Source: Marmoricola endophyticus
Lineage (GTDB): Bacteria; Actinomycetota; Actinomycetes; Propionibacteriales; Nocardioidaceae
DNA length: 64,000 nt
Assembly (NCBI RefSeq): GCF_014644415.1
Contig: NZ_BMKQ01000001.1
Coordinates: 2,435,984-2,499,983, forward strand
Direction: 5' to 3'
A program made the position numbers and the translations under genes. This document shows, piece after piece, positions 1 to 64,000 of the stretch; position 1 is the stretch's first letter; each line of letters opens with the position of its first letter. Under the pieces are notes generated by a model. The model saw only the letters and a program-made list of their open reading frames with translations, ran no database searches and was not told the DNA's origin.

Positions 1-246
1 GCTCGACCACCGCAGCGGTGGTGGGGGTCTCGACGGGCGCGCCCTCGCTGGCGGTCGGTTGCTGCTCGACCTCCGGTGTTGCGGTCGAGGGGGCGGCCAG
101 GTCCGTGGTGGTTGCCGGTGCGTCGGTGGGGGTGGTCTCGACGTCCTCCCTCGCTGCGCTCGGTTCGGGCTCGACCACCGCAGCGGTGGTGGGGGTCTCG
201 ACGGGCGCGCCCTCGCTGGCGGTCGGTTGCTGCTCGACCTCCGGTG
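1..246. repeat. 168-bp-period direct repeat made of REP-like units
   Basis: Bases 1-78 and 169-246 are identical. The period of 168 bp equals 56 codons, so both copies stay in the frame of the minus-strand gene. Within it, bases 26-71, 134-179 and 194-239 each start GGTCTCGACG and end CTCGACC, the ends of the dispersed element seen near 10.9 kb and 23.9 kb. Confidence 0.8.
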
Positions 247-409
247 GTTCTGGTTGGTGCTCGGGCTCCGGGGGTGCGGGGGTGGTCTCGACGGGCGCGA
301 CCGCCTCGGGCGCGGGATCGGCCGGCTCGCCCTTCTTCGCCTTCTTCTTGCGGCGGAAGAGCGAGGGGAGCTCGAGGTGGGAGAGGTCCTCCTCGGGGTC
401 GGCCGGCAT
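1..409 (-). CDS. Low-complexity Pro/Glu/Thr-rich protein, 3' end beyond the window
   Basis: Read on the minus strand from an ATG (bases 407-409), the frame is open to the window edge, so at least 136 residues are present and the C-terminus is missing. The N-terminus begins MPADPEEDLSHLELPSLF and is followed by a basic patch (RRKKKAKKGE). After that come Pro, Glu, Thr and Ala-rich repeats such as VEQQPTASEGAPVETP, twice, 56 residues apart. No domain is recognised in this part; a folded or membrane domain may lie beyond the edge. The repeats match a dispersed palindromic DNA element found elsewhere in the window, so the protein sequence looks built from translated intergenic repeats. It is divergent from paaA, with about 110 bp between the two starts. 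The frame is well supported; the function is unknown. Confidence 0.6.
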   Translation of the reverse strand, partial: MPADPEEDLSHLELPSLFRRKKKAKKGEPADPAPEAVAPVETTPAPPEPEHQPEPPEVEQQPTASEGAPVETPTTAAVVEPEPSAAREDVETTPTDAPATTTDLAAPSTATPEVEQQPTASEGAPVETPTTAAVVE

Positions 410-472
410 GGGGCGAAGTATGCCGGACCCGACCCGACGCGGGTGGGTGTTGCCGTGACGTGGCGCACGTGC

Positions 473-503
473 TTGACTAATTACTGACCAATCGGTCGGT
501 AAT
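473..503 (+). promoter_or_regulatory. paaA promoter with PaaR operator-like palindrome
   Basis: A -35 like TTGACT (473-478) is followed by an imperfect palindrome, ATTACTGACC-AATC-GGTCGGTAAT (480-503), whose 10-base arms differ at one position. It sits where the -10 and transcription start should be, 14 bp before the paaA start, which suits steric repression by the TetR regulator encoded at the end of the operon. The pairing of operator and regulator is inferred. Confidence 0.7.
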
Positions 504-517
504 CAACGGGAGGCAGC

Positions 518-1459
518 GTGACGGCGACGTACGAGCCCGACGAGACGCAGGCGGCGTTCGACCGCATCATCGAGCGGCACGACCGGATCGAGCCGCGCGA
601 CGCGATGCCGGAGAAGTACCGCGCCACCCTGGTCCGCCAGATCGCGCAGCACGCGCACTCGGAGATCATCGGGATGCAGCCGGAGGGCAACTGGCTGACC
701 CGCGCGCCGTCGCTGCGGCGCAAGGCGATCCTGCTGGCGAAGGTGCAGGACGAGGCCGGGCACGGGCTCTACCTCTACTCCGCGGCCGAGACGCTCGGGG
801 TCTCGCGTCAGGAGCTGACCGAGAAGCTGATCGCCGGCACGCAGAAGTACTCCTCGATCTTCAACTACCCGACGCTGTCGTACGCCGACGTCGGCACCAT
901 CGGCTGGCTCGTCGACGGCGCCGCGATCTGCAACCAGGTACCGCTGTGCCGGACGTCGTACGGCCCGTACGGCCGCTCGATGATCCGGATCTGCAAGGAG
1001 GAGTCCTTCCACCAGCGCCAGGGGTACGAGCTGCTCGCCACGATGATGCGGGGCACGCCCGCGCAGCAGGAGATGGTCCAGGAGTCCGTCGACCGGTTCT
1101 GGTGGCCGGCGCTGATGATGTTCGGCCCGCCCGACGCCGACTCGCCCAACACCGAGCAGTCGATGGCGTGGGGGATCAAGCGCGACACCAACGACGAGCT
1201 GCGCCAGAAGTTCGTTGACATGAGCGTCCCGCAGGCCGAGCGGCTCGGGGTCACCCTGCCCGACCCCGACCTGCGCTGGAACGCCGAGCGCGGCCACCAC
1301 GACTTCGGCCAGCCCGACTGGGACGAGTTCATGGCCGTGGTCAAGGGCGGCGGCCCGTGCAGCGCCCAGCGGATCGCGCACCGGCGCAAGGCGCACGAGG
1401 ACGGCGCGTGGGTCAGAGAAGCTGCCTCTGCCTACGCAGCGAAGGAGCGCCAGCCGTGA
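518..1459 (+). CDS. paaA: Phenylacetyl-CoA 1,2-epoxidase catalytic subunit PaaA
   Basis: PaaA is the di-iron oxygenase subunit of the multicomponent epoxidase that turns phenylacetyl-CoA into its ring 1,2-epoxide, the first ring-attacking step of aerobic phenylacetate breakdown in the cytoplasm. The 313-residue protein has family hallmarks: [15 protein letters not shown] near residue 50, [11 protein letters not shown] from residue 77 (carboxylate and His ligands) and ESFHQRQG from residue 162. Length is typical. The GTG start has a GGGAGG ribosome site 8 bases upstream, and the next start overlaps the stop. It leads the operon paaABCDE-paaI and has an operator-like palindrome just in front. 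Confidence 0.96.
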
Positions 1460-1821
1460 GCGACCCCGACTACTCCGCCGACGGTGGGCACGGCGCCGTG
1501 CCCCTCAAGAACGTGCCGACCGGCTTGGGCGAGCGACCCCGCGGCGAGTGGCCGCTCTACGAGGTGTTCGTGCGCGGCAAGCGCGGTCTCAACCACGTCC
1601 ACGTCGGGTCGCTGCACGCGGCCGACGACGAGATGGCGGTGCGGAACGCCCGCGACGTCTACACCCGGCGCAACGAGGGGGTCAGCATCTGGGTCGTGCG
1701 CGCCGACCTGGTGGTCGCGTCCAGCCCGGACGAGAAGGACCCGATGTTCGCGCCGGCCGGGGACAAGGTCTACCGGCACCCGACGTTCTACGACATCGGC
1801 GACGACGTCCCCCACATGTGA
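1456..1821 (+). CDS. paaB: Phenylacetyl-CoA epoxidase subunit PaaB
   Basis: PaaB is a small subunit that bridges the PaaAC heterodimers of the epoxidase. The GTG start overlaps the paaA stop by four bases and gives 121 residues. The family core runs from about residue 32: [20 protein letters not shown], then a motif with [19 protein letters not shown] and WVVRADLVV. The N-terminal 30 residues (Gly/Pro-rich) are longer than in the enterobacterial protein, as is common in actinobacteria. Its position between paaA and paaC fixes the identity. Confidence 0.94.
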
Positions 1822-1831
1822 GGCAGCCACG

Positions 1832-2776
1832 ATGAGCACCGAGGACTTGGACAAGGACCACGACAGCGTGTACGACGGGCTGCTCGACGCCGACCACGCC
1901 GGCGACGACTCCCAGTGGGCCTTCGGCACCGACTTCGAGGACCCGCTCGCCGGGGTCGACACGACTCTCCCGGACGGCGCGGACGCGGGTGCGCTGGCGG
2001 CGTACTGCTTGATGCTCGGCGACGACGCCCTCATCGGCTCCCACCGGCTCTCCCAGTGGTCCAGCCGCGCGCACGACCTCGAGGACGACATCGCGCTGTC
2101 CAACATCGCGCTGGACCTGCTCGGTCAGGCGCGGCTGCTGCTGGCGCGTGCTGCGGCGGCCGATCCGGGCGTCGTCCCGGAGCTGCCCGAGGGCTCGCCG
2201 GTGCCACCGGAGGACGCGCTCGCGTTCTTCCGCGACGAGGGCGGTTTCCGCAACGTACGACTCGTCGAGCAGCCCAACGGCGACTTCGCCGAGACCGTCG
2301 CGCGGCTGCTCGTGACGTCGGTGTGGCGCCTGGCCCTGCTGGAGCGACTGGCCGGCAGCCGGGACACCGTGCTGGCGGCGATCGCCGAGAAGGGCGTGAA
2401 GGAGGTGACCTACCACCGCGACTACGCGGCCCGGTGGGTCCTCACGCTCGCGCATGGCACCGAGGAGTCCCGGGCCCGGCTGGTCGCCGGGCTGGACGTC
2501 GTCTGGCCGCTGCACGACGAGCTGTTCCGCACCACCGACGTCGAGCGGACCGTCGCCGAGCAGCAGGTCGGCGTCGACCCCGCCTCGGTCGCCGACGAGG
2601 TCGGCGTGCTGATCGACCACGTCCTCTCCGTCGCGGGCCTCGAGCGGCCCACGCGGGCGGCGGCCGGCCCGGTCGCCGGCGGCACCGGCCGCGACGGACG
2701 GCACACCGAGGCGATGGGACCGCTGCTGGCGAAGATGCAGGTGGTCGCCCGCGCCCACCCGACGGGGCTGTGGTGA
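1832..2776 (+). CDS. paaC: Phenylacetyl-CoA epoxidase structural subunit PaaC
   Basis: PaaC is the non-catalytic, ferritin-like partner of PaaA in the epoxidase core. The 314-residue reading has the characteristic block GDDALIGSHRLSQWSSRAHDLEDDIALSNIALDLLGQAR (residues about 65-105) and the later WVLTLAHGTEESRARL and WPLHDELF stretches. An acidic stretch of about 35 residues precedes the core. The ATG chosen lies 10 bases after the paaB stop. Its stop overlaps the paaD start by four bases, implying coupled translation. Confidence 0.94.
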   Translation: MSTEDLDKDHDSVYDGLLDADHAGDDSQWAFGTDFEDPLAGVDTTLPDGADAGALAAYCLMLGDDALIGSHRLSQWSSRAHDLEDDIALSNIALDLLGQARLLLARAAAADPGVVPELPEGSPVPPEDALAFFRDEGGFRNVRLVEQPNGDFAETVARLLVTSVWRLALLERLAGSRDTVLAAIAEKGVKEVTYHRDYAARWVLTLAHGTEESRARLVAGLDVVWPLHDELFRTTDVERTVAEQQVGVDPASVADEVGVLIDHVLSVAGLERPTRAAAGPVAGGTGRDGRHTEAMGPLLAKMQVVARAHPTGLW

Positions 2777-3267
2777 CCGTGCCGTCCGCGCTCGCCATCG
2801 CCTCGGAGGTCACCGACCCCGAGATGCCGATGCTCACGCTGGCCGACCTCGGTGTGCTGCGCGAGGTCGAGGAGGAGGGTCGGTGCGTCCGCGTACGGAT
2901 CACGCCGACGTACTCCGGCTGCCCCGCGATGGCCACCATGCGCGACGACCTGGTCTCCCGGCTGCGGTCCGCCGGGTACGCCGACGTCCGCGTCGAGGTG
3001 AGCCTCAGCCCGGCGTGGTCCAGCGACTGGATCTCCGAGCGCGGCCGCCGGGCGCTCGTCGAGCACGGCGTCTCCGCCCCCGGCCCGGCACCGGAGCGCA
3101 CCGGCCCGGTCCCGCTCAGCCTGCTGCCGACCCGGCGCGAGGTCACCTGCCCCCGGTGCGGGTCGGGGGAGACGGCCCTGGTCTCGGAGTACGCCTCCAC
3201 CGCGTGCAAGGCGCAGTACCGCTGCACCGCCTGCCTCGAGCCGTTCGACCACGTCAAGGAGCACTGA
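2773..3267 (+). CDS. paaD: PaaD, iron-sulfur maturation factor for the epoxidase
   Basis: PaaD belongs to the MIP18/SufT-like family and is thought to help assemble the metal or Fe-S centres of the epoxidase system. Residues 1-105 carry the DUF59 fold (VTDPEMPMLTLADLGVLREV; SGCPAMATMRDDL). Residues 125-160 hold a zinc-ribbon-like tail, CPRCGS, then a single Cys, then CTAC, typical of PaaD rather than general SufT proteins. The GTG start overlaps the paaC stop; other GTG codons lie just downstream, so the exact N-terminus may shift by two or three residues. Confidence 0.92.
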   Translation: MTVPSALAIASEVTDPEMPMLTLADLGVLREVEEEGRCVRVRITPTYSGCPAMATMRDDLVSRLRSAGYADVRVEVSLSPAWSSDWISERGRRALVEHGVSAPGPAPERTGPVPLSLLPTRREVTCPRCGSGETALVSEYASTACKAQYRCTACLEPFDHVKEH

Positions 3268-3270
3268 GCC

Positions 3271-4326
3271 GTGCCGAGCACCTTCCACGAGCTGACCGTC
3301 GCCGATGTGCGCCGGCTCACCGACGACTCCGCGGCACTCACCTTCGAGGTCCCCGACGAGCTGCGCGAGGCGTACGACTTCCGCGCCGGTCAGTCGCTGA
3401 CCCTGCGCCGGTGGATCGACGGCGAGGAGCACCGCCGGTCGTACTCCATCTGCGCGCCCGCCGGCGCCCGCCCGCGCGTCGGCGTGCGCGAGATCCCCGA
3501 GGGGCTGTTCTCCTCGTGGCTGGTGCGCGACGTACGCCCCGGCGACACCGTCGAGGTGCAGACACCGACCGGCAGCTTCCGGGCGGACCCGGCCGAGGGC
3601 GGGCGGCACCTGTGCATCGCCGCGGGGTCGGGCATCACGCCGATGCTCTCGATCGCCTCGACCGTGCTGGCGCACCCGGACGCGCAGGTGACGCTGCTCT
3701 ACGGCAACCGGACCAGCGGGTCGGTGATGTTCGCCGAGGAGCTCGCCGACCTCAAGGACCGGTACCGCCAGCGCCTCGACCTGGTGCACGTCCTCTCCCG
3801 CGAGCCGCGTGACGTCGAGCTGTTCTCCGGACGGCTGGACGCCGACCGGCTGCGGCGGCTGCTGACCACGCTGGTGCCGGTCGACGGCGTCGACCACGTG
3901 TGGCTGTGCGGGCCGTACGCCATGGTCGGCGACGCGCGCGAGGTGCTCGCCGAGGTCGGGGTGCCGTCCGAGCGGGTGCACGTCGAGCTGTTCTACGTCG
4001 ACGAGCCGCCGCCGGAGGTCTCCCGCCCCGACGCCGTGGTCGACGGGGCGACGACGCAGGTGACGATCGCCCTGGACGGGCGTACCTCCACCGCACCGAT
4101 GCCGCGGGACGCGACCGTGCTCGACGGCGCGGCGGCCACGCGCAACGACCTGCCCTTCGCCTGCAAGGGCGGGGTGTGCGGCACCTGTCGTGCCCAGGTC
4201 ACCGACGGGGAGGTCGACATGCGCCGCAACTACGCGCTCGACGACGACGAGGTCGAGCGCGGCTTCGTGCTCACCTGCCAGAGCTTCCCGGTCGGGGACG
4301 CCGTCACGGTGGACTTCGATGCCTGA
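3271..4326 (+). CDS. paaE: Phenylacetyl-CoA epoxidase reductase PaaE
   Basis: PaaE passes electrons from NADPH through FAD and a plant-type 2Fe-2S cluster to the PaaA di-iron site. The 351-residue protein has an FAD-binding barrel (RSYSICAP near residue 54), a nicotinamide-binding region (GSGITPMLSI near residue 115; WLCGPYAMVG) and a C-terminal ferredoxin domain. Cluster ligands are Cys298, Cys303, Cys306 and Cys336. The GTG start lies three bases past the paaD stop, and the paaI ATG lies inside its last codons. Confidence 0.95.
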   Translation: MPSTFHELTVADVRRLTDDSAALTFEVPDELREAYDFRAGQSLTLRRWIDGEEHRRSYSICAPAGARPRVGVREIPEGLFSSWLVRDVRPGDTVEVQTPTGSFRADPAEGGRHLCIAAGSGITPMLSIASTVLAHPDAQVTLLYGNRTSGSVMFAEELADLKDRYRQRLDLVHVLSREPRDVELFSGRLDADRLRRLLTTLVPVDGVDHVWLCGPYAMVGDAREVLAEVGVPSERVHVELFYVDEPPPEVSRPDAVVDGATTQVTIALDGRTSTAPMPRDATVLDGAAATRNDLPFACKGGVCGTCRAQVTDGEVDMRRNYALDDDEVERGFVLTCQSFPVGDAVTVDFDA

Positions 4327-4756
4327 GCCGGACGCGCAGGAGGTCGCCCGACGGTCCACCGACGCGATGTGGGGCGGCGACGCCGCCAGCCGTGTCCTCG
4401 GGATGCGGCTGGTCTCGGTCGCGCCCGGCGAGGCCGTGCTCGCGATGACCGTCCGCGACGACATGGTCAACGGCTGGGAGATCTGCCACGGAGGGCTGAT
4501 CGCCACCCTCGCCGACTCCGCCTTCGCCGTCGCCTGCAACTCCCGGGGCCGGGTCACCGTCGCCTCGGGCTTCGACATCACCTTCCTCGAGCCGGGTCGG
4601 CTGGGCGACGAGCTGGTCGCCACGGCCCGCGAGCGCGCCCTGCGCGGCCGCTCGGGGCTGTACGACGTCAGCGTCGCCCGGGCCTCCGACGGTGCGGTGC
4701 TGGCCGAGATGCGTGGCCGCAGCCGTGCGACCGGGGAGCCCAACCCCGCACTCTGA
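4319..4756 (+). CDS. paaI: PaaI hotdog-fold thioesterase
   Basis: PaaI hydrolyses ring-hydroxylated or stalled phenylacetyl-CoA intermediates and so rescues the CoA pool when ring cleavage fails. The 145-residue protein has the hotdog signature ICHGGLIATLADSAFAVACN (residues about 57-76), where the HGG and the acidic residue line the active site, followed by GFDITFLEP. The ATG at 4319 overlaps the end of paaE by eight bases; an upstream start would lie deep in paaE. It is the last gene of the operon and converges on paaR. Confidence 0.93.
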   Translation: MPEPDAQEVARRSTDAMWGGDAASRVLGMRLVSVAPGEAVLAMTVRDDMVNGWEICHGGLIATLADSAFAVACNSRGRVTVASGFDITFLEPGRLGDELVATARERALRGRSGLYDVSVARASDGAVLAEMRGRSRATGEPNPAL

Positions 4757-4773
4757 TCCACACGCGTGCGCGC

Positions 4774-4836
4774 GAGGCGTCGCGAACACGCGCCGTCTCG
4801 GGGGGAGGGTGCGTGAGGCGTCGCGAACACGCGCCG
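4774..4836. repeat. Two 22-bp direct repeats, period 41 bp, between convergent genes
   Basis: The same 22 bases (GAGGCGTCGCGAAC followed by ACGCGCCG) occur at 4774-4795 and 4815-4836, and similarity extends a few bases on each side. They fill most of the gap between the paaI and paaR stops. No further copy was noticed in the window. They may act as a bidirectional terminator or be a remnant of a dispersed repeat. Confidence 0.7.
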
Positions 4837-4857
4837 CCTCGCGGGGCGGCGCACGGG

Positions 4858-5457
4858 TCAGTGCGCCGTGATGCCCTCGAACGCGATCGCCGCGACGGCG
4901 TCGGCCAGCGATGCGGGGTCGGTGGTGCCCGAGGGGCGGTACCACTCGACCAGCGAGTTGACCGTCCCGAACAGCAGCCGGCTGACCAGCTCCGGCGGCA
5001 GGTCACGCCGTACGACGCCCTCCTCGGCGGCCGCCGAGACCAGCGCGGCCAGCCGGTCGTCCAGCTCCCGGCGTCGGCGCAGCGCCTGCTGCTCGATCCC
5101 GGAGTTGCCGCGGACCCGGAGCAGCAGCGTCACCGCGGGCAGGTGGGCGGCCAGTACGAGCACCGACTCGCGAAGCGCGGCGCGGAGCCGGTCCCCGGCG
5201 CTCCCCGGCCCGGCGGCGGCAGACTCGATCGCCGCGCTCAGCGCGTCCAGCCCTTCGTCCAGCCCGGCGCGCAGCAGGTCCTCGCGGCTCTCGACGTGGT
5301 GGTAGATCGCCGACTTCGAGACCCCGAGCTCGCGCGCCAGGTCGGACATCGACGTGCCGTCGTACCCCTGCCGGTTGAACAGCTCCACCGCCCGCCGCAG
5401 CACCGTCTCCTGGTCGTAGCCCGGCCGTCCGCGGCGAGGAGCGTCGGGCGAGGTCAC
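4858..5457 (-). CDS. paaR: TetR-family repressor of the paa operon (PaaR-like)
   Basis: This 199-residue TetR regulator has an N-terminal helix-turn-helix (VLRRAVELFNRQGYDGTSM, then LARELGVSKSAIYHHV, residues about 19-58) and a C-terminal ligand domain that probably senses phenylacetyl-CoA or a related thioester. It converges on paaI and is divergent from an enoyl-CoA hydratase, with 92 bp between the starts. A TetR-type palindrome lies at the paaA promoter, its probable target. The GTG start has an AAGGCT box six bases upstream, which would make the message leaderless. The assignment rests on context; the family alone does not specify the ligand. Confidence 0.82.
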   Translation of the reverse strand: MTSPDAPRRGRPGYDQETVLRRAVELFNRQGYDGTSMSDLARELGVSKSAIYHHVESREDLLRAGLDEGLDALSAAIESAAAGPGSAGDRLRAALRESVLVLAAHLPAVTLLLRVRGNSGIEQQALRRRRELDDRLAALVSAAAEEGVVRRDLPPELVSRLLFGTVNSLVEWYRPSGTTDPASLADAVAAIAFEGITAH

Positions 5458-5549
5458 GGGGTCAGCCTTCCACGTCCTGGGCCGACGACCGCGCCGCGCG
5501 GGACTCGCGGGAGGATCGTCGCACCGACGAGACGCCGGAGGCGCTGCAC

Positions 5550-6290
5550 GTGATCACCCGACAGGACCTCGCCGACGAGGTACGGCTGCTGACCATCGAC
5601 CGCGACGAGCGGCGCAACGCGCTCGACACCGGGCACCTCGAGCAGCTGCGCGGCCACGTCGCCGACGCGGTGTCCGAGGGCGTACGGGCCGTGGTGATCA
5701 CCGGCGCCGGGTCGGTGTTCAGCGCCGGCGCGGACCTGGACGCGGCGTACGACGAGACCTTCCTGGGCATGCTCTACGGCACTCTGCGCGACCTCTGTGC
5801 GAGCCCGGTGCCGCTGGTGGCCGCGGTCAACGGCCCGGCGATCGGCGCGGGGGCCCAGCTCGCGATGGCCTGCGACCTGCGCGTCGGCGGCGAGCGGGCA
5901 CGCTTCGCCGTGCCCACCGCGCGCAACGGCCTGGCCGTGGACCTGTGGACCGTACGTCGGCTCGCGCTGCTGACCACGGGGTCCGTCGCCCGCAACCTGC
6001 TCCTCGGGGCGGGCACCCTGGACGCCGAGCACGCCCACACGCTCGGGCTGCTCGGCCGTCGCGGCGACCTGAGCGACGCGGTCGAGTGGGCGCAGGAGAT
6101 CGCGACGATGGCGCCGCTGAGCCTGGCGTACTCCAAGCGGGTGCTCGACATCGCGCTGGAGCCGGACGTCGACCCGGAGGCGCAGGCGGAGATCGACCGG
6201 TCGTTCCGGGCCTGCTGGGCGAGCGAGGACGTCGCCGAGGCGCGGGTCGCGCGCACCGAGAAGCGCGCGCCGGTCTTCCGCGGCCGCTGA
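5550..6290 (+). CDS. Enoyl-CoA hydratase/isomerase family protein
   Basis: This is a crotonase-fold enzyme of 246 residues, slightly short for the family (about 260). The CoA-binding region and oxyanion hole are visible as GSVFSAGADLDAAY (residues about 52-65) and NGPAIGAGAQLAMACDLRVG (residues about 92-111). Where canonical hydratases have two Glu residues, this segment reads GPAIGAGAQL and FAVPTARNGL, so catalysis may differ from standard hydration. It is divergent from paaR and close to paaA-E, so a role in phenylacetyl-CoA ring-product beta-oxidation (PaaF/PaaG type) is plausible. No paaG, paaZ, paaJ, paaH or paaK lies in the window. Confidence 0.8.
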   Translation: MITRQDLADEVRLLTIDRDERRNALDTGHLEQLRGHVADAVSEGVRAVVITGAGSVFSAGADLDAAYDETFLGMLYGTLRDLCASPVPLVAAVNGPAIGAGAQLAMACDLRVGGERARFAVPTARNGLAVDLWTVRRLALLTTGSVARNLLLGAGTLDAEHAHTLGLLGRRGDLSDAVEWAQEIATMAPLSLAYSKRVLDIALEPDVDPEAQAEIDRSFRACWASEDVAEARVARTEKRAPVFRGR

Positions 6291-6375
6291 GCCTGCTACG
6301 AGAACGGTCACCACCTCCCGCTCGCACCCGCGAACGGTGCCGAGAGCGACTGGTGAGGAGTCCCGGTACGACGAA

Positions 6376-6404
6376 GGGCCGCGACTCGTCACGAGTCGCG
6401 GCCC
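6376..6404 (-). terminator. Strong hairpin just downstream of tRNA-Pro
   Basis: A 13-bp perfect stem, GGGCCGCGACTCG and its complement, surrounds a three-base loop. It starts 16 bases beyond the 3' end of the minus-strand tRNA gene and 85 bases after the enoyl-CoA hydratase stop, so it can end both transcripts. There is no clear T-tract, as is common in actinobacteria. Confidence 0.75.
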
Positions 6405-6419
6405 TCGATGTCACTGCGG

Positions 6420-6493
6420 TCGGGCTGACAGGATTTGAACCTGCGGCCTCCTCGTCCCGAACGAGGCGCGCTACCAAGCTGCGCCACAGCCCG
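6420..6493 (-). tRNA. tRNA-Pro (anticodon CGG)
   Basis: The minus strand folds into a complete cloverleaf. The acceptor stem is CGGGCTG with CAGCCCG, the D-arm contains GCGCAGCTTGGTAGCGC, and the anticodon stem CCTCG/CGAGG encloses the loop TTCGGGA with anticodon CGG (reads CCG, proline). The T-arm has GGTTCAAATCC. The discriminator base is A and no CCA is encoded. The gene is isolated from other tRNAs. Confidence 0.97.
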
Positions 6494-6537
6494 AAGTGCC
6501 TGCGCCACTCTAGCCGTACACCGCTCGCTGCGACGAA

Positions 6538-7455
6538 TCAGGCCGGGGTGAGCGTCAGCAGCGTCGCCTCGGGACGGCAGAACGTCCGGAACGGCGCGTA
6601 CGGCGAGGTCCCGGCACCGGCGGACACGTGCAGCCACGCCGACCCGGCGTCGCCGGGGGAGGAGGCCGCCGGGTGGCGGTGCAGGCCGCTGGCGCGCGCC
6701 GGCTCGAGGTCGCAGTTGGTCACCAGCGCCCGCCCACCGGGCAGGCAGACCTGGCCGCCGTGGGTGTGGCCGGCGAGCACCATGTCCCAGCCGGAGGTGG
6801 CGTACGCGTCCAGCACCCGGAGGTACGGCGCGTGGGCGACGCCGAGCCGCAGGTCCGCGTCGGCGGGAGCTGGGCGGGGGATCGAGCCGAGGTCGTCACG
6901 GGACAGGTGCGGGTCGTCGAGGCCGGACAGCGCGATCGTGGTGCCACCGACCTCGATCGTCCCGGTGGTGTTGGTCAGCTCCTGCCACCCGCGCCGCGCG
7001 AGGGAGACGCACAGGTGCTCCCACGGCAGCGGCGCTACGTGGGTGGACCGCGTGTCGTCGTCGCGGAAGTACCGCAGCGGGCTCTTCGGCACCGGTGAGT
7101 AGTAGTCGTTGCTGCCGAGCACGAACGCCCCCGGCCGGTCCAGCAGCGGGTCCAGCGCGTCGAGCAGCGGCGGGAGCACGTCGCGGTGGGCGAGGTTGTC
7201 GCCGGTGCTGACCACCAGGTCCGGCTCGAGGTCGGCGAGGCTCCGCAGCCAGGCGAGCTTGGTCGTCTGGCGCGGGGTCGCGTGCAGGTCGCTGAGGTGC
7301 AGCAGCCGCAGCGGCTCGTGGCCCGCAGGCAGGCACGGCACGTCGGCACGGCGTACGACGAAGGCCTTGGTCGCTGCGTAGCCGTACGCCGCGGTGCCCG
7401 CGCCCGCTACCGCGAGAGCGCCGGCGGCACCGGCGAGGAACCTGGTCGTGGACAT
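6538..7455 (-). CDS. Membrane-anchored metallophosphoesterase (Rv3683-like)
   Basis: A 305-residue calcineurin-like phosphoesterase. The N-terminus has one hydrophobic segment (FLAGAAGALAVAGAGTAAYGYA), probably a membrane anchor or signal. Metal-binding motifs follow in order: LSDLHATP (residue about 52), STGDNLA, GSNDYYSP, and AGHTHGGQVCLPGG near the end. The DLH, GD, GND-type and GHTH motifs are all intact. The ATG chosen starts MSTTRF; ten more in-frame codons lie upstream but would overlap the divergent promoter. Its place beside ponA2 is shared with M. tuberculosis, which suggests a cell-envelope role. Substrate unknown. Confidence 0.88.
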   Translation of the reverse strand: MSTTRFLAGAAGALAVAGAGTAAYGYAATKAFVVRRADVPCLPAGHEPLRLLHLSDLHATPRQTTKLAWLRSLADLEPDLVVSTGDNLAHRDVLPPLLDALDPLLDRPGAFVLGSNDYYSPVPKSPLRYFRDDDTRSTHVAPLPWEHLCVSLARRGWQELTNTTGTIEVGGTTIALSGLDDPHLSRDDLGSIPRPAPADADLRLGVAHAPYLRVLDAYATSGWDMVLAGHTHGGQVCLPGGRALVTNCDLEPARASGLHRHPAASSPGDAGSAWLHVSAGAGTSPYAPFRTFCRPEATLLTLTPA

Positions 7456-7493
7456 CGGCGCAAGGCTGCCACATTCAAGGCACACTGGCCGAC

Positions 7494-7955
7494 GTGAGTG
7501 AGCTCAAGGACCGTCTGCGTACCGACCTGACCGCCGCGATCAAGGGCCGCGACCAGGTGCGCTCCTCCACGCTGAGGATGGTGCTCTCCGCGATCACCAA
7601 CGTCGAGGTCTCCGGCAAGCAGGCCCGCGAGCTGAGCGACGAGGACGTCCTGGGCGTGCTTACCAGCGAGGCGAAGAAGCGTCGCGAGGCCGCCGAGGCG
7701 TTCGACGAGGGCGGCCGGGCCGAGAGCGCCGAGAAGGAGCGCGCCGAGGCCGAGGTGATCGCCGGCTACCTGCCCGCGCAGATGGACGAGGCCGAGATCC
7801 GCGACCTCGTCACCGCCACCATCGCCGACCTCGGCGTCGCGGGGGACGGGATGAGGGCGATGGGCCGGGTGATGGGGGTCCTCACCCCGCGGACCAAGGG
7901 TCGTGCCGACGGTGGGGCCGTCGCCGCGGAGGTGCGCCGCCAGCTCGGGTCGTAG
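7494..7955 (+). CDS. GatB/YqeY domain protein
   Basis: A 153-residue stand-alone YqeY protein with the family opening LKDRLRTDLTAAIKGRDQVRSS (residues 3-24), the middle block EVSGKQARELSDEDVLGVL, and the C-terminal MRAMGRVMGVLTPRTKGRADGGAV. The fold is like the tail of the GatB subunit of tRNA amidotransferase, where it contacts tRNA; the role of free YqeY is not established. The GTG start is 38 bp from the divergent phosphoesterase start, and the two must share one small promoter region. Confidence 0.9.
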   Translation: MSELKDRLRTDLTAAIKGRDQVRSSTLRMVLSAITNVEVSGKQARELSDEDVLGVLTSEAKKRREAAEAFDEGGRAESAEKERAEAEVIAGYLPAQMDEAEIRDLVTATIADLGVAGDGMRAMGRVMGVLTPRTKGRADGGAVAAEVRRQLGS

Positions 7956-8082
7956 TCCGACGTACCCAACGGGCCCCGGGGGGCGGCTCCGCGCGACGCC
8001 GTGGGTCGGGCCGACTGGTTCGGTACGTCTGACTACGGCCGGTACCGCCCGTGCGCCCTGGCTGCGATGACCACCGGAGGAC

Positions 8083-8124
8083 GAGCAGAGAGCGAGCGCC
8101 AGCGAGCGAACGCCCGTCGAGACC
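8083..8124. repeat. Copy of the dispersed REP-like element
   Basis: In the 204-bp gap between yqeY and ponA2, the stretch runs GAGCAGAGAGCGAGCGCC to CGTCGAGACC. It keeps the GCGAGCGCCAGCGAGCG core and the GTCGAGACC end of the element at 10,954-10,999 and 23,891-23,929. The rest of the gap shows nothing recognisable. Confidence 0.65.
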
Positions 8125-8159
8125 TGCCACCGCGGCGAATCTCGACAAACGGCGTCGGC

Positions 8160-10307
8160 TCAGCCGTCGTCGCCCTGGTCGTCCCCGTCGTCCTGGCTCT
8201 GCGCGGAGGCGTTGTCGTCGGAGGAGCTTGTGGTGCTGCTCTGCGAGCGGGTGGGGCGGACGAAGTCCTTGCCGTCGAGGTACTGCGAGATGCCCTTCAT
8301 CGCGTCACCCCACAGCGGCCCGGCCACCGTGGACCCGAACGCGCGCCCGGCATACACGCCGCCGACGTTCTGGTAGTTCAGCGTGATCGGGGTTCCCTTG
8401 GAGTTGGCACCGGCCACCATCGCCACGGTCGCGATGTCGGAGCTGTAGCCGTCGAACCAGACCGCCTTGTTGTCCTGGATGGTGCCGGTCTTGCCGGCTG
8501 TCGGCTTGCCGTTCTGCAGGGCGGAGCCGAAGCCGCCCTCCATCACTCCGCGCAGGATGTCGCTCACCGTGTCGGCGGTGTTCTCGCTCATCACGCGCTG
8601 GCACTTGTCGTCGTACTTCTTGAAGACCTTGTCCTCGGCGTTGAGGATCTCCGTGACCGGCTTGGTGTCGCAGTGCATGCCGCGCGCGGCGAAGGTGGCG
8701 TACGCACCCGCCATCTCCAGCGGGCTCACCGACGGCACGCCGAGGGTGAAGGAGGGCACCTGCTCGCGGTCGGGGTCGGTGAGCTGGACGCCCATCTTTC
8801 TGGCCAGCTTGTACGGGTCGCAGATGCCGGTGCGCTGCTCGAGCTGGACGTAGAAGGTGTTCACCGAGTCCTGCGTGCCGGAGTAGAGGTTCGGCGCGGG
8901 CGGCGACTTCGTCGAGTTGCTGACCGTGTAGGTGTCCGAGGAGGTGTACGGCCCGTCGCAGGTCCGGTAGTCGTTCTGCCGCAGCGTGATCGGGCTGGGC
9001 GAGCGGATCGCGGTGTACGGCGAGATCCCCTGCTCGAGCGCCGCGGCGAGCACGAACACCTTGAACGTCGACCCGGCCTGGAAGCCGGCGGAGTCGCCGA
9101 GGCTCGAGGGGATGACGTAGTTGAGGAACGTCTCGCCCTTGCCCATGTCGCGACCCATCGGGCGGGACTGGCTGATCGCGCGGACGTCGCCGGTCCCGGG
9201 CTCGACCATCGCCATCGCCCCGATCGCCTGGTCGGTCGGGTTGACGTGGTCCTGCACGGCGTCGTCGGTCTGGTCCTGGAAGGCGGGCCGCAGCGTGGTC
9301 TTGATGGTCAGCCCGCCGGTCTGCAGCAGCCGCTGGCGGTCCTCGCGGGTCTTGCCCAGCGCGGGGTCGGCGAGCAGGTAGTTGACCGCGTAGTCGCAGA
9401 AGAACGGTGCGGAGGCGGACACGCAGCCGTTGCGGTTCGGGGTGACCTTGAGGCCGAGCTTCGACTTGGTCGCCGCGGCGAGCTGCGCGTCGTCGATCCT
9501 GCCGAGCTCGTGCATCCGGGTCAGCACGATGTTGCGCCGCTGCAGCGCCTGGTCGGGGTTGTTGGTCGGGTCGAAGCCGACCGGGTTCTTCACCAGCCCG
9601 GCCAGCATCGCCGACTGCTGCAGCGTGAGGTCCTTGGCGTCGACGCTGAAGTAGTGCTGCGCGGCGGACTGGATGCCGTACGCCCCGTCGCCGAAGTAGG
9701 CGATGTTGAGGTAGCGGTTGAGGATCCACTTCTTCGAGTGGTTCTCCTCCAGCGCGACCGCGTGCCGCAGCTCGGCGATCTTGCGGGCGTACGTCTCGGC
9801 CGTCGCCGCCCGTCGCTCCTCGGCGGTCTGCGCCTGGGAGACCAGGGTCTGCTTGGCCAGCTGCTGGGTGATCGACGAGCCGCCCTGGACGTTGCCGGAG
9901 GTCTGGTTCGTGACGAAGGCGCGCAGGGTGCCCCGGATGTCCAGGGCGCCGTGGGAGTAGAACCGGTCGTCCTCGATGGAGATGATCGCCGTCTGCATGA
10001 TCGGCGCGATCTGGTCGAGCTCGACGTTGGTGCGGTTCTGCTGCGAGTCGTAGAAGGTCGCCAGCACGGAGCCGTTGGCCGCCAGCATCACCGAGCGCTG
10101 CGGCAGCGGGCCCGCGGAGAGGTCGGAGGGCATCTCCTTGACCGTCTTGCTGACCTGGTCCGCCGCGAGCCGGGTGCCGACCGCCGGGACGATCGCCAGA
10201 CCGCCCACCAGGAGGCCGGTGATCACCGCGACGATCCCCATCGTCCCGAGGTGCGCGAGGACGCCCTTGTTCGTCAGGTCGGGGTCGTCGACGGTCTCGG
10301 GAGGCAT
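8160..10307 (-). CDS. ponA2: Class A penicillin-binding protein (PonA2-like)
   Basis: A bifunctional peptidoglycan synthase of 715 residues that polymerises and cross-links glycan strands outside the membrane. One transmembrane helix is at residues about 22-45. The GT51 glycosyltransferase domain has IEDDRFYSHGALDIRG (catalytic Glu112) and QGGSSITQQLAKQ. The transpeptidase domain has the serine motif STFK, the SNSTKSP region and KTGT. The C-terminus is a Ser/Asp/Gln-rich acidic tail with no PASTA domain, unlike mycobacterial PonA2. The ATG (MPPETVDD) is preceded by TACCCT seven bases upstream, so the message may be leaderless. It is divergent from whiB, a pairing also known for whiB4-ponA2. 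Confidence 0.92.
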   Translation of the reverse strand: MPPETVDDPDLTNKGVLAHLGTMGIVAVITGLLVGGLAIVPAVGTRLAADQVSKTVKEMPSDLSAGPLPQRSVMLAANGSVLATFYDSQQNRTNVELDQIAPIMQTAIISIEDDRFYSHGALDIRGTLRAFVTNQTSGNVQGGSSITQQLAKQTLVSQAQTAEERRAATAETYARKIAELRHAVALEENHSKKWILNRYLNIAYFGDGAYGIQSAAQHYFSVDAKDLTLQQSAMLAGLVKNPVGFDPTNNPDQALQRRNIVLTRMHELGRIDDAQLAAATKSKLGLKVTPNRNGCVSASAPFFCDYAVNYLLADPALGKTREDRQRLLQTGGLTIKTTLRPAFQDQTDDAVQDHVNPTDQAIGAMAMVEPGTGDVRAISQSRPMGRDMGKGETFLNYVIPSSLGDSAGFQAGSTFKVFVLAAALEQGISPYTAIRSPSPITLRQNDYRTCDGPYTSSDTYTVSNSTKSPPAPNLYSGTQDSVNTFYVQLEQRTGICDPYKLARKMGVQLTDPDREQVPSFTLGVPSVSPLEMAGAYATFAARGMHCDTKPVTEILNAEDKVFKKYDDKCQRVMSENTADTVSDILRGVMEGGFGSALQNGKPTAGKTGTIQDNKAVWFDGYSSDIATVAMVAGANSKGTPITLNYQNVGGVYAGRAFGSTVAGPLWGDAMKGISQYLDGKDFVRPTRSQSSTTSSSDDNASAQSQDDGDDQGDDG

Positions 10308-10508
10308 GGCGCTCAGGGTACGGGAGTACAGGAAACCACTCGCGAATCGTTGGGTTCGGCGAACGGCGAACCCGGGTAGTCCGAAAGGACTAGACGAGAA
10401 CCATCCTCCGTGGCCGTGGTGCGAACGCGTCCCTTCTTCGAAGATTCTCAGCGGGGAGACCACTGACCGCGCCGACCGTGGCGCAGCACTCGGAGGAGAA
10501 CGAACGAC
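10308..10508. promoter_or_regulatory. Shared ponA2/whiB divergent promoter region
   Basis: This 201-bp region separates the two starts. On the minus strand TACCCT (10315-10320) lies seven bases before ponA2. Small hairpins occur: GGGTTCG/CGAACCC arms at 10352-10373, and TAGTCC-GAAA-GGACTA (10377-10392), which has a GNRA-type tetraloop. A GGAGGAG ribosome site precedes whiB. No operator could be assigned. Confidence 0.5.
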
Positions 10509-10802
10509 ATGTGGATCGACGACTGGGCCGCCGCCGCCGCTTGCCAGCAGTCCCAGCCCGACCAGCTCTTCGTCCGGGGGGCGGAGCAGCACAAGGCCAA
10601 GACGGTCTGCGCCGGCTGCCCCGTCCGTACCGAGTGCCTCGCCGAGGCCCTCGACAACGAGATCGAGTGGGGCGTGTGGGGCGGCATGACCGAGCGGGAG
10701 CGCCGCGCGCTCCTCAAGCGCCGTCCGAACGTCACCTCCTGGCGCCAGCTCCTCGAGACCGCCAAGGGCGAGCACGAGCAGCGGTACGCCGTCAACGGCT
10801 GA
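10509..10802 (+). CDS. WhiB-family iron-sulfur transcription factor (WhiB4-like)
   Basis: WhiB proteins bind a redox-sensitive 4Fe-4S cluster and act with the major sigma factor. This 97-residue protein has the four cluster cysteines (Cys12, then CAGC, then the Cys of TEC), the signature GVWGGMTERERRALLKRRP that follows the cluster domain, and a basic C-terminal segment. The ATG has a strong GGAGGAG site upstream. Its place next to ponA2 and the two ArsA-like ATPases matches the whiB4 locus of M. tuberculosis, so I read it as the WhiB4-type paralogue. A perfect hairpin terminator follows the stop. Confidence 0.93.
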   Translation: MWIDDWAAAAACQQSQPDQLFVRGAEQHKAKTVCAGCPVRTECLAEALDNEIEWGVWGGMTERERRALLKRRPNVTSWRQLLETAKGEHEQRYAVNG

Positions 10803-10817
10803 CCCCTCCACGGTCCT

Positions 10818-10852
10818 CGAGGCCCCCGTACCGACTCGGTACGGGGGCCTCG
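10818..10852 (+). terminator. Perfect 15-bp hairpin terminator after whiB
   Basis: CGAGGCCCCCGTACC pairs with its exact complement across a five-base loop (GACTC), 16 bases after the whiB stop. Confidence 0.9.
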
Positions 10853-10871
10853 TCGCGTCCGGGTGGGTGCT

Positions 10872-10999
10872 GGTGGTCTCGTCGTCCTCGCTCCCTTCAA
10901 CAGGCTCAGGACGGCGCGCTGCGCTCGCATCGGGCTCGACCACCCGTGCGACAGGTGGTCGAGCCTGACCGAGCGCCAGCGAGGGAGGACGTCGAGACC
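10872..10999. repeat. Inverted pair of REP-like elements
   Basis: A right copy (10954-10999) runs GGTGGTCGAGCC to GACGTCGAGACC. A diverged left copy (10872-10944) lies in the opposite orientation and ends CTCGACCACC, with nine bases between. Together they form a large palindrome between the whiB terminator and the convergent ATPase gene. Confidence 0.75.
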
Positions 11000-11018
11000 C
11001 GGTGACGGACCTGCGGCC

Positions 11019-12212
11019 TCAGTCCTGGTCGGCGAGGAGCTCGCCGATCCGGCGCAGGCCGTCGAGGTCGTGGACGTCGCCGGCCAGCGCCGGCAGGACC
11101 GCGGTCGCGACGTCGGGGTGAGCGGTCGCGAACCGGCCGCGCAGACGCGTCTGGCGCTCGACGACGCGTACCCGGTCGGCGTGCAGGCGCAGCAGGCCCG
11201 CGGCGAGCCGGTCGTCGGCGTCGTCGCTCGCGGCGAGCCGCTCGACCCCGGCCAGAGCGGCCTCGGCGGACAGGTCGCCGGCCGGCGTCGTGCTCGCGCG
11301 GTTGACCACGAGCCCGGCCAGCGGCATCGACTCCCCCGAGAGCCGCTCGACGAAGTACGCCGCCTCGCGCATCGCGTCCGGCTCCGGCGCGGCGACGACG
11401 AGGAACGCCGTCCCCCTCGCCTGGAGCAGCTCGAACGTGCGCTGCGCCCGCGCACGGAAGCCGCCGAAGAGCGTGTCGAAGGCGGTGACGAAGGTCTTCA
11501 TGTCGGTCAGCACCTGGGCGCCGATGATCTTGGCCATCGTGCCGGTGACCAGGCCGAAGCCGGTGGTCATCAGCTTCGCCGGCCCGCGGGCCGGTGCGAG
11601 GAGCAGCCGCATGAACTTCCCGTCGAGGAAGGACGAGAGTCGCTCCGGGGCGTCCAGGAAGTCCAGTGCGGAGCGCGAGGGTGGGGTGTCGACGACGATC
11701 AGGTCGTACTGCCCGGACTCGCGGGCCTGGCGGTCGAGCTGGCCGAGCTTCTCCATGGCCATGTACTCCTGCGTGCCCGCGAACGAGCTCGACACGGCGA
11801 TGTAGAACGGGTTGGCCAGGATCTGTGCCGCCTTCTCCGGGCTGGCCTGGCTCTCGACCACCTCGTCGAAGGTGCGCTTCATGTCCAGCATCATCGCGTC
11901 GAGCGAGCCGCCCGCTCCCGGGGCGACACCGGGCACCGGGCGCGGGGTGTTGTCCAGCTTCGCGATCCCCATCGACTGCGCGAGACGCCGGGCGGGGTCG
12001 ATGGTGAGGACGACGACCTTCCGTCCGCGCTCGGCGGCCCGCAGCGCGATCGCCGCCGAGGTCGTTGTCTTGCCGACGCCACCGGCACCGCAGCACACGA
12101 TGATCCTGCGGTCGGGGTCGTCGAGCAGTGCGTCGACGTCGAGCGCCGGTGCGGTCCGGGAGCGCGCGGCGAGCGGCCCGACACGGGCGTGGCCCCGGTC
12201 CTGCGCGGCCAT
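11019..12212 (-). CDS. ArsA/Get3-like ATPase (Rv3680-like)
   Basis: A 397-residue P-loop ATPase of the SIMIBI class related to ArsA and Get3. It has a deviant Walker A motif (GAGGVGKTTTSAA, residues about 44-56), the switch-like LTIDPARRLAQSMG and the Walker B region YDLIVVDTPPSRSALDFL. The ATG overlaps the stop of the partner ATPase by one base (TGATG); a GTG two codons earlier is possible. In M. tuberculosis the Rv3679-Rv3680 pair forms a heteromeric ATPase linked to glycerol and reactive-nitrogen tolerance. No arsenite-transporter gene lies nearby, so arsenic export is unlikely. Confidence 0.9.
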   Translation of the reverse strand: MAAQDRGHARVGPLAARSRTAPALDVDALLDDPDRRIIVCCGAGGVGKTTTSAAIALRAAERGRKVVVLTIDPARRLAQSMGIAKLDNTPRPVPGVAPGAGGSLDAMMLDMKRTFDEVVESQASPEKAAQILANPFYIAVSSSFAGTQEYMAMEKLGQLDRQARESGQYDLIVVDTPPSRSALDFLDAPERLSSFLDGKFMRLLLAPARGPAKLMTTGFGLVTGTMAKIIGAQVLTDMKTFVTAFDTLFGGFRARAQRTFELLQARGTAFLVVAAPEPDAMREAAYFVERLSGESMPLAGLVVNRASTTPAGDLSAEAALAGVERLAASDDADDRLAAGLLRLHADRVRVVERQTRLRGRFATAHPDVATAVLPALAGDVHDLDGLRRIGELLADQD

Positions 12213-13210
12213 CAGCACATCCCCTGGTCGCGCAGGACGCCCGCCAGCTCGTACAGCCCGGTCAGGTCGGTGCCGCCCGGCAGGCTCGGCAGGGAGTACG
12301 TCGGCACCCCGATCCCGGCGACCAGCGAGTCCTGGGCGTCCTCGAGGTCTCGCCGCTCCGCGTGGTCGCGGCCCTCGTCGACCAGCGTCTCCACCAGCGT
12401 GGGGGAGTGTCGTACGCCGGCCCGCTCCAGCGCCGTGCTGAGGCGGGTGCGCTCACCCGCACCCAGGCCCGCCTCCAGCCGCTCGCGATCGGTCGGGTCG
12501 AGGTCCTGGGGGCGGCGCAGGTTCACCACGACGCCGCCGACCGGGAGCTTCGCCGCACGCAGCTCCTTCACGGCGTCGGCGGTCTCCTGGACCGGCATCT
12601 CCTCCAGCACGGTGACCAGGTGCACCGCGGTCCGCCTCGAGCGCAGCAGGCGGGTGATCGCGTCGGCCTGGGAGCGGATCGGGCCGACCTTCGCCAACCC
12701 GGCCAGCTCGTCGTTGACGTTGAGGAACTGCGTGATCCGCCCGGTCGGCGGCGCGTCGAGGACGATGGCGTCGTACTCCCGGGCGCCCTTGTTGCGCGAG
12801 TTGCGGTTGGCCGCCTCGTAGACCTTGCCGGTCAGGAGCACGTCGCGCACGCCCGGCGCGATCGTGGTGGCGAACTCGACGACGCCGAACCGGTCGAGCA
12901 GCTTCCCGGCGCGGCCCAGGCGGTAGTACATCGCGAGGTACTCCAGCAGGGCCGCCTCCGGGTCGATGGCCAGCGCGTAGACCTCGCCCTCGCCGTCGGG
13001 GCCCCGTGCGATGCGGCGCTCCTCGTACGGCAGCGGCGCGACGTCGAAGAGCTGGGCGATCCCCTGACGCCCCTCGACCTCGCAGAGCAGCACGGTCTTC
13101 CCCCGTGAGGCGAGGGCGAGCGCGAGCGATGCCGCGACCGTGCTCTTGCCGGTGCCGCCCTTGCCGGACACGACGTGCACCTGGACGTCCGGCCAGTCGG
13201 TGTCGGGCAT
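12212..13210 (-). CDS. ArsA/Get3-like ATPase (Rv3679-like)
   Basis: The 332-residue upstream partner has the P-loop SGKGGTGKSTVAASLA (residues about 15-30), CEVEGRQGIAQLFD and YDAIVLDAPPTGRITQFL. It belongs with the downstream paralogue in a two-gene operon, and the pair probably works as a heterodimer. An ATG start with TAGGCT six bases upstream suggests leaderless transcription. The function in Nocardioides-like organisms is not known. Confidence 0.9.
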   Translation of the reverse strand: MPDTDWPDVQVHVVSGKGGTGKSTVAASLALALASRGKTVLLCEVEGRQGIAQLFDVAPLPYEERRIARGPDGEGEVYALAIDPEAALLEYLAMYYRLGRAGKLLDRFGVVEFATTIAPGVRDVLLTGKVYEAANRNSRNKGAREYDAIVLDAPPTGRITQFLNVNDELAGLAKVGPIRSQADAITRLLRSRRTAVHLVTVLEEMPVQETADAVKELRAAKLPVGGVVVNLRRPQDLDPTDRERLEAGLGAGERTRLSTALERAGVRHSPTLVETLVDEGRDHAERRDLEDAQDSLVAGIGVPTYSLPSLPGGTDLTGLYELAGVLRDQGMC

Positions 13211-13216
13211 GGCGAG

Positions 13217-13222
13217 AGCCTA
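13217..13222 (-). promoter_or_regulatory. Leaderless -10 box of the ATPase operon
   Basis: TAGGCT on the minus strand lies six bases before the ATG at 13210, the spacing expected when transcription starts at the first base of the start codon. Confidence 0.6.
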
Positions 13223-13241
13223 GGGGTGCGGGTGGGCGTGG

Positions 13242-13946
13242 TCAGGCGAGGGCTCGACCGAGCTGGTGCGCCGTGGCCACCACCGCCGTCGCGACCTCCT
13301 GCTCCTGGCTCAGCTCGAACAACGACACTCCGAGGCTGACCCGCTTCGCCTCGGGCCCGACCGGCACCGGGGCCGAGATCCCGTGCATCGACGGGATGAT
13401 CTGCGAGAACGACACGGCGTACCCCTGGCGCCGGGCGAGCGTCACGTCCTCGGGCTCGTCGATGCTCGGGGGTCGGGTCGAGAGGATCGCCAGACCGGCC
13501 GACCCGCGGTGCAGGGTGTCGAGCTGTCCGGCGCGGAACGCGACGTGCACGGACGCGCTGCGCGGTTCGACCACCATCAGCGCACGCACGTGGTCCTCGT
13601 CCTCCTGGACGACGAGGTGCGCGGTGGCGCCGACCGCGTCGGCGAGGTCCTCGAGCAACGGCAGGGCCAGGTCGCGCAGGTCGCGCTCCACCGGCTCGGC
13701 CAGCGGGACGAGCCCGGCGCCGAGGTGGAACCGCTTGGCCCGGTCGCGGCGCACCAGCCGGTGCGCCTCGAGGGTGCGGACGAACCGGTGCGCGACCGTG
13801 CGGTGCACCCCGATCGCCTCGGCCAGCTGGGTCACGGTCAGGGGCTCGCCGCGCGAGGCGAGCACCTCGAGCACTCGCAGCCCTGAGTCGAGGGTCTTCG
13901 ACACAGGGCTCTCGGCTTCTGTCGGTGAGGGATCCGCGTGCGCCAT
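13242..13946 (-). CDS. IclR-family regulator of the adjacent oxidoreductase cluster
   Basis: A 234-residue IclR protein. The winged helix spans LRVLEVLASRGEPLTVTQLA and GVHRTVAHRFVRTLEAH (residues about 27-70), followed by the effector-binding domain with GSAGLAILS and the PSMHGISAPVPVG motif. The chosen ATG (MAHADPSP) avoids a long upstream extension into the divergent promoter. It is divergent from the NTF2-SDR-SDR-flavoprotein-MFS cluster, and an inverted repeat sits at that promoter. It therefore probably controls that cluster and may respond to its substrate, which is unknown. Confidence 0.88.
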   Translation of the reverse strand: MAHADPSPTEAESPVSKTLDSGLRVLEVLASRGEPLTVTQLAEAIGVHRTVAHRFVRTLEAHRLVRRDRAKRFHLGAGLVPLAEPVERDLRDLALPLLEDLADAVGATAHLVVQEDEDHVRALMVVEPRSASVHVAFRAGQLDTLHRGSAGLAILSTRPPSIDEPEDVTLARRQGYAVSFSQIIPSMHGISAPVPVGPEAKRVSLGVSLFELSQEQEVATAVVATAHQLGRALA

Positions 13947-13997
13947 GGGCTGATCCTCTCCCGAGCCGGTCGACGTGCGCGTCGTCACACCGACCGC

Positions 13998-14065
13998 TTG
14001 ACGTGCGAGTGTGACGCGCCTAACCTCACGTGCAGTTATCGCACAGCACGTGCGAATAACGCACG
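13998..14065 (+). promoter_or_regulatory. Promoter and IclR operator-like inverted repeat
   Basis: TTGACG (13998-14003), a 17-base spacer and TAACCT (14021-14026) form a good sigma70-type promoter. Just downstream, CGTGCAGTTATCGCAC (14029-14044) and GTGCGAATAACGCACG (14050-14065) form an inverted repeat, 12 of 16 positions matching, that would cover the transcription start. Confidence 0.7.
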
Positions 14066-14076
14066 AAAGGAAGACG

Positions 14077-14481
14077 ATGCTCGTACCGGAGCTGGAGCGG
14101 CTGTACGCCCGGCAGTCGCGCTCGATCGACAGCGGCGACGCGGCCGGGTGGGCGGCGACCTTCACCGGCGACGGCGAGTTCCACTCGCCGAGCTACGCCG
14201 AGGCGCGCACCGGCACCGCTGCCCTCGTGGCGTTCGCGCAGGAGTACTACGAGCGCGGTCTCGAGACCGGCACCACGAGTCGCCACGTGGTGACGAACGT
14301 CGACGTCGAGCCCGGCCGGGACGCCGACCACCTCGTCGCCCACGCCTACCTGCAGATCGTGGCCACGCCCCGCGGCGGGGAGAGCCGGCTGGTCCGGCTC
14401 ACCACGCTGACCGACGACCTCGTCCGTGGCCCCGACGGTCACTGGCGCTTCGCGGTCCGCCGCGTCACCCGAGACGACTGA
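14077..14481 (+). CDS. NTF2/SnoaL-like protein
   Basis: A 134-residue protein of the NTF2-like alpha/beta-barrel superfamily. It opens with LERLYARQSRSIDSGDAAGWAATF and continues with GDGEFHSP, TSRHVVTNVDVE and HWRFAVRRV, the pattern of SnoaL-type isomerases, dehydratases and small aromatic-dioxygenase subunits. The ATG has a GAAAGGAAG site. It is the first gene of an operon with two SDRs and a flavoprotein, so a role as an isomerase or dehydratase on a ketone or steroid-like ring is possible. The substrate cannot be told from sequence. Confidence 0.78.
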   Translation: MLVPELERLYARQSRSIDSGDAAGWAATFTGDGEFHSPSYAEARTGTAALVAFAQEYYERGLETGTTSRHVVTNVDVEPGRDADHLVAHAYLQIVATPRGGESRLVRLTTLTDDLVRGPDGHWRFAVRRVTRDD

Positions 14482-14507
14482 CACCGAGAGAAGAAGGAAC
14501 CGACACA

Positions 14508-15335
14508 GTGAGCACCACCCGAGAGCACGAGCACCCCGGTCGCGTCGACGGCACGCTGATGGCGGTCGACCACCCCGACCTGCGCGGCAAGGTCGCGGTC
14601 GTGACCGGCGCCGGGAAGGGCATGGGGGCGCGCTTCTCCGCAGCTCTGGCCCGTCGTGGCGTCAACGTGGTCGGCGCCGACATCGACACCACGCTGATGA
14701 GCGAGTCGGCCACGGCCGTCGGTCTCGAGCACAGCGACGTCGAGGGCGCGGGCGTCGTCGTCGGCGCACCCGTCGACGTGCGTGACCGCGACGCCCAGCA
14801 GAAGCTCGCCGAGACGGCGGTGCGGGAGTTCGGCAAGGTCGACCTGTGGATCAACAACGCCGGGATCTTCCCCGAGGCGGCGGCGACCGACATCCCGGTC
14901 TCCCAGGTGCAGGCCACCTTGTCGATCAACGTGGAGGGCGTGCTCTACGGCGCACAGGCCGCCGCCTCGGTCATGGCGCCGGGCGGCTCGATCGTGAACA
15001 TGGCCAGCGTCGCGGCCCTTCGGGTACGTCGTGGCCGTGCGGCGTACTGCTCCTCGAAGGCCGCCGTCGCTCACCTCACCGAGTGCCTCGCCGTCGAGTT
15101 CGGCGACCTCGGCATCCGGGTGAACGCGATCGCGCCCGGGTTCGTCGACACCGAGATGACGCGCTGGGTGCAGGACGACCCCCAGGCACTCGAGGCCGCG
15201 CTCGGCAACATCCCGCTGCACCGCCTCGGCTCGCCCGAGGAGATCGTCGGCCCGATGCTGTTCCTGCTCTCCGACAGCGCTCGCTACGTCACCGGGACGG
15301 TCCTCTCCGTCGACGGTGGGTCCCGCCATGTCTGA
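14508..15335 (+). CDS. Short-chain dehydrogenase/reductase
   Basis: A classical SDR of 275 residues with the NAD(P)-binding motif TGAGKGMGARF (residues about 31-41), NNAG in LWINNAGIF, the catalytic Ser in NMASVAAL and the YCSSK active site. The C-terminal GGSRHV is typical of FabG-like enzymes. An extra N-terminal 25 residues precede the fold; the GTG start follows a GAAGAAGGAA ribosome site. The next SDR starts inside its last codons. Likely oxidises or reduces an alcohol/ketone in the pathway controlled by the IclR neighbour. Confidence 0.88.
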   Translation: MSTTREHEHPGRVDGTLMAVDHPDLRGKVAVVTGAGKGMGARFSAALARRGVNVVGADIDTTLMSESATAVGLEHSDVEGAGVVVGAPVDVRDRDAQQKLAETAVREFGKVDLWINNAGIFPEAAATDIPVSQVQATLSINVEGVLYGAQAAASVMAPGGSIVNMASVAALRVRRGRAAYCSSKAAVAHLTECLAVEFGDLGIRVNAIAPGFVDTEMTRWVQDDPQALEAALGNIPLHRLGSPEEIVGPMLFLLSDSARYVTGTVLSVDGGSRHV

Positions 15336-16101
15336 TGCCCGCACCGTGCTCGTCACCGGTGCCGCCGGCGGCATGGGGGCCGGGCACGCGAAGGCGCTGG
15401 CCGCTGAGGGGTGGAGGACCGTCCTCGCCGACGTCGCCGACCCGTCCCCCGTCGTCGCCGAGATCGAGAAGGCCGGTGGCACGGCCGCCGGAGTGCGTCT
15501 CGACGTCACCGATCCCGCGGCGTGGGCGTCGGCCGTCGAGGAGGTCCGGTCGACGTACGGCACGCTGCACGGGCTGGTCAACAACGCCGGGATCTCGCGT
15601 CGCCTGCGCTTCATGGACACTCCGGCCGAGGTGTGGCGCCAGGTGATGGCGATCAACCTCGACGGCCCGTTCCACGGCATCCAGGCGTGCGCGCCCCTGA
15701 TGCGGGACAGCGGCGGCGGCTCGATCGTCAACATCTCCAGCATCAGCGGGCAGATCGGCTACTTCAGCCCGTCGTACTCCGCCTCCAAGTGGGGACTGCG
15801 CGGTCTGACCAAGTCGGCCGCGGGCGAGCTCGCCGCCTGGGGGATCCGGGTCAACTCCGTGCACCCCGGCCTGGTCGGCACGCCGCTGCTGGCGGGCGCC
15901 GACGGTTTCGTCGCCTCGGCCGTCGCCAGCATTCCCGCCGGACGCACGGGTCGCCCCGAGGAGATCACCGACGCGGTGAGGTTCCTCCTCGGCGACTCCT
16001 CCACGTACGTGTCCGGTGCCGAGCTGACGATCGACGGCGCCATGACCTCGAACGGCCTCTACCACCGCATCCTCACCGAGATGGAGGGCGAGCTCTCATG
16101 A
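15328..16101 (+). CDS. Short-chain dehydrogenase/reductase
   Basis: A second SDR of 257 residues, with TGAAGGMGAGHA at the nucleotide-binding loop, NNAGIS, NISSISG and YSASKWGLRGL (catalytic Tyr and Lys), and a substrate-loop region starting VHPGLVGTPLL. It overlaps the preceding SDR by eight bases and the flavoprotein gene by four. It is clearly diverged from its neighbour, so the two probably act on different steps rather than being a recent duplication. Confidence 0.88.
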   Translation: MSDARTVLVTGAAGGMGAGHAKALAAEGWRTVLADVADPSPVVAEIEKAGGTAAGVRLDVTDPAAWASAVEEVRSTYGTLHGLVNNAGISRRLRFMDTPAEVWRQVMAINLDGPFHGIQACAPLMRDSGGGSIVNISSISGQIGYFSPSYSASKWGLRGLTKSAAGELAAWGIRVNSVHPGLVGTPLLAGADGFVASAVASIPAGRTGRPEEITDAVRFLLGDSSTYVSGAELTIDGAMTSNGLYHRILTEMEGELS

Positions 16102-17525
16102 GCGAGCACGACTACGACGTCATCGTGATCGGTGGTGGCGGAGCCGGCCTGGCTGCCGCCGTCTCCGCGGCCGAGCGGGGCGCCAGCGTCATCCTGTTCG
16201 AGTCCGAAGGCGAGCTCGGCGGGTCGACGCAGGAGTCGGCCGGCATGTTCACCGCCGCCGGCACCAGCATCCAGAAGCAGCTGGGGGTCGAGGACACCGT
16301 CGAGCGGTTCTTCCAGCACTACATGGACCTCAACCAGTGGCTGCTCAAGCCCGGGCTGGTCCGCCGCTTCTGCGAGCTGTCCGGACCGACCCTGGAGTGG
16401 CTGCTGGAGATCGGGGTCGAGATCCCCGCTCAGATCTCGCCGAACGCGCACACCCCCGGGCTCACCCGCGCCGGGGTGGAGGACGTGTGGCGCGCGCACG
16501 TGCCCAAGGACCAGGGCTACGGCCTCGTCCTCACCCTCGACAAGGCGCGCAAGGCCCACGGCATCGAGGTGGTCCTGCACACGCGGGTGGAGCGGCTGCT
16601 GGTGACCGACGGCCGCGTGAGCGGCGTCGTGGCCGACGGGGTCGAGCTCGCCGCCGGCGCCGTCGTGGTCGCGTCGGGCGGCCTGGCCCAGGACCGCACG
16701 CTGGTCGAGCGCTGGTTCCCCGACGCACTGCGCGGCGGGGACTCCTTGTTCGTCGTCGCGGCGCCCGGCTCTCGCGGGGACCACCTGGCCTTCGGCGAGC
16801 AGGTCGGCGCCTCGGTCGCCGGCGACGGCTGGGGGCTGATGCTCCCCACCGCGGAGTTCGTGCGCCACCACCACTGGCAGGCCGGCTTCCCTCCGGTCTC
16901 GCGGGTGCACGTCAACGGCGCCGGTCGCCGGTTCATGGACGAGGACGCCTCGTACGCCGTCAGCACCGGGCAGATCACCAGCCAGATGGACGCCCACGAC
17001 GCGCCGGTGTGGATGGTCTTCGACGAGGCCGCGCGGCTGGCGCTCCCCGCCGGGTACGCCGACTGGGACGCCGAGAAGCTGCTCGACCACGTCGCGGAGG
17101 GCTCCGCCGTCCGGGCGACCTCGCTGGAGGAGCTGGCCGGGATCATCGGCGTGCCCGCCGAGAACCTGACCGCCACCGTCGACCGGTGGAACGACCAGCT
17201 GCCGAACGGCAGCGACGCCGACTTCCAGCGCGACCAGACGCTGGCTGCCAAGGGCAGCACCACGCCGCCGGCCCCGATCGGGTCGACGCCCTTCTACGCC
17301 ACGCGTGTGCTGCCCGCCGAGCTGGTGTGCACCCACGCGGGGCTCGAGATCGACGCGAACGCGTCGGTCCTCGACCAGCAGGCCCGGCCGATCCCGGGCC
17401 TCTACGCCGCCGGCGAGGCCGGAGGCGGCATCCTCGGCAACCGCTACGTCGGTGGCGGGAACGCCGTCGCCAACGCCCTCACGATCGGCCGCCTCGCCGG
17501 ACAGCAGGCGGCTGCGTCGGCCTAG
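16098..17525 (+). CDS. FAD-dependent dehydrogenase (fumarate reductase / ketosteroid dehydrogenase type)
   Basis: A 475-residue flavoprotein with an N-terminal Rossmann motif VIVIGGGGAGLAAAVSAAE, ending in an acidic residue (LFESEGELGGST). The C-terminal FAD site reads GLYAAGEAGGGILGNRYVGGGNA. The fold is that of the succinate dehydrogenase/fumarate reductase flavoprotein family, which includes 3-ketosteroid delta1-dehydrogenases, urocanate reductase-like enzymes and other ene-reductases. It probably adds or removes a double bond next to a carbonyl. Operon context (NTF2, two SDRs, MFS importer) suggests a cyclic ketone or terpenoid-like substrate. Substrate unassigned. Confidence 0.85.
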   Translation: MSEHDYDVIVIGGGGAGLAAAVSAAERGASVILFESEGELGGSTQESAGMFTAAGTSIQKQLGVEDTVERFFQHYMDLNQWLLKPGLVRRFCELSGPTLEWLLEIGVEIPAQISPNAHTPGLTRAGVEDVWRAHVPKDQGYGLVLTLDKARKAHGIEVVLHTRVERLLVTDGRVSGVVADGVELAAGAVVVASGGLAQDRTLVERWFPDALRGGDSLFVVAAPGSRGDHLAFGEQVGASVAGDGWGLMLPTAEFVRHHHWQAGFPPVSRVHVNGAGRRFMDEDASYAVSTGQITSQMDAHDAPVWMVFDEAARLALPAGYADWDAEKLLDHVAEGSAVRATSLEELAGIIGVPAENLTATVDRWNDQLPNGSDADFQRDQTLAAKGSTTPPAPIGSTPFYATRVLPAELVCTHAGLEIDANASVLDQQARPIPGLYAAGEAGGGILGNRYVGGGNAVANALTIGRLAGQQAAASA

Positions 17526-17578
17526 CCCGACTCCACCGATCCCCTCATTTCTCGGCCTTCGCACCCTGGGAGACCCTC

Positions 17579-18901
17579 ATGGCCATCAACACCTCAGCAC
17601 CCACCGGCGTGGACACCTCGCGCGTCCTGACCACGGTCAAGCGCAGCGTGATCCCCGTCGCCTTCCTGCTCTACATGTTCAACTACATGGACCGTGCCTC
17701 GATCGGCTACGCCCAGCTCGGCATGTCCTCCGACCTCGGGATCGACCTCGCGACCTACGGAACGGTCGCCGCGATCTTCTTCGTCGCCTACGTGGTGCTC
17801 GAGGTCCCCAGCAACATCTTGATGAAGAAGTTCGGGGCACGGGTCTGGCTCGCCCGGATCGGCGTCACCTGGGGGCTGATCACGATCCTCACGGGCTTCG
17901 TGCAGAACACCCCGCAGCTCTACGTCGCGCGCATCCTGCTCGGTGTCGCCGAGGCCGGGCTGTTCCCCGGCCTCCTGCTCTACATGACGTACTGGTTCCG
18001 CAGCCAGGACCGCAGCCGCGGCATCGCCGGCTTCTCGCTGGCCCAGCCCATCGCCCTGCTCGTCGGCTCCGCGACCGCGGGCGTGATCCTGGACCACGTC
18101 GACTGGTTCGGCCTGTCCTCCTGGCGCTGGGTGTTCATCATCCAGGGTGTGCCGCCGGTGCTGATCGGCCTGTGGGTGCTCGTCTTCCTCGCCGACCGTC
18201 CCTCCAAGGCGCGCTGGCTGGACAAGGACGAGGCCGCGTGGCTCGAGGGTGAGATCAGCCGCGAGTACGACGCCGAGGACGACGGCCACATGGAGATCTC
18301 CATGGCGGCCCTCAAGGACCCGAAGATCCTCTACCTCGCGGTGATCAACCTGCTCTACGCCGTCGGGCTGTACGGCATGACCTTCTTCCTCCCTCAGGTG
18401 GTCGCCCAGCTGCACCCCGGCTACTCCCCGACGAACATCGGCCTGGTGGGCGCGATCCCGTACATCTGCGGTGCCGTGGCGATGCTCCTGGTCGCTCGCT
18501 ACTCCGACCTGGTCGGCAACCGCAAGCTGGTCACGATGGCGGCGCTCGGGGTGGCGGTGATCGGCCTGGTGGTCACGATGGTGTTCCGCGACAGCCCGAA
18601 CGTCGGCATCGTCGGGCTGTGCCTGCTGGCCATCGGGGTCTTCTCCTACCTCGGCCCGTTCTGGGCGCTGGCCTCCGAGGCGCTGCCCCGTGCGCAGACC
18701 GCCGTCGGCCTGGCCGTGGTGAACGCCATCGCCTCGGCGGGCGGGTTCTTCGGCCCGTACATCATCGGCAAGACCGCCGCTGCGGACGACGTGGTCTTCA
18801 GCCTGCTGTTCCCGGCGATCTGCATGGCGGTGGCCGTGGTCATGCTGGCCTTCGTCAAGCCGGCGAAGGACGCACCGGCGGCCATCGGGCAGGTTGCCTG
18901 A
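17579..18901 (+). CDS. MFS transporter, anion:cation symporter (ACS) family
   Basis: A 440-residue major facilitator with about 12 membrane segments. Signature regions include FLLYMFNYMDRASIGYAQLGM in helix 1, VLEVPSNILMKKFGARVWLARI between helices 2 and 3, and the central loop with RPSKARWLDKDEAAWL, all typical of the ACS family that imports organic acids (tartrate, hydroxyphenylacetate, phthalate, glucarate). It is last in the IclR-controlled operon, 53 bases after the flavoprotein stop, so it probably brings in the pathway substrate, likely a carboxylate. Confidence 0.87.
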   Translation: MAINTSAPTGVDTSRVLTTVKRSVIPVAFLLYMFNYMDRASIGYAQLGMSSDLGIDLATYGTVAAIFFVAYVVLEVPSNILMKKFGARVWLARIGVTWGLITILTGFVQNTPQLYVARILLGVAEAGLFPGLLLYMTYWFRSQDRSRGIAGFSLAQPIALLVGSATAGVILDHVDWFGLSSWRWVFIIQGVPPVLIGLWVLVFLADRPSKARWLDKDEAAWLEGEISREYDAEDDGHMEISMAALKDPKILYLAVINLLYAVGLYGMTFFLPQVVAQLHPGYSPTNIGLVGAIPYICGAVAMLLVARYSDLVGNRKLVTMAALGVAVIGLVVTMVFRDSPNVGIVGLCLLAIGVFSYLGPFWALASEALPRAQTAVGLAVVNAIASAGGFFGPYIIGKTAAADDVVFSLLFPAICMAVAVVMLAFVKPAKDAPAAIGQVA

Positions 18902-19012
18902 CCCGCACCCGAGCAGAGCGACCCGCCTCGGTCCTGGGCGTCCAGGACCGTGGTGGGTGCGTTCTCGTCCGCGGTCCGGGGGACGCTGGGCAGCCTCCCG
19001 ACGCGTGGGCCC

Positions 19013-19669
19013 TCAGGGCGAGCCGATCTCCTCGACCGCTCGACGGATCGCCTCGACCGCGGTCTCGGCGACCGCCGGCGCCGCGGTCACCACGTTGACC
19101 GCGGCGCGCACGGGCCACCCGCGGACCGGGGCGGCGACGCCGTAGGCGCCGGGGTTGAGCTCGGCGTGGGTGGTGACCACGCCGGCCGCCCGCACCTCGG
19201 CGACCCGGTCGGGCTCACCGTCGCGCGGGGGCCCGGAGGCGAGGGCCGCGAGACCGCCCGCGCCGCGGTCGAGCGGGTCACGGTTGCCCAGCCGGTAGGA
19301 GAACCGGGGGCCGTCCGTCGGCGGCTCCGCGACGACCGTCGTCACCGCGAAGCCGCCTCGGACCTCCACCAGCGACGCCGTCGCGTCGATCTCCTGGGCG
19401 AGGGCGGTCAGGACCGGTTCGGCCACCTCGCGCAGCGCCGGAGCGACGCCCGCGACGGCACGGACGGTCGCGCCGACGGCGTACCGGTCCCCGGAGCGCA
19501 CCGCGAACCCGGTGCGGACCAGCGAGACCAGCAGCCGGTGCGTGATCGAGCGGTGCAGCCCGCAGGCGGCCGCGACCTCCGCGGTGGTCAGCCCGGAGGG
19601 GTGCCGGCTCAGCTCGACGAGCACGGCGAGGCCGCGCTCGAGAGTCTGCGAGCCCTCCCCGTCCGGCAT
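19013..19669 (-). CDS. IclR-family regulator next to the homogentisate genes
   Basis: A 218-residue IclR protein with a winged helix (GLAVLVELSRHPSGLTTAEV, then GLHRSITHRLLVSL, residues about 13-52) and a shortened effector domain (RGAGGLAALASG; PGAYGVAAPVRG). It lies directly downstream of fahA, ten bases from its stop, yet has its own TAGGGT box six bases before the ATG, inside the fahA stop. Likely regulator of fahA/hmgA, comparable to HmgR-type proteins elsewhere. The target is inferred. Confidence 0.82.
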   Translation of the reverse strand: MPDGEGSQTLERGLAVLVELSRHPSGLTTAEVAAACGLHRSITHRLLVSLVRTGFAVRSGDRYAVGATVRAVAGVAPALREVAEPVLTALAQEIDATASLVEVRGGFAVTTVVAEPPTDGPRFSYRLGNRDPLDRGAGGLAALASGPPRDGEPDRVAEVRAAGVVTTHAELNPGAYGVAAPVRGWPVRAAVNVVTAAPAVAETAVEAIRRAVEEIGSP

Positions 19670-19675
19670 GCGCAG

Positions 19676-19681
19676 ACCCTA
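19676..19681 (-). promoter_or_regulatory. Leaderless -10 box overlapping the fahA stop codon
   Basis: TAGGGT on the minus strand, six bases before the IclR ATG. Its first three bases are the fahA TAG stop. Confidence 0.6.
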
Positions 19682-20884
19682 GGGCACGTCGCCGGCGACG
19701 ACCCGCCCGCGGACCTCGCCGAGCGCCAGCCGGCCGCCCGAGGCCGACGGCGCGGTGTAGCGCAGGACCACCTCGTCGCCGTCCTCGAGGAAGGTGCGCT
19801 CCCGCCCGGCCGCGACGAACGGCTCGGTGCCGCCCCAGGACAGCTCGAGGAACGAGCCGCGCTGGTCCTTCGCCGGACCGGAGATGGTGCCCGAGGCGTA
19901 GAAGTCGCCGACTCGCAGCGACGCGCCGTTGACGACGAGGTGGGCCAGCATCTGCGCCGGCGACCAGTACATCGAGGCGTACGGCGGGCGCGAGACCACC
20001 TCACCGTCCAGCTCGACCTCCACGGCGACGTCGTAGGCCGCCGGGCCGGTCTCCTGGAGGTACGGCAGCACCTGCGGGTCCTGCGCGGGCAGGGGGACCC
20101 GCGCCGCCTCGAGGGCGGCCAGGGGGGTGACCCACGCCGAGACCGAGGTCGCGAACGACTTCGCCAGGTTGGGCCCGAGCGGGACGTACTCCCACGCCTG
20201 GATGTCGCGCGCCGACCAGTCGTTCACGCCGACGACGCCGAAGACGGTCTCGGCGAACTCGTCGGTCGGCACCGGGGTGCCGAGCGGCAGCGACCGACCG
20301 ACCACGAAGCCCAGCTCGGCCTCGATGTCCAGGCGCAGGCACGGGCCGAAGGTCGGCGCGTCGGCGCCCGGCGCCTTGCGCTGACCGGAGGGGCGCCGGA
20401 CGTCGGTGCCGGAGACGACGACCGAGCCGGCGCGTCCGTGGTAACCCACCGGCAGGTGCTTCCAGTTCGGCAGCAGCGGCTGCTGCTCGGGGCGGAAGAT
20501 CCGACCGACGTTCGAGGCGTGGTGCTCGGAGGCGTAGTAGTCGACGTAGTCCGCGACGTCCCACGCCAGTCGCAGCTGCACGTCCTCCACGGGGTGCAGC
20601 GTGAGGTCTGCCCGCTGCTCGGGCTCGCTGAGCAGCTCGGTCACCCAGGCGCGGACCTCTGTCCAGACCTGCGGACCGGCGGCCATCAACGGGTTGAGGG
20701 TCGCGACGTCGAGCAGCCCGGTCCACTCCGGTCGCAGGGCGTGCGAGGCCGCACCCAGGTCGAGCACCTGCGCACCGATGCGTACGCCCAGGCGCACCGG
20801 CTCGCTGCCGAGCGAGAAGGCGCCGTACGGCAGGTGGTCGAGGTCGTAGAGGCTGCCGGCAGCGCCGTGGACCCAGGTGTTCAT
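19679..20884 (-). CDS. fahA: Fumarylacetoacetase
   Basis: The last enzyme of the homogentisate pathway, hydrolysing fumarylacetoacetate to fumarate and acetoacetate. The 401-residue protein shows the full-length family form: an N-terminal SH3-like domain (FSLGSEPVRLGVRIG), YVDYYASEHHASNVGR, the metal-binding LDIEAELGFVVG, NDWSARDIQAWEYVPLGPN and the catalytic-domain end FYASGTISGPAKDQRGSFLEL. The ATG overlaps the stop of the upstream 284-residue gene by three bases. It belongs functionally with hmgA, divergent on the other side of that gene. Confidence 0.95.
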   Translation of the reverse strand: MNTWVHGAAGSLYDLDHLPYGAFSLGSEPVRLGVRIGAQVLDLGAASHALRPEWTGLLDVATLNPLMAAGPQVWTEVRAWVTELLSEPEQRADLTLHPVEDVQLRLAWDVADYVDYYASEHHASNVGRIFRPEQQPLLPNWKHLPVGYHGRAGSVVVSGTDVRRPSGQRKAPGADAPTFGPCLRLDIEAELGFVVGRSLPLGTPVPTDEFAETVFGVVGVNDWSARDIQAWEYVPLGPNLAKSFATSVSAWVTPLAALEAARVPLPAQDPQVLPYLQETGPAAYDVAVEVELDGEVVSRPPYASMYWSPAQMLAHLVVNGASLRVGDFYASGTISGPAKDQRGSFLELSWGGTEPFVAAGRERTFLEDGDEVVLRYTAPSASGGRLALGEVRGRVVAGDVP

Positions 20885-21735
20885 GCGGTCTCCGTTCCAG
20901 GGGTGAGCAGGTGCAGGTCACGCAGGTCCTCGAGGGGCTCGAGGACGCTGCAGGAGCCGTAGGACGTGAAGGCGGCCCGCGCCGCGGCGCGCTCGGTGTC
21001 CGAGAGGTCGTCGAGGCCCGCCGCGACGGTGGCGCCGCTGCGCTCGCGGAGCGCGTCCTCCACGGTCCCGGTGTCGGCGCCGCCGGCGGCACGAGCGGTG
21101 GCCAGCAGGACGTTGAGGTAGCCGTGGTGCTCGAAGCCGGTGTCGGGGCCGGTGTGCCGGACAGCGTGGTGCAGCCCTGCCGTGCACTTGAACGCCACCC
21201 CGGCGGCGACCGCGGCGGTGATCCACGTGGCCACCTCGGCCTCGGAGGGGAAGGCCGCCGCCTCGGTACCGCCGGTGCGGAACTTCAGCCGCAGACCTCC
21301 TCGCGCGACCGCGCGGAGCACGGCCGGCCACTCCTCGTGGGTGGGGCGGGGGACCTCGACGTACGTAGGCACGTCCTCGGGTGCGGCGGCCGCGACCGCC
21401 TCGACCTGGGGAACGAGTGCCCCGCCCACCAGCTTGACCTCCAGCCCGGCCAGCGCGATCGAGCCGGCGGCACGGCGGACGACCTCGTCGACAGCGTCCG
21501 CGTCGGGCACCACGACGGACGCGGCGAACCCGGAGGGCGCGAGCGGGACCAGCTCGTCGAGGCGGGCGGCGTCGACGATGAACGGCCCGACGAGGTCGGC
21601 GTACCCGGACGCGAGGTGGGCGACGTGGGCCTGGACCGCGTCGGGCAGCGGAGCGAGTCCGGGCGGGAAGATCGCGGCGTCGTCCACGAGGTGGCGGAAC
21701 GCCGGTGGGATGACAGCGGCAGGAAGTGTCGACAC
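20881..21735 (-). CDS. Conserved protein of unknown function in the homogentisate cluster
   Basis: A 284-residue protein that I cannot place in a named family. It begins PPAFRHLVDDAAIFPPGLAPLPDAV and later has LKFRTGGTEAAAFPSE, then VAFKCTAGLHHAVRHTG and FEHHGYLNVLLATARA. The alternating hydrophobic strands and the His/Lys-rich ends of strands resemble a TIM barrel, with KFRTGG and KCTAGLHH as candidate active-site segments. It is translationally coupled to fahA and divergent from hmgA, and no maleylacetoacetate isomerase gene is visible in the window. An isomerase or accessory role in this pathway is a hypothesis only. Confidence 0.75.
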   Translation of the reverse strand: MSTLPAAVIPPAFRHLVDDAAIFPPGLAPLPDAVQAHVAHLASGYADLVGPFIVDAARLDELVPLAPSGFAASVVVPDADAVDEVVRRAAGSIALAGLEVKLVGGALVPQVEAVAAAAPEDVPTYVEVPRPTHEEWPAVLRAVARGGLRLKFRTGGTEAAAFPSEAEVATWITAAVAAGVAFKCTAGLHHAVRHTGPDTGFEHHGYLNVLLATARAAGGADTGTVEDALRERSGATVAAGLDDLSDTERAAARAAFTSYGSCSVLEPLEDLRDLHLLTPGTETA

Positions 21736-21803
21736 GGTGACACTCTAACGGGTAACGTTCTAAAAAAGAACGCGTAGCGACCGGATATAGAACGAGGTGC
21801 TCC
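21736..21803. promoter_or_regulatory. Divergent hmgA / fahA-operon promoter with operator-like sites
   Basis: The 68-bp gap is AT-rich for this genome. It contains CGTTCT-AAAAA-AGAACG (21756-21772), a perfect 6-bp inverted repeat. A further TAGAACG half-site lies at 21788-21794, 13 bp from hmgA. TATAGA (21786-21791) overlaps that half-site. Binding by the adjacent IclR protein is likely but unproven. Confidence 0.65.
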
Positions 21804-22994
21804 ATGGCGTACTACCGCCAGGTCGGCGAGGTCCCGCGACAGCGGCACACCGCCTTCCGTGACCACGACGGCTCGCTCTTCTTCGAGGAGCTGATGGGCG
21901 AAGAGGGGTTCTCCTCCGACTCCTCGCTGCTCTACCACCGCGGCGTGCCGTCCGCGATCGTCGCCAGCGACGTGTGGGAGCTGCCCTCGCAGGCGACCGT
22001 CGGCAACCACCCCCTCAAGCCCCGGCACCTGAGGCTGCACGATCTCTTCGACGCCGAGACGGCCGCCGAGGTCGATGCGGTCACCGGTCGCCGGCTGGTG
22101 CTCGGCAACGGCGACGTCCGCCTCTCCTACGTCGTGTCCGCGGCGACGTCGCCCTACTACCGCAACGCCATCGGCGACGAGTGCGTGTTCGTCGAGTCCG
22201 GCTCCGGCGCCGTCGAGACCCTCTTCGGCGTCATCTCCTACCGCGCCGGCGACTACGTGGTGATCCCGCGCGCCACGACGCACCGCTGGGTGCCCGCCGA
22301 GGTCAGTCGGCTCTACCCGATCGAGGCCAACAGTCACATCGCACCGCCGAAGCGCTACCTGTCCAAATACGGGCAGCTGCTCGAGCACGCGCCGTACTGC
22401 GAGCGCGACCTGCACGGTCCGGACGAGATCCACACCGAGACCGGCGAGGACGTGGAGGTGCTGGTCAAGCATCGTACGAGCGGCGGGCAGGTCGTCGGCA
22501 CCCGCTTCGTCTACGCCACGCACCCCTTCGACGTGGTGGGCTGGGACGGCTGCCTCTACCCGTTCACCTTCAACATCGAGGACTACATGCCGATCACCGG
22601 CAAGGTCCACCAGCCGCCGCCGGTGCACCAGGTCTTCGAGGCGCAGAACTTCGTGGTCTGCAACTTCCTGCCCCGCAAGGTCGACTACCACCCGCAGTCG
22701 ATCCCCGTGCCCTACTACCACTCCAACGTCGACAGCGACGAGGTGATGTTCTACGTGGGCGGCGACTACGAGGCCCGCAAGGGGTCGGGCATCGGCATCG
22801 GCTCGGTGTCCCTGCACCCCGGCGGGCACGCCCACGGGCCCCAGCCCGAGGCGGTCGAGGCCTCGATCGGCGTCGAGTACTTCGAGGAGTCGGCGGTCAT
22901 GGTCGACACGTTCCGCCCGCTCGAGCTCGGCGAGGGCGGGCAGGCCGTCGACGACGGCGTCTACGCCTGGGTCTGGGCCGGGCGGTCCGTCTGA
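21804..22994 (+). CDS. hmgA: Homogentisate 1,2-dioxygenase
   Basis: This iron enzyme opens the ring of homogentisate, the central intermediate of tyrosine and phenylalanine breakdown, to maleylacetoacetate. The 396-residue cupin-type protein starts MAYYRQVGEVPRQRHTAFR. Metal and active-site segments include PVPYYHSNVDSDEVMFYVGG (His and Glu ligands) and SLHPGGHAHGPQPEAVEAS (His ligand). It is somewhat shorter than the proteobacterial enzyme (about 430), as seen in other actinobacteria. It is divergent from the unknown gene and fahA, and scoA-scoB follow in the same direction. Confidence 0.95.
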   Translation: MAYYRQVGEVPRQRHTAFRDHDGSLFFEELMGEEGFSSDSSLLYHRGVPSAIVASDVWELPSQATVGNHPLKPRHLRLHDLFDAETAAEVDAVTGRRLVLGNGDVRLSYVVSAATSPYYRNAIGDECVFVESGSGAVETLFGVISYRAGDYVVIPRATTHRWVPAEVSRLYPIEANSHIAPPKRYLSKYGQLLEHAPYCERDLHGPDEIHTETGEDVEVLVKHRTSGGQVVGTRFVYATHPFDVVGWDGCLYPFTFNIEDYMPITGKVHQPPPVHQVFEAQNFVVCNFLPRKVDYHPQSIPVPYYHSNVDSDEVMFYVGGDYEARKGSGIGIGSVSLHPGGHAHGPQPEAVEASIGVEYFEESAVMVDTFRPLELGEGGQAVDDGVYAWVWAGRSV

Positions 22995-23010
22995 GGGTCG
23001 CGACGGCTCG

Positions 23011-23030
23011 CACCCGGCCCGGGCCGGGTG
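23011..23030 (+). terminator. Perfect 20-bp GC palindrome after hmgA
   Basis: CACCCGGCCCGGGCCGGGTG is self-complementary along its whole length and lies 16 bases after the hmgA stop. It is a likely terminator or attenuator ahead of scoA. A TAGGGT box follows at 23042-23047 and could start the scoAB transcript. Confidence 0.65.
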
Positions 23031-23116
23031 ACGAGCTTCACTAGGGTGCCGACAAGGCGCTCGGGTCGGAGAGCAGCCCGGCGCCGGGTCGAGAGTGGTC
23101 GAGAGCAGGAGGCGGA

Positions 23117-23944
23117 GTGGACAAGGTCGTGGGGAGCGCGGCGGAGGCCGTGGCGGACATCGGGTCGGGGTCGACGCTCGCGGTGGGTGGCTTCGGGCTG
23201 TGCGGGATCCCGTCGGTGCTGATCGAGGCGCTGCTGGCGCAGGGGGCCGACGAGCTGGAGGCGGTGTCGAACAACGCCGGGGTCGACGAGTGGGGGCTGG
23301 GGCAGCTGCTCTTCGCGGGGCGGCTGCGGCGGATGGTGGCCTCGTACGTCGGGGAGAACAAGGAGTTCGCGAGGCAGTACCTCTCGGGCGAGCTCGAGGT
23401 CGAGCTGACCCCGCAGGGCACGCTCGCCGAGCGGATGCGCGCGGGCGGTGCAGGGATCGCGGCGTTCTTCACCCCGACCGGGGTGGGCACGCAGGTCGCC
23501 GAGGGTGGCCTGCCGTGGCGCTACGACACCGAGGGCAACGTCGTCGTGGCGTCGCCCGCCAAGGAGGTGCGCAGCTTCGAGACCGCCGACGGGCCGCGCG
23601 ACTACGTCCTGGAGCAGGCGATCGTGGCCGACTACGGGCTGGTGCGGGCGCAGAGGGGGGATCGGCACGGCAACCTCGTCTTCCGGCACGCGGCGCAGAA
23701 CTTCAACCCGCAGGCGGCGATGTGCGGGCGCGTGACGATCGCCGAGGTGGAGGAGCTGGTGGAGCCCGGTGAGATCGCGCCGGAGGACGTCCACACGCCG
23801 GGGGTGTACGTCCACCGGGTGGTGGCGCTGACTCCCGAGCAGGCCGCGGACAAGCGGATCGAGAAGAAGACGGTGCAACAGGTGGATTCCGGTGGTCGAG
23901 CAGCGAGCGCCAGCGAGCGCGTCGAGACCCAGGGGGCGAGCTGA
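23117..23944 (+). CDS. scoA: 3-oxoacid CoA-transferase subunit A
   Basis: Alpha subunit of the succinyl-CoA:3-ketoacid CoA-transferase, which moves CoA from succinyl-CoA to acetoacetate. The 275-residue protein has [16 protein letters not shown] (residues about 23-38), [24 protein letters not shown] and [15 protein letters not shown]. The last 20 or so residues ([18 protein letters not shown]) are not family sequence: they are the translation of a dispersed REP-like repeat. The GTG start has an AGGAGGCGG site. scoB starts one base after the stop. Placement after hmgA/fahA fits use of the acetoacetate released by FahA. Confidence 0.93.
23891..23929. repeat. REP-like element read as the C-terminus of ScoA
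   Basis: GGTGGTCGAGCAGCG through GTCGAGACC, the same element as at 10,954-10,999, lies wholly inside the scoA reading frame just before its stop. Confidence 0.75.
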
Positions 23945-23945
23945 G

Positions 23946-24599
23946 ATGGCGTGGACACGTGAGCAGATGGCGGCCCGGGCGGCCGCGGAGCTGAGCGACG
24001 GGTCGTACGTCAACCTCGGCATCGGGCTGCCGACGCTGGTGCCCAACTACGTCCCCGACGACGTCGAGCTGGTGCTGCAGTCCGAGAACGGGATCCTCGG
24101 CGTGGGGGCGTACCCGCTCGACGGCGAGGAGGACCCCGACCTGATCAACGCCGGGAAGGAGACCGTCACGGTGCGCCGCGGTGCGTCGTACTTCGACTCC
24201 GCGACGTCGTTCGCGATGATCCGCGGCGGCAAGATCGACGCCGCGATCCTCGGTGCGATGCAGGTCAGCCGGGCCGGCGACATCGCGAACTGGATGATCC
24301 CCGGGAAGATGGTCAAGGGGATGGGCGGCGCGATGGACCTCGTCGTCGGCGCGCGGCGTGTGGTCGTGCTGATGGAGCACGTCGCCAAGGACGGCTCGTA
24401 CAAGATCGTCGAGGAGTGCTCGCTGCCGTTCACCGGCAAGGGCGTCGTGGAGCGGATCATCACCGACCTGGCCGTGATCGACGTGATTCCTGCCTCCGAG
24501 GGTGGCGGGCTGGTGCTGCGCGAGCTCGCCCCCGGCGTCACCGAGGACGAGGTCCGCGAGAAGACCGAGCCCGACCTCAGCGCCGACCTGGCGGGATAG
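23946..24599 (+). CDS. scoB: 3-oxoacid CoA-transferase subunit B
   Basis: Beta subunit of the same CoA-transferase, 217 residues. It opens [33 protein letters not shown] and carries the catalytic glutamate in [11 protein letters not shown] (residues about 43-50), plus [15 protein letters not shown] and MGGAMDLV. The ATG lies one base past the scoA stop; an in-frame upstream ATG would overlap scoA by 50 bases within the repeat and is less likely. A long inverted repeat begins in the stop codon. Confidence 0.94.
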
Positions 24600-24655
24600 T
24601 CCCTGACGTTTCTGCGGTACGAACCGGACACCGGCCACCAGAACGTCAGGGACTA
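24597..24655. terminator. Long inverted repeat starting in the scoB stop codon
   Basis: TAGTCCCTGACGTT (24597-24610) pairs perfectly with AACGTCAGGGACTA (24642-24655) across a 31-base loop. The first three bases are the scoB stop. The minus-strand permease gene ends 33 bases beyond, so a bidirectional terminator is the simplest reading; the arms are less GC-rich than the other hairpins here. Confidence 0.7.
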
Positions 24656-24687
24656 CCCCGGTCGACGCGTGCACCGGGGCACCCGGC

Positions 24688-27086
24688 TCACTCCAGGGCG
24701 AGCCCGGCGGCCGGTGCCGTACGCGCGGCCCGCCGAGCGGGGAGCAGGCAGGCGGCGAGGCCGGCCACCAGCGCGAGGAGGAGCACCAGCCCCAGCTGTC
24801 CGACGGGGACGACGACGTGCACCCCGGTGTCGGGGACGGCCGGCGCGATGACGGCCGCGACGCCGACCGAGGCGTACGCCGCGCCCACGGCGATCCCGAT
24901 CGCGCCCGTCACCACCGCCAGCAGCACCGCCTCGGCGGCGAGCATCCGCCGCAGCTGTCCGCGCGTCAGCCCCAGCGCCCGCAGCAGGGCGTGCTCGCGG
25001 CCACGCTCGAGCACGGACAGACCGAGGGTGTTCGCGATCCCGAGCAGGGCGATCACCAGGGCGATCGAGAGCAGCCCGACGACGGTGTAGAGGACGACGT
25101 CGAGCTGGAGCAGCACGTACGCCCGGTCGGACAGCGACTCGCTCAGGTCCGCGCCGGACGCGCGGGCCACGCTCCCGAGCGCGGCGACCACGTCGTCGGC
25201 GTCGGAGCGGCCGTCGCTGCCGCGGACCCACACCGCACGGGTGCTCGCGCCGCCGAGCCGGTCGAGCTCGGCGGACGCGACGTAGACGCCGTCGACGCCG
25301 GGCGCCGGCTCCGCCCGGAGCGTGACCGCGCGTCCGTCGCGCACCAGGCGGATCCGTCGCTGGTCCGCCATCTCGTTCAGCAGCGCGGGGGAGACGTACG
25401 CCGTCCCGGCCGCCGGCCGTGCGTACGCGGGTGCCCCGCGCGCCAGGCTGCCGCCCGGCGCGCCGAGCACGGTGACCTCGCCCAGCCCGGCCGCTCGCGC
25501 CGTCGTCCCCCGCACGGGTGCGGCGCCGACGACCCCGTCGATGCCGCGCACGCGCTCGGCCACCTCCGGCGCGAGCGGGCGCGAGGAGGAGAGGACGGCG
25601 TCGACCGGGTGGTCGTGGTCCATCGCCCCGACCACGGACCCGCGCACGCTCGCGCTGCCGACGACCAGCCCGGTCACCAGGGTGGTGCCCACGAGCAGGG
25701 ACGCCGCGGTGGCGGCCGTACGACGAGGGTGGCGGCAGGCGTTGGCCGCCGCCAGCCGGGTCGGTGCCCCGCCCAGACGCCCGAGGGGCGCCGCGACGGC
25801 CCGGATGCAGGCCGGCACGACCACGGGGCCGAGCGCGAGCAGCCCGCCGAAGGAGGCGAAGCCGCCCAGCAGCATCACCGGCAGGGAGTGGACGACCGCG
25901 GCGAGCGCGAGGAGGGCGGTCCCGCCGGCCGCGAGGACCAGGCCCAGACCGATCCGACCGGCGCCGGCGACCGTGCGGGGGTCGACCGCGCCGAGCGGGC
26001 GCAGGGCCGCGAGCGGCTCGATGCGCGTCGTACGACGCGACGGCACGACCGACGCGAGCAGGGTGACCAGCACCCCGAGGACCCAGCCGCCGACGGCCCA
26101 GGCCGGCGCGACGTGGGCCTCGCCGACCGGCGCACCCGGAGCGACGGCGTGCACCACGGTCACGATCAGGTGCCCGAGCCCGGTCCCGACGGCCAGCGCC
26201 AGCGTGCTCGCTCCCATGCCGATCACCAGCGCCTCGGTGCGCACGGAGCGGCGCACCTGCTGACGGGACGCGCCCACGCACCGCAGCAGCGCCAGCTCGC
26301 GCTGCCGCTGCGCCAGCAGCACGGAGAACGTGTTGGCGATGACCAGCACCGAGACGAACAGCGCGACGGCGGCGAAGCCGAGCAGCACCGCCGACACCGC
26401 GTCCACGCCGCGGGTCAGCTCCTGCGCCCGGTGCTGGAGGAAGTCCTCGGCGCTCGTGACGCCGGCCCGGTCCGGCAGGCCGGCGGCCCGTACGTCGGCG
26501 GGCGTGGCACCCCCGCCCACGACGACCGCGGAGACGAGGGTGTCCCCGCGCAGCCGGGCCAGGTCGGGCCAGGTCAGGAGGGCCGCGTCGTCCGCGGAAC
26601 GGGTCAGCCCGACGACGCGGGCGGTCACCGTGTCACCGGCCCTGCCCACCACGATCTCGTCGCCGACCCGTACGCCGAGCGCGGCCGCGCGGTCGCTCGC
26701 CACCAGCGCCTGGCCCGGGCCGGTGGGGAAGCGGCCGGAGGTCAGCCGCTCGGGACGCAGCGCCGCGTCGGTGGCGACCGTGCCGACGGCGACGTCGTCA
26801 CCCGCCCGCGTGCCGCTGGAGGACACCGGGACCCGCGCCGTGGCGACCACCCGCGTCGGGAGTCGCAGGGCGGCCACGGCGGCACTGGCCCGGCCGGGTC
26901 CAGGTCCTCGACGACGGTGGAGGCGCCCGGGTACGACGCGCTCAGCCCGGACAGCAGCCCGTCCTTCGTGGCCGAGGCGAGGCAGGAGGTGACCAGCACG
27001 AACGAGACGCCGCCGAGCACGGCGAGCACGGCGGCGACGTAGCGCCGTCCGTGCGCACGGACGGAGGCGAGGACCACGGTGCGCAT
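24688..27086 (-). pseudogene. FtsX-like ABC transporter permease, frameshifted near the N-terminus
   Basis: An MacB/FtsX-type permease with two FtsX domains that would work with the ATPase encoded just upstream. The true N-terminus, MRTVVLASVRAHGRRYVAAVLAV with a first membrane helix, reads from the ATG at 27086 through VVEDLDPAG and then loses frame near 26890-26896. The remaining protein (ASAAVAALRLPTRVV onward, about 735 residues, with membrane segments in FtsX pattern) is open in another frame to the stop. The span of 2,399 bases is one short of a multiple of three, so one missing base in the GGCCGGGCC run would explain it. Either a real lesion or a sequencing error. Confidence 0.82.
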
Positions 27087-27820
27087 CAGGCGACACCTCG
27101 TCGGTGGTCCGCGACCCGACCGTCCTCGATGACCACGACCTCGTCGGCGTGCGACGCGGCACCCTCGTCGTGGGTCACCATCACCACCGTCTGGCCGAGC
27201 TCGTCGACGCTGCGCCGCAGCACACCGAGCACGTCGGCCGAGGAGCGGCTGTCGAGGTTGCCGGTCGGCTCGTCGGCGAAGACGATGTCCGGCCGGGTGA
27301 CCAGCGCGCGAGCGACCGCGACGCGCTGCTGCTGACCGCCCGACAGCGCGCTCGGCCGGTGGCCCATGCGGTCGCGCAGGCCGAGCACGTCCACGACGTA
27401 CGACTGCCACTCGCGGTCCTGCGACGTCGGCCGGCGGCCGGCCAGCTCGAAGGGCAGGACGACGTTCTGCTCCGCGGTGAGCATCGGCAGCAGGTTGAAG
27501 GCCTGGAAGACGAAGCCGACGTGGTCGCGCCGGAAGCGGGTGAGCGCCGCGTCGTCGAGCGCCCGGCCGTCGGCGGCGAGCTCGGTCCCACCGACGACGA
27601 CGGTGCCCGAGGTCGGGGTGTCGAGGCCGGCGAGGCAGTGCATGAGGGTCGACTTCCCGGAGCCCGACGGGCCGACGACGGCGGTGAAGGTACCGGTCGT
27701 GATGTCGAGGTCGACGCCGGCGAGGGCGTCGACCCGGGTGGCGCCGCTGCCGTAGCTGCGGGTCAGGCCGCGAGCGCTGGCGGCCGCGGTGCGGACGGGG
27801 TCCGGTGTCGTGGAGGTCAT
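27086..27820 (-). CDS. ABC transporter ATP-binding protein (LolD/MacB type)
   Basis: A 244-residue ATPase with GPSGSGKSTLMHCLAGLD (Walker A, residues about 49-66), a Q-loop in FVFQAFNLLPMLTAEQN, the signature LSGGQQQRVAVARAL and ADEPTGNLDS. The pattern is that of the LolD/MacB/FtsE group, which pairs with FtsX-like permeases. Its stop overlaps the permease ATG by one base. TAGCGT lies seven bases before its start, suggesting a leaderless transcript. A response regulator and histidine kinase lie just upstream on the same strand and may control it. Confidence 0.92.
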   Translation of the reverse strand: MTSTTPDPVRTAAASARGLTRSYGSGATRVDALAGVDLDITTGTFTAVVGPSGSGKSTLMHCLAGLDTPTSGTVVVGGTELAADGRALDDAALTRFRRDHVGFVFQAFNLLPMLTAEQNVVLPFELAGRRPTSQDREWQSYVVDVLGLRDRMGHRPSALSGGQQQRVAVARALVTRPDIVFADEPTGNLDSRSSADVLGVLRRSVDELGQTVVMVTHDEGAASHADEVVVIEDGRVADHRRGVA

Positions 27821-27827
27821 GAGGGCG

Positions 27828-27833
27828 ACGCTA
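27828..27833 (-). promoter_or_regulatory. Leaderless -10 box of the ABC operon
   Basis: TAGCGT on the minus strand, seven bases before the ATG at 27820. Confidence 0.5.
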
Positions 27834-27909
27834 GGAACGCGCGAGCCCGGCGGCGTCCGGCCGTGGTCGGCACCTGCCGGGGCCGTCGTACGACCCGGGT
27901 ATGACGTCC

Positions 27910-28566
27910 CTAGCCGCGACCGACCAGCCCCGACTCGTACGCCAGGACGACCAGCTGGACCCGGTCGCGGGAGCCGGTCTTGGCCAGCAGGCGTCCGACG
28001 TGGGTCTTCACCGTCGCCTCGGCGACGACGAGGTCGGCGGCGATCTCGGTGTTGGAGCGTCCGCGGGCGACGAGGAGCAGCACCTCGCGCTCACGCTCGG
28101 TGAGACCCGCCTGGTCCAGGGAGCTGGTGCTCGGGGTCTCGGGTGCCGCGGCGAAGTGCTCCAGCAGCCGCCGGGTCGTCGAGGGTGCCACCACCGAGTC
28201 ACCCGCCTGCACGGCGCGGATCGCGTCGAGCAGGGCGGCGGGTGGGGTGTCCTTGAGGAGGAAGCCGGAGGCGCCGGCCCGGATCGCGGCGAACGCGTAC
28301 TCGTCGAGGTCGAAGGTGGTCAGCACCAGCACTCGCGGCCCGTCCGGGCGCCCGGCGAGCAGGCGGGTCGCCTCGACGCCGTCCATCCGCGGCATGCGTA
28401 CGTCCATCAGCACGACGTCGGCGTGCGCCGCCGCGACGCTGTCCAGCGCCGCCTGGCCGTCGCCGGCCTCGCCCACGACCTCGAGGTCGGGCTGGCTGTC
28501 GACGAGCATCCGGAAGCCGGCCCGCACCAGCTCCTGGTCGTCGACGAGGAAGACCCGTGCCGTCAT
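27910..28566 (-). CDS. NarL/LuxR-type response regulator
   Basis: A 218-residue regulator with an N-terminal receiver (FLVDDQELVRAGF; phospho-acceptor Asp55 in VVLMDVRMPRMDG; conserved Thr and Lys in LTTF and LLKD) and a C-terminal LuxR helix-turn-helix (LTEREREVLLLVARGRSN, EIAADLVVAEATVKTHV). Its ATG overlaps the kinase stop by four bases. The ABC exporter genes follow 90 bases downstream, a common arrangement in actinobacteria for sensing and exporting envelope-active compounds; the stimulus is unknown. Confidence 0.93.
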   Translation of the reverse strand: MTARVFLVDDQELVRAGFRMLVDSQPDLEVVGEAGDGQAALDSVAAAHADVVLMDVRMPRMDGVEATRLLAGRPDGPRVLVLTTFDLDEYAFAAIRAGASGFLLKDTPPAALLDAIRAVQAGDSVVAPSTTRRLLEHFAAAPETPSTSSLDQAGLTEREREVLLLVARGRSNTEIAADLVVAEATVKTHVGRLLAKTGSRDRVQLVVLAYESGLVGRG

Positions 28567-29750
28567 CGCGGACCACCCCCGTAGGGCAGCGTCGCGCGGA
28601 CCTCGAAGCCTCCGCTCGGACTCGGGCCGGCCTCGACGCGACCCCCGTGGACCGCGGCTCGCTCGCGCATGCCGACCAGGCCGTGGCCGCCGGGGGCCGG
28701 CTCGCCTCCGACGCCGTGGTCGCGGACGCGCAGGTGCAGGACCCCGTCGGCGGCGCGGACGGCGACGTCGACGCGGACACCGGTGCCGGCGTGCTTGCGG
28801 ACGTTGGTCAGCGACTCCTGGACGATCCGGTACGCCGCGAGCCCGACGCCGGGGCCGACCTCGGGGAGCGCCTCGGGCAGGTCCGCCGACAGCGTCAGTC
28901 CCGGTCCGGGGTCCTGGGCGAGCAGGAAGCGGAGGTCGTCCAGGCCCGGCTGCGGCCTCGTCCCGGTCGGGTCCTCCGAGCGCAGCAGCCCGAGCATCCG
29001 CCGCATCTCGGCCAGCGACTCCCGACCGGTCGCCGCGATCGTCTCCAGCGCCGGCGCGGCCCGCCCCGGGTCCTGGGAGAGCTGGTAGCGCGCCCCGTCG
29101 GCCTGGACGACCATCACCGACAGGCCGTGGGCCACCACGTCGTGCATCTCGCGCGCGATCCGCGCACGTTCGTCGGACGCGGCGAGCTCGGCCTGCTGGG
29201 CGGCCTCGCGCTCCAGGCGCACACCGCGGTCGATCAGCTGGTCGACGTACGCCCGGCGGGTGCGGCCCAGCAGGCCCAGCGCCGCCGAGGCCACCACGAC
29301 GACGGCGCAGAACACGGCGCCGCCGACGACCGGAACCAGGTCACCGCCTCGCGCCAGCCAGTCCACCGGACCGACGACGGCCCCGGCCAGGCCGGCGACG
29401 AGGGCGACCACCAGTCGGGTGCGGTCGGCGTACGCGGCGACGGAGTAGACCGTCACCGGGACGGCCAGCTGTCCCCAGCCCGGCTGGTCGGTGAGGAGCA
29501 CCTGGAGGACGCTCAGGACGGTCACCGCGGCCAGGCAGGTGCCGGGGCGTACGCGGCGCCCGACCAGCGGCAGGACCTGCAGCGCGGCGAGCAGGGCCGG
29601 CAGCGGCTGGAACGCGCCGCCGCGCGCGAGACCGAGGTAGTAGAACGCCACCACGACGAGGCCGACCAGCACGATGCCGACGTCCAGCGCCACCCCGCGC
29701 GGGCGGGCCCACGGGCCTCGGGCCTCCTCGGCGAAGGTCGGGTCGGACAT
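28563..29750 (-). CDS. Sensor histidine kinase (HisKA_3 family)
   Basis: A 395-residue membrane kinase with four to five N-terminal membrane segments (residues about 20-150), a HisKA_3 dimerisation domain with the phospho-accepting His in IAREMHDVVAHGLSVMVVQ, and a HATPase domain with LTNVRKHAG (N-box) and GGHGLVGMRERA (G-box). There is no large extracellular sensor, so it likely detects signals in or at the membrane. It is coupled to the response regulator by a four-base overlap. A TAGTCT box lies seven bases before the ATG. Confidence 0.92.
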   Translation of the reverse strand: MSDPTFAEEARGPWARPRGVALDVGIVLVGLVVVAFYYLGLARGGAFQPLPALLAALQVLPLVGRRVRPGTCLAAVTVLSVLQVLLTDQPGWGQLAVPVTVYSVAAYADRTRLVVALVAGLAGAVVGPVDWLARGGDLVPVVGGAVFCAVVVVASAALGLLGRTRRAYVDQLIDRGVRLEREAAQQAELAASDERARIAREMHDVVAHGLSVMVVQADGARYQLSQDPGRAAPALETIAATGRESLAEMRRMLGLLRSEDPTGTRPQPGLDDLRFLLAQDPGPGLTLSADLPEALPEVGPGVGLAAYRIVQESLTNVRKHAGTGVRVDVAVRAADGVLHLRVRDHGVGGEPAPGGHGLVGMRERAAVHGGRVEAGPSPSGGFEVRATLPYGGGPR

Positions 29751-29786
29751 GGCGCCGAGACTAGAGGCGGCCGCGGACCGTCGTCG

Positions 29787-30536
29787 TCAGACCACGGTCG
29801 GATCCTGCTGGTCGGCCAGCGCGGCGAGCAGGTCGGCGTACGGGGGCGCGTCCGGGTCGATCAGCGACATGTGGTCGATGCCGTCCAGCTCGCGCAGGTC
29901 GATCCACGGGTGCCGGGCGACGAGCCCCTGGGCGTTGGCCAGCGGCACCGGTGCGTCGGCGGTGCCGTGCAGCACCGTGACGGGGTACGTCGGCCTCGCC
30001 TCCAGCAGCTGCGCGGGGTCGGCGTCGCGAGGCACGTCGGTCCCACCCAGGAAGTCGATCGCCGCACCGGCGCCCATGCGGGTCGCCACCGCGTCGACCA
30101 GGTCGGCGACCGGCGCGAGCGCGACGACGCCGGCGGCGGGCTTGCCGCGGCCCGCCAGCCAGAGTGCGAGGTGGCCCCCGGCCGAGTGCCCGACCAGGTG
30201 GGCGGGGCCGCTCTCGACGCCGAGCGTGGCGAGCAGCGCCGGGAGGGCGTCGTACGCCGCCTCGACGTCCTCGCAGGTGGTCGGCCAGCCGCCGGCCTCG
30301 TCGCCGAGGTCGTCGCCGGGTCCGGGGACCCTGCGGTACTCCGGCAGGGCGGCGACGTACCCCTCGCGCGCCAGCGCCGCCCCCAGCGGCAGCGTGCCGG
30401 TCACGTCGTACACCTGCCGCCAGAAGCCGCCGTGGAGCAGGAGGACGACCCCGCGCGCCGGGCCGTCGGGCAGGAACACGTCGATGGTGGCGGTGGGACG
30501 GTCGGCGTAGCGGAGGACGGCGTCGGCGGTGGTCAC
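29787..30536 (-). CDS. Alpha/beta hydrolase, kynurenine formamidase-like
   Basis: A 249-residue hydrolase with the HGG oxyanion motif (LLLHGGFWRQVYD, residues about 34-46), the nucleophile elbow GHSAGGHLALWLAG, and the acid and His in LHGTADAPVPL and DGIDHMSLID. HGGFW, the EYRR segment and GGWPTTCEDV resemble the esterase-type kynurenine formamidases that open N-formylkynurenine, but no other tryptophan-pathway gene is near. Carboxylesterase activity is the alternative. The GTG start is chosen because the upstream extension would run through the divergent gene. Confidence 0.78.
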   Translation of the reverse strand: MTTADAVLRYADRPTATIDVFLPDGPARGVVLLLHGGFWRQVYDVTGTLPLGAALAREGYVAALPEYRRVPGPGDDLGDEAGGWPTTCEDVEAAYDALPALLATLGVESGPAHLVGHSAGGHLALWLAGRGKPAAGVVALAPVADLVDAVATRMGAGAAIDFLGGTDVPRDADPAQLLEARPTYPVTVLHGTADAPVPLANAQGLVARHPWIDLRELDGIDHMSLIDPDAPPYADLLAALADQQDPTVV

Positions 30537-30581
30537 GCACACCACCTTCGCACTGCCCGGCGTCAGGTCCGGGTGTCGGCC

Positions 30582-30587
30582 TAGGGT
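30582..30587 (+). promoter_or_regulatory. Leaderless -10 box of the DUF4177-RidA operon
   Basis: TAGGGT lies exactly six bases before the ATG at 30594. The divergent hydrolase starts at 30536. Confidence 0.7.
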
Positions 30588-30593
30588 GCGGGC

Positions 30594-30746
30594 ATGACCA
30601 AGTGGGAGTACCAGGTGGCGCCGATTCCGCTCCACAACGAGACGATGATGCTCAACAACTTCGGGGACATGGGCTTCGAGCTCGTGCACATCGAGAAGAA
30701 CGAGCAGGGTGGCCTGATCGCGTTCCTCAAGAAGCCGAAGGACTGA
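30594..30746 (+). CDS. 50-residue conserved protein (DUF4177-like, Rv3678A-like)
   Basis: A short gene encoding 50 residues: it starts MTKWEYQVAPIPLHNETMM, continues NNFGDMGFELVHIEKNEQGG and ends in KKPKD. The WEY..., GFELV and C-terminal basic pattern fit the DUF4177 group of small beta-rich proteins. It sits two bases ahead of ridA, and a small gene in the same place is known beside RidA in mycobacteria. TAGGGT six bases upstream argues for a leaderless message. Function unknown. Confidence 0.88.
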   Translation: MTKWEYQVAPIPLHNETMMLNNFGDMGFELVHIEKNEQGGLIAFLKKPKD

Positions 30747-30748
30747 GC

Positions 30749-31207
30749 GTGACTCCCGAGGAGCGCCTCGCGGAGCTGGGCCTGAGCGTCCCGCAGGTGG
30801 CGGCGCCGGTCGCGGCGTACGTCCCCGCCGTGCGCGACGGCGACCACGTCCTCACCTCCGGGCAGCTGCCGATGCGCGAGGGGTCCCTGCTCGCGACCGG
30901 CAAGGTCGGGGGAGAGGTGTCGCTGGAGACCGCGGTCGAGTGCGCCCGGCAGTGCGCGCTGAACGCGCTGGCCGCGATCCGGGCCGAGGTCGGCGAGCTC
31001 TCGGCGGTGACCCGGGTCGTCAAGGTGGTCGCCTTCGTCGCCTCGACGTCCGACTTCACCGCCCAGCCCCAGGTCGCCAACGGCGTCTCCGAGCTGCTCG
31101 GCGAGGTCTTCGGGGAGGCCGGCGTGCACGCCCGCTCGGCCGTCGGCGTGCCGGTGCTGCCGCTGGACGCGCCGGTCGAGGTCGAGCTGACGGTGTCGCT
31201 CGCGTGA
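30749..31207 (+). CDS. RidA-family reactive intermediate deaminase
   Basis: A 152-residue YjgF/RidA protein that hydrolyses reactive enamine/imine intermediates such as 2-aminoacrylate. Visible family segments are VRDGDHVLTSGQLPMREG (residues about 28-45), a conserved AECARQCALNALAAI-like helix, and a C-terminal HARSAVGVPVLPLDAPVEVE, where the Arg is the usual substrate-binding residue. The length and the TSGQLP motif fit the longer actinobacterial subgroup (Rv3678c-like). The GTG start lies two bases after the preceding stop, and its own stop overlaps the NUDIX start. Confidence 0.9.
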   Translation: MTPEERLAELGLSVPQVAAPVAAYVPAVRDGDHVLTSGQLPMREGSLLATGKVGGEVSLETAVECARQCALNALAAIRAEVGELSAVTRVVKVVAFVASTSDFTAQPQVANGVSELLGEVFGEAGVHARSAVGVPVLPLDAPVEVELTVSLA

Positions 31208-32058
31208 GGCGGGTGCACCTGCCCGAGACGCTGGTCGAGCAGTACCACGCCTTCACCTCCGGCGACGCCGAGCCGGCCGTCCCGCGCGACGCCGCCACGG
31301 TGATCCTGCTGCGCGACGGCGCGTCGTCGCCCGAGGCGTACCTCCTGCGCCGGCAGACCTCGATGGCGTTCGCCGCCGGGATGTACGTCTACCCCGGCGG
31401 CGGCGTCGACCCGCGCGACGTCGACGCGGAGGTGTCCTGGGTGGGCCCGTCGCGCGAGGAGTGGTCCGAGCGGCTCGGCGTCGAGGCGAGGCAGGCGGCG
31501 GCGCTGGTCTGCGCGGCGGTGCGGGAGACGTTCGAGGAGTCGGGCGTGCTGCTCGCCGGCCCGAACGCCGACGAGGTGGTCGCGGACACGACGGGCGAGG
31601 ACTGGGAGGCCGACCGGTCGGCGCTGGAGGGCAAGGAGCTCGCCTTCACCGACTTCCTCGCGCGGCGCGGGCTGGTGCTGCGTACCGACCTGCTCGGCGC
31701 CTGGACCGCGTGGACGACACCGGTCTTCGAGCCGCGCCGCTACCGGACGTGGTTCTTCGTCGCCTCGCTGCCCGAGGGGCAGCGCACGCGCGACGTGTCG
31801 ACCGAGTCCGACGAGGTGGTCTGGCTCCCGGTCGCCGACGCGCTGGCTCAGGCCGACGCGCGGGAGATCGCGATGATGCCGCCGACGTACCTCAACGCGC
31901 TGGAGGTGGTCCAGCTCGCGAGCGTCGCCGACGTGCTCGCCGACGCGGCGGGCCGCCGGGTCGCGATGTTCACCCCGGAGCTGACCGACGAGGGGGAGGG
32001 GCCGGTGCTGTCCGTACCGCCCGAGGTGCGCCCGCTGCTCGAGGCCCTCGATGGTTGA
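31204..32058 (+). CDS. NUDIX hydrolase
   Basis: A 284-residue NUDIX protein. The box is present in a loose form: GGGVDPRD then AALVCAAVRETFEESGVLL, with the RE...EE residues that hold the metal. Between these two parts lies an insertion of about 35 residues, typical of the NUDT19/coenzyme A-type subgroup. The N-terminus has AATVILLRDG and LLRRQTSMAFAAGMYVYPGG. The GTG start overlaps the ridA stop, and its end overlaps the MBL gene by eight bases. A CoA-ester or dinucleotide substrate is probable. Confidence 0.87.
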   Translation: MRRVHLPETLVEQYHAFTSGDAEPAVPRDAATVILLRDGASSPEAYLLRRQTSMAFAAGMYVYPGGGVDPRDVDAEVSWVGPSREEWSERLGVEARQAAALVCAAVRETFEESGVLLAGPNADEVVADTTGEDWEADRSALEGKELAFTDFLARRGLVLRTDLLGAWTAWTTPVFEPRRYRTWFFVASLPEGQRTRDVSTESDEVVWLPVADALAQADAREIAMMPPTYLNALEVVQLASVADVLADAAGRRVAMFTPELTDEGEGPVLSVPPEVRPLLEALDG

Positions 32059-32863
32059 GGGGCCGTCCGGCTGGTCCGGTGGCGCGTTCGGGGACCGCGG
32101 GCTGTGCGTGCTCGCACCCAACGCCGACCAGATGACTCTCGACGGCACCAACACCTGGGTGCTGCGCGAGCCCGGGTCCGAGCGGTCGATCGTCATCGAC
32201 CCGGGCCCGCCCGTGCAGTCCCACCTCGACGCGGTGGCCGAGGCGGGCGGCGACGTCGAGGTCGTGCTGCTCACCCACCACCACCTCGACCACTCCGAGG
32301 CCGCGCGCGACTTCGCCGAGCGGGTCGGGTGCGGCGTCCGCGCCCTGGACCCGGCGTACCGGCTGGGCGGCGAGGGCCTCGGCGAGGGCGACGTCGTCGC
32401 CGTCGGCGGCACCGAGGTGCACGTCGTCGCGACGCCCGGTCACACGGCGGACTCGCTGTCCTTCTGGCTGCCGCAGGAGTCGGCCGTGCTCACCGGCGAC
32501 ACCGTGCTCGGACGGGGTACGACGGTCGTCGCGCACCCCGACGGGCAGCTCGGTGCGTACCTCGACTCCCTCGACCGGCTGCGCGACCTCGCCACCGAGC
32601 ACGGCATCGAGTCGATCTGGCCGGGTCACGGCCCGGTCATCGACGACGCCCTCGGCGCGCTGGACTTCTACCTCGCCCACCGCCGCGAGCGGCTGGACCA
32701 GGTCCGCGACGCGGTCGCCACGCTCGAGCGCTCCGACTCCCCGCCCGACGAGGACGCCCTGCCACGTAGCGTCGTCGAGATCGTGTACGCCGACGTCGAC
32801 CCCGTCCTCTGGGGCGCCGCCGAGCTCAGCGTCCGCGCCCAGCTGGCGTACCTGCACCGTTGA
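32051..32863 (+). CDS. Metallo-beta-lactamase-fold hydrolase (Rv3677c/LACTB2-like)
   Basis: A 270-residue MBL-fold protein with the zinc motif LLTHHHLDHSEAA (residues about 74-86), a second His in TPGHTADSLSFW, the Asp in VLTGDTVLG and GHGPVID near the end. The order and the C-terminal winged helix (YLAHRRERLDQVRDAV) fit the LACTB2-like endoribonuclease/hydrolase group. It is the last gene of the DUF4177-ridA-nudix-MBL operon. Its stop lies inside the first unit of a 22-bp repeat array. Confidence 0.9.
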   Translation: MVEGPSGWSGGAFGDRGLCVLAPNADQMTLDGTNTWVLREPGSERSIVIDPGPPVQSHLDAVAEAGGDVEVVLLTHHHLDHSEAARDFAERVGCGVRALDPAYRLGGEGLGEGDVVAVGGTEVHVVATPGHTADSLSFWLPQESAVLTGDTVLGRGTTVVAHPDGQLGAYLDSLDRLRDLATEHGIESIWPGHGPVIDDALGALDFYLAHRRERLDQVRDAVATLERSDSPPDEDALPRSVVEIVYADVDPVLWGAAELSVRAQLAYLHR

Positions 32864-32970
32864 GTGGTGCCCCCCACCGGGTCGAGTGGTGCTTACTCCC
32901 GGGTCGAGTGGTGCCCACTGCGGGGCCGGCCCGCGGAATGCACCACTCGAGCCGGTACGAGGCACCACTC
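32862..32970. repeat. 22-bp-period array: three forward and two inverted units
   Basis: GAGTGGTGC starts at 32862, 32884 and 32906, exactly 22 bp apart, each followed by a C-rich stretch and CCGGGTC-like end. The complement GCACCACTC starts at 32940 and 32962, again 22 bp apart. The whole can fold back on itself between the convergent MBL and marP genes and may terminate both. Arrays with the same unit occur at 36,860 and 37,943. Confidence 0.9.
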
Positions 32971-32982
32971 GACGGGCAGGGG

Positions 32983-34155
32983 CTACGCGCAGTCGCCGGT
33001 GCTGACCTCGTCGTCGCTGCTGATCCCCTGGGCGGCGGCCGTACGCACCTGGCCGGCGGTGAGGGCGTACCCGGTGTCGTCGTCGCTGACCGACGCGGCG
33101 AACACCACGCCCAGGACCCGGCCCGCGGTCGAGACCAGGGGGCCGCCGGAGTTGCCGGGCCGGATGACCCCACGCACCGAGAAGACCTGCCGGGTGACGG
33201 TCGAGTCGCCGTAGATGTCGGGTGAGCGCAGACGCTGCTCGGCGCGGATACGGGCGGGCTGGGCGTCGTACGGGCCGTCCTCGGGGTAGCCGAGCGCGGC
33301 GCCGACCTGGTCCCGCTTGCCCGCCTGCGAGAACCGGAGGAACGGTCCCTGCAGGCTGGGGACCTCGAGGACCGCGACGTCGGAGTCGGAGTCGTAGTAG
33401 ACGACCTCGGCGCGTCGCAGCTCCCCGTCCACGACCACGCGCGGGTCGGAGACGCCGGCGACGACGTGCGCGTTGGTCATCACCCGCTCGGGGTTGTAGA
33501 GGAAGCCGCTGCCTTCGACGCCCTGACCGCACTTGTTGTTGCCGCGGATCTTGAACACGCTCTTCTGCGCCCGCTGGATGTCGGGGTCGCGCAGCACCCG
33601 GCGGCCGGCCGGCCCGACCTCGACGATGCGCTCGCGGGCGAACGGCTCGAGGTAGCTGGGGAAGAAGCTGTCGCCCACGACGTTGTTGAACGACCGCAGC
33701 GCCCCCTGCGCCGAGGCCGGCATCACGCCGTCGACCTCGCTGAGCACCGCCGAGTTGCGTACGAGGTTGGCGACGCCGGGAATGTTGGAGCCGCTGACCG
33801 CGACACCCAGCATCCAGGTCACCACGAGCACCGCGACGACGCTCAGCGCGGCGCCGCCGACGGCGTCCACCGAGCGGGCCGGCTGCCAGGTGATCGCGTC
33901 GCGGACGTTGCCGCCGAAGTACTGCAGCGACGCCTGGCCGATCGACGCGCAGATCAGCACCACGAAGACCGCGAGCAAAGACACGCCCACCGACGGGTCC
34001 AGCCCGCCGAGAAGGTGCGGCGAGATCCAGATGCCGAGCAGCCCGCCGAGCACCAGACCGACGGTCGCGAAGGCGCCGGAGATGAACCCCTGCCAGTAGC
34101 CGGACACGGCGTACGCGAGGAGGAGGACGACCAGCGCCCAGTCGAGGAGGTTCAC
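32983..34155 (-). CDS. marP: Membrane-bound serine protease MarP
   Basis: A 390-residue periplasmic protease anchored by four N-terminal membrane helices (CvpA-like region, residues about 1-130). The trypsin-like domain has His in TNAHVV, Asp in DSDVAVLEV and Ser in RPGNSGGPLVS. Two cysteines (NKCGQG and the C-terminal TGDCA) could form a disulfide as in the mycobacterial protein. MarP in M. tuberculosis supports survival in acid and activates a peptidoglycan hydrolase. The GTG start overlaps the NUDIX stop by four bases; it is the last gene of the nth-tlpA-nudix-marP operon. Confidence 0.92.
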   Translation of the reverse strand: MNLLDWALVVLLLAYAVSGYWQGFISGAFATVGLVLGGLLGIWISPHLLGGLDPSVGVSLLAVFVVLICASIGQASLQYFGGNVRDAITWQPARSVDAVGGAALSVVAVLVVTWMLGVAVSGSNIPGVANLVRNSAVLSEVDGVMPASAQGALRSFNNVVGDSFFPSYLEPFARERIVEVGPAGRRVLRDPDIQRAQKSVFKIRGNNKCGQGVEGSGFLYNPERVMTNAHVVAGVSDPRVVVDGELRRAEVVYYDSDSDVAVLEVPSLQGPFLRFSQAGKRDQVGAALGYPEDGPYDAQPARIRAEQRLRSPDIYGDSTVTRQVFSVRGVIRPGNSGGPLVSTAGRVLGVVFAASVSDDDTGYALTAGQVRTAAAQGISSDDEVSTGDCA

Positions 34156-34859
34156 CCGCGGCCTCCCCGGGAGCGGTCCGGCGCCCGGGGCACCCGCCCC
34201 TGCAGCATGTAGTCGGGCAGCTCCTGCTCGCGCGACTCGTCCCAGGGCTGCGTCCACCCGAGGTGGTCGAAGAGTCGGGTGATGATGCCGGCCGTGAAGC
34301 CCCACAGCACGAGCCGAGTCGGGCCGACGAGGAATCCCGGGCTGCGGTAGCCGGTCGGGTGCGTGACCGTCACCCGTCGCTCGGGGTCCAGCAGGTCGGC
34401 GATCGGTACGCGGAGGACCGCTTCCACCTCGTCGGGGGACCCGATCGCGAGCGGCGTCGGGTCGCGCCACCAGGCGAGGACGGGCGTCACCGCGAAGTTG
34501 CTCGGCGGCAGCCAGAGCTGCGGCAGCGTCGCGAACACGTCGACGCCGTCCGGGTCGAGCGCGACCTCCTCGTACGCCTCCCGCAGCGCCGCCTCGGCGG
34601 GCGACTCGCCCGGCTCCAGCGAACCGCCCGGGAAGGAGATCTGGCCGGGGTGGCTGCGCATGTCGTGGTTGCGCTCGGTCAGGACGAGCTCGGGGCCGCG
34701 GGCGCCTCCCACGTCGCCGAACAGCATGAGGACCGCACCCTGCCGCGCGTCGGACCCCTCCGGCGGCACGAAGCGCGTGAGGTCCTCGGCACGGATCGTC
34801 CGTGCGCCCTCGGCGACGGGTCGCAGCCACGCCGGCAGCTGCTCGACGTCGGTGGTCAC
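34152..34859 (-). CDS. NUDIX hydrolase (CoA pyrophosphatase type)
   Basis: A 235-residue NUDIX protein with a well-formed box: GGSLEPGESPAEAALREAYEEVALD. The preceding RNHDMRSHPGQISFPGG is the UPF0035/NudL signature of CoA diphosphatases, which trim coenzyme A to phosphopantetheine and 3',5'-ADP. The GTG start overlaps the stop of the TlpA-like gene and its own stop overlaps marP, so all four genes of this operon are coupled. It is the Rv3672c counterpart by position. Confidence 0.9.
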   Translation of the reverse strand: MTTDVEQLPAWLRPVAEGARTIRAEDLTRFVPPEGSDARQGAVLMLFGDVGGARGPELVLTERNHDMRSHPGQISFPGGSLEPGESPAEAALREAYEEVALDPDGVDVFATLPQLWLPPSNFAVTPVLAWWRDPTPLAIGSPDEVEAVLRVPIADLLDPERRVTVTHPTGYRSPGFLVGPTRLVLWGFTAGIITRLFDHLGWTQPWDESREQELPDYMLQGRVPRAPDRSRGGRG

Positions 34860-35356
34860 AGATCGACCTCGAGGTGGGTACGGACGAGGTCCTCGAGCTG
34901 GGAGACACTCTTGATCTCGACGTACGCGCTGTAGGCGATGCGGCCCTTCGCGTCGATGAGGAACAGCTGCGGCAGAGCCGGCCGCGGGCCGCCGAGGTGT
35001 CGGTCGGGGTCGGTCACCAAGGGATAGGTCAGACCCACCTTCTCGGCGAGGGCGCGGGCCCGCGCCGGCTGCGGGTCGAACCAGTCGACACCGAGCACCG
35101 GGAGCTGCGGGTGGGCCCGGTGGAACGCCTCGTACTTCGGCAGCTCGTCCTTGCACGGTCCGCACCACTGGGCCCACAGGTTGATCACCATCGGCCCGCG
35201 CAGGTCGCCGGTCCGCACGGCCTGCCCCCCGGGGCCGAGGGGCTGCAGGGTCGCGCTCGGCAGGCGCGTGGACTCGGGCTTCGGCGCCGTGCTCCCGCAC
35301 GCGGCAAGGGCGGTCGCGAGCACCAGCGCGAGAAGCGCGGCGGTGGCCCGCCTCAT
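34856..35356 (-). CDS. TlpA-like thioredoxin lipoprotein
   Basis: A 166-residue extracytoplasmic thiol-disulfide protein. Residues 1-20 are a lipoprotein signal ([19 protein letters not shown], lipobox LAAC). The redox site is [15 protein letters not shown] (residues about 65-79), in a TlpA/ResA-like fold with a conserved cis-Pro in [11 protein letters not shown]. It likely reduces or oxidises cysteines of exported proteins such as MarP or cytochrome partners. The ATG overlaps the nth stop by four bases. Confidence 0.9.
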
Positions 35357-36069
35357 GCGGGACCAGACGTGCGGACGAGCGCGGCGGCGACCTCGGGGTC
35401 GGTCGGACCCTCGCCGTACGACGGGCACCAGCGCGCGACGGGGCACGCCCCGCAGGCCGGCTTCTTGGCGTGGCAGCGGCGGCGACCGTGCCAGATCAGG
35501 TGGTGGGAGAGCATCGTCCAGTCCTTGCGGGGGAACAGCGCACCGACCGCGTGCTCGACCTTGACCGGGTCGGTCTCGTCGGTCCAGCCCAGCCGGCGCG
35601 CCAGGCGGCCGAAGTGGGTGTCGACGGTGATGCCGGGGACGTCGAAGGCGTTGCCGAGGACGACGTTCGCGGTCTTGCGGCCGACGCCGGGAAGGGTCAC
35701 GAGGTCCTCCAGCCGAGGCGGGACCTGTCCGTCGTACCGCTCGACGAGGGCGGCCGAGAGCTTCAGCAGCGACTCGGTCTTCGCCCGGAAGAAGCCGAGC
35801 GGGCCGACCAGCTGCTCGAGGTGTGCCCGGTCCGCGCCCGCCATCGACTTCGCGTCGGGGTACGCCGCGAACAGCGCCGGGCTGGCCTTGTTGACGCGTA
35901 CGTCGGTGGTCTGGGCGGACAGGACCGTCACGCAGAGCAGCTGGAACGGGTCGTCGAAGTCCAGCTCCGCGTGGGCGTCGGGGTACGTTTCGGCAAGCAC
36001 CCGATCGACCTTGCGGGCCCGTCGCACCAAGGCCGTGTCGGGCCGCGGTCCGGGGGAAGCAGCAGGCAC
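35353..36069 (-). CDS. nth: Endonuclease III
   Basis: A base-excision repair DNA glycosylase/AP lyase for oxidised pyrimidines, 238 residues. It has the helix-hairpin-helix [20 protein letters not shown] with the catalytic Lys, the catalytic Asp in [16 protein letters not shown], and a C-terminal 4Fe-4S loop C-x6-C-x2-C-x5-C ([17 protein letters not shown]). The GTG start has TAGGCT seven bases upstream. It is divergent from crp. Confidence 0.95.
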
Positions 36070-36076
36070 GGAGGAG

Positions 36077-36082
36077 AGCCTA
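36077..36082 (-). promoter_or_regulatory. Leaderless -10 box of nth
   Basis: TAGGCT on the minus strand, seven bases before the GTG at 36069. Confidence 0.55.
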
Positions 36083-36161
36083 CGTGGCGGGTCGCGTGGC
36101 GCCGATCGCGCTGCTGGGACAGAATGTGACGCGTAGCACCGACCGAACGAGGAGATTAACG

Positions 36162-36839
36162 GTGGAGAACGACGTCCTGCGCCAGGGCACTCTGTTCAGC
36201 TCGCTGGACGACGAGGCTGCCGACGCCCTGCGTGCCTCGATGGGAGAGGCCACGCTGCGTCGCGGCGACACGCTCTTCCACGAAGGCGACAGCGGCGACA
36301 AGCTCTACATCGTCGTCGAGGGCAAGGTGAAGCTCGGTCGTACCTCCTCCGACGGCCGCGAGAACCTCCTCGCGATCCTCGGGCCGGGCCAGATGTTCGG
36401 CGAGCTGTCGCTCTTCGACCCCGGTCCGCGCTCGGCCACGGTCTCGGCCGTCACCGACACCTCGTTCCTCTCGTTGGCCCACGAGGACCTGCTGAAGTGG
36501 CTCGAGGGCCGTCCGGACGTCAGCCGAGGCCTGCTGCTCCAGCTCGCCAGCAGACTGCGCCGCGCCAACGACGTCGCCGCCGACCTCGTCTTCTCCGACG
36601 TCCCCGGCCGGGTCGCCAAGGCCCTGCTGGACCTCGCCGACCGCTTCGGGCGTACCGCCGACGACGGCGTGCACGTCCACCACGACCTCACCCAGGAGGA
36701 GCTCGCCCAGCTCGTCGGCGCCTCCCGCGAGACGGTGAACAAGGCGCTGGCCGACTTCGCCTCGCGCGGCTGGCTCCGCCTGGAGCCGCGTTCCGTGGTG
36801 ATCATGGACATCGAGCGGATGCGCCGCCGCTCGCGCTGA
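36162..36839 (+). CDS. crp: CRP/FNR-family cAMP-responsive regulator (Crp/GlxR)
   Basis: A global regulator of 225 residues, the length of mycobacterial CRP and GlxR. The cyclic-nucleotide domain has the phosphate-binding cassette [18 protein letters not shown] (residues about 72-89). The C-terminal helix-turn-helix is [24 protein letters not shown] (residues about 173-196). I choose the GTG at 36162 because AGGAGA lies six bases upstream; an in-frame start 26 codons earlier has no ribosome site and would run into the promoter. A GTGA-N6-TCAC site in front of hppA is a candidate target. Confidence 0.95.
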
Positions 36840-36859
36840 GCCGTTGCACCTGCCACGTT

Positions 36860-36912
36860 GAGTGGTGCCCCCTACCGGGTCGAGCTGCTGGTTCTGCGGG
36901 CTCGAGTGGTGG
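36860..36912. repeat. 22-bp-period array, three forward units, 3' of the DUF559 gene
   Basis: Units start at 36860 (GAGTGGTGC), 36882 (GAGCTGCTG, diverged) and 36904 (GAGTGGTGG), exactly 22 bp apart. They lie between the crp stop and the end of the minus-strand DUF559 remnant, facing the inverted array at 37,943. Confidence 0.8.
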
Positions 36913-36915
36913 GTT

Positions 36916-37827
36916 CTACCGGTACGTCCGGCTGCGCAGGCCCTGTCGGACCTCGTCGGTCCACAGCGCGACCGATCGCTGATCGAGCCGGTCGCCGGTG
37001 ACGACGATGACGATCCATCCGTGCTCGGTGAGCCACGCGCGCCGCTCCGCGTCGTCGGCACGGTCCTCCGGCGCGGTGTGGAACTCCTGGCCGTCTTACT
37101 CGACGGCGACCTTGTGCAGCGGGAACGCCAGGTCCAGCCGGTACGTCGGCACGCCGTCCACATCGACCCACCACTGCAGCTCCGGCACCGGCAGCCCGGC
37201 CTCGAGCAGCTCGTAGCGGACCCAGGACTCGCCGAAGGACTCCGAGCGAGCGTCGGCCATCGACAGCAACCGCCGCAGCTGCACGACCCCGCGGCGTCGC
37301 CGGAACCGGGCCGACTCCCGCGTCAGCTGCTCGACGTCGAGGCCGTGCAGCCGCAGGATCGCGTCGATCACCGCGAGGGCCGAGCGAGCGCGCATCGAGC
37401 AGCCCAGGTCCAGGGCCGTCCGCATCGCGGTCGTGACCCGCAGGCCGTGCAGCACCACCACGTCTCGTACGCGGAGGTCGCGGGTGCACCCGGCGTGGTC
37501 GGCGCGCCGAGTGGGTGTCACGAAGCGCGGCACCGAGGTCTCGATCTCGGGCAGGACCTCCTTCTCGTGGTGGTCGAGCGCGTCGACGCCGTGCAGCCAG
37601 GCCGCCGTACGGTCCCGCACGACCGAGCCCGACCGGATCACCCGGCTCACCGCCCGGCAGCGCGTCTCGATGGTGTCGGGCTGGTCGCAGCGGACGTAGA
37701 CGCCGCGCACCACCCGCCGGACGAGCCGTGCGTCGAGCGCGCACTCGAGGGCCCACGGGGTCACCCCGATCTGCTCGAGGTCGGCTCGGGTGAACGGAGT
37801 GGTCGGGAGCTCGATGACGCTCGTCAT
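36916..37827 (-). pseudogene. AbiEi-like/DUF559 nuclease-fold protein with internal stop
   Basis: The N-terminus has a winged helix like AbiEi antitoxins (FTRADLEQIGVTPWALECAL, RRVVRGVYV). The C-terminal half is a DUF559 (Vsr-like) nuclease domain: ESFGESWVRYELLEAGLPVPELQW, then YRLDLAFPLHKVAVE. Directly after this Glu, TAA (37096-37098) stops the frame. Past it the frame stays open and keeps family sequence (DGQEFHTAPEDR, then WLTEHGWIVIVV) to a TAG at 36916-36918, 302 residues in all. The family expects Tyr (TAC) or another hydrophobic residue in VEYDG, so one base change would explain the stop. The truncated form lacks most of the nuclease core. Confidence 0.82.
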
Positions 37828-37942
37828 GGCAGCACGGTGCGACACGAGCGGCACACGCCGCTGGTCCGCGTACGGGCCTGTGGACGACTACGCCGGCCGA
37901 TCGGCCTGTGGACGTTCGGCGTACCCGGCTAAACGGCAGAAC

Positions 37943-37995
37943 GCACCACTCGACCCAGGAGGGGGCACCACTCGACCCGGTGGAATGCACCACTC
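37943..37995. repeat. 22-bp-period array, three inverted units, 5' of the DUF559 gene
   Basis: GCACCACTC starts at 37943, 37965 and 37987, exactly 22 bp apart, each followed by CGAC. This is the complement of the units at 36,860, so the DUF559 gene lies between opposed arrays about 1.1 kb apart. The last unit ends 12 bases before the stop of the next minus-strand gene. Confidence 0.9.
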
Positions 37996-38006
37996 GACGG
38001 TGTGGG

Positions 38007-38438
38007 TCAGCCCTTGCGGTCCTTGAGCACGGCCTGGGTCTTCTTCGCCTCGGCGATGGCCCGCTTGGGCGGGCCGGCCTTGTTGATGCTGCGGTAGCCG
38101 AGGAACCCGAGCAGTCCGGCGACCAGGAGGTAGAACGCGAACACGATCAGGTAGCACCAGGCGAGGTTCAGCCCGGTCAGGTGGATCAGGTACGCGATCG
38201 CGACCGAGAGCATGATGATCGCCAGCACGCCGATGAACGCAGCGGCCGCGAAGAGCACGACGCCCATCACGCCGACGCGCACCGAGAACTTCAGCTCGGA
38301 CTTGGCGAGCTCGATCTCCTTGCGGACCAGCAGCGAGACGTTCCGGCTGACGTCGACGGCGAGCTTGCCGATGGTGGGGTCGTCGGCCGGGTCGTTCACG
38401 GACGGTGTGGCAGGGGCCGACTTGTCGAGCTGCGCCAT
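38007..38438 (-). CDS. Small membrane protein, actinobacterial holin-X family
   Basis: A 143-residue protein with two hydrophobic spans (VGVMGVVLFAAAAFIGVLAIIMLSVAIAYLI, and LAWCYLIVFAFYLLVAGLLGFLGY, residues about 56-115), preceded by an amphipathic helix (LAVDVSRNVSLLVRKEIELAKSELK). This is the layout of the phage holin superfamily III/Holin-X proteins that are chromosomal in many actinobacteria; lysis is not implied. A GAGAGGAAC site precedes the ATG. Same place as Rv3669, near acs. Role unknown, possibly membrane organisation. Confidence 0.8.
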   Translation of the reverse strand: MAQLDKSAPATPSVNDPADDPTIGKLAVDVSRNVSLLVRKEIELAKSELKFSVRVGVMGVVLFAAAAFIGVLAIIMLSVAIAYLIHLTGLNLAWCYLIVFAFYLLVAGLLGFLGYRSINKAGPPKRAIAEAKKTQAVLKDRKG

Positions 38439-38544
38439 GGGTTCCTCTCGCGGTGGTACGCCTGAGCCTAGGCGAAACGGGCGGGGACGTGCACGACCGC
38501 ACCCCTGCCCGACGTGCGACGGGCCGGGGTGCGGTCGCGGCGGA

Positions 38545-40542
38545 TCAGTCCTCGCCGCCCGAGGAGGAGCCGTCCTTGATCAGGTCCATCACCGTCGAGT
38601 CGGCCAGCGTGGTGACGTCGCCGACCTCGCGGTTCTCTGCGACGTCCTTGAGCAGACGCCGCATGATTTTGCCCGAGCGGGTCTTGGGCAGCTCGGGGAC
38701 GACCATGATCTGGCGCGGCTTGGCGATCGCTCCGATCTCCTTCTGGACGTGCATCCGGAGCTCCTGGATGAGGTCGTCAGAGGCCTCCTCGCCGCCCTGG
38801 AGGGCCGACTCCCGCAGGATCACGAACGCGCAGACCGCCTGGCCGGTGGTCTCGTCGGCGGCCCCGACGACCGCGGCCTCGGCGACCTTCGGGTGCGAGA
38901 CCAGCGCGGACTCGATCTCGGTGGTCGACATCCGGTGCCCGGAGACGTTCATGACGTCGTCCACGCGGCCCAGCAGCCACAGGTCGCCGTCCTCGTCCTT
39001 CTTAGCCCCGTCGCCGGCGAAGTAGTAGCCCTGGTCGGCGAAGCGCGACCAGTAGGTCTCCTTGAACCGCTCGTCGTCACCCCACAGGGTGCGCAGCATC
39101 GCCGGCCAGGGCTCGGTGATGACCAGCAGCCCGCCCTCACCGTCGCCGACCGGCGTGCCCTCGTCGTCGACCACCTCGGCGGAGATCCCGGGGAACGCGG
39201 TCATCGCCGAGCCGGGCTTGCCGTGGGTGACGCCGGGCAGCGGGGTGATCATGTGACCGCCGGTCTCCGTCTGCCACCAGGTGTCCATCACCGGGGCCTT
39301 GCCGGCGCCGATGGTGTCGCGGTACCAGACGTACGCCTCGGGGTTGATCGGCTCGCCGACCGAGCCCAGCACCCGCAGGGTGGACAGGTCGTACTCCTCG
39401 GGGATCTCCGAGCCCCACTTCATGAAGGTACGGATCGCCGTGGGCGCGCAGTAGAGGATGGTGACGCCGTACTTCTGCACGATCTCCCACCAGCGACCCT
39501 TGTGCGGGGTGTCGGGCGTGCCCTCGTACATCACGCTGGTCGTCCCGTTGGCGAGCGGGCCGTAGACGATGTAGCTGTGGCCGGTGATCCAGCCGATGTC
39601 GGCCGCGGTCCAGAAGACGTCGGTCTCGGGCTTGAGGTCGAACGTCGCCCAGTGCGTGTACGAGGTCTGCACGAGGTAGCCGCCGGTGGTGTGCAGGATG
39701 CCCTTCGGCTTGCCGGTCGTGCCCGAGGTGTACATGACGAACAGCGGGTGCTCGGCGTCGAACTGCTCCGGGGTGTGCTCGGTCGAGGCGCCGCCGACGG
39801 CGTCGTGCCACCAGACGTCGAGGGAGTCGTTCCACTCCACGTCCTGACCGGTGCGCTGCACGACGAGCACGTTGGTCACGAGGTCGGCGTCCTCCTGCGC
39901 GACCTTCGCGACGGCCTCGTCGACGGCGGGCTTGAGGCCGGAGGGTGCGCCGCGGCGGTAGCCGCCGTCGGAGGTGACGATCACCTTCGCCTCGCAGTCC
40001 AGCACCCGGCTGGCCAGGGCGTCGGAGGAGAAGCCGCCGAAGACGACGGTGTGGATGGCACCGAGGCGCGCACAGGCGAGCATCGCGATCGCGGTCTCGG
40101 GGATCATCGGCATGTAGATCGCCACCCGGTCGCCCGTGCCGACGCCCATGTCGCTCAGCGCGTTGGCCGCCTGGCTGACCTCGTCCTTCAGCTGGGCGTA
40201 GGTGATGTCGCGGGTGTCGTCCTCCGGCTCGCCGATCCAGTGGATCGCCACCCGGTCGCCGTTGCCGGCCTCGACGTGCCGGTCGACGCAGTTGTACGAG
40301 GCGTTCAGCGTGCCGCCGACGAACCACTTGGCGAACGGCGGGTCGTCCCAGTCGAGGACCCGGTCCCACCGCTGGCCCCACTCCAGCCGCTCGGCGGCCT
40401 TCTCCCAGAAGCCGAGCCGGTCGGCGGCGGCGTCGTCGTACGTCTGCTGGGTGACGTTCGCCTGCGCGACCAGGTCCTCCTGCGGGGCGTAGCGCCGCTC
40501 CTCGTGGCTGAGGCTGGCCAGGGTCTCGGACTTGTCGTTCAT
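38545..40542 (-). CDS. acs: Acetyl-CoA synthetase
   Basis: AMP-forming acetate-CoA ligase of 665 residues. It shows [30 protein letters not shown] near the start, [13 protein letters not shown], the nucleotide loop [27 protein letters not shown] and the C-terminal [16 protein letters not shown], whose Lys is the usual acetylation switch. I choose the third of three closely spaced ATGs (MNDKSETLA) because GGAGATGAGC precedes it; a start four codons earlier is possible. A SatP-type acetate permease lies upstream on the same strand. Confidence 0.95.
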
Positions 40543-40660
40543 GCTCATCTCCATCGATGGGGTGGAAGGCCGTTCATCGCCGGGTGCTGGTCAGGCTAGC
40601 CGGGCCGGACCGTCGCGTGACCTGCCCGGCAGGGCAGGAGCACGCGCCCGTCGGGCCGGT

Positions 40661-41308
40661 CTAGGACCGCTCTCCCATCGGCACCAGCGACCGGCCGTGG
40701 GTGTACGCCGTGACGCCGCCGAAGGAGGCGTACCAGGCGGCCAGGGCGGTGAGGATGCCGACGTACCCGCCGGCCTTGACCAGTCCCTCGACGCCGGCCA
40801 TGTTGCCGATGCCGAGCAGCAGGAAGGTCACCGTCAGCAGCTCGAAGACCGTCAGCACGGCGACGCTCTCCTTCGTGGCCGCGACCGTCATGTACGCGGT
40901 GAAGACGCCCCAGACGATCAGGTAGAGGCCGAGCCCCTTGCCGATGTCGCCCTCGGGGATGCCGTAGCCCTCCAGGTGCGCGGTCAGCCACCAGAAGGAC
41001 AGCCAGAACGCGCCGAAGGAGGAGAACGCGGTCGCGCCGAAGACGTTGCCCTTGGCGAACTCCCACATCCCGGCGAGCAGCTGCGCACCGCCGCCGTACG
41101 CCAGCGCGAGGCCGAAGACGACCGGCTCGACGGTCTCGGGCACCAGGCCGGCGTTGACGAAGCTGAGCACCATCGTGGTCATCGCGAAGGCACCGAGGCC
41201 GAGGGGTGCGGGGTTGGCGATGTGGCTGCCGAAGCCGGTGGGCGCCGACTCGGAGGGAGCCTGCGGGCTCGACGGGCCGGGCGGCATGGATCGTTTCGCG
41301 CGGGACAC
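40661..41308 (-). CDS. Acetate uptake transporter, GPR1/FUN34/YaaH (SatP) family
   Basis: A 215-residue membrane protein with six predicted helices. The family motif NPAPLGLGAFAMTTMVLS (residues about 31-48) is intact, followed by FGLALAYGGGAQLLAGMWEFAKGNVFGATAFSSFGAFWLS. These proteins transport acetate or succinate with protons. It lies 118 bases upstream of acs on the same strand, so uptake and activation of acetate are probably co-regulated. The GTG start has an AGGAGG site. Confidence 0.92.
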   Translation of the reverse strand: MSRAKRSMPPGPSSPQAPSESAPTGFGSHIANPAPLGLGAFAMTTMVLSFVNAGLVPETVEPVVFGLALAYGGGAQLLAGMWEFAKGNVFGATAFSSFGAFWLSFWWLTAHLEGYGIPEGDIGKGLGLYLIVWGVFTAYMTVAATKESVAVLTVFELLTVTFLLLGIGNMAGVEGLVKAGGYVGILTALAAWYASFGGVTAYTHGRSLVPMGERS

Positions 41309-41388
41309 GGGGTCCTCCTAGGGGCCGAGAGTGGTGTGACGGACGTTACTCCCGTCCACGGACGACCTGCGGCGGGCACAGTGGGGTC

Positions 41389-42729
41389 GTGCGCGGACAC
41401 CGGGGTGATGCGGTCCTCACCGCGCTCACGGTCGCGCTCGGCGCGGTGTCGCTCGGCTTCTGCGTGTGGGTGTGGAGCCGCACGCAGGGCCTGCTCGCCA
41501 CGGTGGCCGGCCTCGGCACGCTCTCCGAGAACGACGCGAACTTCCTCGGGCTGCTCTCGCTGGACCTGCTGCTGCTCATGGTGCTGCTCCTCGCGCGGCT
41601 GCCCTGGCTCGAGCGCACCTGGGGCAGGCACGTCGTCGTACGACTCCACCGCTGGCTGGGGATCGCCTCGCTCGCGCTGATGCTCGGCCACGTCGGCCTC
41701 TTCGCGCTCTCGCGCGCGACCCGTGGCGGTCCGGTGAGCGGCGGCGAGGCGCTGCTGCGGCTCTTCGTCACCGACCGGCACATGCTGCTGGCCAGCATCG
41801 GCACCGCGCTCGTGGTCCTGGTGGCGCTGACCTCGTGGTGTCGGGTGCGCCGGGTGCTGCGCTACGAGCTGTGGCACCTGGTCCACCTGTGGGCGTACGT
41901 CGGCACGGGCCTGGTCCTCCCGCACGTCCTCGTCGCCGCGGACCTCGGCGTGGGGGTGGTCGCGGCGTTCTGGTGGGGCCTGTACGTCCTCACGCTCGCC
42001 GCGGTGCTGTGGTTCCGCGTGCTGGTGCCGGTGCTCCGCTCCCGGCGGCACGCGCTGCGGGTGCTGGCGACCGAGCCGGAGGCGGCCGGCGCGGTCAGCA
42101 TCACCGTGGGCGGGCGCGACCTCGAGCGGCTCGGTGCCCGCGCGGGACAGTTCCTGACCTGGCGGCTCGGACGCTGGACCCAGGCCCACCCGTACTCGCT
42201 GTCGGCCGCGCCGAGTGCCGAGGCGCTGCGGATCACCGCCGCGACCGACGGCGACGACGGTCTGCGGCTGGCCGCGCTCGCGCCGGGCACGAGGGTGTCG
42301 GTGGAGGGGCCGTACGGGCCGGTCGGCGTCGGGGCACGCCACCACGACCGGCTGCTCCTGGTCGCGGCCGGGATCGGCGTGACGCCCTACCGGGCGGTGC
42401 TCGAGGAGCTGCCGCTGCGCCCGGGCGAGGTGACGCTGCTGCACCGGGTGCACGGCGAGGCGGTGCTCGCCGACGAGATCGACCGGCTGGCGGCCCGGCG
42501 CGGGATCGAGGTGGTGCGGCTGGTCGGCCCGCGGCGCGAGGAGTGGTCGTGGCTCCCCGTCGGCACCGAGGGATCGGACGAGGACGTCCTGCAGCGGCTC
42601 GTCCCCGACGTCGCCGACTGCGACGTCCGGGTCTGCGGGCCGGAGGAGTGGAGCGAGCAGGTGCGGTGGGTGCTGCGCGCCTGCGGGGTACGACGACGAG
42701 ACGTCCGCGAGGAGCGGTTCGGCTGGTGA
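41389..42729 (+). CDS. Ferric reductase-like flavocytochrome
   Basis: A 446-residue membrane oxidoreductase. The first 220 residues hold about six helices with paired histidines for b-type haem (HRWLGIASLALMLGHVGLF; WHLVHLWAYVGTGLVLPHVL). The rest is a ferredoxin-NADP reductase-like module with FAD site HPYSLSAAPS, GPYGPVG and the NAD(P) region LLVAAGIGVTPYRAVLEEL. There is no 2Fe-2S domain. Similar proteins pass electrons from NAD(P)H across the membrane to ferric iron or other acceptors. The start is a GTG without a clear ribosome site. It converges on a methyltransferase gene. Confidence 0.85.
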   Translation: MRGHRGDAVLTALTVALGAVSLGFCVWVWSRTQGLLATVAGLGTLSENDANFLGLLSLDLLLLMVLLLARLPWLERTWGRHVVVRLHRWLGIASLALMLGHVGLFALSRATRGGPVSGGEALLRLFVTDRHMLLASIGTALVVLVALTSWCRVRRVLRYELWHLVHLWAYVGTGLVLPHVLVAADLGVGVVAAFWWGLYVLTLAAVLWFRVLVPVLRSRRHALRVLATEPEAAGAVSITVGGRDLERLGARAGQFLTWRLGRWTQAHPYSLSAAPSAEALRITAATDGDDGLRLAALAPGTRVSVEGPYGPVGVGARHHDRLLLVAAGIGVTPYRAVLEELPLRPGEVTLLHRVHGEAVLADEIDRLAARRGIEVVRLVGPRREEWSWLPVGTEGSDEDVLQRLVPDVADCDVRVCGPEEWSEQVRWVLRACGVRRRDVREERFGW

Positions 42730-42739
42730 GGCCGGACGC

Positions 42740-43765
42740 TCAGCGGAAGTCGATGAGCAGCGTCGCCTCGTCGGGGAACGTGCCGGCTCGCCAGGTCGGG
42801 CCCGAGGGGGGCGGTGCGAGGTGGCCAGGGGACGCGACACCTCGTCCGGCCGAGCCGTCCGACCCGTCCAGGGGCCGGGGCATCGGTGCGGGCGCGACGG
42901 GACCGGCGTCCGGAGGGCGCGGAGGAGCAGGAGCCGGTGCGGCCTCCGGCTCGTTGCGCAGCGGGCCGGGGGAGAACGCCGGGTCGGTGGTCTCCTCGCC
43001 GAGGTCGTCGGTGGCGAAGGAGCGCCCGGGCACCGAGACCTGGCGGTGGTGGACGCTCGCGCGGAAGCACCGGGTGACGTACGGCAGCTTCATGCCGTCG
43101 GGCCCGCGGCCGTAGTCGTCGTACAGCGCGGAGACCCTGGCCAGCGTCTCCTCCCGCTCCTCCTCGCCCATCGAGGCGACGTAGGAGCGTGACGCGGCGA
43201 GGTCGAGCACGGCCTTGCGGTCCAGGTGCTGCCAGTGCCGGAAGGTCGCCTCCTCGATCTCGGGGAACTCCGGCTGGTCGCGCAGCGCGGCGACCTGGTC
43301 GTCCTGGTTGTCGTTGCTGCCCATCAGCCGGCCCAGCCGGGCGACCCAGGGGACGGTCTCGTCGCGCTCGTTCCAGACCAGTGCGAGCACGCCACCGGGC
43401 TTGAGGACCCGGGCGATCTCCGGGATGGCGCGCTCGTGGTCGAACCAGTGCCAGGCCTGGGCGCTGATCACGACGTCGGCGATCGCGTCGGGCAGCGGGA
43501 CGTCCTCGGCGCCGTGGGTGCGCACGTGGGCGCCGGGCGCACGCTGCTCGAGGACCGCGAGCATCCGCTCGTCGGGGTCGGAGGCCATCACGTTGTGGCC
43601 GAGCTCGACCAGCGTCCGGGTCAGCTTCCCCGTGCCGGCGCCGAGCTCGAGGACCCGGGCGGGTGCGTCGCCGGTGAGCCAGCGCGCGGCCTCGACCGGG
43701 TAGCCGGGCCGGGCCCGGTCGTAGCGGTCGGCCACGCCGCCGAAGCTGAGGCTCTCGCCGGTCAC
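42740..43765 (-). CDS. SAM-dependent methyltransferase with Pro-rich C-terminal tail
   Basis: The first 240 residues of 341 form a class I methyltransferase: FGGVADRYDRARPGYP, motif I LELGAGTGKLTRTLVELGH, then AEDVPLPDAIADVVISAQAWHWF and RVLKPGGVLALVWNERD. The last 90 or so residues are Pro/Ala/Gly-rich (PAPAPPRPPDAGPVAPAPMP) and end TWRAGTFPDEATLLIDFR, which is not part of the fold. Small-molecule or lipid methylation is possible; substrate unknown. GTG start, divergent from a Fic-like gene. Confidence 0.85.
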   Translation of the reverse strand: MTGESLSFGGVADRYDRARPGYPVEAARWLTGDAPARVLELGAGTGKLTRTLVELGHNVMASDPDERMLAVLEQRAPGAHVRTHGAEDVPLPDAIADVVISAQAWHWFDHERAIPEIARVLKPGGVLALVWNERDETVPWVARLGRLMGSNDNQDDQVAALRDQPEFPEIEEATFRHWQHLDRKAVLDLAASRSYVASMGEEEREETLARVSALYDDYGRGPDGMKLPYVTRCFRASVHHRQVSVPGRSFATDDLGEETTDPAFSPGPLRNEPEAAPAPAPPRPPDAGPVAPAPMPRPLDGSDGSAGRGVASPGHLAPPPSGPTWRAGTFPDEATLLIDFR

Positions 43766-43817
43766 AGATGGTTCCTCACGGGACGGTCCGGGTGTGCGTA
43801 GCCGCGAACGTACCCGA

Positions 43818-43823
43818 TAGTTT
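43818..43823 (+). promoter_or_regulatory. Leaderless -10 box of the Fic-like gene
   Basis: TAGTTT lies seven bases before the GTG at 43831. Confidence 0.5.
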
Positions 43824-43830
43824 TCACCCC

Positions 43831-44553
43831 GTGGCGGACCCTGAGCGCGCGCCGGACCCGCTGTCCTGGCTGCTGGATCTCGAGGGTGTCCCCTCGGGCT
43901 TCGCGGCGACGCGCGACGGCATCGACGCGCTGCTCCGCGACCGCGGGCTGCGTCGTACCCGCCCCGACCAGACGGCCGAGTCGCTGCTGCGCGGGGCGTA
44001 CGCGTCCGCGGTCCTCGCCGGGTCGACCTCGTCCAGCGTCGAGGTGGGCGACGGTGAGGGCGACGAGGCGGCCGCGGCCGCCGTCCGCGTCTCCACCGAG
44101 CTGCTGTCCCTGGTGCCCACCATGTCCTCCGCGCCGCTGCAGGTGCTCTCGCGGCTGCACGTGCTCGCCTCCGGCAGCGGTACGGGTGGCCGTCCGGTCT
44201 CCGGGGAGGCGGCCGGCCGGATGCGCGACCTCGCGCGGACCCTGGCGGCGCAGACCTCGGCGCCGGCGCTCCTCGTCGCCGCGCTCGCCCACGCCGAGGT
44301 CGCCACGGTGCGGCCGTTCGGATCGTACGACGACCTGGTCGCGCGTGCCGTCGAGCGCCTGGTGCTCGTCGCCCGCGGTGTCGACCCGGCGTCGCTGGTC
44401 GTCCCCGAGGCCGGGCACCTCGCGCTGCGCGCGGAGTACGAGTCCAACCTGCGCGCGTACGCCTCGGGGACGCCGAACGGCCTGCACGCCTGGCTGCTGT
44501 ACGCCGCCGAGGCGCAGTCCCGCGGCGCCGACTCCAGCCCGCTGGTGCGCTGA
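43831..44553 (+). CDS. Conserved protein with a degenerate Fic-like region (Rv3662c-like)
   Basis: A 240-residue protein that occupies the place of Rv3662c near the ssd-tad locus. The second half has a helix pattern and the segment HAEVATVRPFGSYDDLVARAVERLVLVARG, which aligns by eye with the Fic core HPFxxGNGRxxR. The catalytic His is replaced (RPF), as are the Gly-Asn-Gly residues. If it is a Fic fold, AMP transfer by the usual mechanism is unlikely. The first half is Ala-rich and unassigned. GTG start chosen over an earlier in-frame ATG because of the TAGTTT box. Confidence 0.7.
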   Translation: MADPERAPDPLSWLLDLEGVPSGFAATRDGIDALLRDRGLRRTRPDQTAESLLRGAYASAVLAGSTSSSVEVGDGEGDEAAAAAVRVSTELLSLVPTMSSAPLQVLSRLHVLASGSGTGGRPVSGEAAGRMRDLARTLAAQTSAPALLVAALAHAEVATVRPFGSYDDLVARAVERLVLVARGVDPASLVVPEAGHLALRAEYESNLRAYASGTPNGLHAWLLYAAEAQSRGADSSPLVR

Positions 44554-44961
44554 GGCCGGCGGGGTCTCGACTCTTCGACGGGTGCGAAGACCATGGCGCC
44601 GCACGCGGACGGACGAACGGCACCGGGTCCGCTGCGCGCGGTTCCGGTGCCGTTCTCGGCGTACGAGAGAAGGGCTACCAGGCGTGCTCTCTCAACTGCG
44701 GCCGCGGGAGGTCCGACGACGTGCCCGCGTGCACGCGCCCTGGTCGGAAGGGTGGGTCGCCGCGTGGGTACCCGGCTCGTACGACGCTGTGGAGTTGTGG
44801 GGGTGGTGCAATGCCCTCCTTTGTACGCCGCCGTCTCGACCGGCGGTAGCCCTACCGGCGGGTAGGTCGTGCTGGTCTCGACCGGCCCGCTCAGCCGTCA
44901 CGCGCGCGCAACACGGCGGGCCTAGCCTGCGCGGACCCGACACCACCCGAGGGGACCCGCC
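44554..44961. other. 408-bp non-coding region upstream of the ethanolamine genes
   Basis: It contains a terminator-like hairpin at its start, GAGAGA/TCTCTC arms at about 44666-44695, and a perfect CCTACC-GGCG-GGTAGG inverted repeat (44851-44866). Short GTCTCGACC fragments resemble the ends of the REP-like element. TAGCCT near 44931 may be a -10 for the permease. No known riboswitch class is recognised, and the open frames here lack coding character. Confidence 0.4.
44617..44653 (+). terminator. Hairpin after the Fic-like gene
   Basis: ACGGCACCGG (44617-44626) pairs perfectly with CCGGTGCCGT (44644-44653) over a 17-base loop, 64 bases after the stop. Confidence 0.6.
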
Positions 44962-46401
44962 ATGACCGTCGATGACCGCTCCGAGGCCACCCGTACCTCA
45001 GCCACCGCGCCGCCGGGCGACGCGGCCTACCTCGAGCAGCGACAGCTCAAGAAGGGCTCGGCCGGGTGGCTGCTGCTGGCAGGCCTCGGCGTCTCCTACG
45101 TCGTCTCCGGGGACTACTCGGGCTGGAACTTCGGTCTCGCCGAGGGCGGGTTCGGCGGGCTGGCCATCGCGGTCGTCGTGATCGCGGCCATGTACACGGC
45201 TCTCGTGCTCGGGATGGCCGAGCTGTCCTCGGCGCTGCCGGCAGCGGGCGGCGGCTACACCTTCGCGCGGCGGGCGCTCGGGCCGTGGGGCGGCTTCGCG
45301 ACGGGCACCGCGATCCTCATCGAGTACGCCGTCGCGCCGGCCGCGATCGCCACCTTCATCGGCGCGTACGTCGAGTCGCTCGGCCTGTTCGGGATCACCG
45401 ACGGGTGGTGGGTCTACCTGGCGGCGTACGTCGTCTTCATCGGTGTCCACCTCGCCGGCGTCGGTGAGGCGCTCAAGGTGATGTTCGTGATCACGGCGGT
45501 CGCGCTGGTCGGTCTGGTGGTGTTCGCGGTGGCCGCGGCGGGCCAGTTCGACCCGGCCAACCTCACCGACATCGCGCCGACGGACGCTGCGGGCGCCTCG
45601 GAACTGCTGCCGTTCGGCTACCTGGGGATCTGGTCGGCGATCCCGTTCGCGATCTGGTTCTTCCTCGCCGTCGAGGGGGTCCCGCTGGCCGCCGAGGAGA
45701 CCGCGGACCCCGCCCGCAACGTGCCGCGCGGCATCATCGCGGCCATCGGCGTCCTCGTGGTCTCGTGCGTGGTGGTGCTGGTGCTGACCACCGGCGCCGG
45801 CGGTGCCGCGAGCGTGTCGGAGTCGGGCAACCCGCTGGTCGAGGCGCTCGGGGGCGGGACGGCGGCCACGGTGGTCAACTACATCGGGCTCGCGGGTCTG
45901 GTGGCGAGCTTCTTCTCCATCATCTACGCCTACTCCCGCCAGCTGTTCGCGCTCTCTCGAGCCGGTTACCTGCCGACGCGACTGTCGGTGACCAACGCCC
46001 GCAAGGCGCCGACGCTCGCGCTGGTGGTGCCCGGCGTCATCGGGTTCGCGCTCTCGCTGACCGGCCAGGGCGACCTGCTGCTGAACATGGCCGTCTTCGG
46101 CGCCGCGCTCAGCTACGTCCTGATGATGGTCAGCCACGTCGTGCTGCGGGTGCGTGAGCCGTCGATGCCGCGGCCCTACCGCACGCCCGGGGGCGTGATG
46201 ACGACCGGCTTCGCGCTGGTCGTCGCGGCGGTCGCGGTCGTGGCGACGTTCCTCGTCGACACGGTGGCGGCACTGAGCTGCCTGGTCGTCTTCGCTGCGT
46301 TCATGGCGTACTTCGGCCTGCACAGCCGCCACCACCTGGTGGCAGGCTCTCCGGACGAGGAGTTCGCGGCGCTGGCGGCCGCCGACGAGGAGGTGCGGTG
46401 A
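44962..46401 (+). CDS. eat: Ethanolamine permease (APC family)
   Basis: A 479-residue amino acid-polyamine-type permease with 12 or so membrane segments. It opens after a soluble 30-residue leader with LKKGSAGWLLLAGLGVSYVVSGDYSGWNFG, then GMAELSSALPAAGGGYTFARRALGPWGGFATG and FFLAVEGVPLAAEETADPARNVPRG. These match the ethanolamine permease group rather than general amino acid permeases. The eutB start overlaps its stop by four bases, confirming the role. A regulator of the operon is not visible nearby. Confidence 0.92.
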   Translation: MTVDDRSEATRTSATAPPGDAAYLEQRQLKKGSAGWLLLAGLGVSYVVSGDYSGWNFGLAEGGFGGLAIAVVVIAAMYTALVLGMAELSSALPAAGGGYTFARRALGPWGGFATGTAILIEYAVAPAAIATFIGAYVESLGLFGITDGWWVYLAAYVVFIGVHLAGVGEALKVMFVITAVALVGLVVFAVAAAGQFDPANLTDIAPTDAAGASELLPFGYLGIWSAIPFAIWFFLAVEGVPLAAEETADPARNVPRGIIAAIGVLVVSCVVVLVLTTGAGGAASVSESGNPLVEALGGGTAATVVNYIGLAGLVASFFSIIYAYSRQLFALSRAGYLPTRLSVTNARKAPTLALVVPGVIGFALSLTGQGDLLLNMAVFGAALSYVLMMVSHVVLRVREPSMPRPYRTPGGVMTTGFALVVAAVAVVATFLVDTVAALSCLVVFAAFMAYFGLHSRHHLVAGSPDEEFAALAAADEEVR

Positions 46402-47804
46402 GGTACACCCACGGCCTGGAGGGTACGACGTACGCCTTCGACGGGTTGGTCGACCTGCTCGCCAAGGCCACGCCGCGCCGCTCCGGCGACGAGCTGGCCG
46501 GCTGCGCCGCGGACTCCGACGCCGAGCGGGCGGCGGCCGCGTGGGCTCTGGCCGACGTACCGCTGGAGCGGTTCCTCACCGAGCCGGTCGTCGGCTACGA
46601 GGAGGACGAGGTCACCCGGCTGATCCTCGACGGGCACGACCGGACCGCCTTCGCGCCGATCGCGCACCTCACCGTCGGCGGCTTCCGCGACTGGCTGCTC
46701 GAGACCGCGGTCCGGCCGGACGCCGCCACCACGCTCGGCGCGCTCGCGCCCGGTCTGACCCCGGAGATGGTGGCCGCCACCTCGAAGCTGATGCGCAACC
46801 AGGACCTCGTCCTCGCGGCGTCGGCGCTCCAGGTCACCTCCGCGTTCCGCACGACGATCGGGCTCCCGGGCCGGCTGGCCACGCGCCTCCAGCCCAACCA
46901 CCCCACCGACGACCCGCGGGGGATCGCCGCGGCGACCCTCGACGGCCTGCTGATGGGCTGTGGTGACGCGGTCATCGGCGTGAACCCGGCGACCGACTCG
47001 CCGGAGGCGACCGCGGACCTGCTGCACCTGCTCGACGACGTGCGGCAGCGCTTCGACATCCCGGTGCAGTCCTGCGTGCTGTCCCACGTGACCACGACCA
47101 TCGACCTGATCGGGCGCGGGGCGCCGGTCGACCTGGTCTTCCAGTCCGTGGCCGGCACGGAGGCCGCCAACAACAGTTTCGGCGTCGACCTCGCGGTGCT
47201 GCGCGAGGGCAACGAGGCCGGGCGATCGCTGGGGCGAGGGACGGTCGGGAACGACGTGATGTACCTCGAGACCGGTCAGGGCTCCGCGCTCTCGGCAGGC
47301 GCGCACCTCGGGGTCGGCGGCCGTCCGGTCGACCAGCAGACCCTGGAGGCACGGGCGTACGCCGTGGCCCGCGAGCTGAGCCCGCTGCTGGTCAACACGG
47401 TGGTCGGGTTCATCGGCCCGGAGTACCTCTACGACGGCAAGCAGATCGTGCGCGCCGGGCTGGAGGACCACTTCTGCGGCAAGCTCCTGGGCCTTCCGAT
47501 GGGCGTCGACGTCTGCTACACCAACCACGCCGAGGCCGACCAGGACGACATGGACACCCTGCTCACCCTCCTCGGGGTGGCCGGGGCGGCCTTCGTGATC
47601 GCGGTCCCCGGCGCCGACGACGTGATGCTCGGCTACCAGAGCCTGTCCTTCCACGACGCGCTGTACGCCCGCCAGGTGCTGGGGCTGCGCGCCGCCCCGG
47701 AGTTCGAGTCCTGGCTCGCGCGACAGGGGATGGCCGACGAGCAGGGACGGATCCACCCGCTCGACCCTGGCGGAACGCAGCTGGCCCTCATGGCAGCACC
47801 GTGA
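46398..47804 (+). CDS. eutB: Ethanolamine ammonia-lyase large subunit
   Basis: Catalytic TIM-barrel subunit of the adenosylcobalamin-dependent enzyme that splits ethanolamine into acetaldehyde and ammonia. The 468 residues include AKLMRNQDLVLAAS-type sequence (ATSKLMRNQDLVLAASALQ), TTIGLPGRLATRLQPNHPTDD, GDAVIGVNPATDSPE, FQSVAGTEAANNSFGVD and YTNHAEADQDDMDTL, all typical. No microcompartment shell genes, eutD, eutE or eutG are nearby, so the acetaldehyde must be handled by other dehydrogenases. GTG start overlapping the permease stop. Confidence 0.96.
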   Translation: MRYTHGLEGTTYAFDGLVDLLAKATPRRSGDELAGCAADSDAERAAAAWALADVPLERFLTEPVVGYEEDEVTRLILDGHDRTAFAPIAHLTVGGFRDWLLETAVRPDAATTLGALAPGLTPEMVAATSKLMRNQDLVLAASALQVTSAFRTTIGLPGRLATRLQPNHPTDDPRGIAAATLDGLLMGCGDAVIGVNPATDSPEATADLLHLLDDVRQRFDIPVQSCVLSHVTTTIDLIGRGAPVDLVFQSVAGTEAANNSFGVDLAVLREGNEAGRSLGRGTVGNDVMYLETGQGSALSAGAHLGVGGRPVDQQTLEARAYAVARELSPLLVNTVVGFIGPEYLYDGKQIVRAGLEDHFCGKLLGLPMGVDVCYTNHAEADQDDMDTLLTLLGVAGAAFVIAVPGADDVMLGYQSLSFHDALYARQVLGLRAAPEFESWLARQGMADEQGRIHPLDPGGTQLALMAAP

Positions 47805-48568
47805 GCGCCGTGCCCGAGCGGCCTGCGGCCGACCCGTGGGAGCCGCTGCGAGGACTGACCCAGGCGCGCATCGGCCTGGGGCGGTCGGGGAGCTCGCTGC
47901 CCACTCGGCGGGTGCTGGAGTTCCGTGCCGCTCACGCGGCTGCCCGTGACGCGGTCCACGAGCCACTGGACGTCGACGGGCTCGTCGCGGCGCTCGGCGA
48001 ACTCGACCTCGGTGACGTCGCACAGGTGAGCAGCTGCGCAGGCTCGAGAGGGGAGTACCTGCGTCGGCCGGACCTGGGGCGCCGGCCCGCGGGCCTTTCA
48101 GCGGTCCCGGCCTCCGACGCCGACGTGGGGATCGTCCTGGCCGACGGGCTGTCGCCGCGCGCGCTGGCCGCCCACGGGCCAGGGTTGATGGCCGCTCTCG
48201 TCGAGCGGCTCGGGGCGACGTACTCCGTCGCGCCGCCGGTGATCGCCACCCAGGCCCGGGTCGGCCTGGGGGACCACGTGGGGCAGGCGATGGGGGTCGA
48301 CACGCTGGTGGTCGTGATCGGCGAGCGGCCGGGCCTCTCGGTCGCCGACAGCCTCGGGATCTACCTCACCCACCGACCGCGACCGGGTCTGAGTGACGCC
48401 GACCGCAACTGCCTGTCGAACATCCACCCGCCCGAAGGCATGGGGTACGACGCCGCAGCCTCCGTGGTGACGGCACTGGTCGCAGGGGCGCGCGAGCTCG
48501 GGCGGTCCGGGATCGCGCTGAAAGACAGCTCGCGGGCGGTGGCCGCGGTGGACGGCGGCGGCGCCTAG
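47801..48568 (+). CDS. eutC: Ethanolamine ammonia-lyase small subunit
   Basis: The 255-residue partner that helps bind cobalamin. It has LRGLTQARIGLGRSGSSLPTRRVLEFRAAHAAARDAVHEPLD (residues about 16-57), ADGLSPRALAAHG, QARVGLGDHVGQAMG and IGERPGLSVADSLGIYLT followed by RNCLSNIHPPEGMGYD, the family core. The GTG start overlaps eutB. Its TAG stop overlaps the stop of the convergent phosphatase by two bases, leaving no terminator space. Confidence 0.95.
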   Translation: MSAVPERPAADPWEPLRGLTQARIGLGRSGSSLPTRRVLEFRAAHAAARDAVHEPLDVDGLVAALGELDLGDVAQVSSCAGSRGEYLRRPDLGRRPAGLSAVPASDADVGIVLADGLSPRALAAHGPGLMAALVERLGATYSVAPPVIATQARVGLGDHVGQAMGVDTLVVVIGERPGLSVADSLGIYLTHRPRPGLSDADRNCLSNIHPPEGMGYDAAASVVTALVAGARELGRSGIALKDSSRAVAAVDGGGA

Positions 48569-49377
48569 CCCCGCCCGGCAGCGCGGCGCCGGACGCCGGC
48601 GTACGCCACCCCGCCGGCGGCGACGGCGGCCCCGACGGCGAGGGCGGTCAGCGTCGGGCGCGCCGGCGGCAGGCGTACCCGGCTGCGCAGGGCGACCGGC
48701 CTGTCGAAGGTCAGCACCGGCCAGCCGCGCTCACCGGCGACCCGGCGCAGGTCGCGGTCGGGGTTGACGGCGTGGGGGTGGCCGACGGCCTCGAGCATGG
48801 GGACGTCGGTGATCGAGTCGGAGTAGGCGAAGCAGTCGGCGAGGTCGTAGCCGATCTCCCCCGCCAGCTCCTGCATCGCCACGGCCTTGTTCTCCGCGTA
48901 GGCGTAGAACGCGATGTCTCCGGTGTAGCGGCCGTCCGCGATCTCCATCCGCGTCGCGACCACCCGGTCGGCGCCGAGCATCGCGCCGATCGGCTCCACC
49001 AGCTCCGAGCCCGAGGCGGACACGATGATGACGTCGTGACCCAACGAGTGGTGGTGGTCGATCAGGGCGACCGCCTCGTCGTGGACCAGCGGGTCGACGA
49101 CCGTGTGCAGCGTCTCGGCGACGATCTCGTTGATGGTCGCGACGTCCCACCCGGCGCAGAGCTCGGAGAGGAAGCGCCGCATCTTCTCCATCTGGTCGTG
49201 GTCGGCGCCGCCGACGGTGTAGACGAACTGGGCGTAGACGCTGCGCAGCATCGCCCTGCGGCTGATCAGCCCGCCGGCCTGGAACGGGCGCGAGAACGCC
49301 ATGGTGCTGGACGTGGCGATGATCGTCTTGTCCAGGTCGAAGAACGCTGCGGTCGGTCCTGAGGGCCCCGTGGGCAT
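48565..49377 (-). CDS. HAD-superfamily phosphatase (SerB-like, subfamily IB)
   Basis: A 270-residue phosphatase with motif I FFDLDKTIIATSS (catalytic Asp pair, residues about 13-17), motif II IIVSASGSELVEP, motif III Lys in ENKAVAMQELAGE and motif IV YSDSITDVPMLEAVG. A C-terminal hydrophobic span (LTALAVGAAVAAGGVAYAGV) before an Arg-rich end suggests membrane anchoring. It is the Rv3661 counterpart, and similar proteins flank ssd-tad loci. Substrate not known; phosphoserine-like or lipid phosphate are options. TAGGAT lies six bases before the ATG. Confidence 0.9.
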   Translation of the reverse strand: MPTGPSGPTAAFFDLDKTIIATSSTMAFSRPFQAGGLISRRAMLRSVYAQFVYTVGGADHDQMEKMRRFLSELCAGWDVATINEIVAETLHTVVDPLVHDEAVALIDHHHSLGHDVIIVSASGSELVEPIGAMLGADRVVATRMEIADGRYTGDIAFYAYAENKAVAMQELAGEIGYDLADCFAYSDSITDVPMLEAVGHPHAVNPDRDLRRVAGERGWPVLTFDRPVALRSRVRLPPARPTLTALAVGAAVAAGGVAYAGVRRRAAGRG

Positions 49378-49383
49378 GACCCG

Positions 49384-49389
49384 ATCCTA
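49384..49389 (-). promoter_or_regulatory. Leaderless -10 box of the HAD phosphatase
   Basis: TAGGAT on the minus strand, six bases before the ATG at 49377. Confidence 0.6.
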
Positions 49390-49503
49390 GATCCGCGCAC
49401 CGACGTCCGTTGCGGATCCACAGGCGCGGCCGCTCCGGCGCCTGTCCACAGGTAGCCGCTCGTCGGGCGTCGTCCGTTCCCGGGCCGAGGCAGCCTGCAC
49501 GCC

Positions 49504-50598
49504 ATGACCGCTGCGCTGCTCGTGACCCGAGACGACCTGCTGACCGCCGAGGTGGTGCGCCTGGCCGCTGCGGCCGGCGTCGAGCCAGTGGTGGTGCGGG
49601 AGGTCGGCGACGCGCTGCGGTCGTGGTCCGGGGCGGGTCCGGTGCTCGTGGGGGCGGACCTGGCGGAACCGCTCTCGCAGGCCGGCCCGCCCCGGAGGCC
49701 TCAGGTGTACGTCGTCGGGCACTCACCGGTCCCCGACCACCTGTTCAAGTGGGCGCTCGAGATCGGGGCCGAGACGCTGGCCGCGCTACCGGTCTCCGAG
49801 GGGTGGCTGGTCGAGATGCTGACCGACGCCGGTGACGCCACGGCGGCCGCGCAGGGGCGACTCGTCGGGGTGCTCGGTGGGTCGGGAGGAGCAGGAGCGA
49901 CCGTGTTCGCGTGCGCGCTGGCCCAGAGCCTGGCCGCGTCGGGCTCGACGCTGCTCGTCGACGCCGACCCCTGGGGTGCCGGGGTCGACCGGGTGCTCGG
50001 GGCCGAGTCCGAGAAGGGGGTGCGCTGGGACTCGCTGGTCAGCTCGACCGGCCGGCTCAGCGCCAGGGCGCTGAAGGAGGCGCTCCCGACGCGGCGCGGC
50101 GTGGCCGTGCTCGGGTGGCCCGCGCCCGCCGGGCCGGCCGCGGTCGTGCCGGACGGCCCTGCACTGCCACAGCCCGTGCTGCAGCCCTTCGCGATGCGCG
50201 AGGTGCTCTCGGCCGGCTGCCGCGGCCACGACACCACCGTGCTCGACCTCCCCCGCCACCCAGGGCAGGCCACCGACGAGGCCCTGGCCCGGTGCCACCG
50301 GGTGGTCCTGGTCACCGGGTGCACGGTGGCCGCGGTGACCTCCGCGTCGCGCACGGCGACCCGGCTGCGCGGGCACTCGGCCGACCTCCACGTGGTGGTC
50401 CGCGGCACTGGCGGCGTCTCCGCCGACCACGTCGGGCGGCTGCTGGGCGCCGACGCCGTCGTGGCGATGACCGACCAGCGAGGGCTGGACGAGGCGATCG
50501 ACCTCGGCGCAGGCCCGCTGAGGGCCCGCCGTGGTCCGCTCGCGCGGGCCGCCGCCGAGGTCGCCGCCACGATCGCAGGCCTGAGGGTCGCCGCATGA
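49504..50598 (+). CDS. ssd: Septum site-determining protein Ssd / CpaE-like
   Basis: A 364-residue MinD/ParA-like protein that heads the tad locus, as Rv3660c does in M. tuberculosis, where it affects septum placement and dormancy genes. The N-terminal 110 residues form a receiver-like domain without obvious phosphorylation sites. The P-loop position reads GVLGGSGGAGATVFACALAQ: the usual GK[ST] lysine is absent, so normal ATP hydrolysis is doubtful. LLVDADPWGAGVDRVLG follows. It probably positions the pilus machine. The next start overlaps its stop. Confidence 0.9.
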   Translation: MTAALLVTRDDLLTAEVVRLAAAAGVEPVVVREVGDALRSWSGAGPVLVGADLAEPLSQAGPPRRPQVYVVGHSPVPDHLFKWALEIGAETLAALPVSEGWLVEMLTDAGDATAAAQGRLVGVLGGSGGAGATVFACALAQSLAASGSTLLVDADPWGAGVDRVLGAESEKGVRWDSLVSSTGRLSARALKEALPTRRGVAVLGWPAPAGPAAVVPDGPALPQPVLQPFAMREVLSAGCRGHDTTVLDLPRHPGQATDEALARCHRVVLVTGCTVAAVTSASRTATRLRGHSADLHVVVRGTGGVSADHVGRLLGADAVVAMTDQRGLDEAIDLGAGPLRARRGPLARAAAEVAATIAGLRVAA

Positions 50599-51770
50599 GC
50601 ACCGCCTCGCCCGGTGTGGGCGCGGGCCCGGCCGATCCGACCCTCGTCGACCGCGTGCGGGACCGCCTCGCCCGTGAGGGCGCTCCGCTGACCGCCGAGC
50701 GGGTCGCGGTCGCGCTGCGCGGGGAGGGTCGACCCGTCGGGGACGCCACCGTGCTCGCCGTGCACGACGCGCTGCGGCGCGACGTGCTCGGGGCGGGCCC
50801 GCTGGAGCCGCTGCTGCGCGCCGAGGGGGTGACGGACGTACTGGTCAACGGGCCGTCGGCGGTCTACGTCGACCGGGGACGCGGGCTGGAGCTCACCGGG
50901 GTGCGGATGGCCGACGACGAGGCCGTGCGCCGGCTCGCGCAGCGGCTCGCCGCTGCGGGTGGCAGGAGGCTGGACGACGCCACGCCGTACGTCGACCTCC
51001 GGCTGCCCGACGGCACCCGCTTCCACGCCGTGCTCGCCCCGGTCTCGCGGCCGGGCACCGTGCTGTCGCTCCGGGTGCCGCGTGCGCGGGCGTTCACCCT
51101 CGAGGAGCTGGTCGGCGCCCAGGCGCTGCCGGAGGAGGTGGCCGAGCTGCTGGCGGAGGTGGTGCGGCAGCGCTGCGCCTTCCTCGTCAGCGGCGGCACG
51201 GGTACGGGCAAGACGACGGTGCTCGGCGCGCTCCTGGGCCGCGTCCCGCCGGGGGAGCGGATAGTCCTCGTCGAGGACTCCTCGGAGCTGCGGCCCGACC
51301 ACCCGCACGTCGTGGGCCTGGAGGCGCGGCCACCCAACGTCGAGGGCGCCGGCGAGATCACGCTGCGCGACCTGGTCCGGCAGGCGCTGCGGATGCGCCC
51401 GGACCGGCTGGTGGTCGGCGAGGTCCGCGGCGCCGAGATCACCGACCTGCTGGCCGCCATGAACACCGGCCACGAGGGCGGGTGCGCGACCGTCCACGCC
51501 AACTCCGCGACCGACGTGCCGAGCCGGGTCGAGGGTCTCGCGCTCGCGGCCGGGATGCCGCTGGCGGCGGTGCACAGCCAGCTCGTGTCGGCGGTCGACG
51601 TCGTGGTCCACCTCGGTCGAGGTGCGGGTGGGCGACGTGGCGTGCGTGAGATCGGTCTGCTGCGTCGCGACGGCGCGGGGTCGCGCGTCGAGGTGGCGGG
51701 CCGCGTCACGGGGGCCGGGTGGCAACCGGGGCCGGCCGCCGAGGCCCTCGCCGCCCGGCTCGGACGATGA
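50595..51770 (+). CDS. tadA: Tad pilus ATPase TadA (CpaF family)
   Basis: The secretion ATPase that powers Flp/Tad pilus assembly, 391 residues. It has the N-terminal YVDRGRGLELTGVRM region, GRRLDDATPYVDLRLPDGTRFHAVL, Walker A LVSGGTGTGKTTVLGALLG, IVLVEDSSELRPDHPHVV, Walker B and His boxes LRMRPDRLVVGEVRGAEITDLLAAMNTGHEGG and CATVHANS. All catalytic motifs are intact. It is coupled to ssd and tadB by four-base overlaps. Confidence 0.95.
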   Translation: MSTASPGVGAGPADPTLVDRVRDRLAREGAPLTAERVAVALRGEGRPVGDATVLAVHDALRRDVLGAGPLEPLLRAEGVTDVLVNGPSAVYVDRGRGLELTGVRMADDEAVRRLAQRLAAAGGRRLDDATPYVDLRLPDGTRFHAVLAPVSRPGTVLSLRVPRARAFTLEELVGAQALPEEVAELLAEVVRQRCAFLVSGGTGTGKTTVLGALLGRVPPGERIVLVEDSSELRPDHPHVVGLEARPPNVEGAGEITLRDLVRQALRMRPDRLVVGEVRGAEITDLLAAMNTGHEGGCATVHANSATDVPSRVEGLALAAGMPLAAVHSQLVSAVDVVVHLGRGAGGRRGVREIGLLRRDGAGSRVEVAGRVTGAGWQPGPAAEALAARLGR

Positions 51771-52549
51771 CCCCCCAGGCGGTGGTCGCCGGTCTCGCGG
51801 TCGCCGGGGCGCTCCTGCTCGTCCTCCCTCCCCGTCGCCGGCGGGACGCCGGCGGACGGGCCGGCCACGGTGCGCCGCCGCTGCGGTCCGGTGCGGTGCT
51901 CGCGCTCGTCCCGGGCGGTCTGCTGCTCCACGGGCGGGGGCTGGTGCTGGCCGTGATCGTGGTGGTGACCGTCTGGCTGGGCTGGCGTCTCGTCGCCCGC
52001 CGCCGGCAGGACCGTGACGCCGAGGTCCGGGCGGTGCGGGTGCTGGACTACTGCGACGCGCTCGCCGGTGACCTCACCGTCGGGACCCCGCCCCGTACGG
52101 CCCTCGAGCAGGCCGGCGCCGACTTCCCCGACCTCGCCCCGGTCGCCGCTGCCGCTCGTCTCGGCGCGGACGTCCCCGCGGCGATGCGTGACCTCGCTGC
52201 CCGGCCGGGGTACGCCGACCTCCGGCTGGTCGCCGCGGCCTGGCAGGTCGCCGAGCGCTCCGGCGCGGGGCTGGCCGGCGCACTCGGACGCGTCGCGGAC
52301 GGGGTGCGGGACCGGCGTCGTACCTCCCGCATGGTCGCCGCGGAGCTCGCGTCGGCCTGGGCCACCGCACGCATCATGGCCGGCCTGCCGGTGTTCTTCG
52401 TGCTCGCCGGGTCCGGCCTGGGTGCCGACCCGTGGGGCTTCTTGACCGGTACGACGCCGGGTCTCGCCTGCCTCGCCGTCGGCGCCGGCCTCAGCCTGGC
52501 CGGACTGAGCTGGTTGCAGCGGATCTCGGCCTCGGTGCTGGCGGCGTGA
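51767..52549 (+). CDS. tadB: Tad pilus membrane protein TadB
   Basis: A 260-residue polytopic protein with N-terminal helices (residues about 5-22 and 40-75), a cytoplasmic T2SF/GspF-like domain (VLDYCDALAGDLTVGTPPRTALEQAG; LVAAAWQVAERSGAGLAGALGRVADG) and C-terminal helices. It would form the inner-membrane platform with TadC. Its GspF-like domain is weaker than in TadC but the conserved AWQVAERSGAGL segment is clear. Confidence 0.9.
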   Translation: MTPQAVVAGLAVAGALLLVLPPRRRRDAGGRAGHGAPPLRSGAVLALVPGGLLLHGRGLVLAVIVVVTVWLGWRLVARRRQDRDAEVRAVRVLDYCDALAGDLTVGTPPRTALEQAGADFPDLAPVAAAARLGADVPAAMRDLAARPGYADLRLVAAAWQVAERSGAGLAGALGRVADGVRDRRRTSRMVAAELASAWATARIMAGLPVFFVLAGSGLGADPWGFLTGTTPGLACLAVGAGLSLAGLSWLQRISASVLAA

Positions 52550-53280
52550 GCGTGCTCGCCTGGCTCGCGGCCGCTTTCGGGGCGCTGGCACTGCTGCTCG
52601 TCCTCCCACCACGGCCTCGGCTCTCCTCCGGCGCGGAGACCGAGCGGGTCCTGGACGCGGGCGAGGGGCGTCCGCTGCTGCACCGGGCGCGCGGCCCCGT
52701 GTGCTCCGTCGTCGCCGCGGGGGTGTGGGCGTTCCTGGGTGGCCTGGTGGGTGTGGCGGCCGGGGCGGCTGCGGCGGTCGTCGTCTGGCGGGTGCTGGGC
52801 GGCATCGAGAGTGCGGCCGTCCTCAACCGTCGCGAGCGGCTGCGGGCAGACCTGCCGGGCGCGGTCGACCTGCTGGTCACCGTGCTGGAGGCGGGAGCGG
52901 CCCCCGCGCAGGGCCTCGGCCTGGTGGGCGACGCCCTGGGTGGCCCCGTGGCCGAGGAGCTCGGAGCGATCCGTCACCGGATCGCGCTCGGGGCCGATCC
53001 GGTGGCCGTCTGGCGTGAGGTGGCCGCCCACCCCGAGCTCGGCCCGCTCGGCCGGGCACTCGACCGCGCCGCACGGTCCGGTGCGTCGGTGAGCGCCGCC
53101 GGCCGCCGGTTGGCCGACGAGCTGAGGGAGCGACGGGGGGCCGAGGTCGAGGCCCGCGCCCGGTCGGTCTCGACCAAGGCGGCAGCACCCCTCGGTGCCT
53201 GCTTCCTCCCGGCCTTCGTGCTGCTCGGGATCGTGCCGCTGGTCGCCGGGCTGGTCGGCGGCCTCGTGCTGCTCGGCTGA
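52546..53280 (+). CDS. tadC: Tad pilus membrane protein TadC
   Basis: A 244-residue protein with helices at both ends and the T2SF domain between (LRADLPGAVDLLVTVLEAGAAPAQGLGLVG; LDRAARSGASVSAAGRRLADELR; VSTKAAAPLGACFLPAFVLLGIVPLVAGLV). The GTG start overlaps the tadB stop. It ends the first part of the locus; the pilin-like genes follow after a 331-bp gap. Confidence 0.9.
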   Translation: MSVLAWLAAAFGALALLLVLPPRPRLSSGAETERVLDAGEGRPLLHRARGPVCSVVAAGVWAFLGGLVGVAAGAAAAVVVWRVLGGIESAAVLNRRERLRADLPGAVDLLVTVLEAGAAPAQGLGLVGDALGGPVAEELGAIRHRIALGADPVAVWREVAAHPELGPLGRALDRAARSGASVSAAGRRLADELRERRGAEVEARARSVSTKAAAPLGACFLPAFVLLGIVPLVAGLVGGLVLLG

Positions 53281-53611
53281 CCCGTCTCGGCGCTCCGGTG
53301 CCGGTTGACGTGGGCGGCGACCTCGCTGTCGCGGGCCCGGTCCGGCACGGTGCTCGCGGTGGCGTCGTGCCGCCACGTACCCGATCGCCTGCGGGTCAGT
53401 GTGGGCCCGCGACCCGCAGGCGACGTCGTCCGCCGGCCACGGCGGCACCCGTCCGGCACGCCCGGCGAGCGATCCGTTCCGGACCCACAACCCCGCTCGC
53501 TCGAGGGGTTGTCCACGGGACGCAGGACGTCGTCGGCGGTGGTCCGCGATCCCGGCGATCGTCGTGCTCGGCGGTCCCGGCAGGCGGGGCCCGGAGAGCG
53601 AGGAGCAGGTC
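53281..53611. other. 331-bp gap within the tad locus
   Basis: The gap carries a 12-bp perfect inverted repeat (separate entry) and a GGAGCAGG-type ribosome site just before the pilin-like gene. An open frame runs in from upstream but its composition is Arg/Pro-rich shadow coding. A second promoter for the pilin genes is probably here; no convincing -35/-10 pair stands out. Confidence 0.4.
53386..53422 (+). terminator. Hairpin between tadC and the pilin-like gene
   Basis: CGCCTGCGGGTC (53386-53397) pairs perfectly with GACCCGCAGGCG (53411-53422) over a 13-base loop. It may end the ssd-tadABC transcript or tune pilin expression relative to the machine. Confidence 0.65.
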
Positions 53612-53923
53612 ATGACGACGAGCAACGAGGCCCTGGACGAGGGCGCCGGCGGCGGTCCGCAGGAGAGCGGGCGGGAGCGACGCCGCGGCCCGGGCGGCCG
53701 TCGGCGAGGGCGGCCGCACCTGCGGCTGGTGTCGATGCCGGAGTACGAGCAGGAGCAGGTGCCCGAGCACGACGAGGCCGGGACGACGACCGCCGAGTAC
53801 ACCGTCGTCACCGGCGCGGCCGTCGCCTTCGGTGCGCTGCTGTTCAAGCTGCTCACGAGCAGCTGGGGCGACAAGATCCTGGGCACCGCCTTCCAGCACG
53901 TGATCTCCCTGCTCGGGTTCTGA
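53612..53923 (+). CDS. DUF4244 Flp pilin-like protein
   Basis: A 103-residue protein. Residues 1-70 are hydrophilic and charged (Arg/Gly-rich, then EYEQEQVPEHDE), followed by AGTTTAEYTVVTGAAVAFGALLFKLLTSSW, a class III prepilin-like motif: Gly or Ala, then a Glu five residues into a hydrophobic helix. It is the probable major pilin or pilin-like subunit of this Tad system. The ATG (MTTSNEALDEG) has a GAGGAGCAGG site. A leader of about 70 residues is unusually long for a Flp pilin (usually 10-20). Confidence 0.87.
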   Translation: MTTSNEALDEGAGGGPQESGRERRRGPGGRRRGRPHLRLVSMPEYEQEQVPEHDEAGTTTAEYTVVTGAAVAFGALLFKLLTSSWGDKILGTAFQHVISLLGF

Positions 53924-53924
53924 G

Positions 53925-54293
53925 GTGCGCCGGGTGCGGCGGCGGGACGAGCGGGGTGCGGTGACCGCCGAGGCAGCGGTCGTCCTGCCCGTCCTCGTGC
54001 TGGTCACGGTCGCGCTGGCCTGGCTGGTCAGCCTCGGTGTGGCCCAGGTCCGGGTGGTCGACGCCTCGCGCGAGGCCGCTCGGGCCCTGGCCCGCGGTGA
54101 GAGTCAGGGCACCGCCGTCGCCTTGGCGCGCCGCGTCGCACCCGGCGGGGCGAGCGTCCGTACCGACGCGACGGGCACGACCGTCCGCAGCGTCGTGGTC
54201 GCGCCCGTGCGGGGCCCCGGCGGCGTCTTCGGTGCCCTCCCGACGGTGCGGGTGCGCGCGGAGGCCGTGGCGCTGAAGGAGCTGGGCACGTGA
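53925..54293 (+). CDS. tadE: TadE-family pseudopilin
   Basis: A 122-residue protein with a short basic leader and the TadE motif ERGAVTAEAAVVLPVLVLVTVALAWLV (residues about 9-36): Gly-Ala, then Glu at position 5 of the mature helix. The rest is a small extracytoplasmic domain with VRVVDASREAARALARGES. It starts one base after the pilin-like stop. Processing by a prepilin peptidase is expected, but no peptidase gene lies in the window. Confidence 0.9.
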   Translation: MRRVRRRDERGAVTAEAAVVLPVLVLVTVALAWLVSLGVAQVRVVDASREAARALARGESQGTAVALARRVAPGGASVRTDATGTTVRSVVVAPVRGPGGVFGALPTVRVRAEAVALKELGT

Positions 54294-54658
54294 GGGGAGG
54301 CTCCGGGCGCGGCGAGCGCGGCGCCGCCTCGGTGCTCACGGTGGCGCTGGTCGCCCTGCTGGCGGTCGTGGCGCTGACGGCGGCAGGGATGACGGCCCTC
54401 GTCGCCGGCCACCGGCGGGCGCAGGCGGCGGCCGACCTCGCCGCGCTCGCCGGGGCGTCGGCGCTGCAGGACGCGGCCGACGGCTGTATGGCCGCGGCGC
54501 GGGTGGCCACGAGCAACGGTGCCCGGCTGGTCTCGTGCACCGTCCGGGGCCAGGAGGTCGTCGTGGCCGTCGAGGTGCGCTCGGGTGCGATCGGCGGCCG
54601 TCGCTGGACGCTGCCCGGTCAGGCCCGCGCGGGGCCCGCCTCGGAGGACGGGTCGTGA
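54290..54658 (+). CDS. TadE/TadG-like minor pilin (Rv3654c-like)
   Basis: A 122-residue protein with GERGAASVLTVALVALLAVVALTAAGMTAL (residues about 8-37) and then HRRAQAAADLAALAGASAL, the usual start of Flp-locus TadG-like proteins. Two Cys (DGCMAAA and VSCTV) may form a disulfide outside. The GTG start overlaps tadE. Its 3' end overlaps the convergent helicase gene by 40 bases. Confidence 0.87.
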   Translation: MRGGSGRGERGAASVLTVALVALLAVVALTAAGMTALVAGHRRAQAAADLAALAGASALQDAADGCMAAARVATSNGARLVSCTVRGQEVVVAVEVRSGAIGGRRWTLPGQARAGPASEDGS

Positions 54659-56979
54659 TCGGGTGCGTGCTCGAGCAGGAGGTCGAGCAGCCGCACCGCG
54701 CCGGCCTTGTCGAGCGGGTTGTTCTGGTTGCCGCACTTGGGCGACTGCACGCACGAGGGGCAGCCCTCGGCGCACCGGCAGGACAGGATCGTCTCCTGGG
54801 TGGCGCGCAGCCAGGCGGCGGCCACGGCGTACCCCCGCTCGGCGAACCCGGCACCGCCGGGGTGGCCGTCGTACACGAACACGGTGAGCATCCCGGTGTC
54901 CGGGTGGATCGCGGTGGAGACGCCGCCGATGTCCCAGCGGTCGCAGGTCGCGAAGAGCGGCAGCAGGCCGATCGAGGCGTGCTCGGCCGCGTGGGCCGCG
55001 CCGGGCAGGTCGGCGCGGTCGAGCACCGGCGTGAGCCGCTCGGCGGGGACGGTCCACCACACGGCGGTGGTGTCCAGCGTCCGCTCGGGCAGGTCCAGCG
55101 GCTCCTCGCCCAGCAGGTCGCCGCCGGGCGTGCTCCGCCGGAGGTACGAGACCACCTGGTGTGCGACCCGTACCCCGCCGAGGCTGAGCCGCGCGTCCCC
55201 CCACGTGGTGTGCTGCTGCTCGTCGAGGATCGCGATGTCGACGAGCTCCCGCGCCGAGGTCGTCCACCCTGGCTGCTCGCGGCGGAGAACGGCGACGTGC
55301 TCGTCCACGTCGAGCGCCTCGCTGACCCAGGTCTCGCCCTGGTGCAGGTAGACCGCCCCCTCGTGGACCGTGCCGTGCGCCGACCCGGCGTCGACCGAGC
55401 CGAGCACCCGACCCGTACCTGCCTCGACCAGCTGCACCGGTGGGCCGCCGGTGCCGCGGATGTCGGCCAGGTCGCCGGCCCGGCGCCGGTCGGTCCAGAA
55501 CCAGCCGCGCGGTCGGCGGCGCAGCAGCCCGCCGGCGGTGAGGGCGTCGACGGCCTCGCGGGCACGCTCGCCGAACAGTGGCAGCGCCTCCTCGGTGAGC
55601 GGGATCTCGGCCGCGGCGGCGCACAGGTGCGGTCCGAGGACGTACGGGTTCTCGGGGTCGAACACCGTTGCCTCGACCGGGGCGCCGATCAGCGCCGCGG
55701 GGTGGTCGACCAGGTAGGTGTCCAGCGGGTCGTCCCGGGCGACGAACACCGCCAGCGCGTCCCCGGCCTCGCGACCCGCCCGGCCGAACTGCTGCCACAG
55801 GGCGGCCCGGGTGCCGGGGAAGCCCGCGACCACGACCGCGTCGAGCCCGGAGACGTCGATCCCCAGCTCCAGGGCGTTCGTCGCCGCCATCCCCACCAAG
55901 GCGCCGGACCGCAGTGCGGTCTCGAGCTCGCGCCGCTCCTCGGGCAGGTAGCCACCGCGGTACGCCGCCACGCGCCCCGACAGCGAGGGGTCGACCTCAC
56001 CGAGGTGCCGGCGTGCCGTGAGCGCCACCGTCTCCGCGCCCTGCCGGGACCGCACGAAGGCCAGCGTGCGGACACCCGAGACGACGAGGTCGGTCAGCAG
56101 GTCCGCGGTCTCGGCGCCGCTGGAGCGTCGTACCGGTGCGCCGTTCTCCCCGGCCAGGCCGGAGAACGGCGGCTGCCACAGGGCGATCGTGGTCTCGCCC
56201 CGCGGCGACGCGTCGTCGCTGACCGGCACGACCTCGAGCCCGGTCAGGCGTCGGGCGGTGGTCTCCGGCTCGGCGACAGTGGCCGAGGCGAGCACGAAGG
56301 TGGGGCTCGAGCCGTACGCCGCGCACACCCGCCGCAGGCGTCGCAGGATCTGGGCGACGTGCGCGCCGAACACCCCGCGGTAGTGGTGGCACTCGTCGAC
56401 CACCACCATCTCCAGCGAGCTCCAGAACCGGGACCAGCGCTCGTGACCCGGCAGCAGCGAGCGGTGCAGCATGTCGGGGTTGGTGAGGACGTACTCCGCG
56501 TGGTCGCGGGTCCACGCCCGCTCGTCGGGGGTGGAGTCGCCGTCGTGGGTCGACGCGCGCACGCCGGTGCCCAGCGCGTCGAGCGCGGACAGCTGGTCGC
56601 GCGCGAGCGCCTTGGTGGGCGAGAGGTAGAGGACCGCCGCACCCCGCTGGCCCCGAGGCCCGCGCGCCTGCAGCACCCGGGTCAGCGCGGGCGCGAGGTA
56701 GCCGACCGACTTCCCCGAGGCCGTACCGGTCGCGACGACGACGTGGGTGCCGTCGTACGCCAGGTCCGCGACCCGCCGCTGGTGCTCCCACGGACGTGGG
56801 ATCCCGCGCTCGGCCCACGCGCTCCGGAGCGGCTCGGCGAGCCAGTCCGGCCAGTCGGTCGAACGGGCCTCCCGGGCGGGGACGACCTCCACGTGGCGCA
56901 GGCTCTCGGCGCGGTCGGCACGGGCGGTCAGCCGGTCCAGTGCCACCGCGGGCGCGGGAGAGCCTGGACGCCGGGACAC
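54619..56979 (-). CDS. DEAD/DEAH-box helicase with C-terminal cysteine cluster (MrfA/Hrq1-like)
   Basis: A superfamily 2 helicase of 786 residues from the GTG chosen (an in-frame ATG 37 codons earlier would fill the bldG promoter). Motifs: [19 protein letters not shown] (Walker A), [29 protein letters not shown] (DECH box), [11 protein letters not shown] and, in the second domain, [17 protein letters not shown] and [19 protein letters not shown]. The C-terminal DUF1998 region ends in four cysteines ([16 protein letters not shown]), as in MrfA and Hrq1, which unwind DNA during mitomycin-type lesion repair. Counterpart of Rv3649. Confidence 0.92.
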
Positions 56980-57107
56980 CGGGGGAGTGTGCCAGTTCCG
57001 TCGACCCGGTGTTCCGAACCGCCCACTGGTGGTTGAATGCTTCTCGGTCCTGCCGGCGAGAAGTGGGGTGCGGCCACCGTCCCGATCCACTCACAGGGGG
57101 ATGCACC

Positions 57108-57446
57108 GTGGATCTAGTGCTCGACAGCCACGAGAGCGGCGACGTCACCGTCGTGTCCGTCTCGGGTGAGATCGACGTCTACACCGCGCCCAAGCTGCGG
57201 GACCGGATCGCCCAGCTCGTCGCCGAGGGCCGTCACCACCTCGTCATCGACATGGACGGCGTCGAGTTCCTCGACTCCACCGGCCTCGGCGTGCTCGTCG
57301 GCGGGCTGAAGAAGGTACGCGTCGAGGGCGGCTCGATGGAGATCGTGTGCACCCGCGAGCGGCTGCTGAAGATCTTCCGCATCACCGGTCTGGCGAAGGT
57401 CTTCACGATCCACGCCTCGCAGGACGCCGCGCTCACCGCCGGCTGA
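57108..57446 (+). CDS. bldG: Anti-sigma factor antagonist (BldG-like)
   Basis: A 112-residue STAS-domain protein starting [20 protein letters not shown] with [37 protein letters not shown] (phosphorylatable Ser57) and [18 protein letters not shown]. It closely resembles Streptomyces BldG, which controls anti-sigma factors in development and stress. GTG start with an AGGGGGA site; divergent from the helicase as in Streptomyces. There, the next gene is a cognate anti-sigma kinase; here none follows before hppA. Confidence 0.93.
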
Positions 57447-57481
57447 GCCGACGGCGCATCCGACGGTCCGCTGTCACCTGT

Positions 57482-57521
57482 GAGACACCGACGTGACCCT
57501 GGTCACGGCGGGGGGTGTCTC
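57482..57521. promoter_or_regulatory. CRP-like palindrome nested in an outer inverted repeat upstream of hppA
   Basis: CGTGACCCTGGTCACG (57492-57507) is a perfect palindrome with GTGA-N6-TCAC spacing, the form of CRP/GlxR operators. It lies between GAGACACC (57482-57489) and GGTGTCTC (57514-57521). The site is about 93 bp before the hppA ATG and 46 bp after bldG, so it may regulate hppA, end the bldG transcript, or both. Confidence 0.65.
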
Positions 57522-57599
57522 GTCGTAGACTCCGGCGCGGCGTAGCTCACGTCGTACGCGGGGTCCGTCTCGGGGGCCTCGCCAGACCCAAGGAGACCC

Positions 57600-59966
57600 A
57601 TGACCGCGCACCTGCTCGGCCAGATCTCGGGAGCGGGCGTCGCACCCGTCCCTGGGATCGTCCACCTCGACGGGCTCAACCTCGTCCTCGTCATCGTCGT
57701 CGCCCTCATCGCGCTGGCCGCGCTCGGGCTCGGTGCGATGTTCCGTCAGGAGGTGCTCTCCGCCGCGGAGGGCACCGAGAACATGCGCACGATCGCGCAG
57801 GCGGTGCAGGAGGGTGCGAACGCCTACCTCAACCGTCAGTTCCGCACGCTGGGGATCTTCGCCGGCGTGGCGTTCCTCCTGCTGCTGGCGCTCCCGGCCG
57901 ACGACTGGGGCGTACGGATCTTCCGCTCGATCTTCTTCCTCGTCGGCGCCGGGTTCTCCGCGGCCGTGGGCTACCTCGGGATGTCGCTGGCCGTGCGCGC
58001 CAACCTGCGCGTGGCCGCCGCCGCCGAGGCCGAGGGGCGCGAGCCGGCCATGCGGATCGGCTTCCGCACCGGCGCGACCGTCGGGATGCTGACCGTCGGC
58101 CTCGGCCTGCTCGGTGCCTCGATCGTGGTGCTCGCCTTCGGTGACGAGGCCCCCGACGTGCTGGAGGGCTTCGGCTTCGGTGCCGCGCTGCTGGCGATGT
58201 TCATGCGGGTCGGCGGCGGCATCTTCACCAAGGCCGCCGACGTCGGCGCCGACCTCGTCGGCAAGGTCGAGCAGAACATCCCCGAGGACGACCCTCGCAA
58301 CGCCGCCACCATCGCCGACAACGTCGGCGACAACGTGGGCGACTGCGCCGGCATGGCCGCCGACCTGTTCGAGTCGTACGCCGTCACCCTCGTCGCCGCG
58401 CTGATCCTCGGCTCTCAGGCCTTCGGTGAGAAGGGTCTGGTCTTCCCGCTGCTGATCCCCGCGATCGGTGCGCTGACCGCCGTGCTCGGCGTCTACCTGT
58501 GCCGTCCTCGCACCGGTGAGAACGGCCTGGTCACCATCAACCGCGCGTTCTACATCTCCGCGGCCGTCTCGGCGGTCGCCTGCGTGGTGCTGTCCTTCGT
58601 CTTCCTGCCGTTCAGCTTCGACGACCTCGACGTCCGCGCCACCGTGCTGGACCAGATCACCGAGGGCAGCATCGGCGGCAACCCCGCGATCATCGCCGCC
58701 TCCGCCGTCGTCATCGGCATCGTGATGGCCGCCGCGATCCTGGCGCTGACCGGCTACTACACCGGCACCGACTACCGCCCGGTCAAGGACGTCGGGCGCA
58801 CGTCGCTGACCGGTGCCGCGACCGTGATCCTCTCCGGCCTCTCGGTCGGCTTCGAGTCGGCCGTCTACACCACCCTGGTGATCGGCGCCGCCGTGTTCGG
58901 GGCGTTCCTGCTCGGCGGCGCCTCGCTGACCGTCTCGCTGTTCGCCGTGGCCCTGGCCGGCACCGGGCTGCTCACCACGGTCGGCGTGATCGTCGCGATG
59001 GACACCTTCGGCCCGGTCTCCGACAACGCCCAGGGCATCGCGGAGATGTCCGGCGACGTCCAGGAGGAGGGCGCGCAGATCCTCACCGAGCTCGACGCGG
59101 TCGGCAACACCACCAAGGCGATCACCAAGGGCATCGCGATCGCCACGGCCGTGCTCGCGGCGACCGCGCTGTTCGGGTCGTACGCCACCTCGGTCTTCGA
59201 CAAGCTGCAGGAGATCGGTCGCGACGTCACCGACCCGGGGCAGGCGCAGGACCTCACGGGCACGCTGCTGGAGTTCTTCGTCTTCAACCCGGCAACGCTC
59301 GTCGGCGTGCTGCTCGGTGCCGCCGTGGTCTTCCTGTTCTCCGGGCTGGCCATCAACGCCGTCGCCCGCGCCGCCGGCGCGGTGGTGTACGAGGTGCGCC
59401 GCCAGTTCCGCGAGATCCCCGGGATCATGGAGGGCACCGGCCGTCCGGAGTACGGCCGGGTCGTCGACATCGTCACCCGGGACTCGCTGCGCGAGCTGAT
59501 CACGCCCGGCGTGCTCGCGGTGCTCGCCCCCATCGCGGTCGGCTTCGGCCTGGGCGTCGCGGCGCTGGCGGGCTTCCTCGCCGGCGCGATCGGCACCGGC
59601 ACGCTGATGGCGGTGTTCCTGGCCAACTCCGGTGGTGCCTGGGACAACGCCAAGAAGGTCGTCGAGGACGGCCACCACGGTGGCAAGGGGTCCTCGGCCC
59701 ACGAGGCCACGATCATCGGCGACACCGTCGGCGACCCGTTCAAGGACACCGCCGGACCGGCGATCAACCCGCTGATCAAGGTGATGAACCTGGTCTCGCT
59801 GCTGATCGCCTCCGCCGTCGTCAGCCTCTCCGTGGGCAACGACTCCAACGACGCGGTGCGCATCCTCATCGCCGTCGTGGCCGTGGTGATCATCGCGGTG
59901 GTGGTCTACCTCTCCAAGCGTGGCGAGGTGGCCATCGACGACGCCGAGCCGGCGCCGGTGAAGTAG
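57600..59966 (+). CDS. hppA: Proton-pumping membrane pyrophosphatase (K+-independent type)
   Basis: A 788-residue integral membrane pump that couples pyrophosphate hydrolysis to proton export. Active-site segments are DVGADLVGKVEQNIPEDDPRN and DNVGDNVGDCAGMAADLFE (from Asp240), with GDTVGDPFKDTAGPAINPLIK near the end. The determinant GNTTKA at residues 502-507 has Lys where K+-dependent enzymes have Ala, so it should not need potassium. About 16 helices are predicted. The ATG lies four bases after an AGGAGACC site. Confidence 0.96.
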   Translation: MTAHLLGQISGAGVAPVPGIVHLDGLNLVLVIVVALIALAALGLGAMFRQEVLSAAEGTENMRTIAQAVQEGANAYLNRQFRTLGIFAGVAFLLLLALPADDWGVRIFRSIFFLVGAGFSAAVGYLGMSLAVRANLRVAAAAEAEGREPAMRIGFRTGATVGMLTVGLGLLGASIVVLAFGDEAPDVLEGFGFGAALLAMFMRVGGGIFTKAADVGADLVGKVEQNIPEDDPRNAATIADNVGDNVGDCAGMAADLFESYAVTLVAALILGSQAFGEKGLVFPLLIPAIGALTAVLGVYLCRPRTGENGLVTINRAFYISAAVSAVACVVLSFVFLPFSFDDLDVRATVLDQITEGSIGGNPAIIAASAVVIGIVMAAAILALTGYYTGTDYRPVKDVGRTSLTGAATVILSGLSVGFESAVYTTLVIGAAVFGAFLLGGASLTVSLFAVALAGTGLLTTVGVIVAMDTFGPVSDNAQGIAEMSGDVQEEGAQILTELDAVGNTTKAITKGIAIATAVLAATALFGSYATSVFDKLQEIGRDVTDPGQAQDLTGTLLEFFVFNPATLVGVLLGAAVVFLFSGLAINAVARAAGAVVYEVRRQFREIPGIMEGTGRPEYGRVVDIVTRDSLRELITPGVLAVLAPIAVGFGLGVAALAGFLAGAIGTGTLMAVFLANSGGAWDNAKKVVEDGHHGGKGSSAHEATIIGDTVGDPFKDTAGPAINPLIKVMNLVSLLIASAVVSLSVGNDSNDAVRILIAVVAVVIIAVVVYLSKRGEVAIDDAEPAPVK

Positions 59967-59980
59967 CGCCGTCGTCCGTC

Positions 59981-60008
59981 GGCCCCGTACCCGCCCGGGT
60001 GCGGGGCC
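59981..60008. terminator. Bidirectional hairpin terminator after hppA
   Basis: GGCCCCGTACCC (59981-59992) pairs with GGGTGCGGGGCC (59997-60008) with one T-G position and a four-base loop. It sits 14 bases after hppA and 9 bases before the stop of the convergent hydrolase. Confidence 0.85.
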
Positions 60009-60017
60009 GTCGTACGC

Positions 60018-61115
60018 CTACAGGTCGGCGACGAACTCCCGTACGTCGCTCACGAAGACCTCGGGCTGCTCCAGTGCCGCGAAGTGGCCGCCTGCGTCGT
60101 GCTCCCGCCAGCGGACGACCCGGTGGGTCTCCTCGGCGACCCGGCGCAGCGGCGGCAGGATGTCGTGGGCGAAGACCGCGAAGGCCGTCGGCACGCTGAC
60201 CGGCTCGTCGCGCATCGGGTGGTGCTGGCGCTCCCAGTACAGCTGCGCGGACGACCCGGCCGTGTCGGTGAGCCAGTACGTCGTCACGAGCGTGAGCAGC
60301 GTGTCGCGGTCGATGCCGCCGTACGCGCTCGAGGGGTCGGTCCAGTCGTGCAGTTTCTCCAGCACCCACGCCAGCAGACCGACCGGCGAGTCGCCGAGCG
60401 CGTGGGCGACGGTGTCCGGGCGGGTCGCCTGGAGGACGTTGTAGCCGCGGCCCTCGCGCCGGAACCAGGCCATCCGCTCGCGGTGGCGGCGCTCGGTGTC
60501 GTCGAGGGGCTCGCTGTCGGGCTCGCGCTGCATCAGCATGTTCAGGTGCAGCCCGACGACCCGGTCGGGGGCGAGGACGGCGACCTGTCGCGAGACCGCC
60601 GACCCCCAGTCGCCGCCCTGGACAGCGAACCGGTCGTAGCCGAGCTCGTCCATCAGGGCGATCCACGCCCGCGCGACCCGGTCGACGGTCCATCCCTCCC
60701 CGGCCAGCGGCGAGGACCAGCCGTAGCCGGGCAGCGCCGGCACCACCGCGTGCACCGCCCCGGGCCCGGCGGCGGTCAGCCGGTCGAGCACGGGCAGGAA
60801 CTCCCACACCGCCCCCGGCCAGCCGTGGGTGAGGACCAGCGGCACCGCGCCGGGGTCGGCGCTGCGCTGGTGCAGCAGGTGGACGCTCTGCCTGTCGACC
60901 TCGGTCCGGAAGCCGGGCACGGCGTTGATCCGCTCCTCGGCGGCGCGCCAGTCGTACCCCTCGACCCAGTACGCCGCCAGCGCGCGCAGCACGTCGCTCG
61001 GGACGCCGCGCTCCCACGGGCGGTGTCCGAGGTCGCGCGTCCAGCGGGTGCGGCGTACCCGGTCGGCCAGGTCGTCGAGGTCGGCCTGCGCGACGTCGAT
61101 GCGGAACGGCTCCAT
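60018..61115 (-). CDS. Epoxide hydrolase (microsomal/EHN type)
   Basis: A 365-residue alpha/beta hydrolase with the N-terminal EHN domain (FRIDVAQADLDDLADRVRRTRW; GYDWRAAEERINAVPGF) and the catalytic domain: LVLTHGWPGAVWEF (oxyanion), AVQGGDWGSAVSRQ (nucleophile Asp), and GGHFAALEQPEVF (His). These enzymes open epoxides to diols without cofactors. It is divergent from a methyltransferase, sharing a symmetrical promoter. The physiological substrate is unknown; a link to the paa epoxide pathway is not indicated. Confidence 0.9.
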   Translation of the reverse strand: MEPFRIDVAQADLDDLADRVRRTRWTRDLGHRPWERGVPSDVLRALAAYWVEGYDWRAAEERINAVPGFRTEVDRQSVHLLHQRSADPGAVPLVLTHGWPGAVWEFLPVLDRLTAAGPGAVHAVVPALPGYGWSSPLAGEGWTVDRVARAWIALMDELGYDRFAVQGGDWGSAVSRQVAVLAPDRVVGLHLNMLMQREPDSEPLDDTERRHRERMAWFRREGRGYNVLQATRPDTVAHALGDSPVGLLAWVLEKLHDWTDPSSAYGGIDRDTLLTLVTTYWLTDTAGSSAQLYWERQHHPMRDEPVSVPTAFAVFAHDILPPLRRVAEETHRVVRWREHDAGGHFAALEQPEVFVSDVREFVADL

Positions 61116-61118
61116 GGT

Positions 61119-61150
61119 CCCCGACCCTAGGCGGCGCCCTAGGGTCGGGG
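61119..61150. promoter_or_regulatory. Perfectly symmetrical back-to-back leaderless promoters
   Basis: CCCCGACCCTAGG (61119-61131) and CCTAGGGTCGGGG (61138-61150) are exact inverted repeats six bases apart. Each contains TAGGGT reading outward: to the methyltransferase GTG (six-base gap) on the plus strand and to the epoxide hydrolase ATG (eight-base gap) on the minus strand. Confidence 0.75.
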
Positions 61151-61151
61151 G

Positions 61152-62606
61152 GTGCGCTCCCTGGACTACGCCGAGCCGCTGGCCTCGGCCCTGACGACGG
61201 CCGACTACACCTACGACGCGGTGGCCGCGCTGCTCGGGCCCGACGCCCACGCCGCGCTGGCGCGCAACGAGACGACGCCGGGGGAGCGGGCGACCCGCGC
61301 CGGGGGGCCGCTGGACACGCTCGTGCGACTCTGGCCGCTCCAGCTGCCCGTCCCGCTCGCCGACGCCGAGGCCGCGCTGCCGGGCCTGGTCGACCGGTTG
61401 TGCGCCGCGGGGCTGCTGGAGCAGTCCGTCGGCGAGGTGGCGGCGCGGGTCGACGTACGCCCGTACGCCGCCGACGACCGCGACCTCTGGGTCGCCGCCG
61501 ACCTCACCCCCGGGCTGGACGGGGCGCCGAACCGGGTCGGCCCCGACCACGTGCTCGGGATCAGCCCGGCGGCGACGACGCTGGCGCAGCTGACCGTACG
61601 ACGTCCCGTCGACCGTGCGCTCGACCTCGGTACCGGCTGCGGCGTGCAGGCGCTCCACCTCGCGGACCACGCCCGGCAGGTCGTCGCCACCGACGTCAAC
61701 CAGCGCGCGCTGTGGCTGACCGGGCTGAACGCCGCTCTCAACGGGGTCGGGCTCGACGTGCGGGAGGGCTCGTACTTCGAGCCGGTCCGCGACGAGCTCT
61801 TCGACCTGATCGTGTCCAACCCGCCGTTCGTGATCTCCCCGGCCACCGACGAGCGGCTGGTCTACCGCGACTCCGGGGTCCCCGGTGACCGGGTGGTGGA
61901 GGACCTCGTCCGCGGTGCCCCCGCCCGGCTGAGCCCGGGCGGCACCTGCCAGGTGCTCGCCAACTGGATGATCCGGCGCGACGAGCCGTGGGAGGAGCGG
62001 CTGGGTGCCTGGGTGGAGGGCTCCGACCCGGGTGTGGAGGCCTGGGTGGTGCAGCGCGAGGTCTCCGACCTGCCGACCTACGTCGAGCTGTGGCTGAAGG
62101 ACGCCGGCCTGCACGGGTCGCCGGAGTACGCGCGCCGCTACGACACCTGGCTGTCGTGGTTCGAGGAGCAGGGGGCGGAGGCGGTCGGCTTCGGCTGGAT
62201 CAGCCTGCGGCGCACCGACGCCGAGCCCGGATTCGTCGCGCTGGACTGGCCGTACGAGGTCGCGCTGCCGCTCGGCGACGAGGTCGACCGCCACTTCGCT
62301 GCGATCGAGGCGCTCCGCGAGCCGGACGAGGTGCTGCTCGGCCGGCGGCTGGTGCGCGCGGACGACGTCGTGCAGGAGTCGTACGCCGAGCCGGGCGCCG
62401 AGGACCCGCACCGGATCGTGCTGCGGCGCCAGCGCGGGGTGCGGCGTGCGCGCCCCGTCGACACCGGGGAGGCGGCGCTGGTCGGGGCCTGCGACGGCGA
62501 CCTGACGCTCGGCCAGATCGCCGCCGCGCTGGAAGAGCTGGTCGGGCCCGGCGACCGGGTGGCGGCTGTCCGGGAGCTCCTCGCCGAGGGCTTCCTGCTG
62601 CCCTAG
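61152..62606 (+). CDS. N5-glutamine-type methyltransferase with extra N- and C-terminal domains
   Basis: A 484-residue protein. The central domain (residues about 140-290) is a class I methyltransferase: ALDLGTGCGVQALHLADHARQVVATDVNQRALWL (motif I region) and DLIVSNPPFVISP, where NPPF is the mark of PrmC/HemK and RsmC-type enzymes acting on amide or exocyclic nitrogens. The first 130 residues (DUF7059-like) and the last 110 have no clear function. Similar proteins stand near topA and hppA in other actinobacteria. Likely substrate is rRNA or a protein; not settled. Confidence 0.85.
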   Translation: MRSLDYAEPLASALTTADYTYDAVAALLGPDAHAALARNETTPGERATRAGGPLDTLVRLWPLQLPVPLADAEAALPGLVDRLCAAGLLEQSVGEVAARVDVRPYAADDRDLWVAADLTPGLDGAPNRVGPDHVLGISPAATTLAQLTVRRPVDRALDLGTGCGVQALHLADHARQVVATDVNQRALWLTGLNAALNGVGLDVREGSYFEPVRDELFDLIVSNPPFVISPATDERLVYRDSGVPGDRVVEDLVRGAPARLSPGGTCQVLANWMIRRDEPWEERLGAWVEGSDPGVEAWVVQREVSDLPTYVELWLKDAGLHGSPEYARRYDTWLSWFEEQGAEAVGFGWISLRRTDAEPGFVALDWPYEVALPLGDEVDRHFAAIEALREPDEVLLGRRLVRADDVVQESYAEPGAEDPHRIVLRRQRGVRRARPVDTGEAALVGACDGDLTLGQIAAALEELVGPGDRVAAVRELLAEGFLLP

Positions 62607-62640
62607 GGCGCGTAGCAGGCCATGGATCTAGCGACGCGCC

Positions 62641-63108
62641 CTAGTCGACCAGCGGCCAGCCGCGCTCGGCGAGCTCACGGCGTACGTCCGCGGGCGGGCT
62701 GTCCAGCGACACCTCGACCAGCTCGGCGTCGGTGGCGTCGCGCAACGAGATTCGGCGCCCGGACAAGGAGACCGACGCGACCTGGCGACGTCCCCAGCGG
62801 GTGCGCTTGCCGCCCTCCACGACCCACAGCTCGGAGTCGGCCACCTCGATCGTGCGCGACGCGTGGCGCAGGAACAGCCCGAGAGCGAGGCCGACCAGCA
62901 GCATCACGCCGAGGCGTACGACGAACGGCGCGGCGTGAGCCGCGTCCTCCAGGGTCGGCAGCAGGTCCTGCGCGGGCAGCCACTCCTGCCCGACGGCCCA
63001 CGAGGTGAGGCCCGGGACGACGAAAGAGAGCGCACCGCAGACGAGTACGGAACCCCCGACGAGGAACCCGGTGGAGCCAGCGTCGAGGCCGACGTGGGTG
63101 GAGGACAT
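62641..63108 (-). CDS. Small membrane protein (YqeB-like)
   Basis: A 155-residue protein with two hydrophobic spans (FLVGGSVLVCGALSFVVPGL and FVVRLGVMLLVGLALGLFL, residues about 15-85) followed by a soluble beta-rich tail: IEVADSELWVVEGGKRTRWGRRQVASVSL and ending ELAERGWPLVD. This layout resembles YqeB-like PH-domain membrane proteins. It is divergent from a TetR regulator with operator-like repeats between, so it is probably the regulated target. Function unknown. Confidence 0.75.
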   Translation of the reverse strand: MSSTHVGLDAGSTGFLVGGSVLVCGALSFVVPGLTSWAVGQEWLPAQDLLPTLEDAAHAAPFVVRLGVMLLVGLALGLFLRHASRTIEVADSELWVVEGGKRTRWGRRQVASVSLSGRRISLRDATDAELVEVSLDSPPADVRRELAERGWPLVD

Positions 63109-63117
63109 GACGTCAGT

Positions 63118-63154
63118 GAAACACGCGTGTCTCATTTCGGTAAAGGCGTGTCTC
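63118..63154. promoter_or_regulatory. Operator-like palindrome and direct repeat for the TetR gene pair
   Basis: GAAACACGCGTGTCTC (63118-63133) is a near-perfect palindrome (14 of 16). Its half GCGTGTCTC (63125-63133) recurs at 63146-63154, 21 bp on, two helical turns. Both sit between the divergent starts. Confidence 0.7.
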
Positions 63155-63163
63155 GTTCGCGGC

Positions 63164-63169
63164 TAGGGT
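63164..63169 (+). promoter_or_regulatory. Leaderless -10 box of the TetR gene
   Basis: TAGGGT, six bases before the GTG at 63176. Confidence 0.65.
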
Positions 63170-63175
63170 GCAGAC

Positions 63176-63733
63176 GTGACCGACTCGCCGCGCGCCTCGC
63201 GCACCCGCCGCGACCTCGTCCGTTCCGCCGTCGAGGTCTGGGGCAGGGACTCGCGCGCGACACTCGCCGACGTGGCGACGGCCGCGGGCACCGGGCGGGC
63301 CACCCTGCACCGCTACTTCCCAGGGCGCGCGGAACTGGTCGCCGCGGTGGAGGAGGAGGCGCTGATCCGCCTCGGTGCGGCCGTGGACCGGGCCGAGGTG
63401 CTGGAGGGATCGGGCGCCGAGGCCCTGGCGCGGCTGTGCCACGAGATGCTCGTCGAGGACGAGGTGCTCGGTCTGGTCTTCGCCGACGACGCGCTGCTCG
63501 ACCTCGAGACGTGGGAGGCCGTCGGCCACCGGGACCCGGTCTCGCTCGTGGTCGAGCGCGGCCTCGACGACGGCTCGCTGGCGGCCGACCTGCCGGCGCA
63601 GTGGCTGGTCGTGCACGTGTGGGCGGCGCTGTTCGGGGGGTGGTTGGCGGCGCGCGACGGTGCCGTACACGCGCGCCGCGCCGCCGAGCTGATGGTCAGG
63701 ACCCTGCTCGGCGGCGTGGCGGCGACGAGCTGA
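63176..63733 (+). CDS. TetR-family regulator
   Basis: A 185-residue regulator with the helix-turn-helix RRDLVRSAVEVWGRDSRATLADVATAAGTGRATLHRYFPGRAELVAAV (residues about 11-58) and an all-helical ligand domain. Divergent from the YqeB-like membrane protein and flanked by a palindrome and direct repeats, so it likely represses itself and that gene. Ligand unknown. The next gene on the opposite strand, an FMN reductase, converges on it with seven bases between stops. Confidence 0.9.
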   Translation: MTDSPRASRTRRDLVRSAVEVWGRDSRATLADVATAAGTGRATLHRYFPGRAELVAAVEEEALIRLGAAVDRAEVLEGSGAEALARLCHEMLVEDEVLGLVFADDALLDLETWEAVGHRDPVSLVVERGLDDGSLAADLPAQWLVVHVWAALFGGWLAARDGAVHARRAAELMVRTLLGGVAATS

Positions 63734-63740
63734 CTGGCTC

Positions 63741-64000
63741 TCAGCCGCGCAGCTTGCCGGTCAGCGCGACCACCTGGTCGAGGACGGTGGCGAGCTCGTC
63801 GGGCCGCCGGTCCAGCGGCGCGACGCCGGCCTCCCCGAAGTCGGTGAACAGCGACAGGCTGACCTGGCCGCGGACGGCGTACAGGTGCAGGTTGGCCGCG
63901 ATCACGCGCCACTGCTCCACCGCGCGGACGCCGCCGTCGGCGCCGTACCCGACCAGGCCGAGGGCCTTGTCGCCCCACTCCGGGCCGATCGAGTCGAAGG
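63741..64000 (-). CDS. NADPH-dependent FMN reductase-like protein, 5' end beyond the window
   Basis: The last 85 residues of a flavodoxin-fold reductase: FDSIGPEWGDKALGLVGYGADGGVRAVEQWRVIAANLHLYAVRGQVSLSLF, ending TVLDQVVALTGKLRG. The GYGADGG loop and RAVEQWR helix match the NADPH-dependent FMN reductase family, which supplies reduced flavin or reduces quinones and azo compounds. The N-terminal flavin-binding loop lies past the right edge. Confidence 0.82.
   Translation of the reverse strand, partial: FDSIGPEWGDKALGLVGYGADGGVRAVEQWRVIAANLHLYAVRGQVSLSLFTDFGEAGVAPLDRRPDELATVLDQVVALTGKLRG

Follow-up and report, generated by a model that had tools for sequence, protein, structure and literature searches.

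An AbiEi-fold nuclease gene between helix-phased arrays: an apparently new type of repeat-spreading system in soil bacteria

We analysed a 64,000-nucleotide stretch of the Marmoricola endophyticus chromosome, hereafter the window. At 36857-38000 it holds a cassette in which a single AbiEi-fold/DUF559 (Vsr-like) nuclease gene (36916-37854, minus strand) is flanked by two repeat arrays that face each other. The left arm (36857-36915, plus strand) consists of three 22-bp units directed at the gene. The original prediction described three forward units here; their 22-bp register stands, but only the core at 36860 is exact, the one at 36882 being strongly decayed and the one at 36904 carrying one mismatch (GAGTGGTGG). 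The right arm (37936-38000, minus strand) is as predicted, with three exact inverted units whose starts are 22 bp apart (cores at 37943-37951, 37965-37973 and 37987-37995). We counted 9 copies of the core, GAGTGGTGC, in the window, where 1.03 were expected, and a count this high came up in 0 of 100 shuffles. Five of the nine belong to a second element at 32862-32970, which is absent from the original prediction. No Rfam match was found in 32500-38500.

The nuclease gene starts at a GTG at 37854 or an ATG at ~37827, and its final stop codon (36916-36918) lies 3 bp off the last left-arm core. An in-frame TAA falls within the nuclease motif (37096-37098, minus strand), through real decay or an assembly error, so either the window copy is broken or the assembly is wrong at this point. 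Since the cognate gene is broken in this genome, its 22-bp family may be an orphan. The neighbours are crp and holin-X, and neither side carries an AbiEii nucleotidyltransferase toxin gene. The original prediction placed the cassette between these two backbone genes; they do adjoin it in the window, but the order is absent from all 7 relatives compared. There, the nuclease gene has crp on one side in 7 of 7, at a distance from holin-X. The facing neighbour of holin-X is instead marP, which adjoins it directly in 6 relatives and is ~1 kb away in the other (L070). The window has crp beside holin-X because a segment spanning marP, nudix, trx, nth, crp and the nuclease gene (32983-37854, limits approximate) is inverted with respect to these relatives. 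Both breakpoints fall at arrays, and one lies at the second element just mentioned, which is gene-free and of the same family (32857-32975). This element has three forward units (32862, 32884, 32906) and two inverted ones (32940, 32962), and the open frame upstream of it ends on a TGA that its outermost unit provides. The inversion probably arose by recombination between arrays.

Across the window's genome (G000; 3.66 Mb in 22 contigs), the 22-bp unit takes the form YGAGTGGTGC plus a semi-conserved half and forms 69 tandem pairs at up to 2 mismatches (control 0). The exact 22-bp pattern is absent from 38 other genomes, leaving 1 of 39. We found 34 clusters of at least two units, in 32 stretches, with both orientations in 27 of the 34. 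Of these, two form the arms of the window's cassette and 32 do not, and on this ground we set aside a simple island bounded by extragenic repeats. The proposal of a 1.1-kb island that spreads whole is not supported either: the gene keeps to a small number of conserved positions, with 7 changes of site across the tree, and what spreads is mostly array without gene. Arrays independent of DUF559 genes, which the original prediction took as counting against a link, do occur within G000 (34 clusters, four DUF559 matches) but are not the pattern across species.

Some arrays start on a stop codon. In G000, a T precedes GA in 31 of 56 outermost units versus 4 of 78 inner ones (Fisher 4e-11), and in 8 of 56 arms a clear open frame ends on a stop that the unit provides; the contrast is weaker in G039/G040, two sister genomes described below (29/41 vs 21/59). 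A rough GC3 gene finder classified the context of 26 clusters, both window-cassette arms included, and left unclassified the 8 that a called gene overlapped. Eleven lie between two minus-strand genes, 10 between convergent genes, 4 between two plus-strand genes and 1 between divergent genes. Facing cores are complementary, and the distances across the dyad form classes ~10 bp apart; long distances may conceal undetected units, so the independent part of this result is the basic classes. Common convergent ends, rare divergent ones and complementary cores speak for passive extragenic repeats or bidirectional terminators, one of which would contain the nuclease gene by chance or hitch-hiking. Against this, the variable unit halves are no more alike across the dyad than between elements (0.567 vs 0.561 in G000, 0.522 vs 0.507 in G040, 0.513 vs 0.535 in G039), the innermost pairs score 0.519, 0.469 and 0.556, and no excess covariation across the dyad was found in these three genomes. 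An RNA hairpin or terminator was rejected on the same absence of covariation and of any Rfam match in the 6 kb searched.

G000 also carries other homologues. L061 (G000:C1:166500-173300) has an intact open reading frame, a different core (GCGAGGCGTCGCG) and a period of ~42; this core is also scattered in the genome, with 131 matches at up to 1 mismatch vs 52 in the control. L062 (G000:C1:200500-207300) has a degenerate 32-bp array, and its core gave 49 matches vs 3 in the control, few of them in tandem. By eye, these two homologues, at 169463 and 203563, have other-core repeats on both sides; the automatic test found them periodic at lags 42 and 36, a signal reached by 0 of 200 shuffles in either case, with no excess of inverted 9-mers.

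The predicted fusion of an AbiEi-like winged helix to a Vsr-like nuclease was confirmed on intact relatives. The N-terminal region is AbiEi-like in fold and in sequence and profile matches, and the C-terminal DUF559 domain has a Vsr/I-Bth0305I-like (EDxHD) catalytic-domain fold. D230 and E241 never vary in a 23-row alignment, and at least 90% of its rows keep D243 and H248. The D of an E-Y-D-G motif, nearly invariant elsewhere, is Y or F in exactly seven close species, whose nuclease activity is therefore uncertain. These species (L124, L128, L129, L133, L134, L137 and L141) keep their arrays well. Our motif regexes were too strict (29 of 86 rows flagged), and no count rests on them, although they pointed to this substitution. 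In two paralogues, L023 and L024, the nuclease motif is absent by eye and there are no clear arrays (L023 borderline), which makes them a starting point for asking if the nuclease is required. Homologues of the protein are present in 33 of the 39 genomes, the window's own included, and many of them sit between facing arrays with another core. Phage or plasmid cargo was rejected, as the protein had no phage match and only 8 distant plasmid records, all below 60% identity.

A search of named genomes, mainly Nocardioides and Marmoricola, provided 80 loci. Cores differ between species. Periodic units occupy both arms at 62 loci, one arm at 11 and neither at 7, compared with 0, 23 and 17 of 40 control placements; with 23 of 40 controls positive in one arm, a one-arm result means little. 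The unit finder behind these counts rewards spacings of 21-22 and 31-32 bp and their doubles, so its gap counts (187 at 21-22 bp, 98 at 31-33 bp) are biased toward the rewarded spacings. A lag scan over 15-59 with no preset periods is free of this bias and gave a score of at least 6 at 63 of 80 loci vs 47 of 1097 control placements. The best lags were 22 (27 loci), 32 (15), 31 (9), 21 (6), 44 (4), 43 (1) and 27 (1), and at least 20 inverted 9-mers were present at 52 of 80 loci vs 5 of 1097 control placements. The period is thus mostly 21-22 or 31-33 bp, that is, two or three helical turns, in agreement with the prediction that all units face the same side of the helix. Across the 70 labelled rows of the protein tree, the period class switches 3 times, compared with at least 17 switches in 200 shuffles. 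Of 15 loci adjoining crp, 13 are two-turn; of 20 adjoining rbpA, 17 are three-turn. Periods that are fixed at two or three turns and track the protein tree suggest that DNA recognition is modular and that its specificity alters frequently. Together with the flanking of both arms, a period that tracks the tree counts against passive repeats or terminators, which we hold to be very improbable.

Eighteen of the 80 loci do not have periodic units in both arms. The homologues L022, L025, L027, L029 and L030, which come from another family of the order, show no clear arrays, L022 and L029 being borderline. Three more distant homologues (L026, L028 and L140) have facing repeats of period 19-20, which suggests that the design is wider than the genus.

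In the five genomes tested, scattered arrays carry the core of the genome's own cassette. We counted 144 copies of the G019 core in G019 itself (control 4), and 13 and 12 copies in two others (controls 9 and 5); own-core counts are 38 in G039 and 46 in G040 (controls 1 and 4). The G003 core occurs 188 times in G003 vs 38 in the control, with 24 exact copies in the G003 listing, many 32 bp apart. Elsewhere it was matched 100 times in G009, 97 in G010 and 80 in G019 vs controls of 45, 46 and 18. The matches listed for G009 include no exact copy and are nearly all isolated, which means that some of this excess outside G003 does not consist of arrays. As an association, then, the idea of a nuclease with its own target array holds up, in the both-arm counts (62 of 80 homologues, 0 of 40 controls) and in this scatter of own cores.

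Array presence and position differ between close species, giving filled and near-empty sites. Of 25 array loci from two genomes, 12 had no evident partner, and we searched six close genomes for the flanks of these; 7 of the 12 sites were aligned, 6 of them clearly. The clear sites measure, filled vs elsewhere, 179 vs 15-42 bases, 149 vs none, 127 vs 7-29, 85 vs 1-21, 56 vs 10-47 and 56 vs 10-16. The seventh, L160, is less clear, with 42 bases vs 20 and 28, one with a remnant palindrome, and at L152, L154, L158, L164 and L172 the flank matches are mostly two separated pieces. The original prediction proposed looking for empty sites in the crp-holin-X interval; near-empty sites were found for arrays and none for that interval. 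The aligned sites bear on an ordinary transposon, in which the arrays would be compound terminal repeats, the nuclease the transposase and the gene-free elements miniature derivatives. No clean target-site duplication can be seen at these seven sites, though their spacers have been replaced. Orthologous elements also differ in core at the same place, so movement alone is an insufficient explanation, and we regard a transposon as improbable. The multi-unit phased arrays and their wide dispersal, along with a protein that has no phage match and only the 8 distant plasmid matches, could instead mark chromosome-organising sites, anchoring a domesticated architectural protein and kept alike by selection. 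Position differs between close species, however, and the window's own genome has three homologues with different cores; we hold this reading to be very improbable.

The sister genomes G039 and G040, 92-93% identical in backbone, carry different cassettes. At the nuclease locus the flanks are 93.3% and 92.3% identical, the gene 68.5% and the upstream array 63.3%. The nearest relatives of the G040 gene are L124 (84.4%) and L141 (78.5%), and the G039 gene is slightly nearer to L128 (72.7%) and L129 (71.0%) than to that of G040 (68.5%). Its C-terminal part is 71.0% and 68.6% identical to its presumed kin L128 and L129 vs 70.9% to G040, and the protein tree groups it with L128 and L129 (SH-aLRT 99). 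In this one pair, scattered units mostly match the resident cassette. With cassette units excluded, and with rows L160, L165 and L166 contributing no countable units, 35 of 37 units in G039 are CGCG-type and 38 of 50 in G040 are GCCCG-type, the remaining 12 in G040 not being of the resident type. Six fetched array positions are common to both genomes, with flanks 86.7-92.0% identical. There, 24 of 26 G039 units are CGCG. In G040, three places are GCCCG and L157 is of neither type, whereas the 4 units at L162 all read CGCG and the array at L166 is uncountable. L162, as one relic locus, suggests that G040 switched.

We asked what an AbiEi-like regulator with genome-wide operators would explain. 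The arrays would regulate or insulate gene 3' ends, the nuclease would play a minor or different part, and ordinary recombination plus selection would match the units to the regulator. AbiEi antitoxins bind 23-bp inverted repeats, according to the available part of the source (PMC7319586), beside the 22-bp units and ~10-bp dyad classes found here. A regulator also accounts for a period that tracks the protein and for arrays that match the resident cassette, and a nuclease that has weakened would agree with the Y or F for D in seven close species. Nevertheless, of the 26 G000 clusters that the rough gene finder classified, just 1 falls between divergent genes, the place expected for promoters; array presence differs between close species, and the four nuclease residues are invariant or kept in at least 90% of the 23 rows. 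We judge this account unlikely.

The reading that we consider somewhat more probable than otherwise is a nuclease-plus-array system, in which the protein would bind the arrays and its nuclease would set off recombination, so that arrays spread and become alike. The motif change in the seven close species weighs slightly against it. From the observed architecture, phasing, dispersal, filled and near-empty sites and, in one pair, resident-matching units, we infer binding, cutting and repair copying, together with the direction of the swap and who gains. The N-terminal AbiEi-fold region would bind each unit, with a protein every two turns (21-22 bp) or every three (31-33 bp), so that bound proteins would sit on the same DNA face and in mirror image across the dyad; the arrays would be an amplified version of AbiEi antitoxin inverted-repeat operators. 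The C-terminal Vsr/homing-endonuclease-like domain may then cut or nick at or near bound or partly matching sites, predicted to lie at gene 3' ends and in some cases right on the TGA stop. Repair templated by a different array would copy units into the site, spreading arrays between genes and converting old ones to the core recognised by the resident protein. The cassette of array, gene and array would itself stay at few chromosomal sites and sometimes be swapped as a block. Carried further, this becomes an undescribed intragenomic drive, a chromosomal AbiEi-homing-nuclease fusion that rewrites scattered helix-phased arrays to its own specificity, so that a cassette swap leads to conversion of the family in trans; we hold this stronger version as a serious possibility, with slightly less than even confidence.

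Parts of this design have counterparts in known systems. The N-terminal fold and profile matches are those of AbiE type IV toxin-antitoxin systems (AbiEi, Rv2827c), as are, from what the available part of the AbiEi source describes, inverted sites of 22-23 bp and spacing classes ~10 bp apart. Unlike AbiE, the window gene has no AbiEii toxin gene beside it and its AbiEi-like region is fused to a nuclease domain, with units amplified into arrays on both gene sides and genome-wide. The catalytic-domain fold is shared with EDxHD/Vsr-like homing endonucleases (I-Bth0305I), whereas what spreads here is mainly non-coding array, and we noticed neither an intron nor an intein near the gene. The DUF559 nuclease domain is also that of VsrA, a Caulobacter protein linked to cytosine methylation in the excerpt of its description (PMC12907096); that excerpt, in contrast to our family, mentions no arrays. 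Among the literature matches listed, none describes DUF559 or AbiEi-nuclease genes with arrays.

The closest functional parallel is REP/REPIN-RAYT (TnpA-REP). In the available parts of two reports (PMC2817692, PMC8049555), the gene is flanked by its own repeat in inverted orientation, repeats are scattered between genes, the repeat is lineage-specific and the gene lies at conserved chromosomal sites. Our family shares with this account the inverted flanking repeats (both arms at 62 of 80 loci), the scattered intergenic repeats, a repeat specific to the lineage and the conserved gene sites. A RAYT as the mover was rejected, none being found in 5 genomes: the Y1 (HUH) transposase profile PF01797 had no match in the five searched and was present in 5 of 14 control genomes. 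The system works like REPIN-RAYT but is not a member. Its AbiEi-fold, Vsr/I-Bth0305I-like nuclease is unrelated to RAYT, and its repeats are helix-phased tandem units. Set beside the tagged hairpin of a REPIN, with arms that stay complementary, facing cores here are complementary but variable halves have no excess similarity across the dyad. The REPIN-RAYT-like role is that of keeping a short-repeat family alive long-term in bacterial genomes. If our reading is true, these soil bacteria hold a second, independently evolved answer to it, built on an unrelated nuclease, and a natural pair with different cassettes makes the co-evolution of scattered repeats directly testable.
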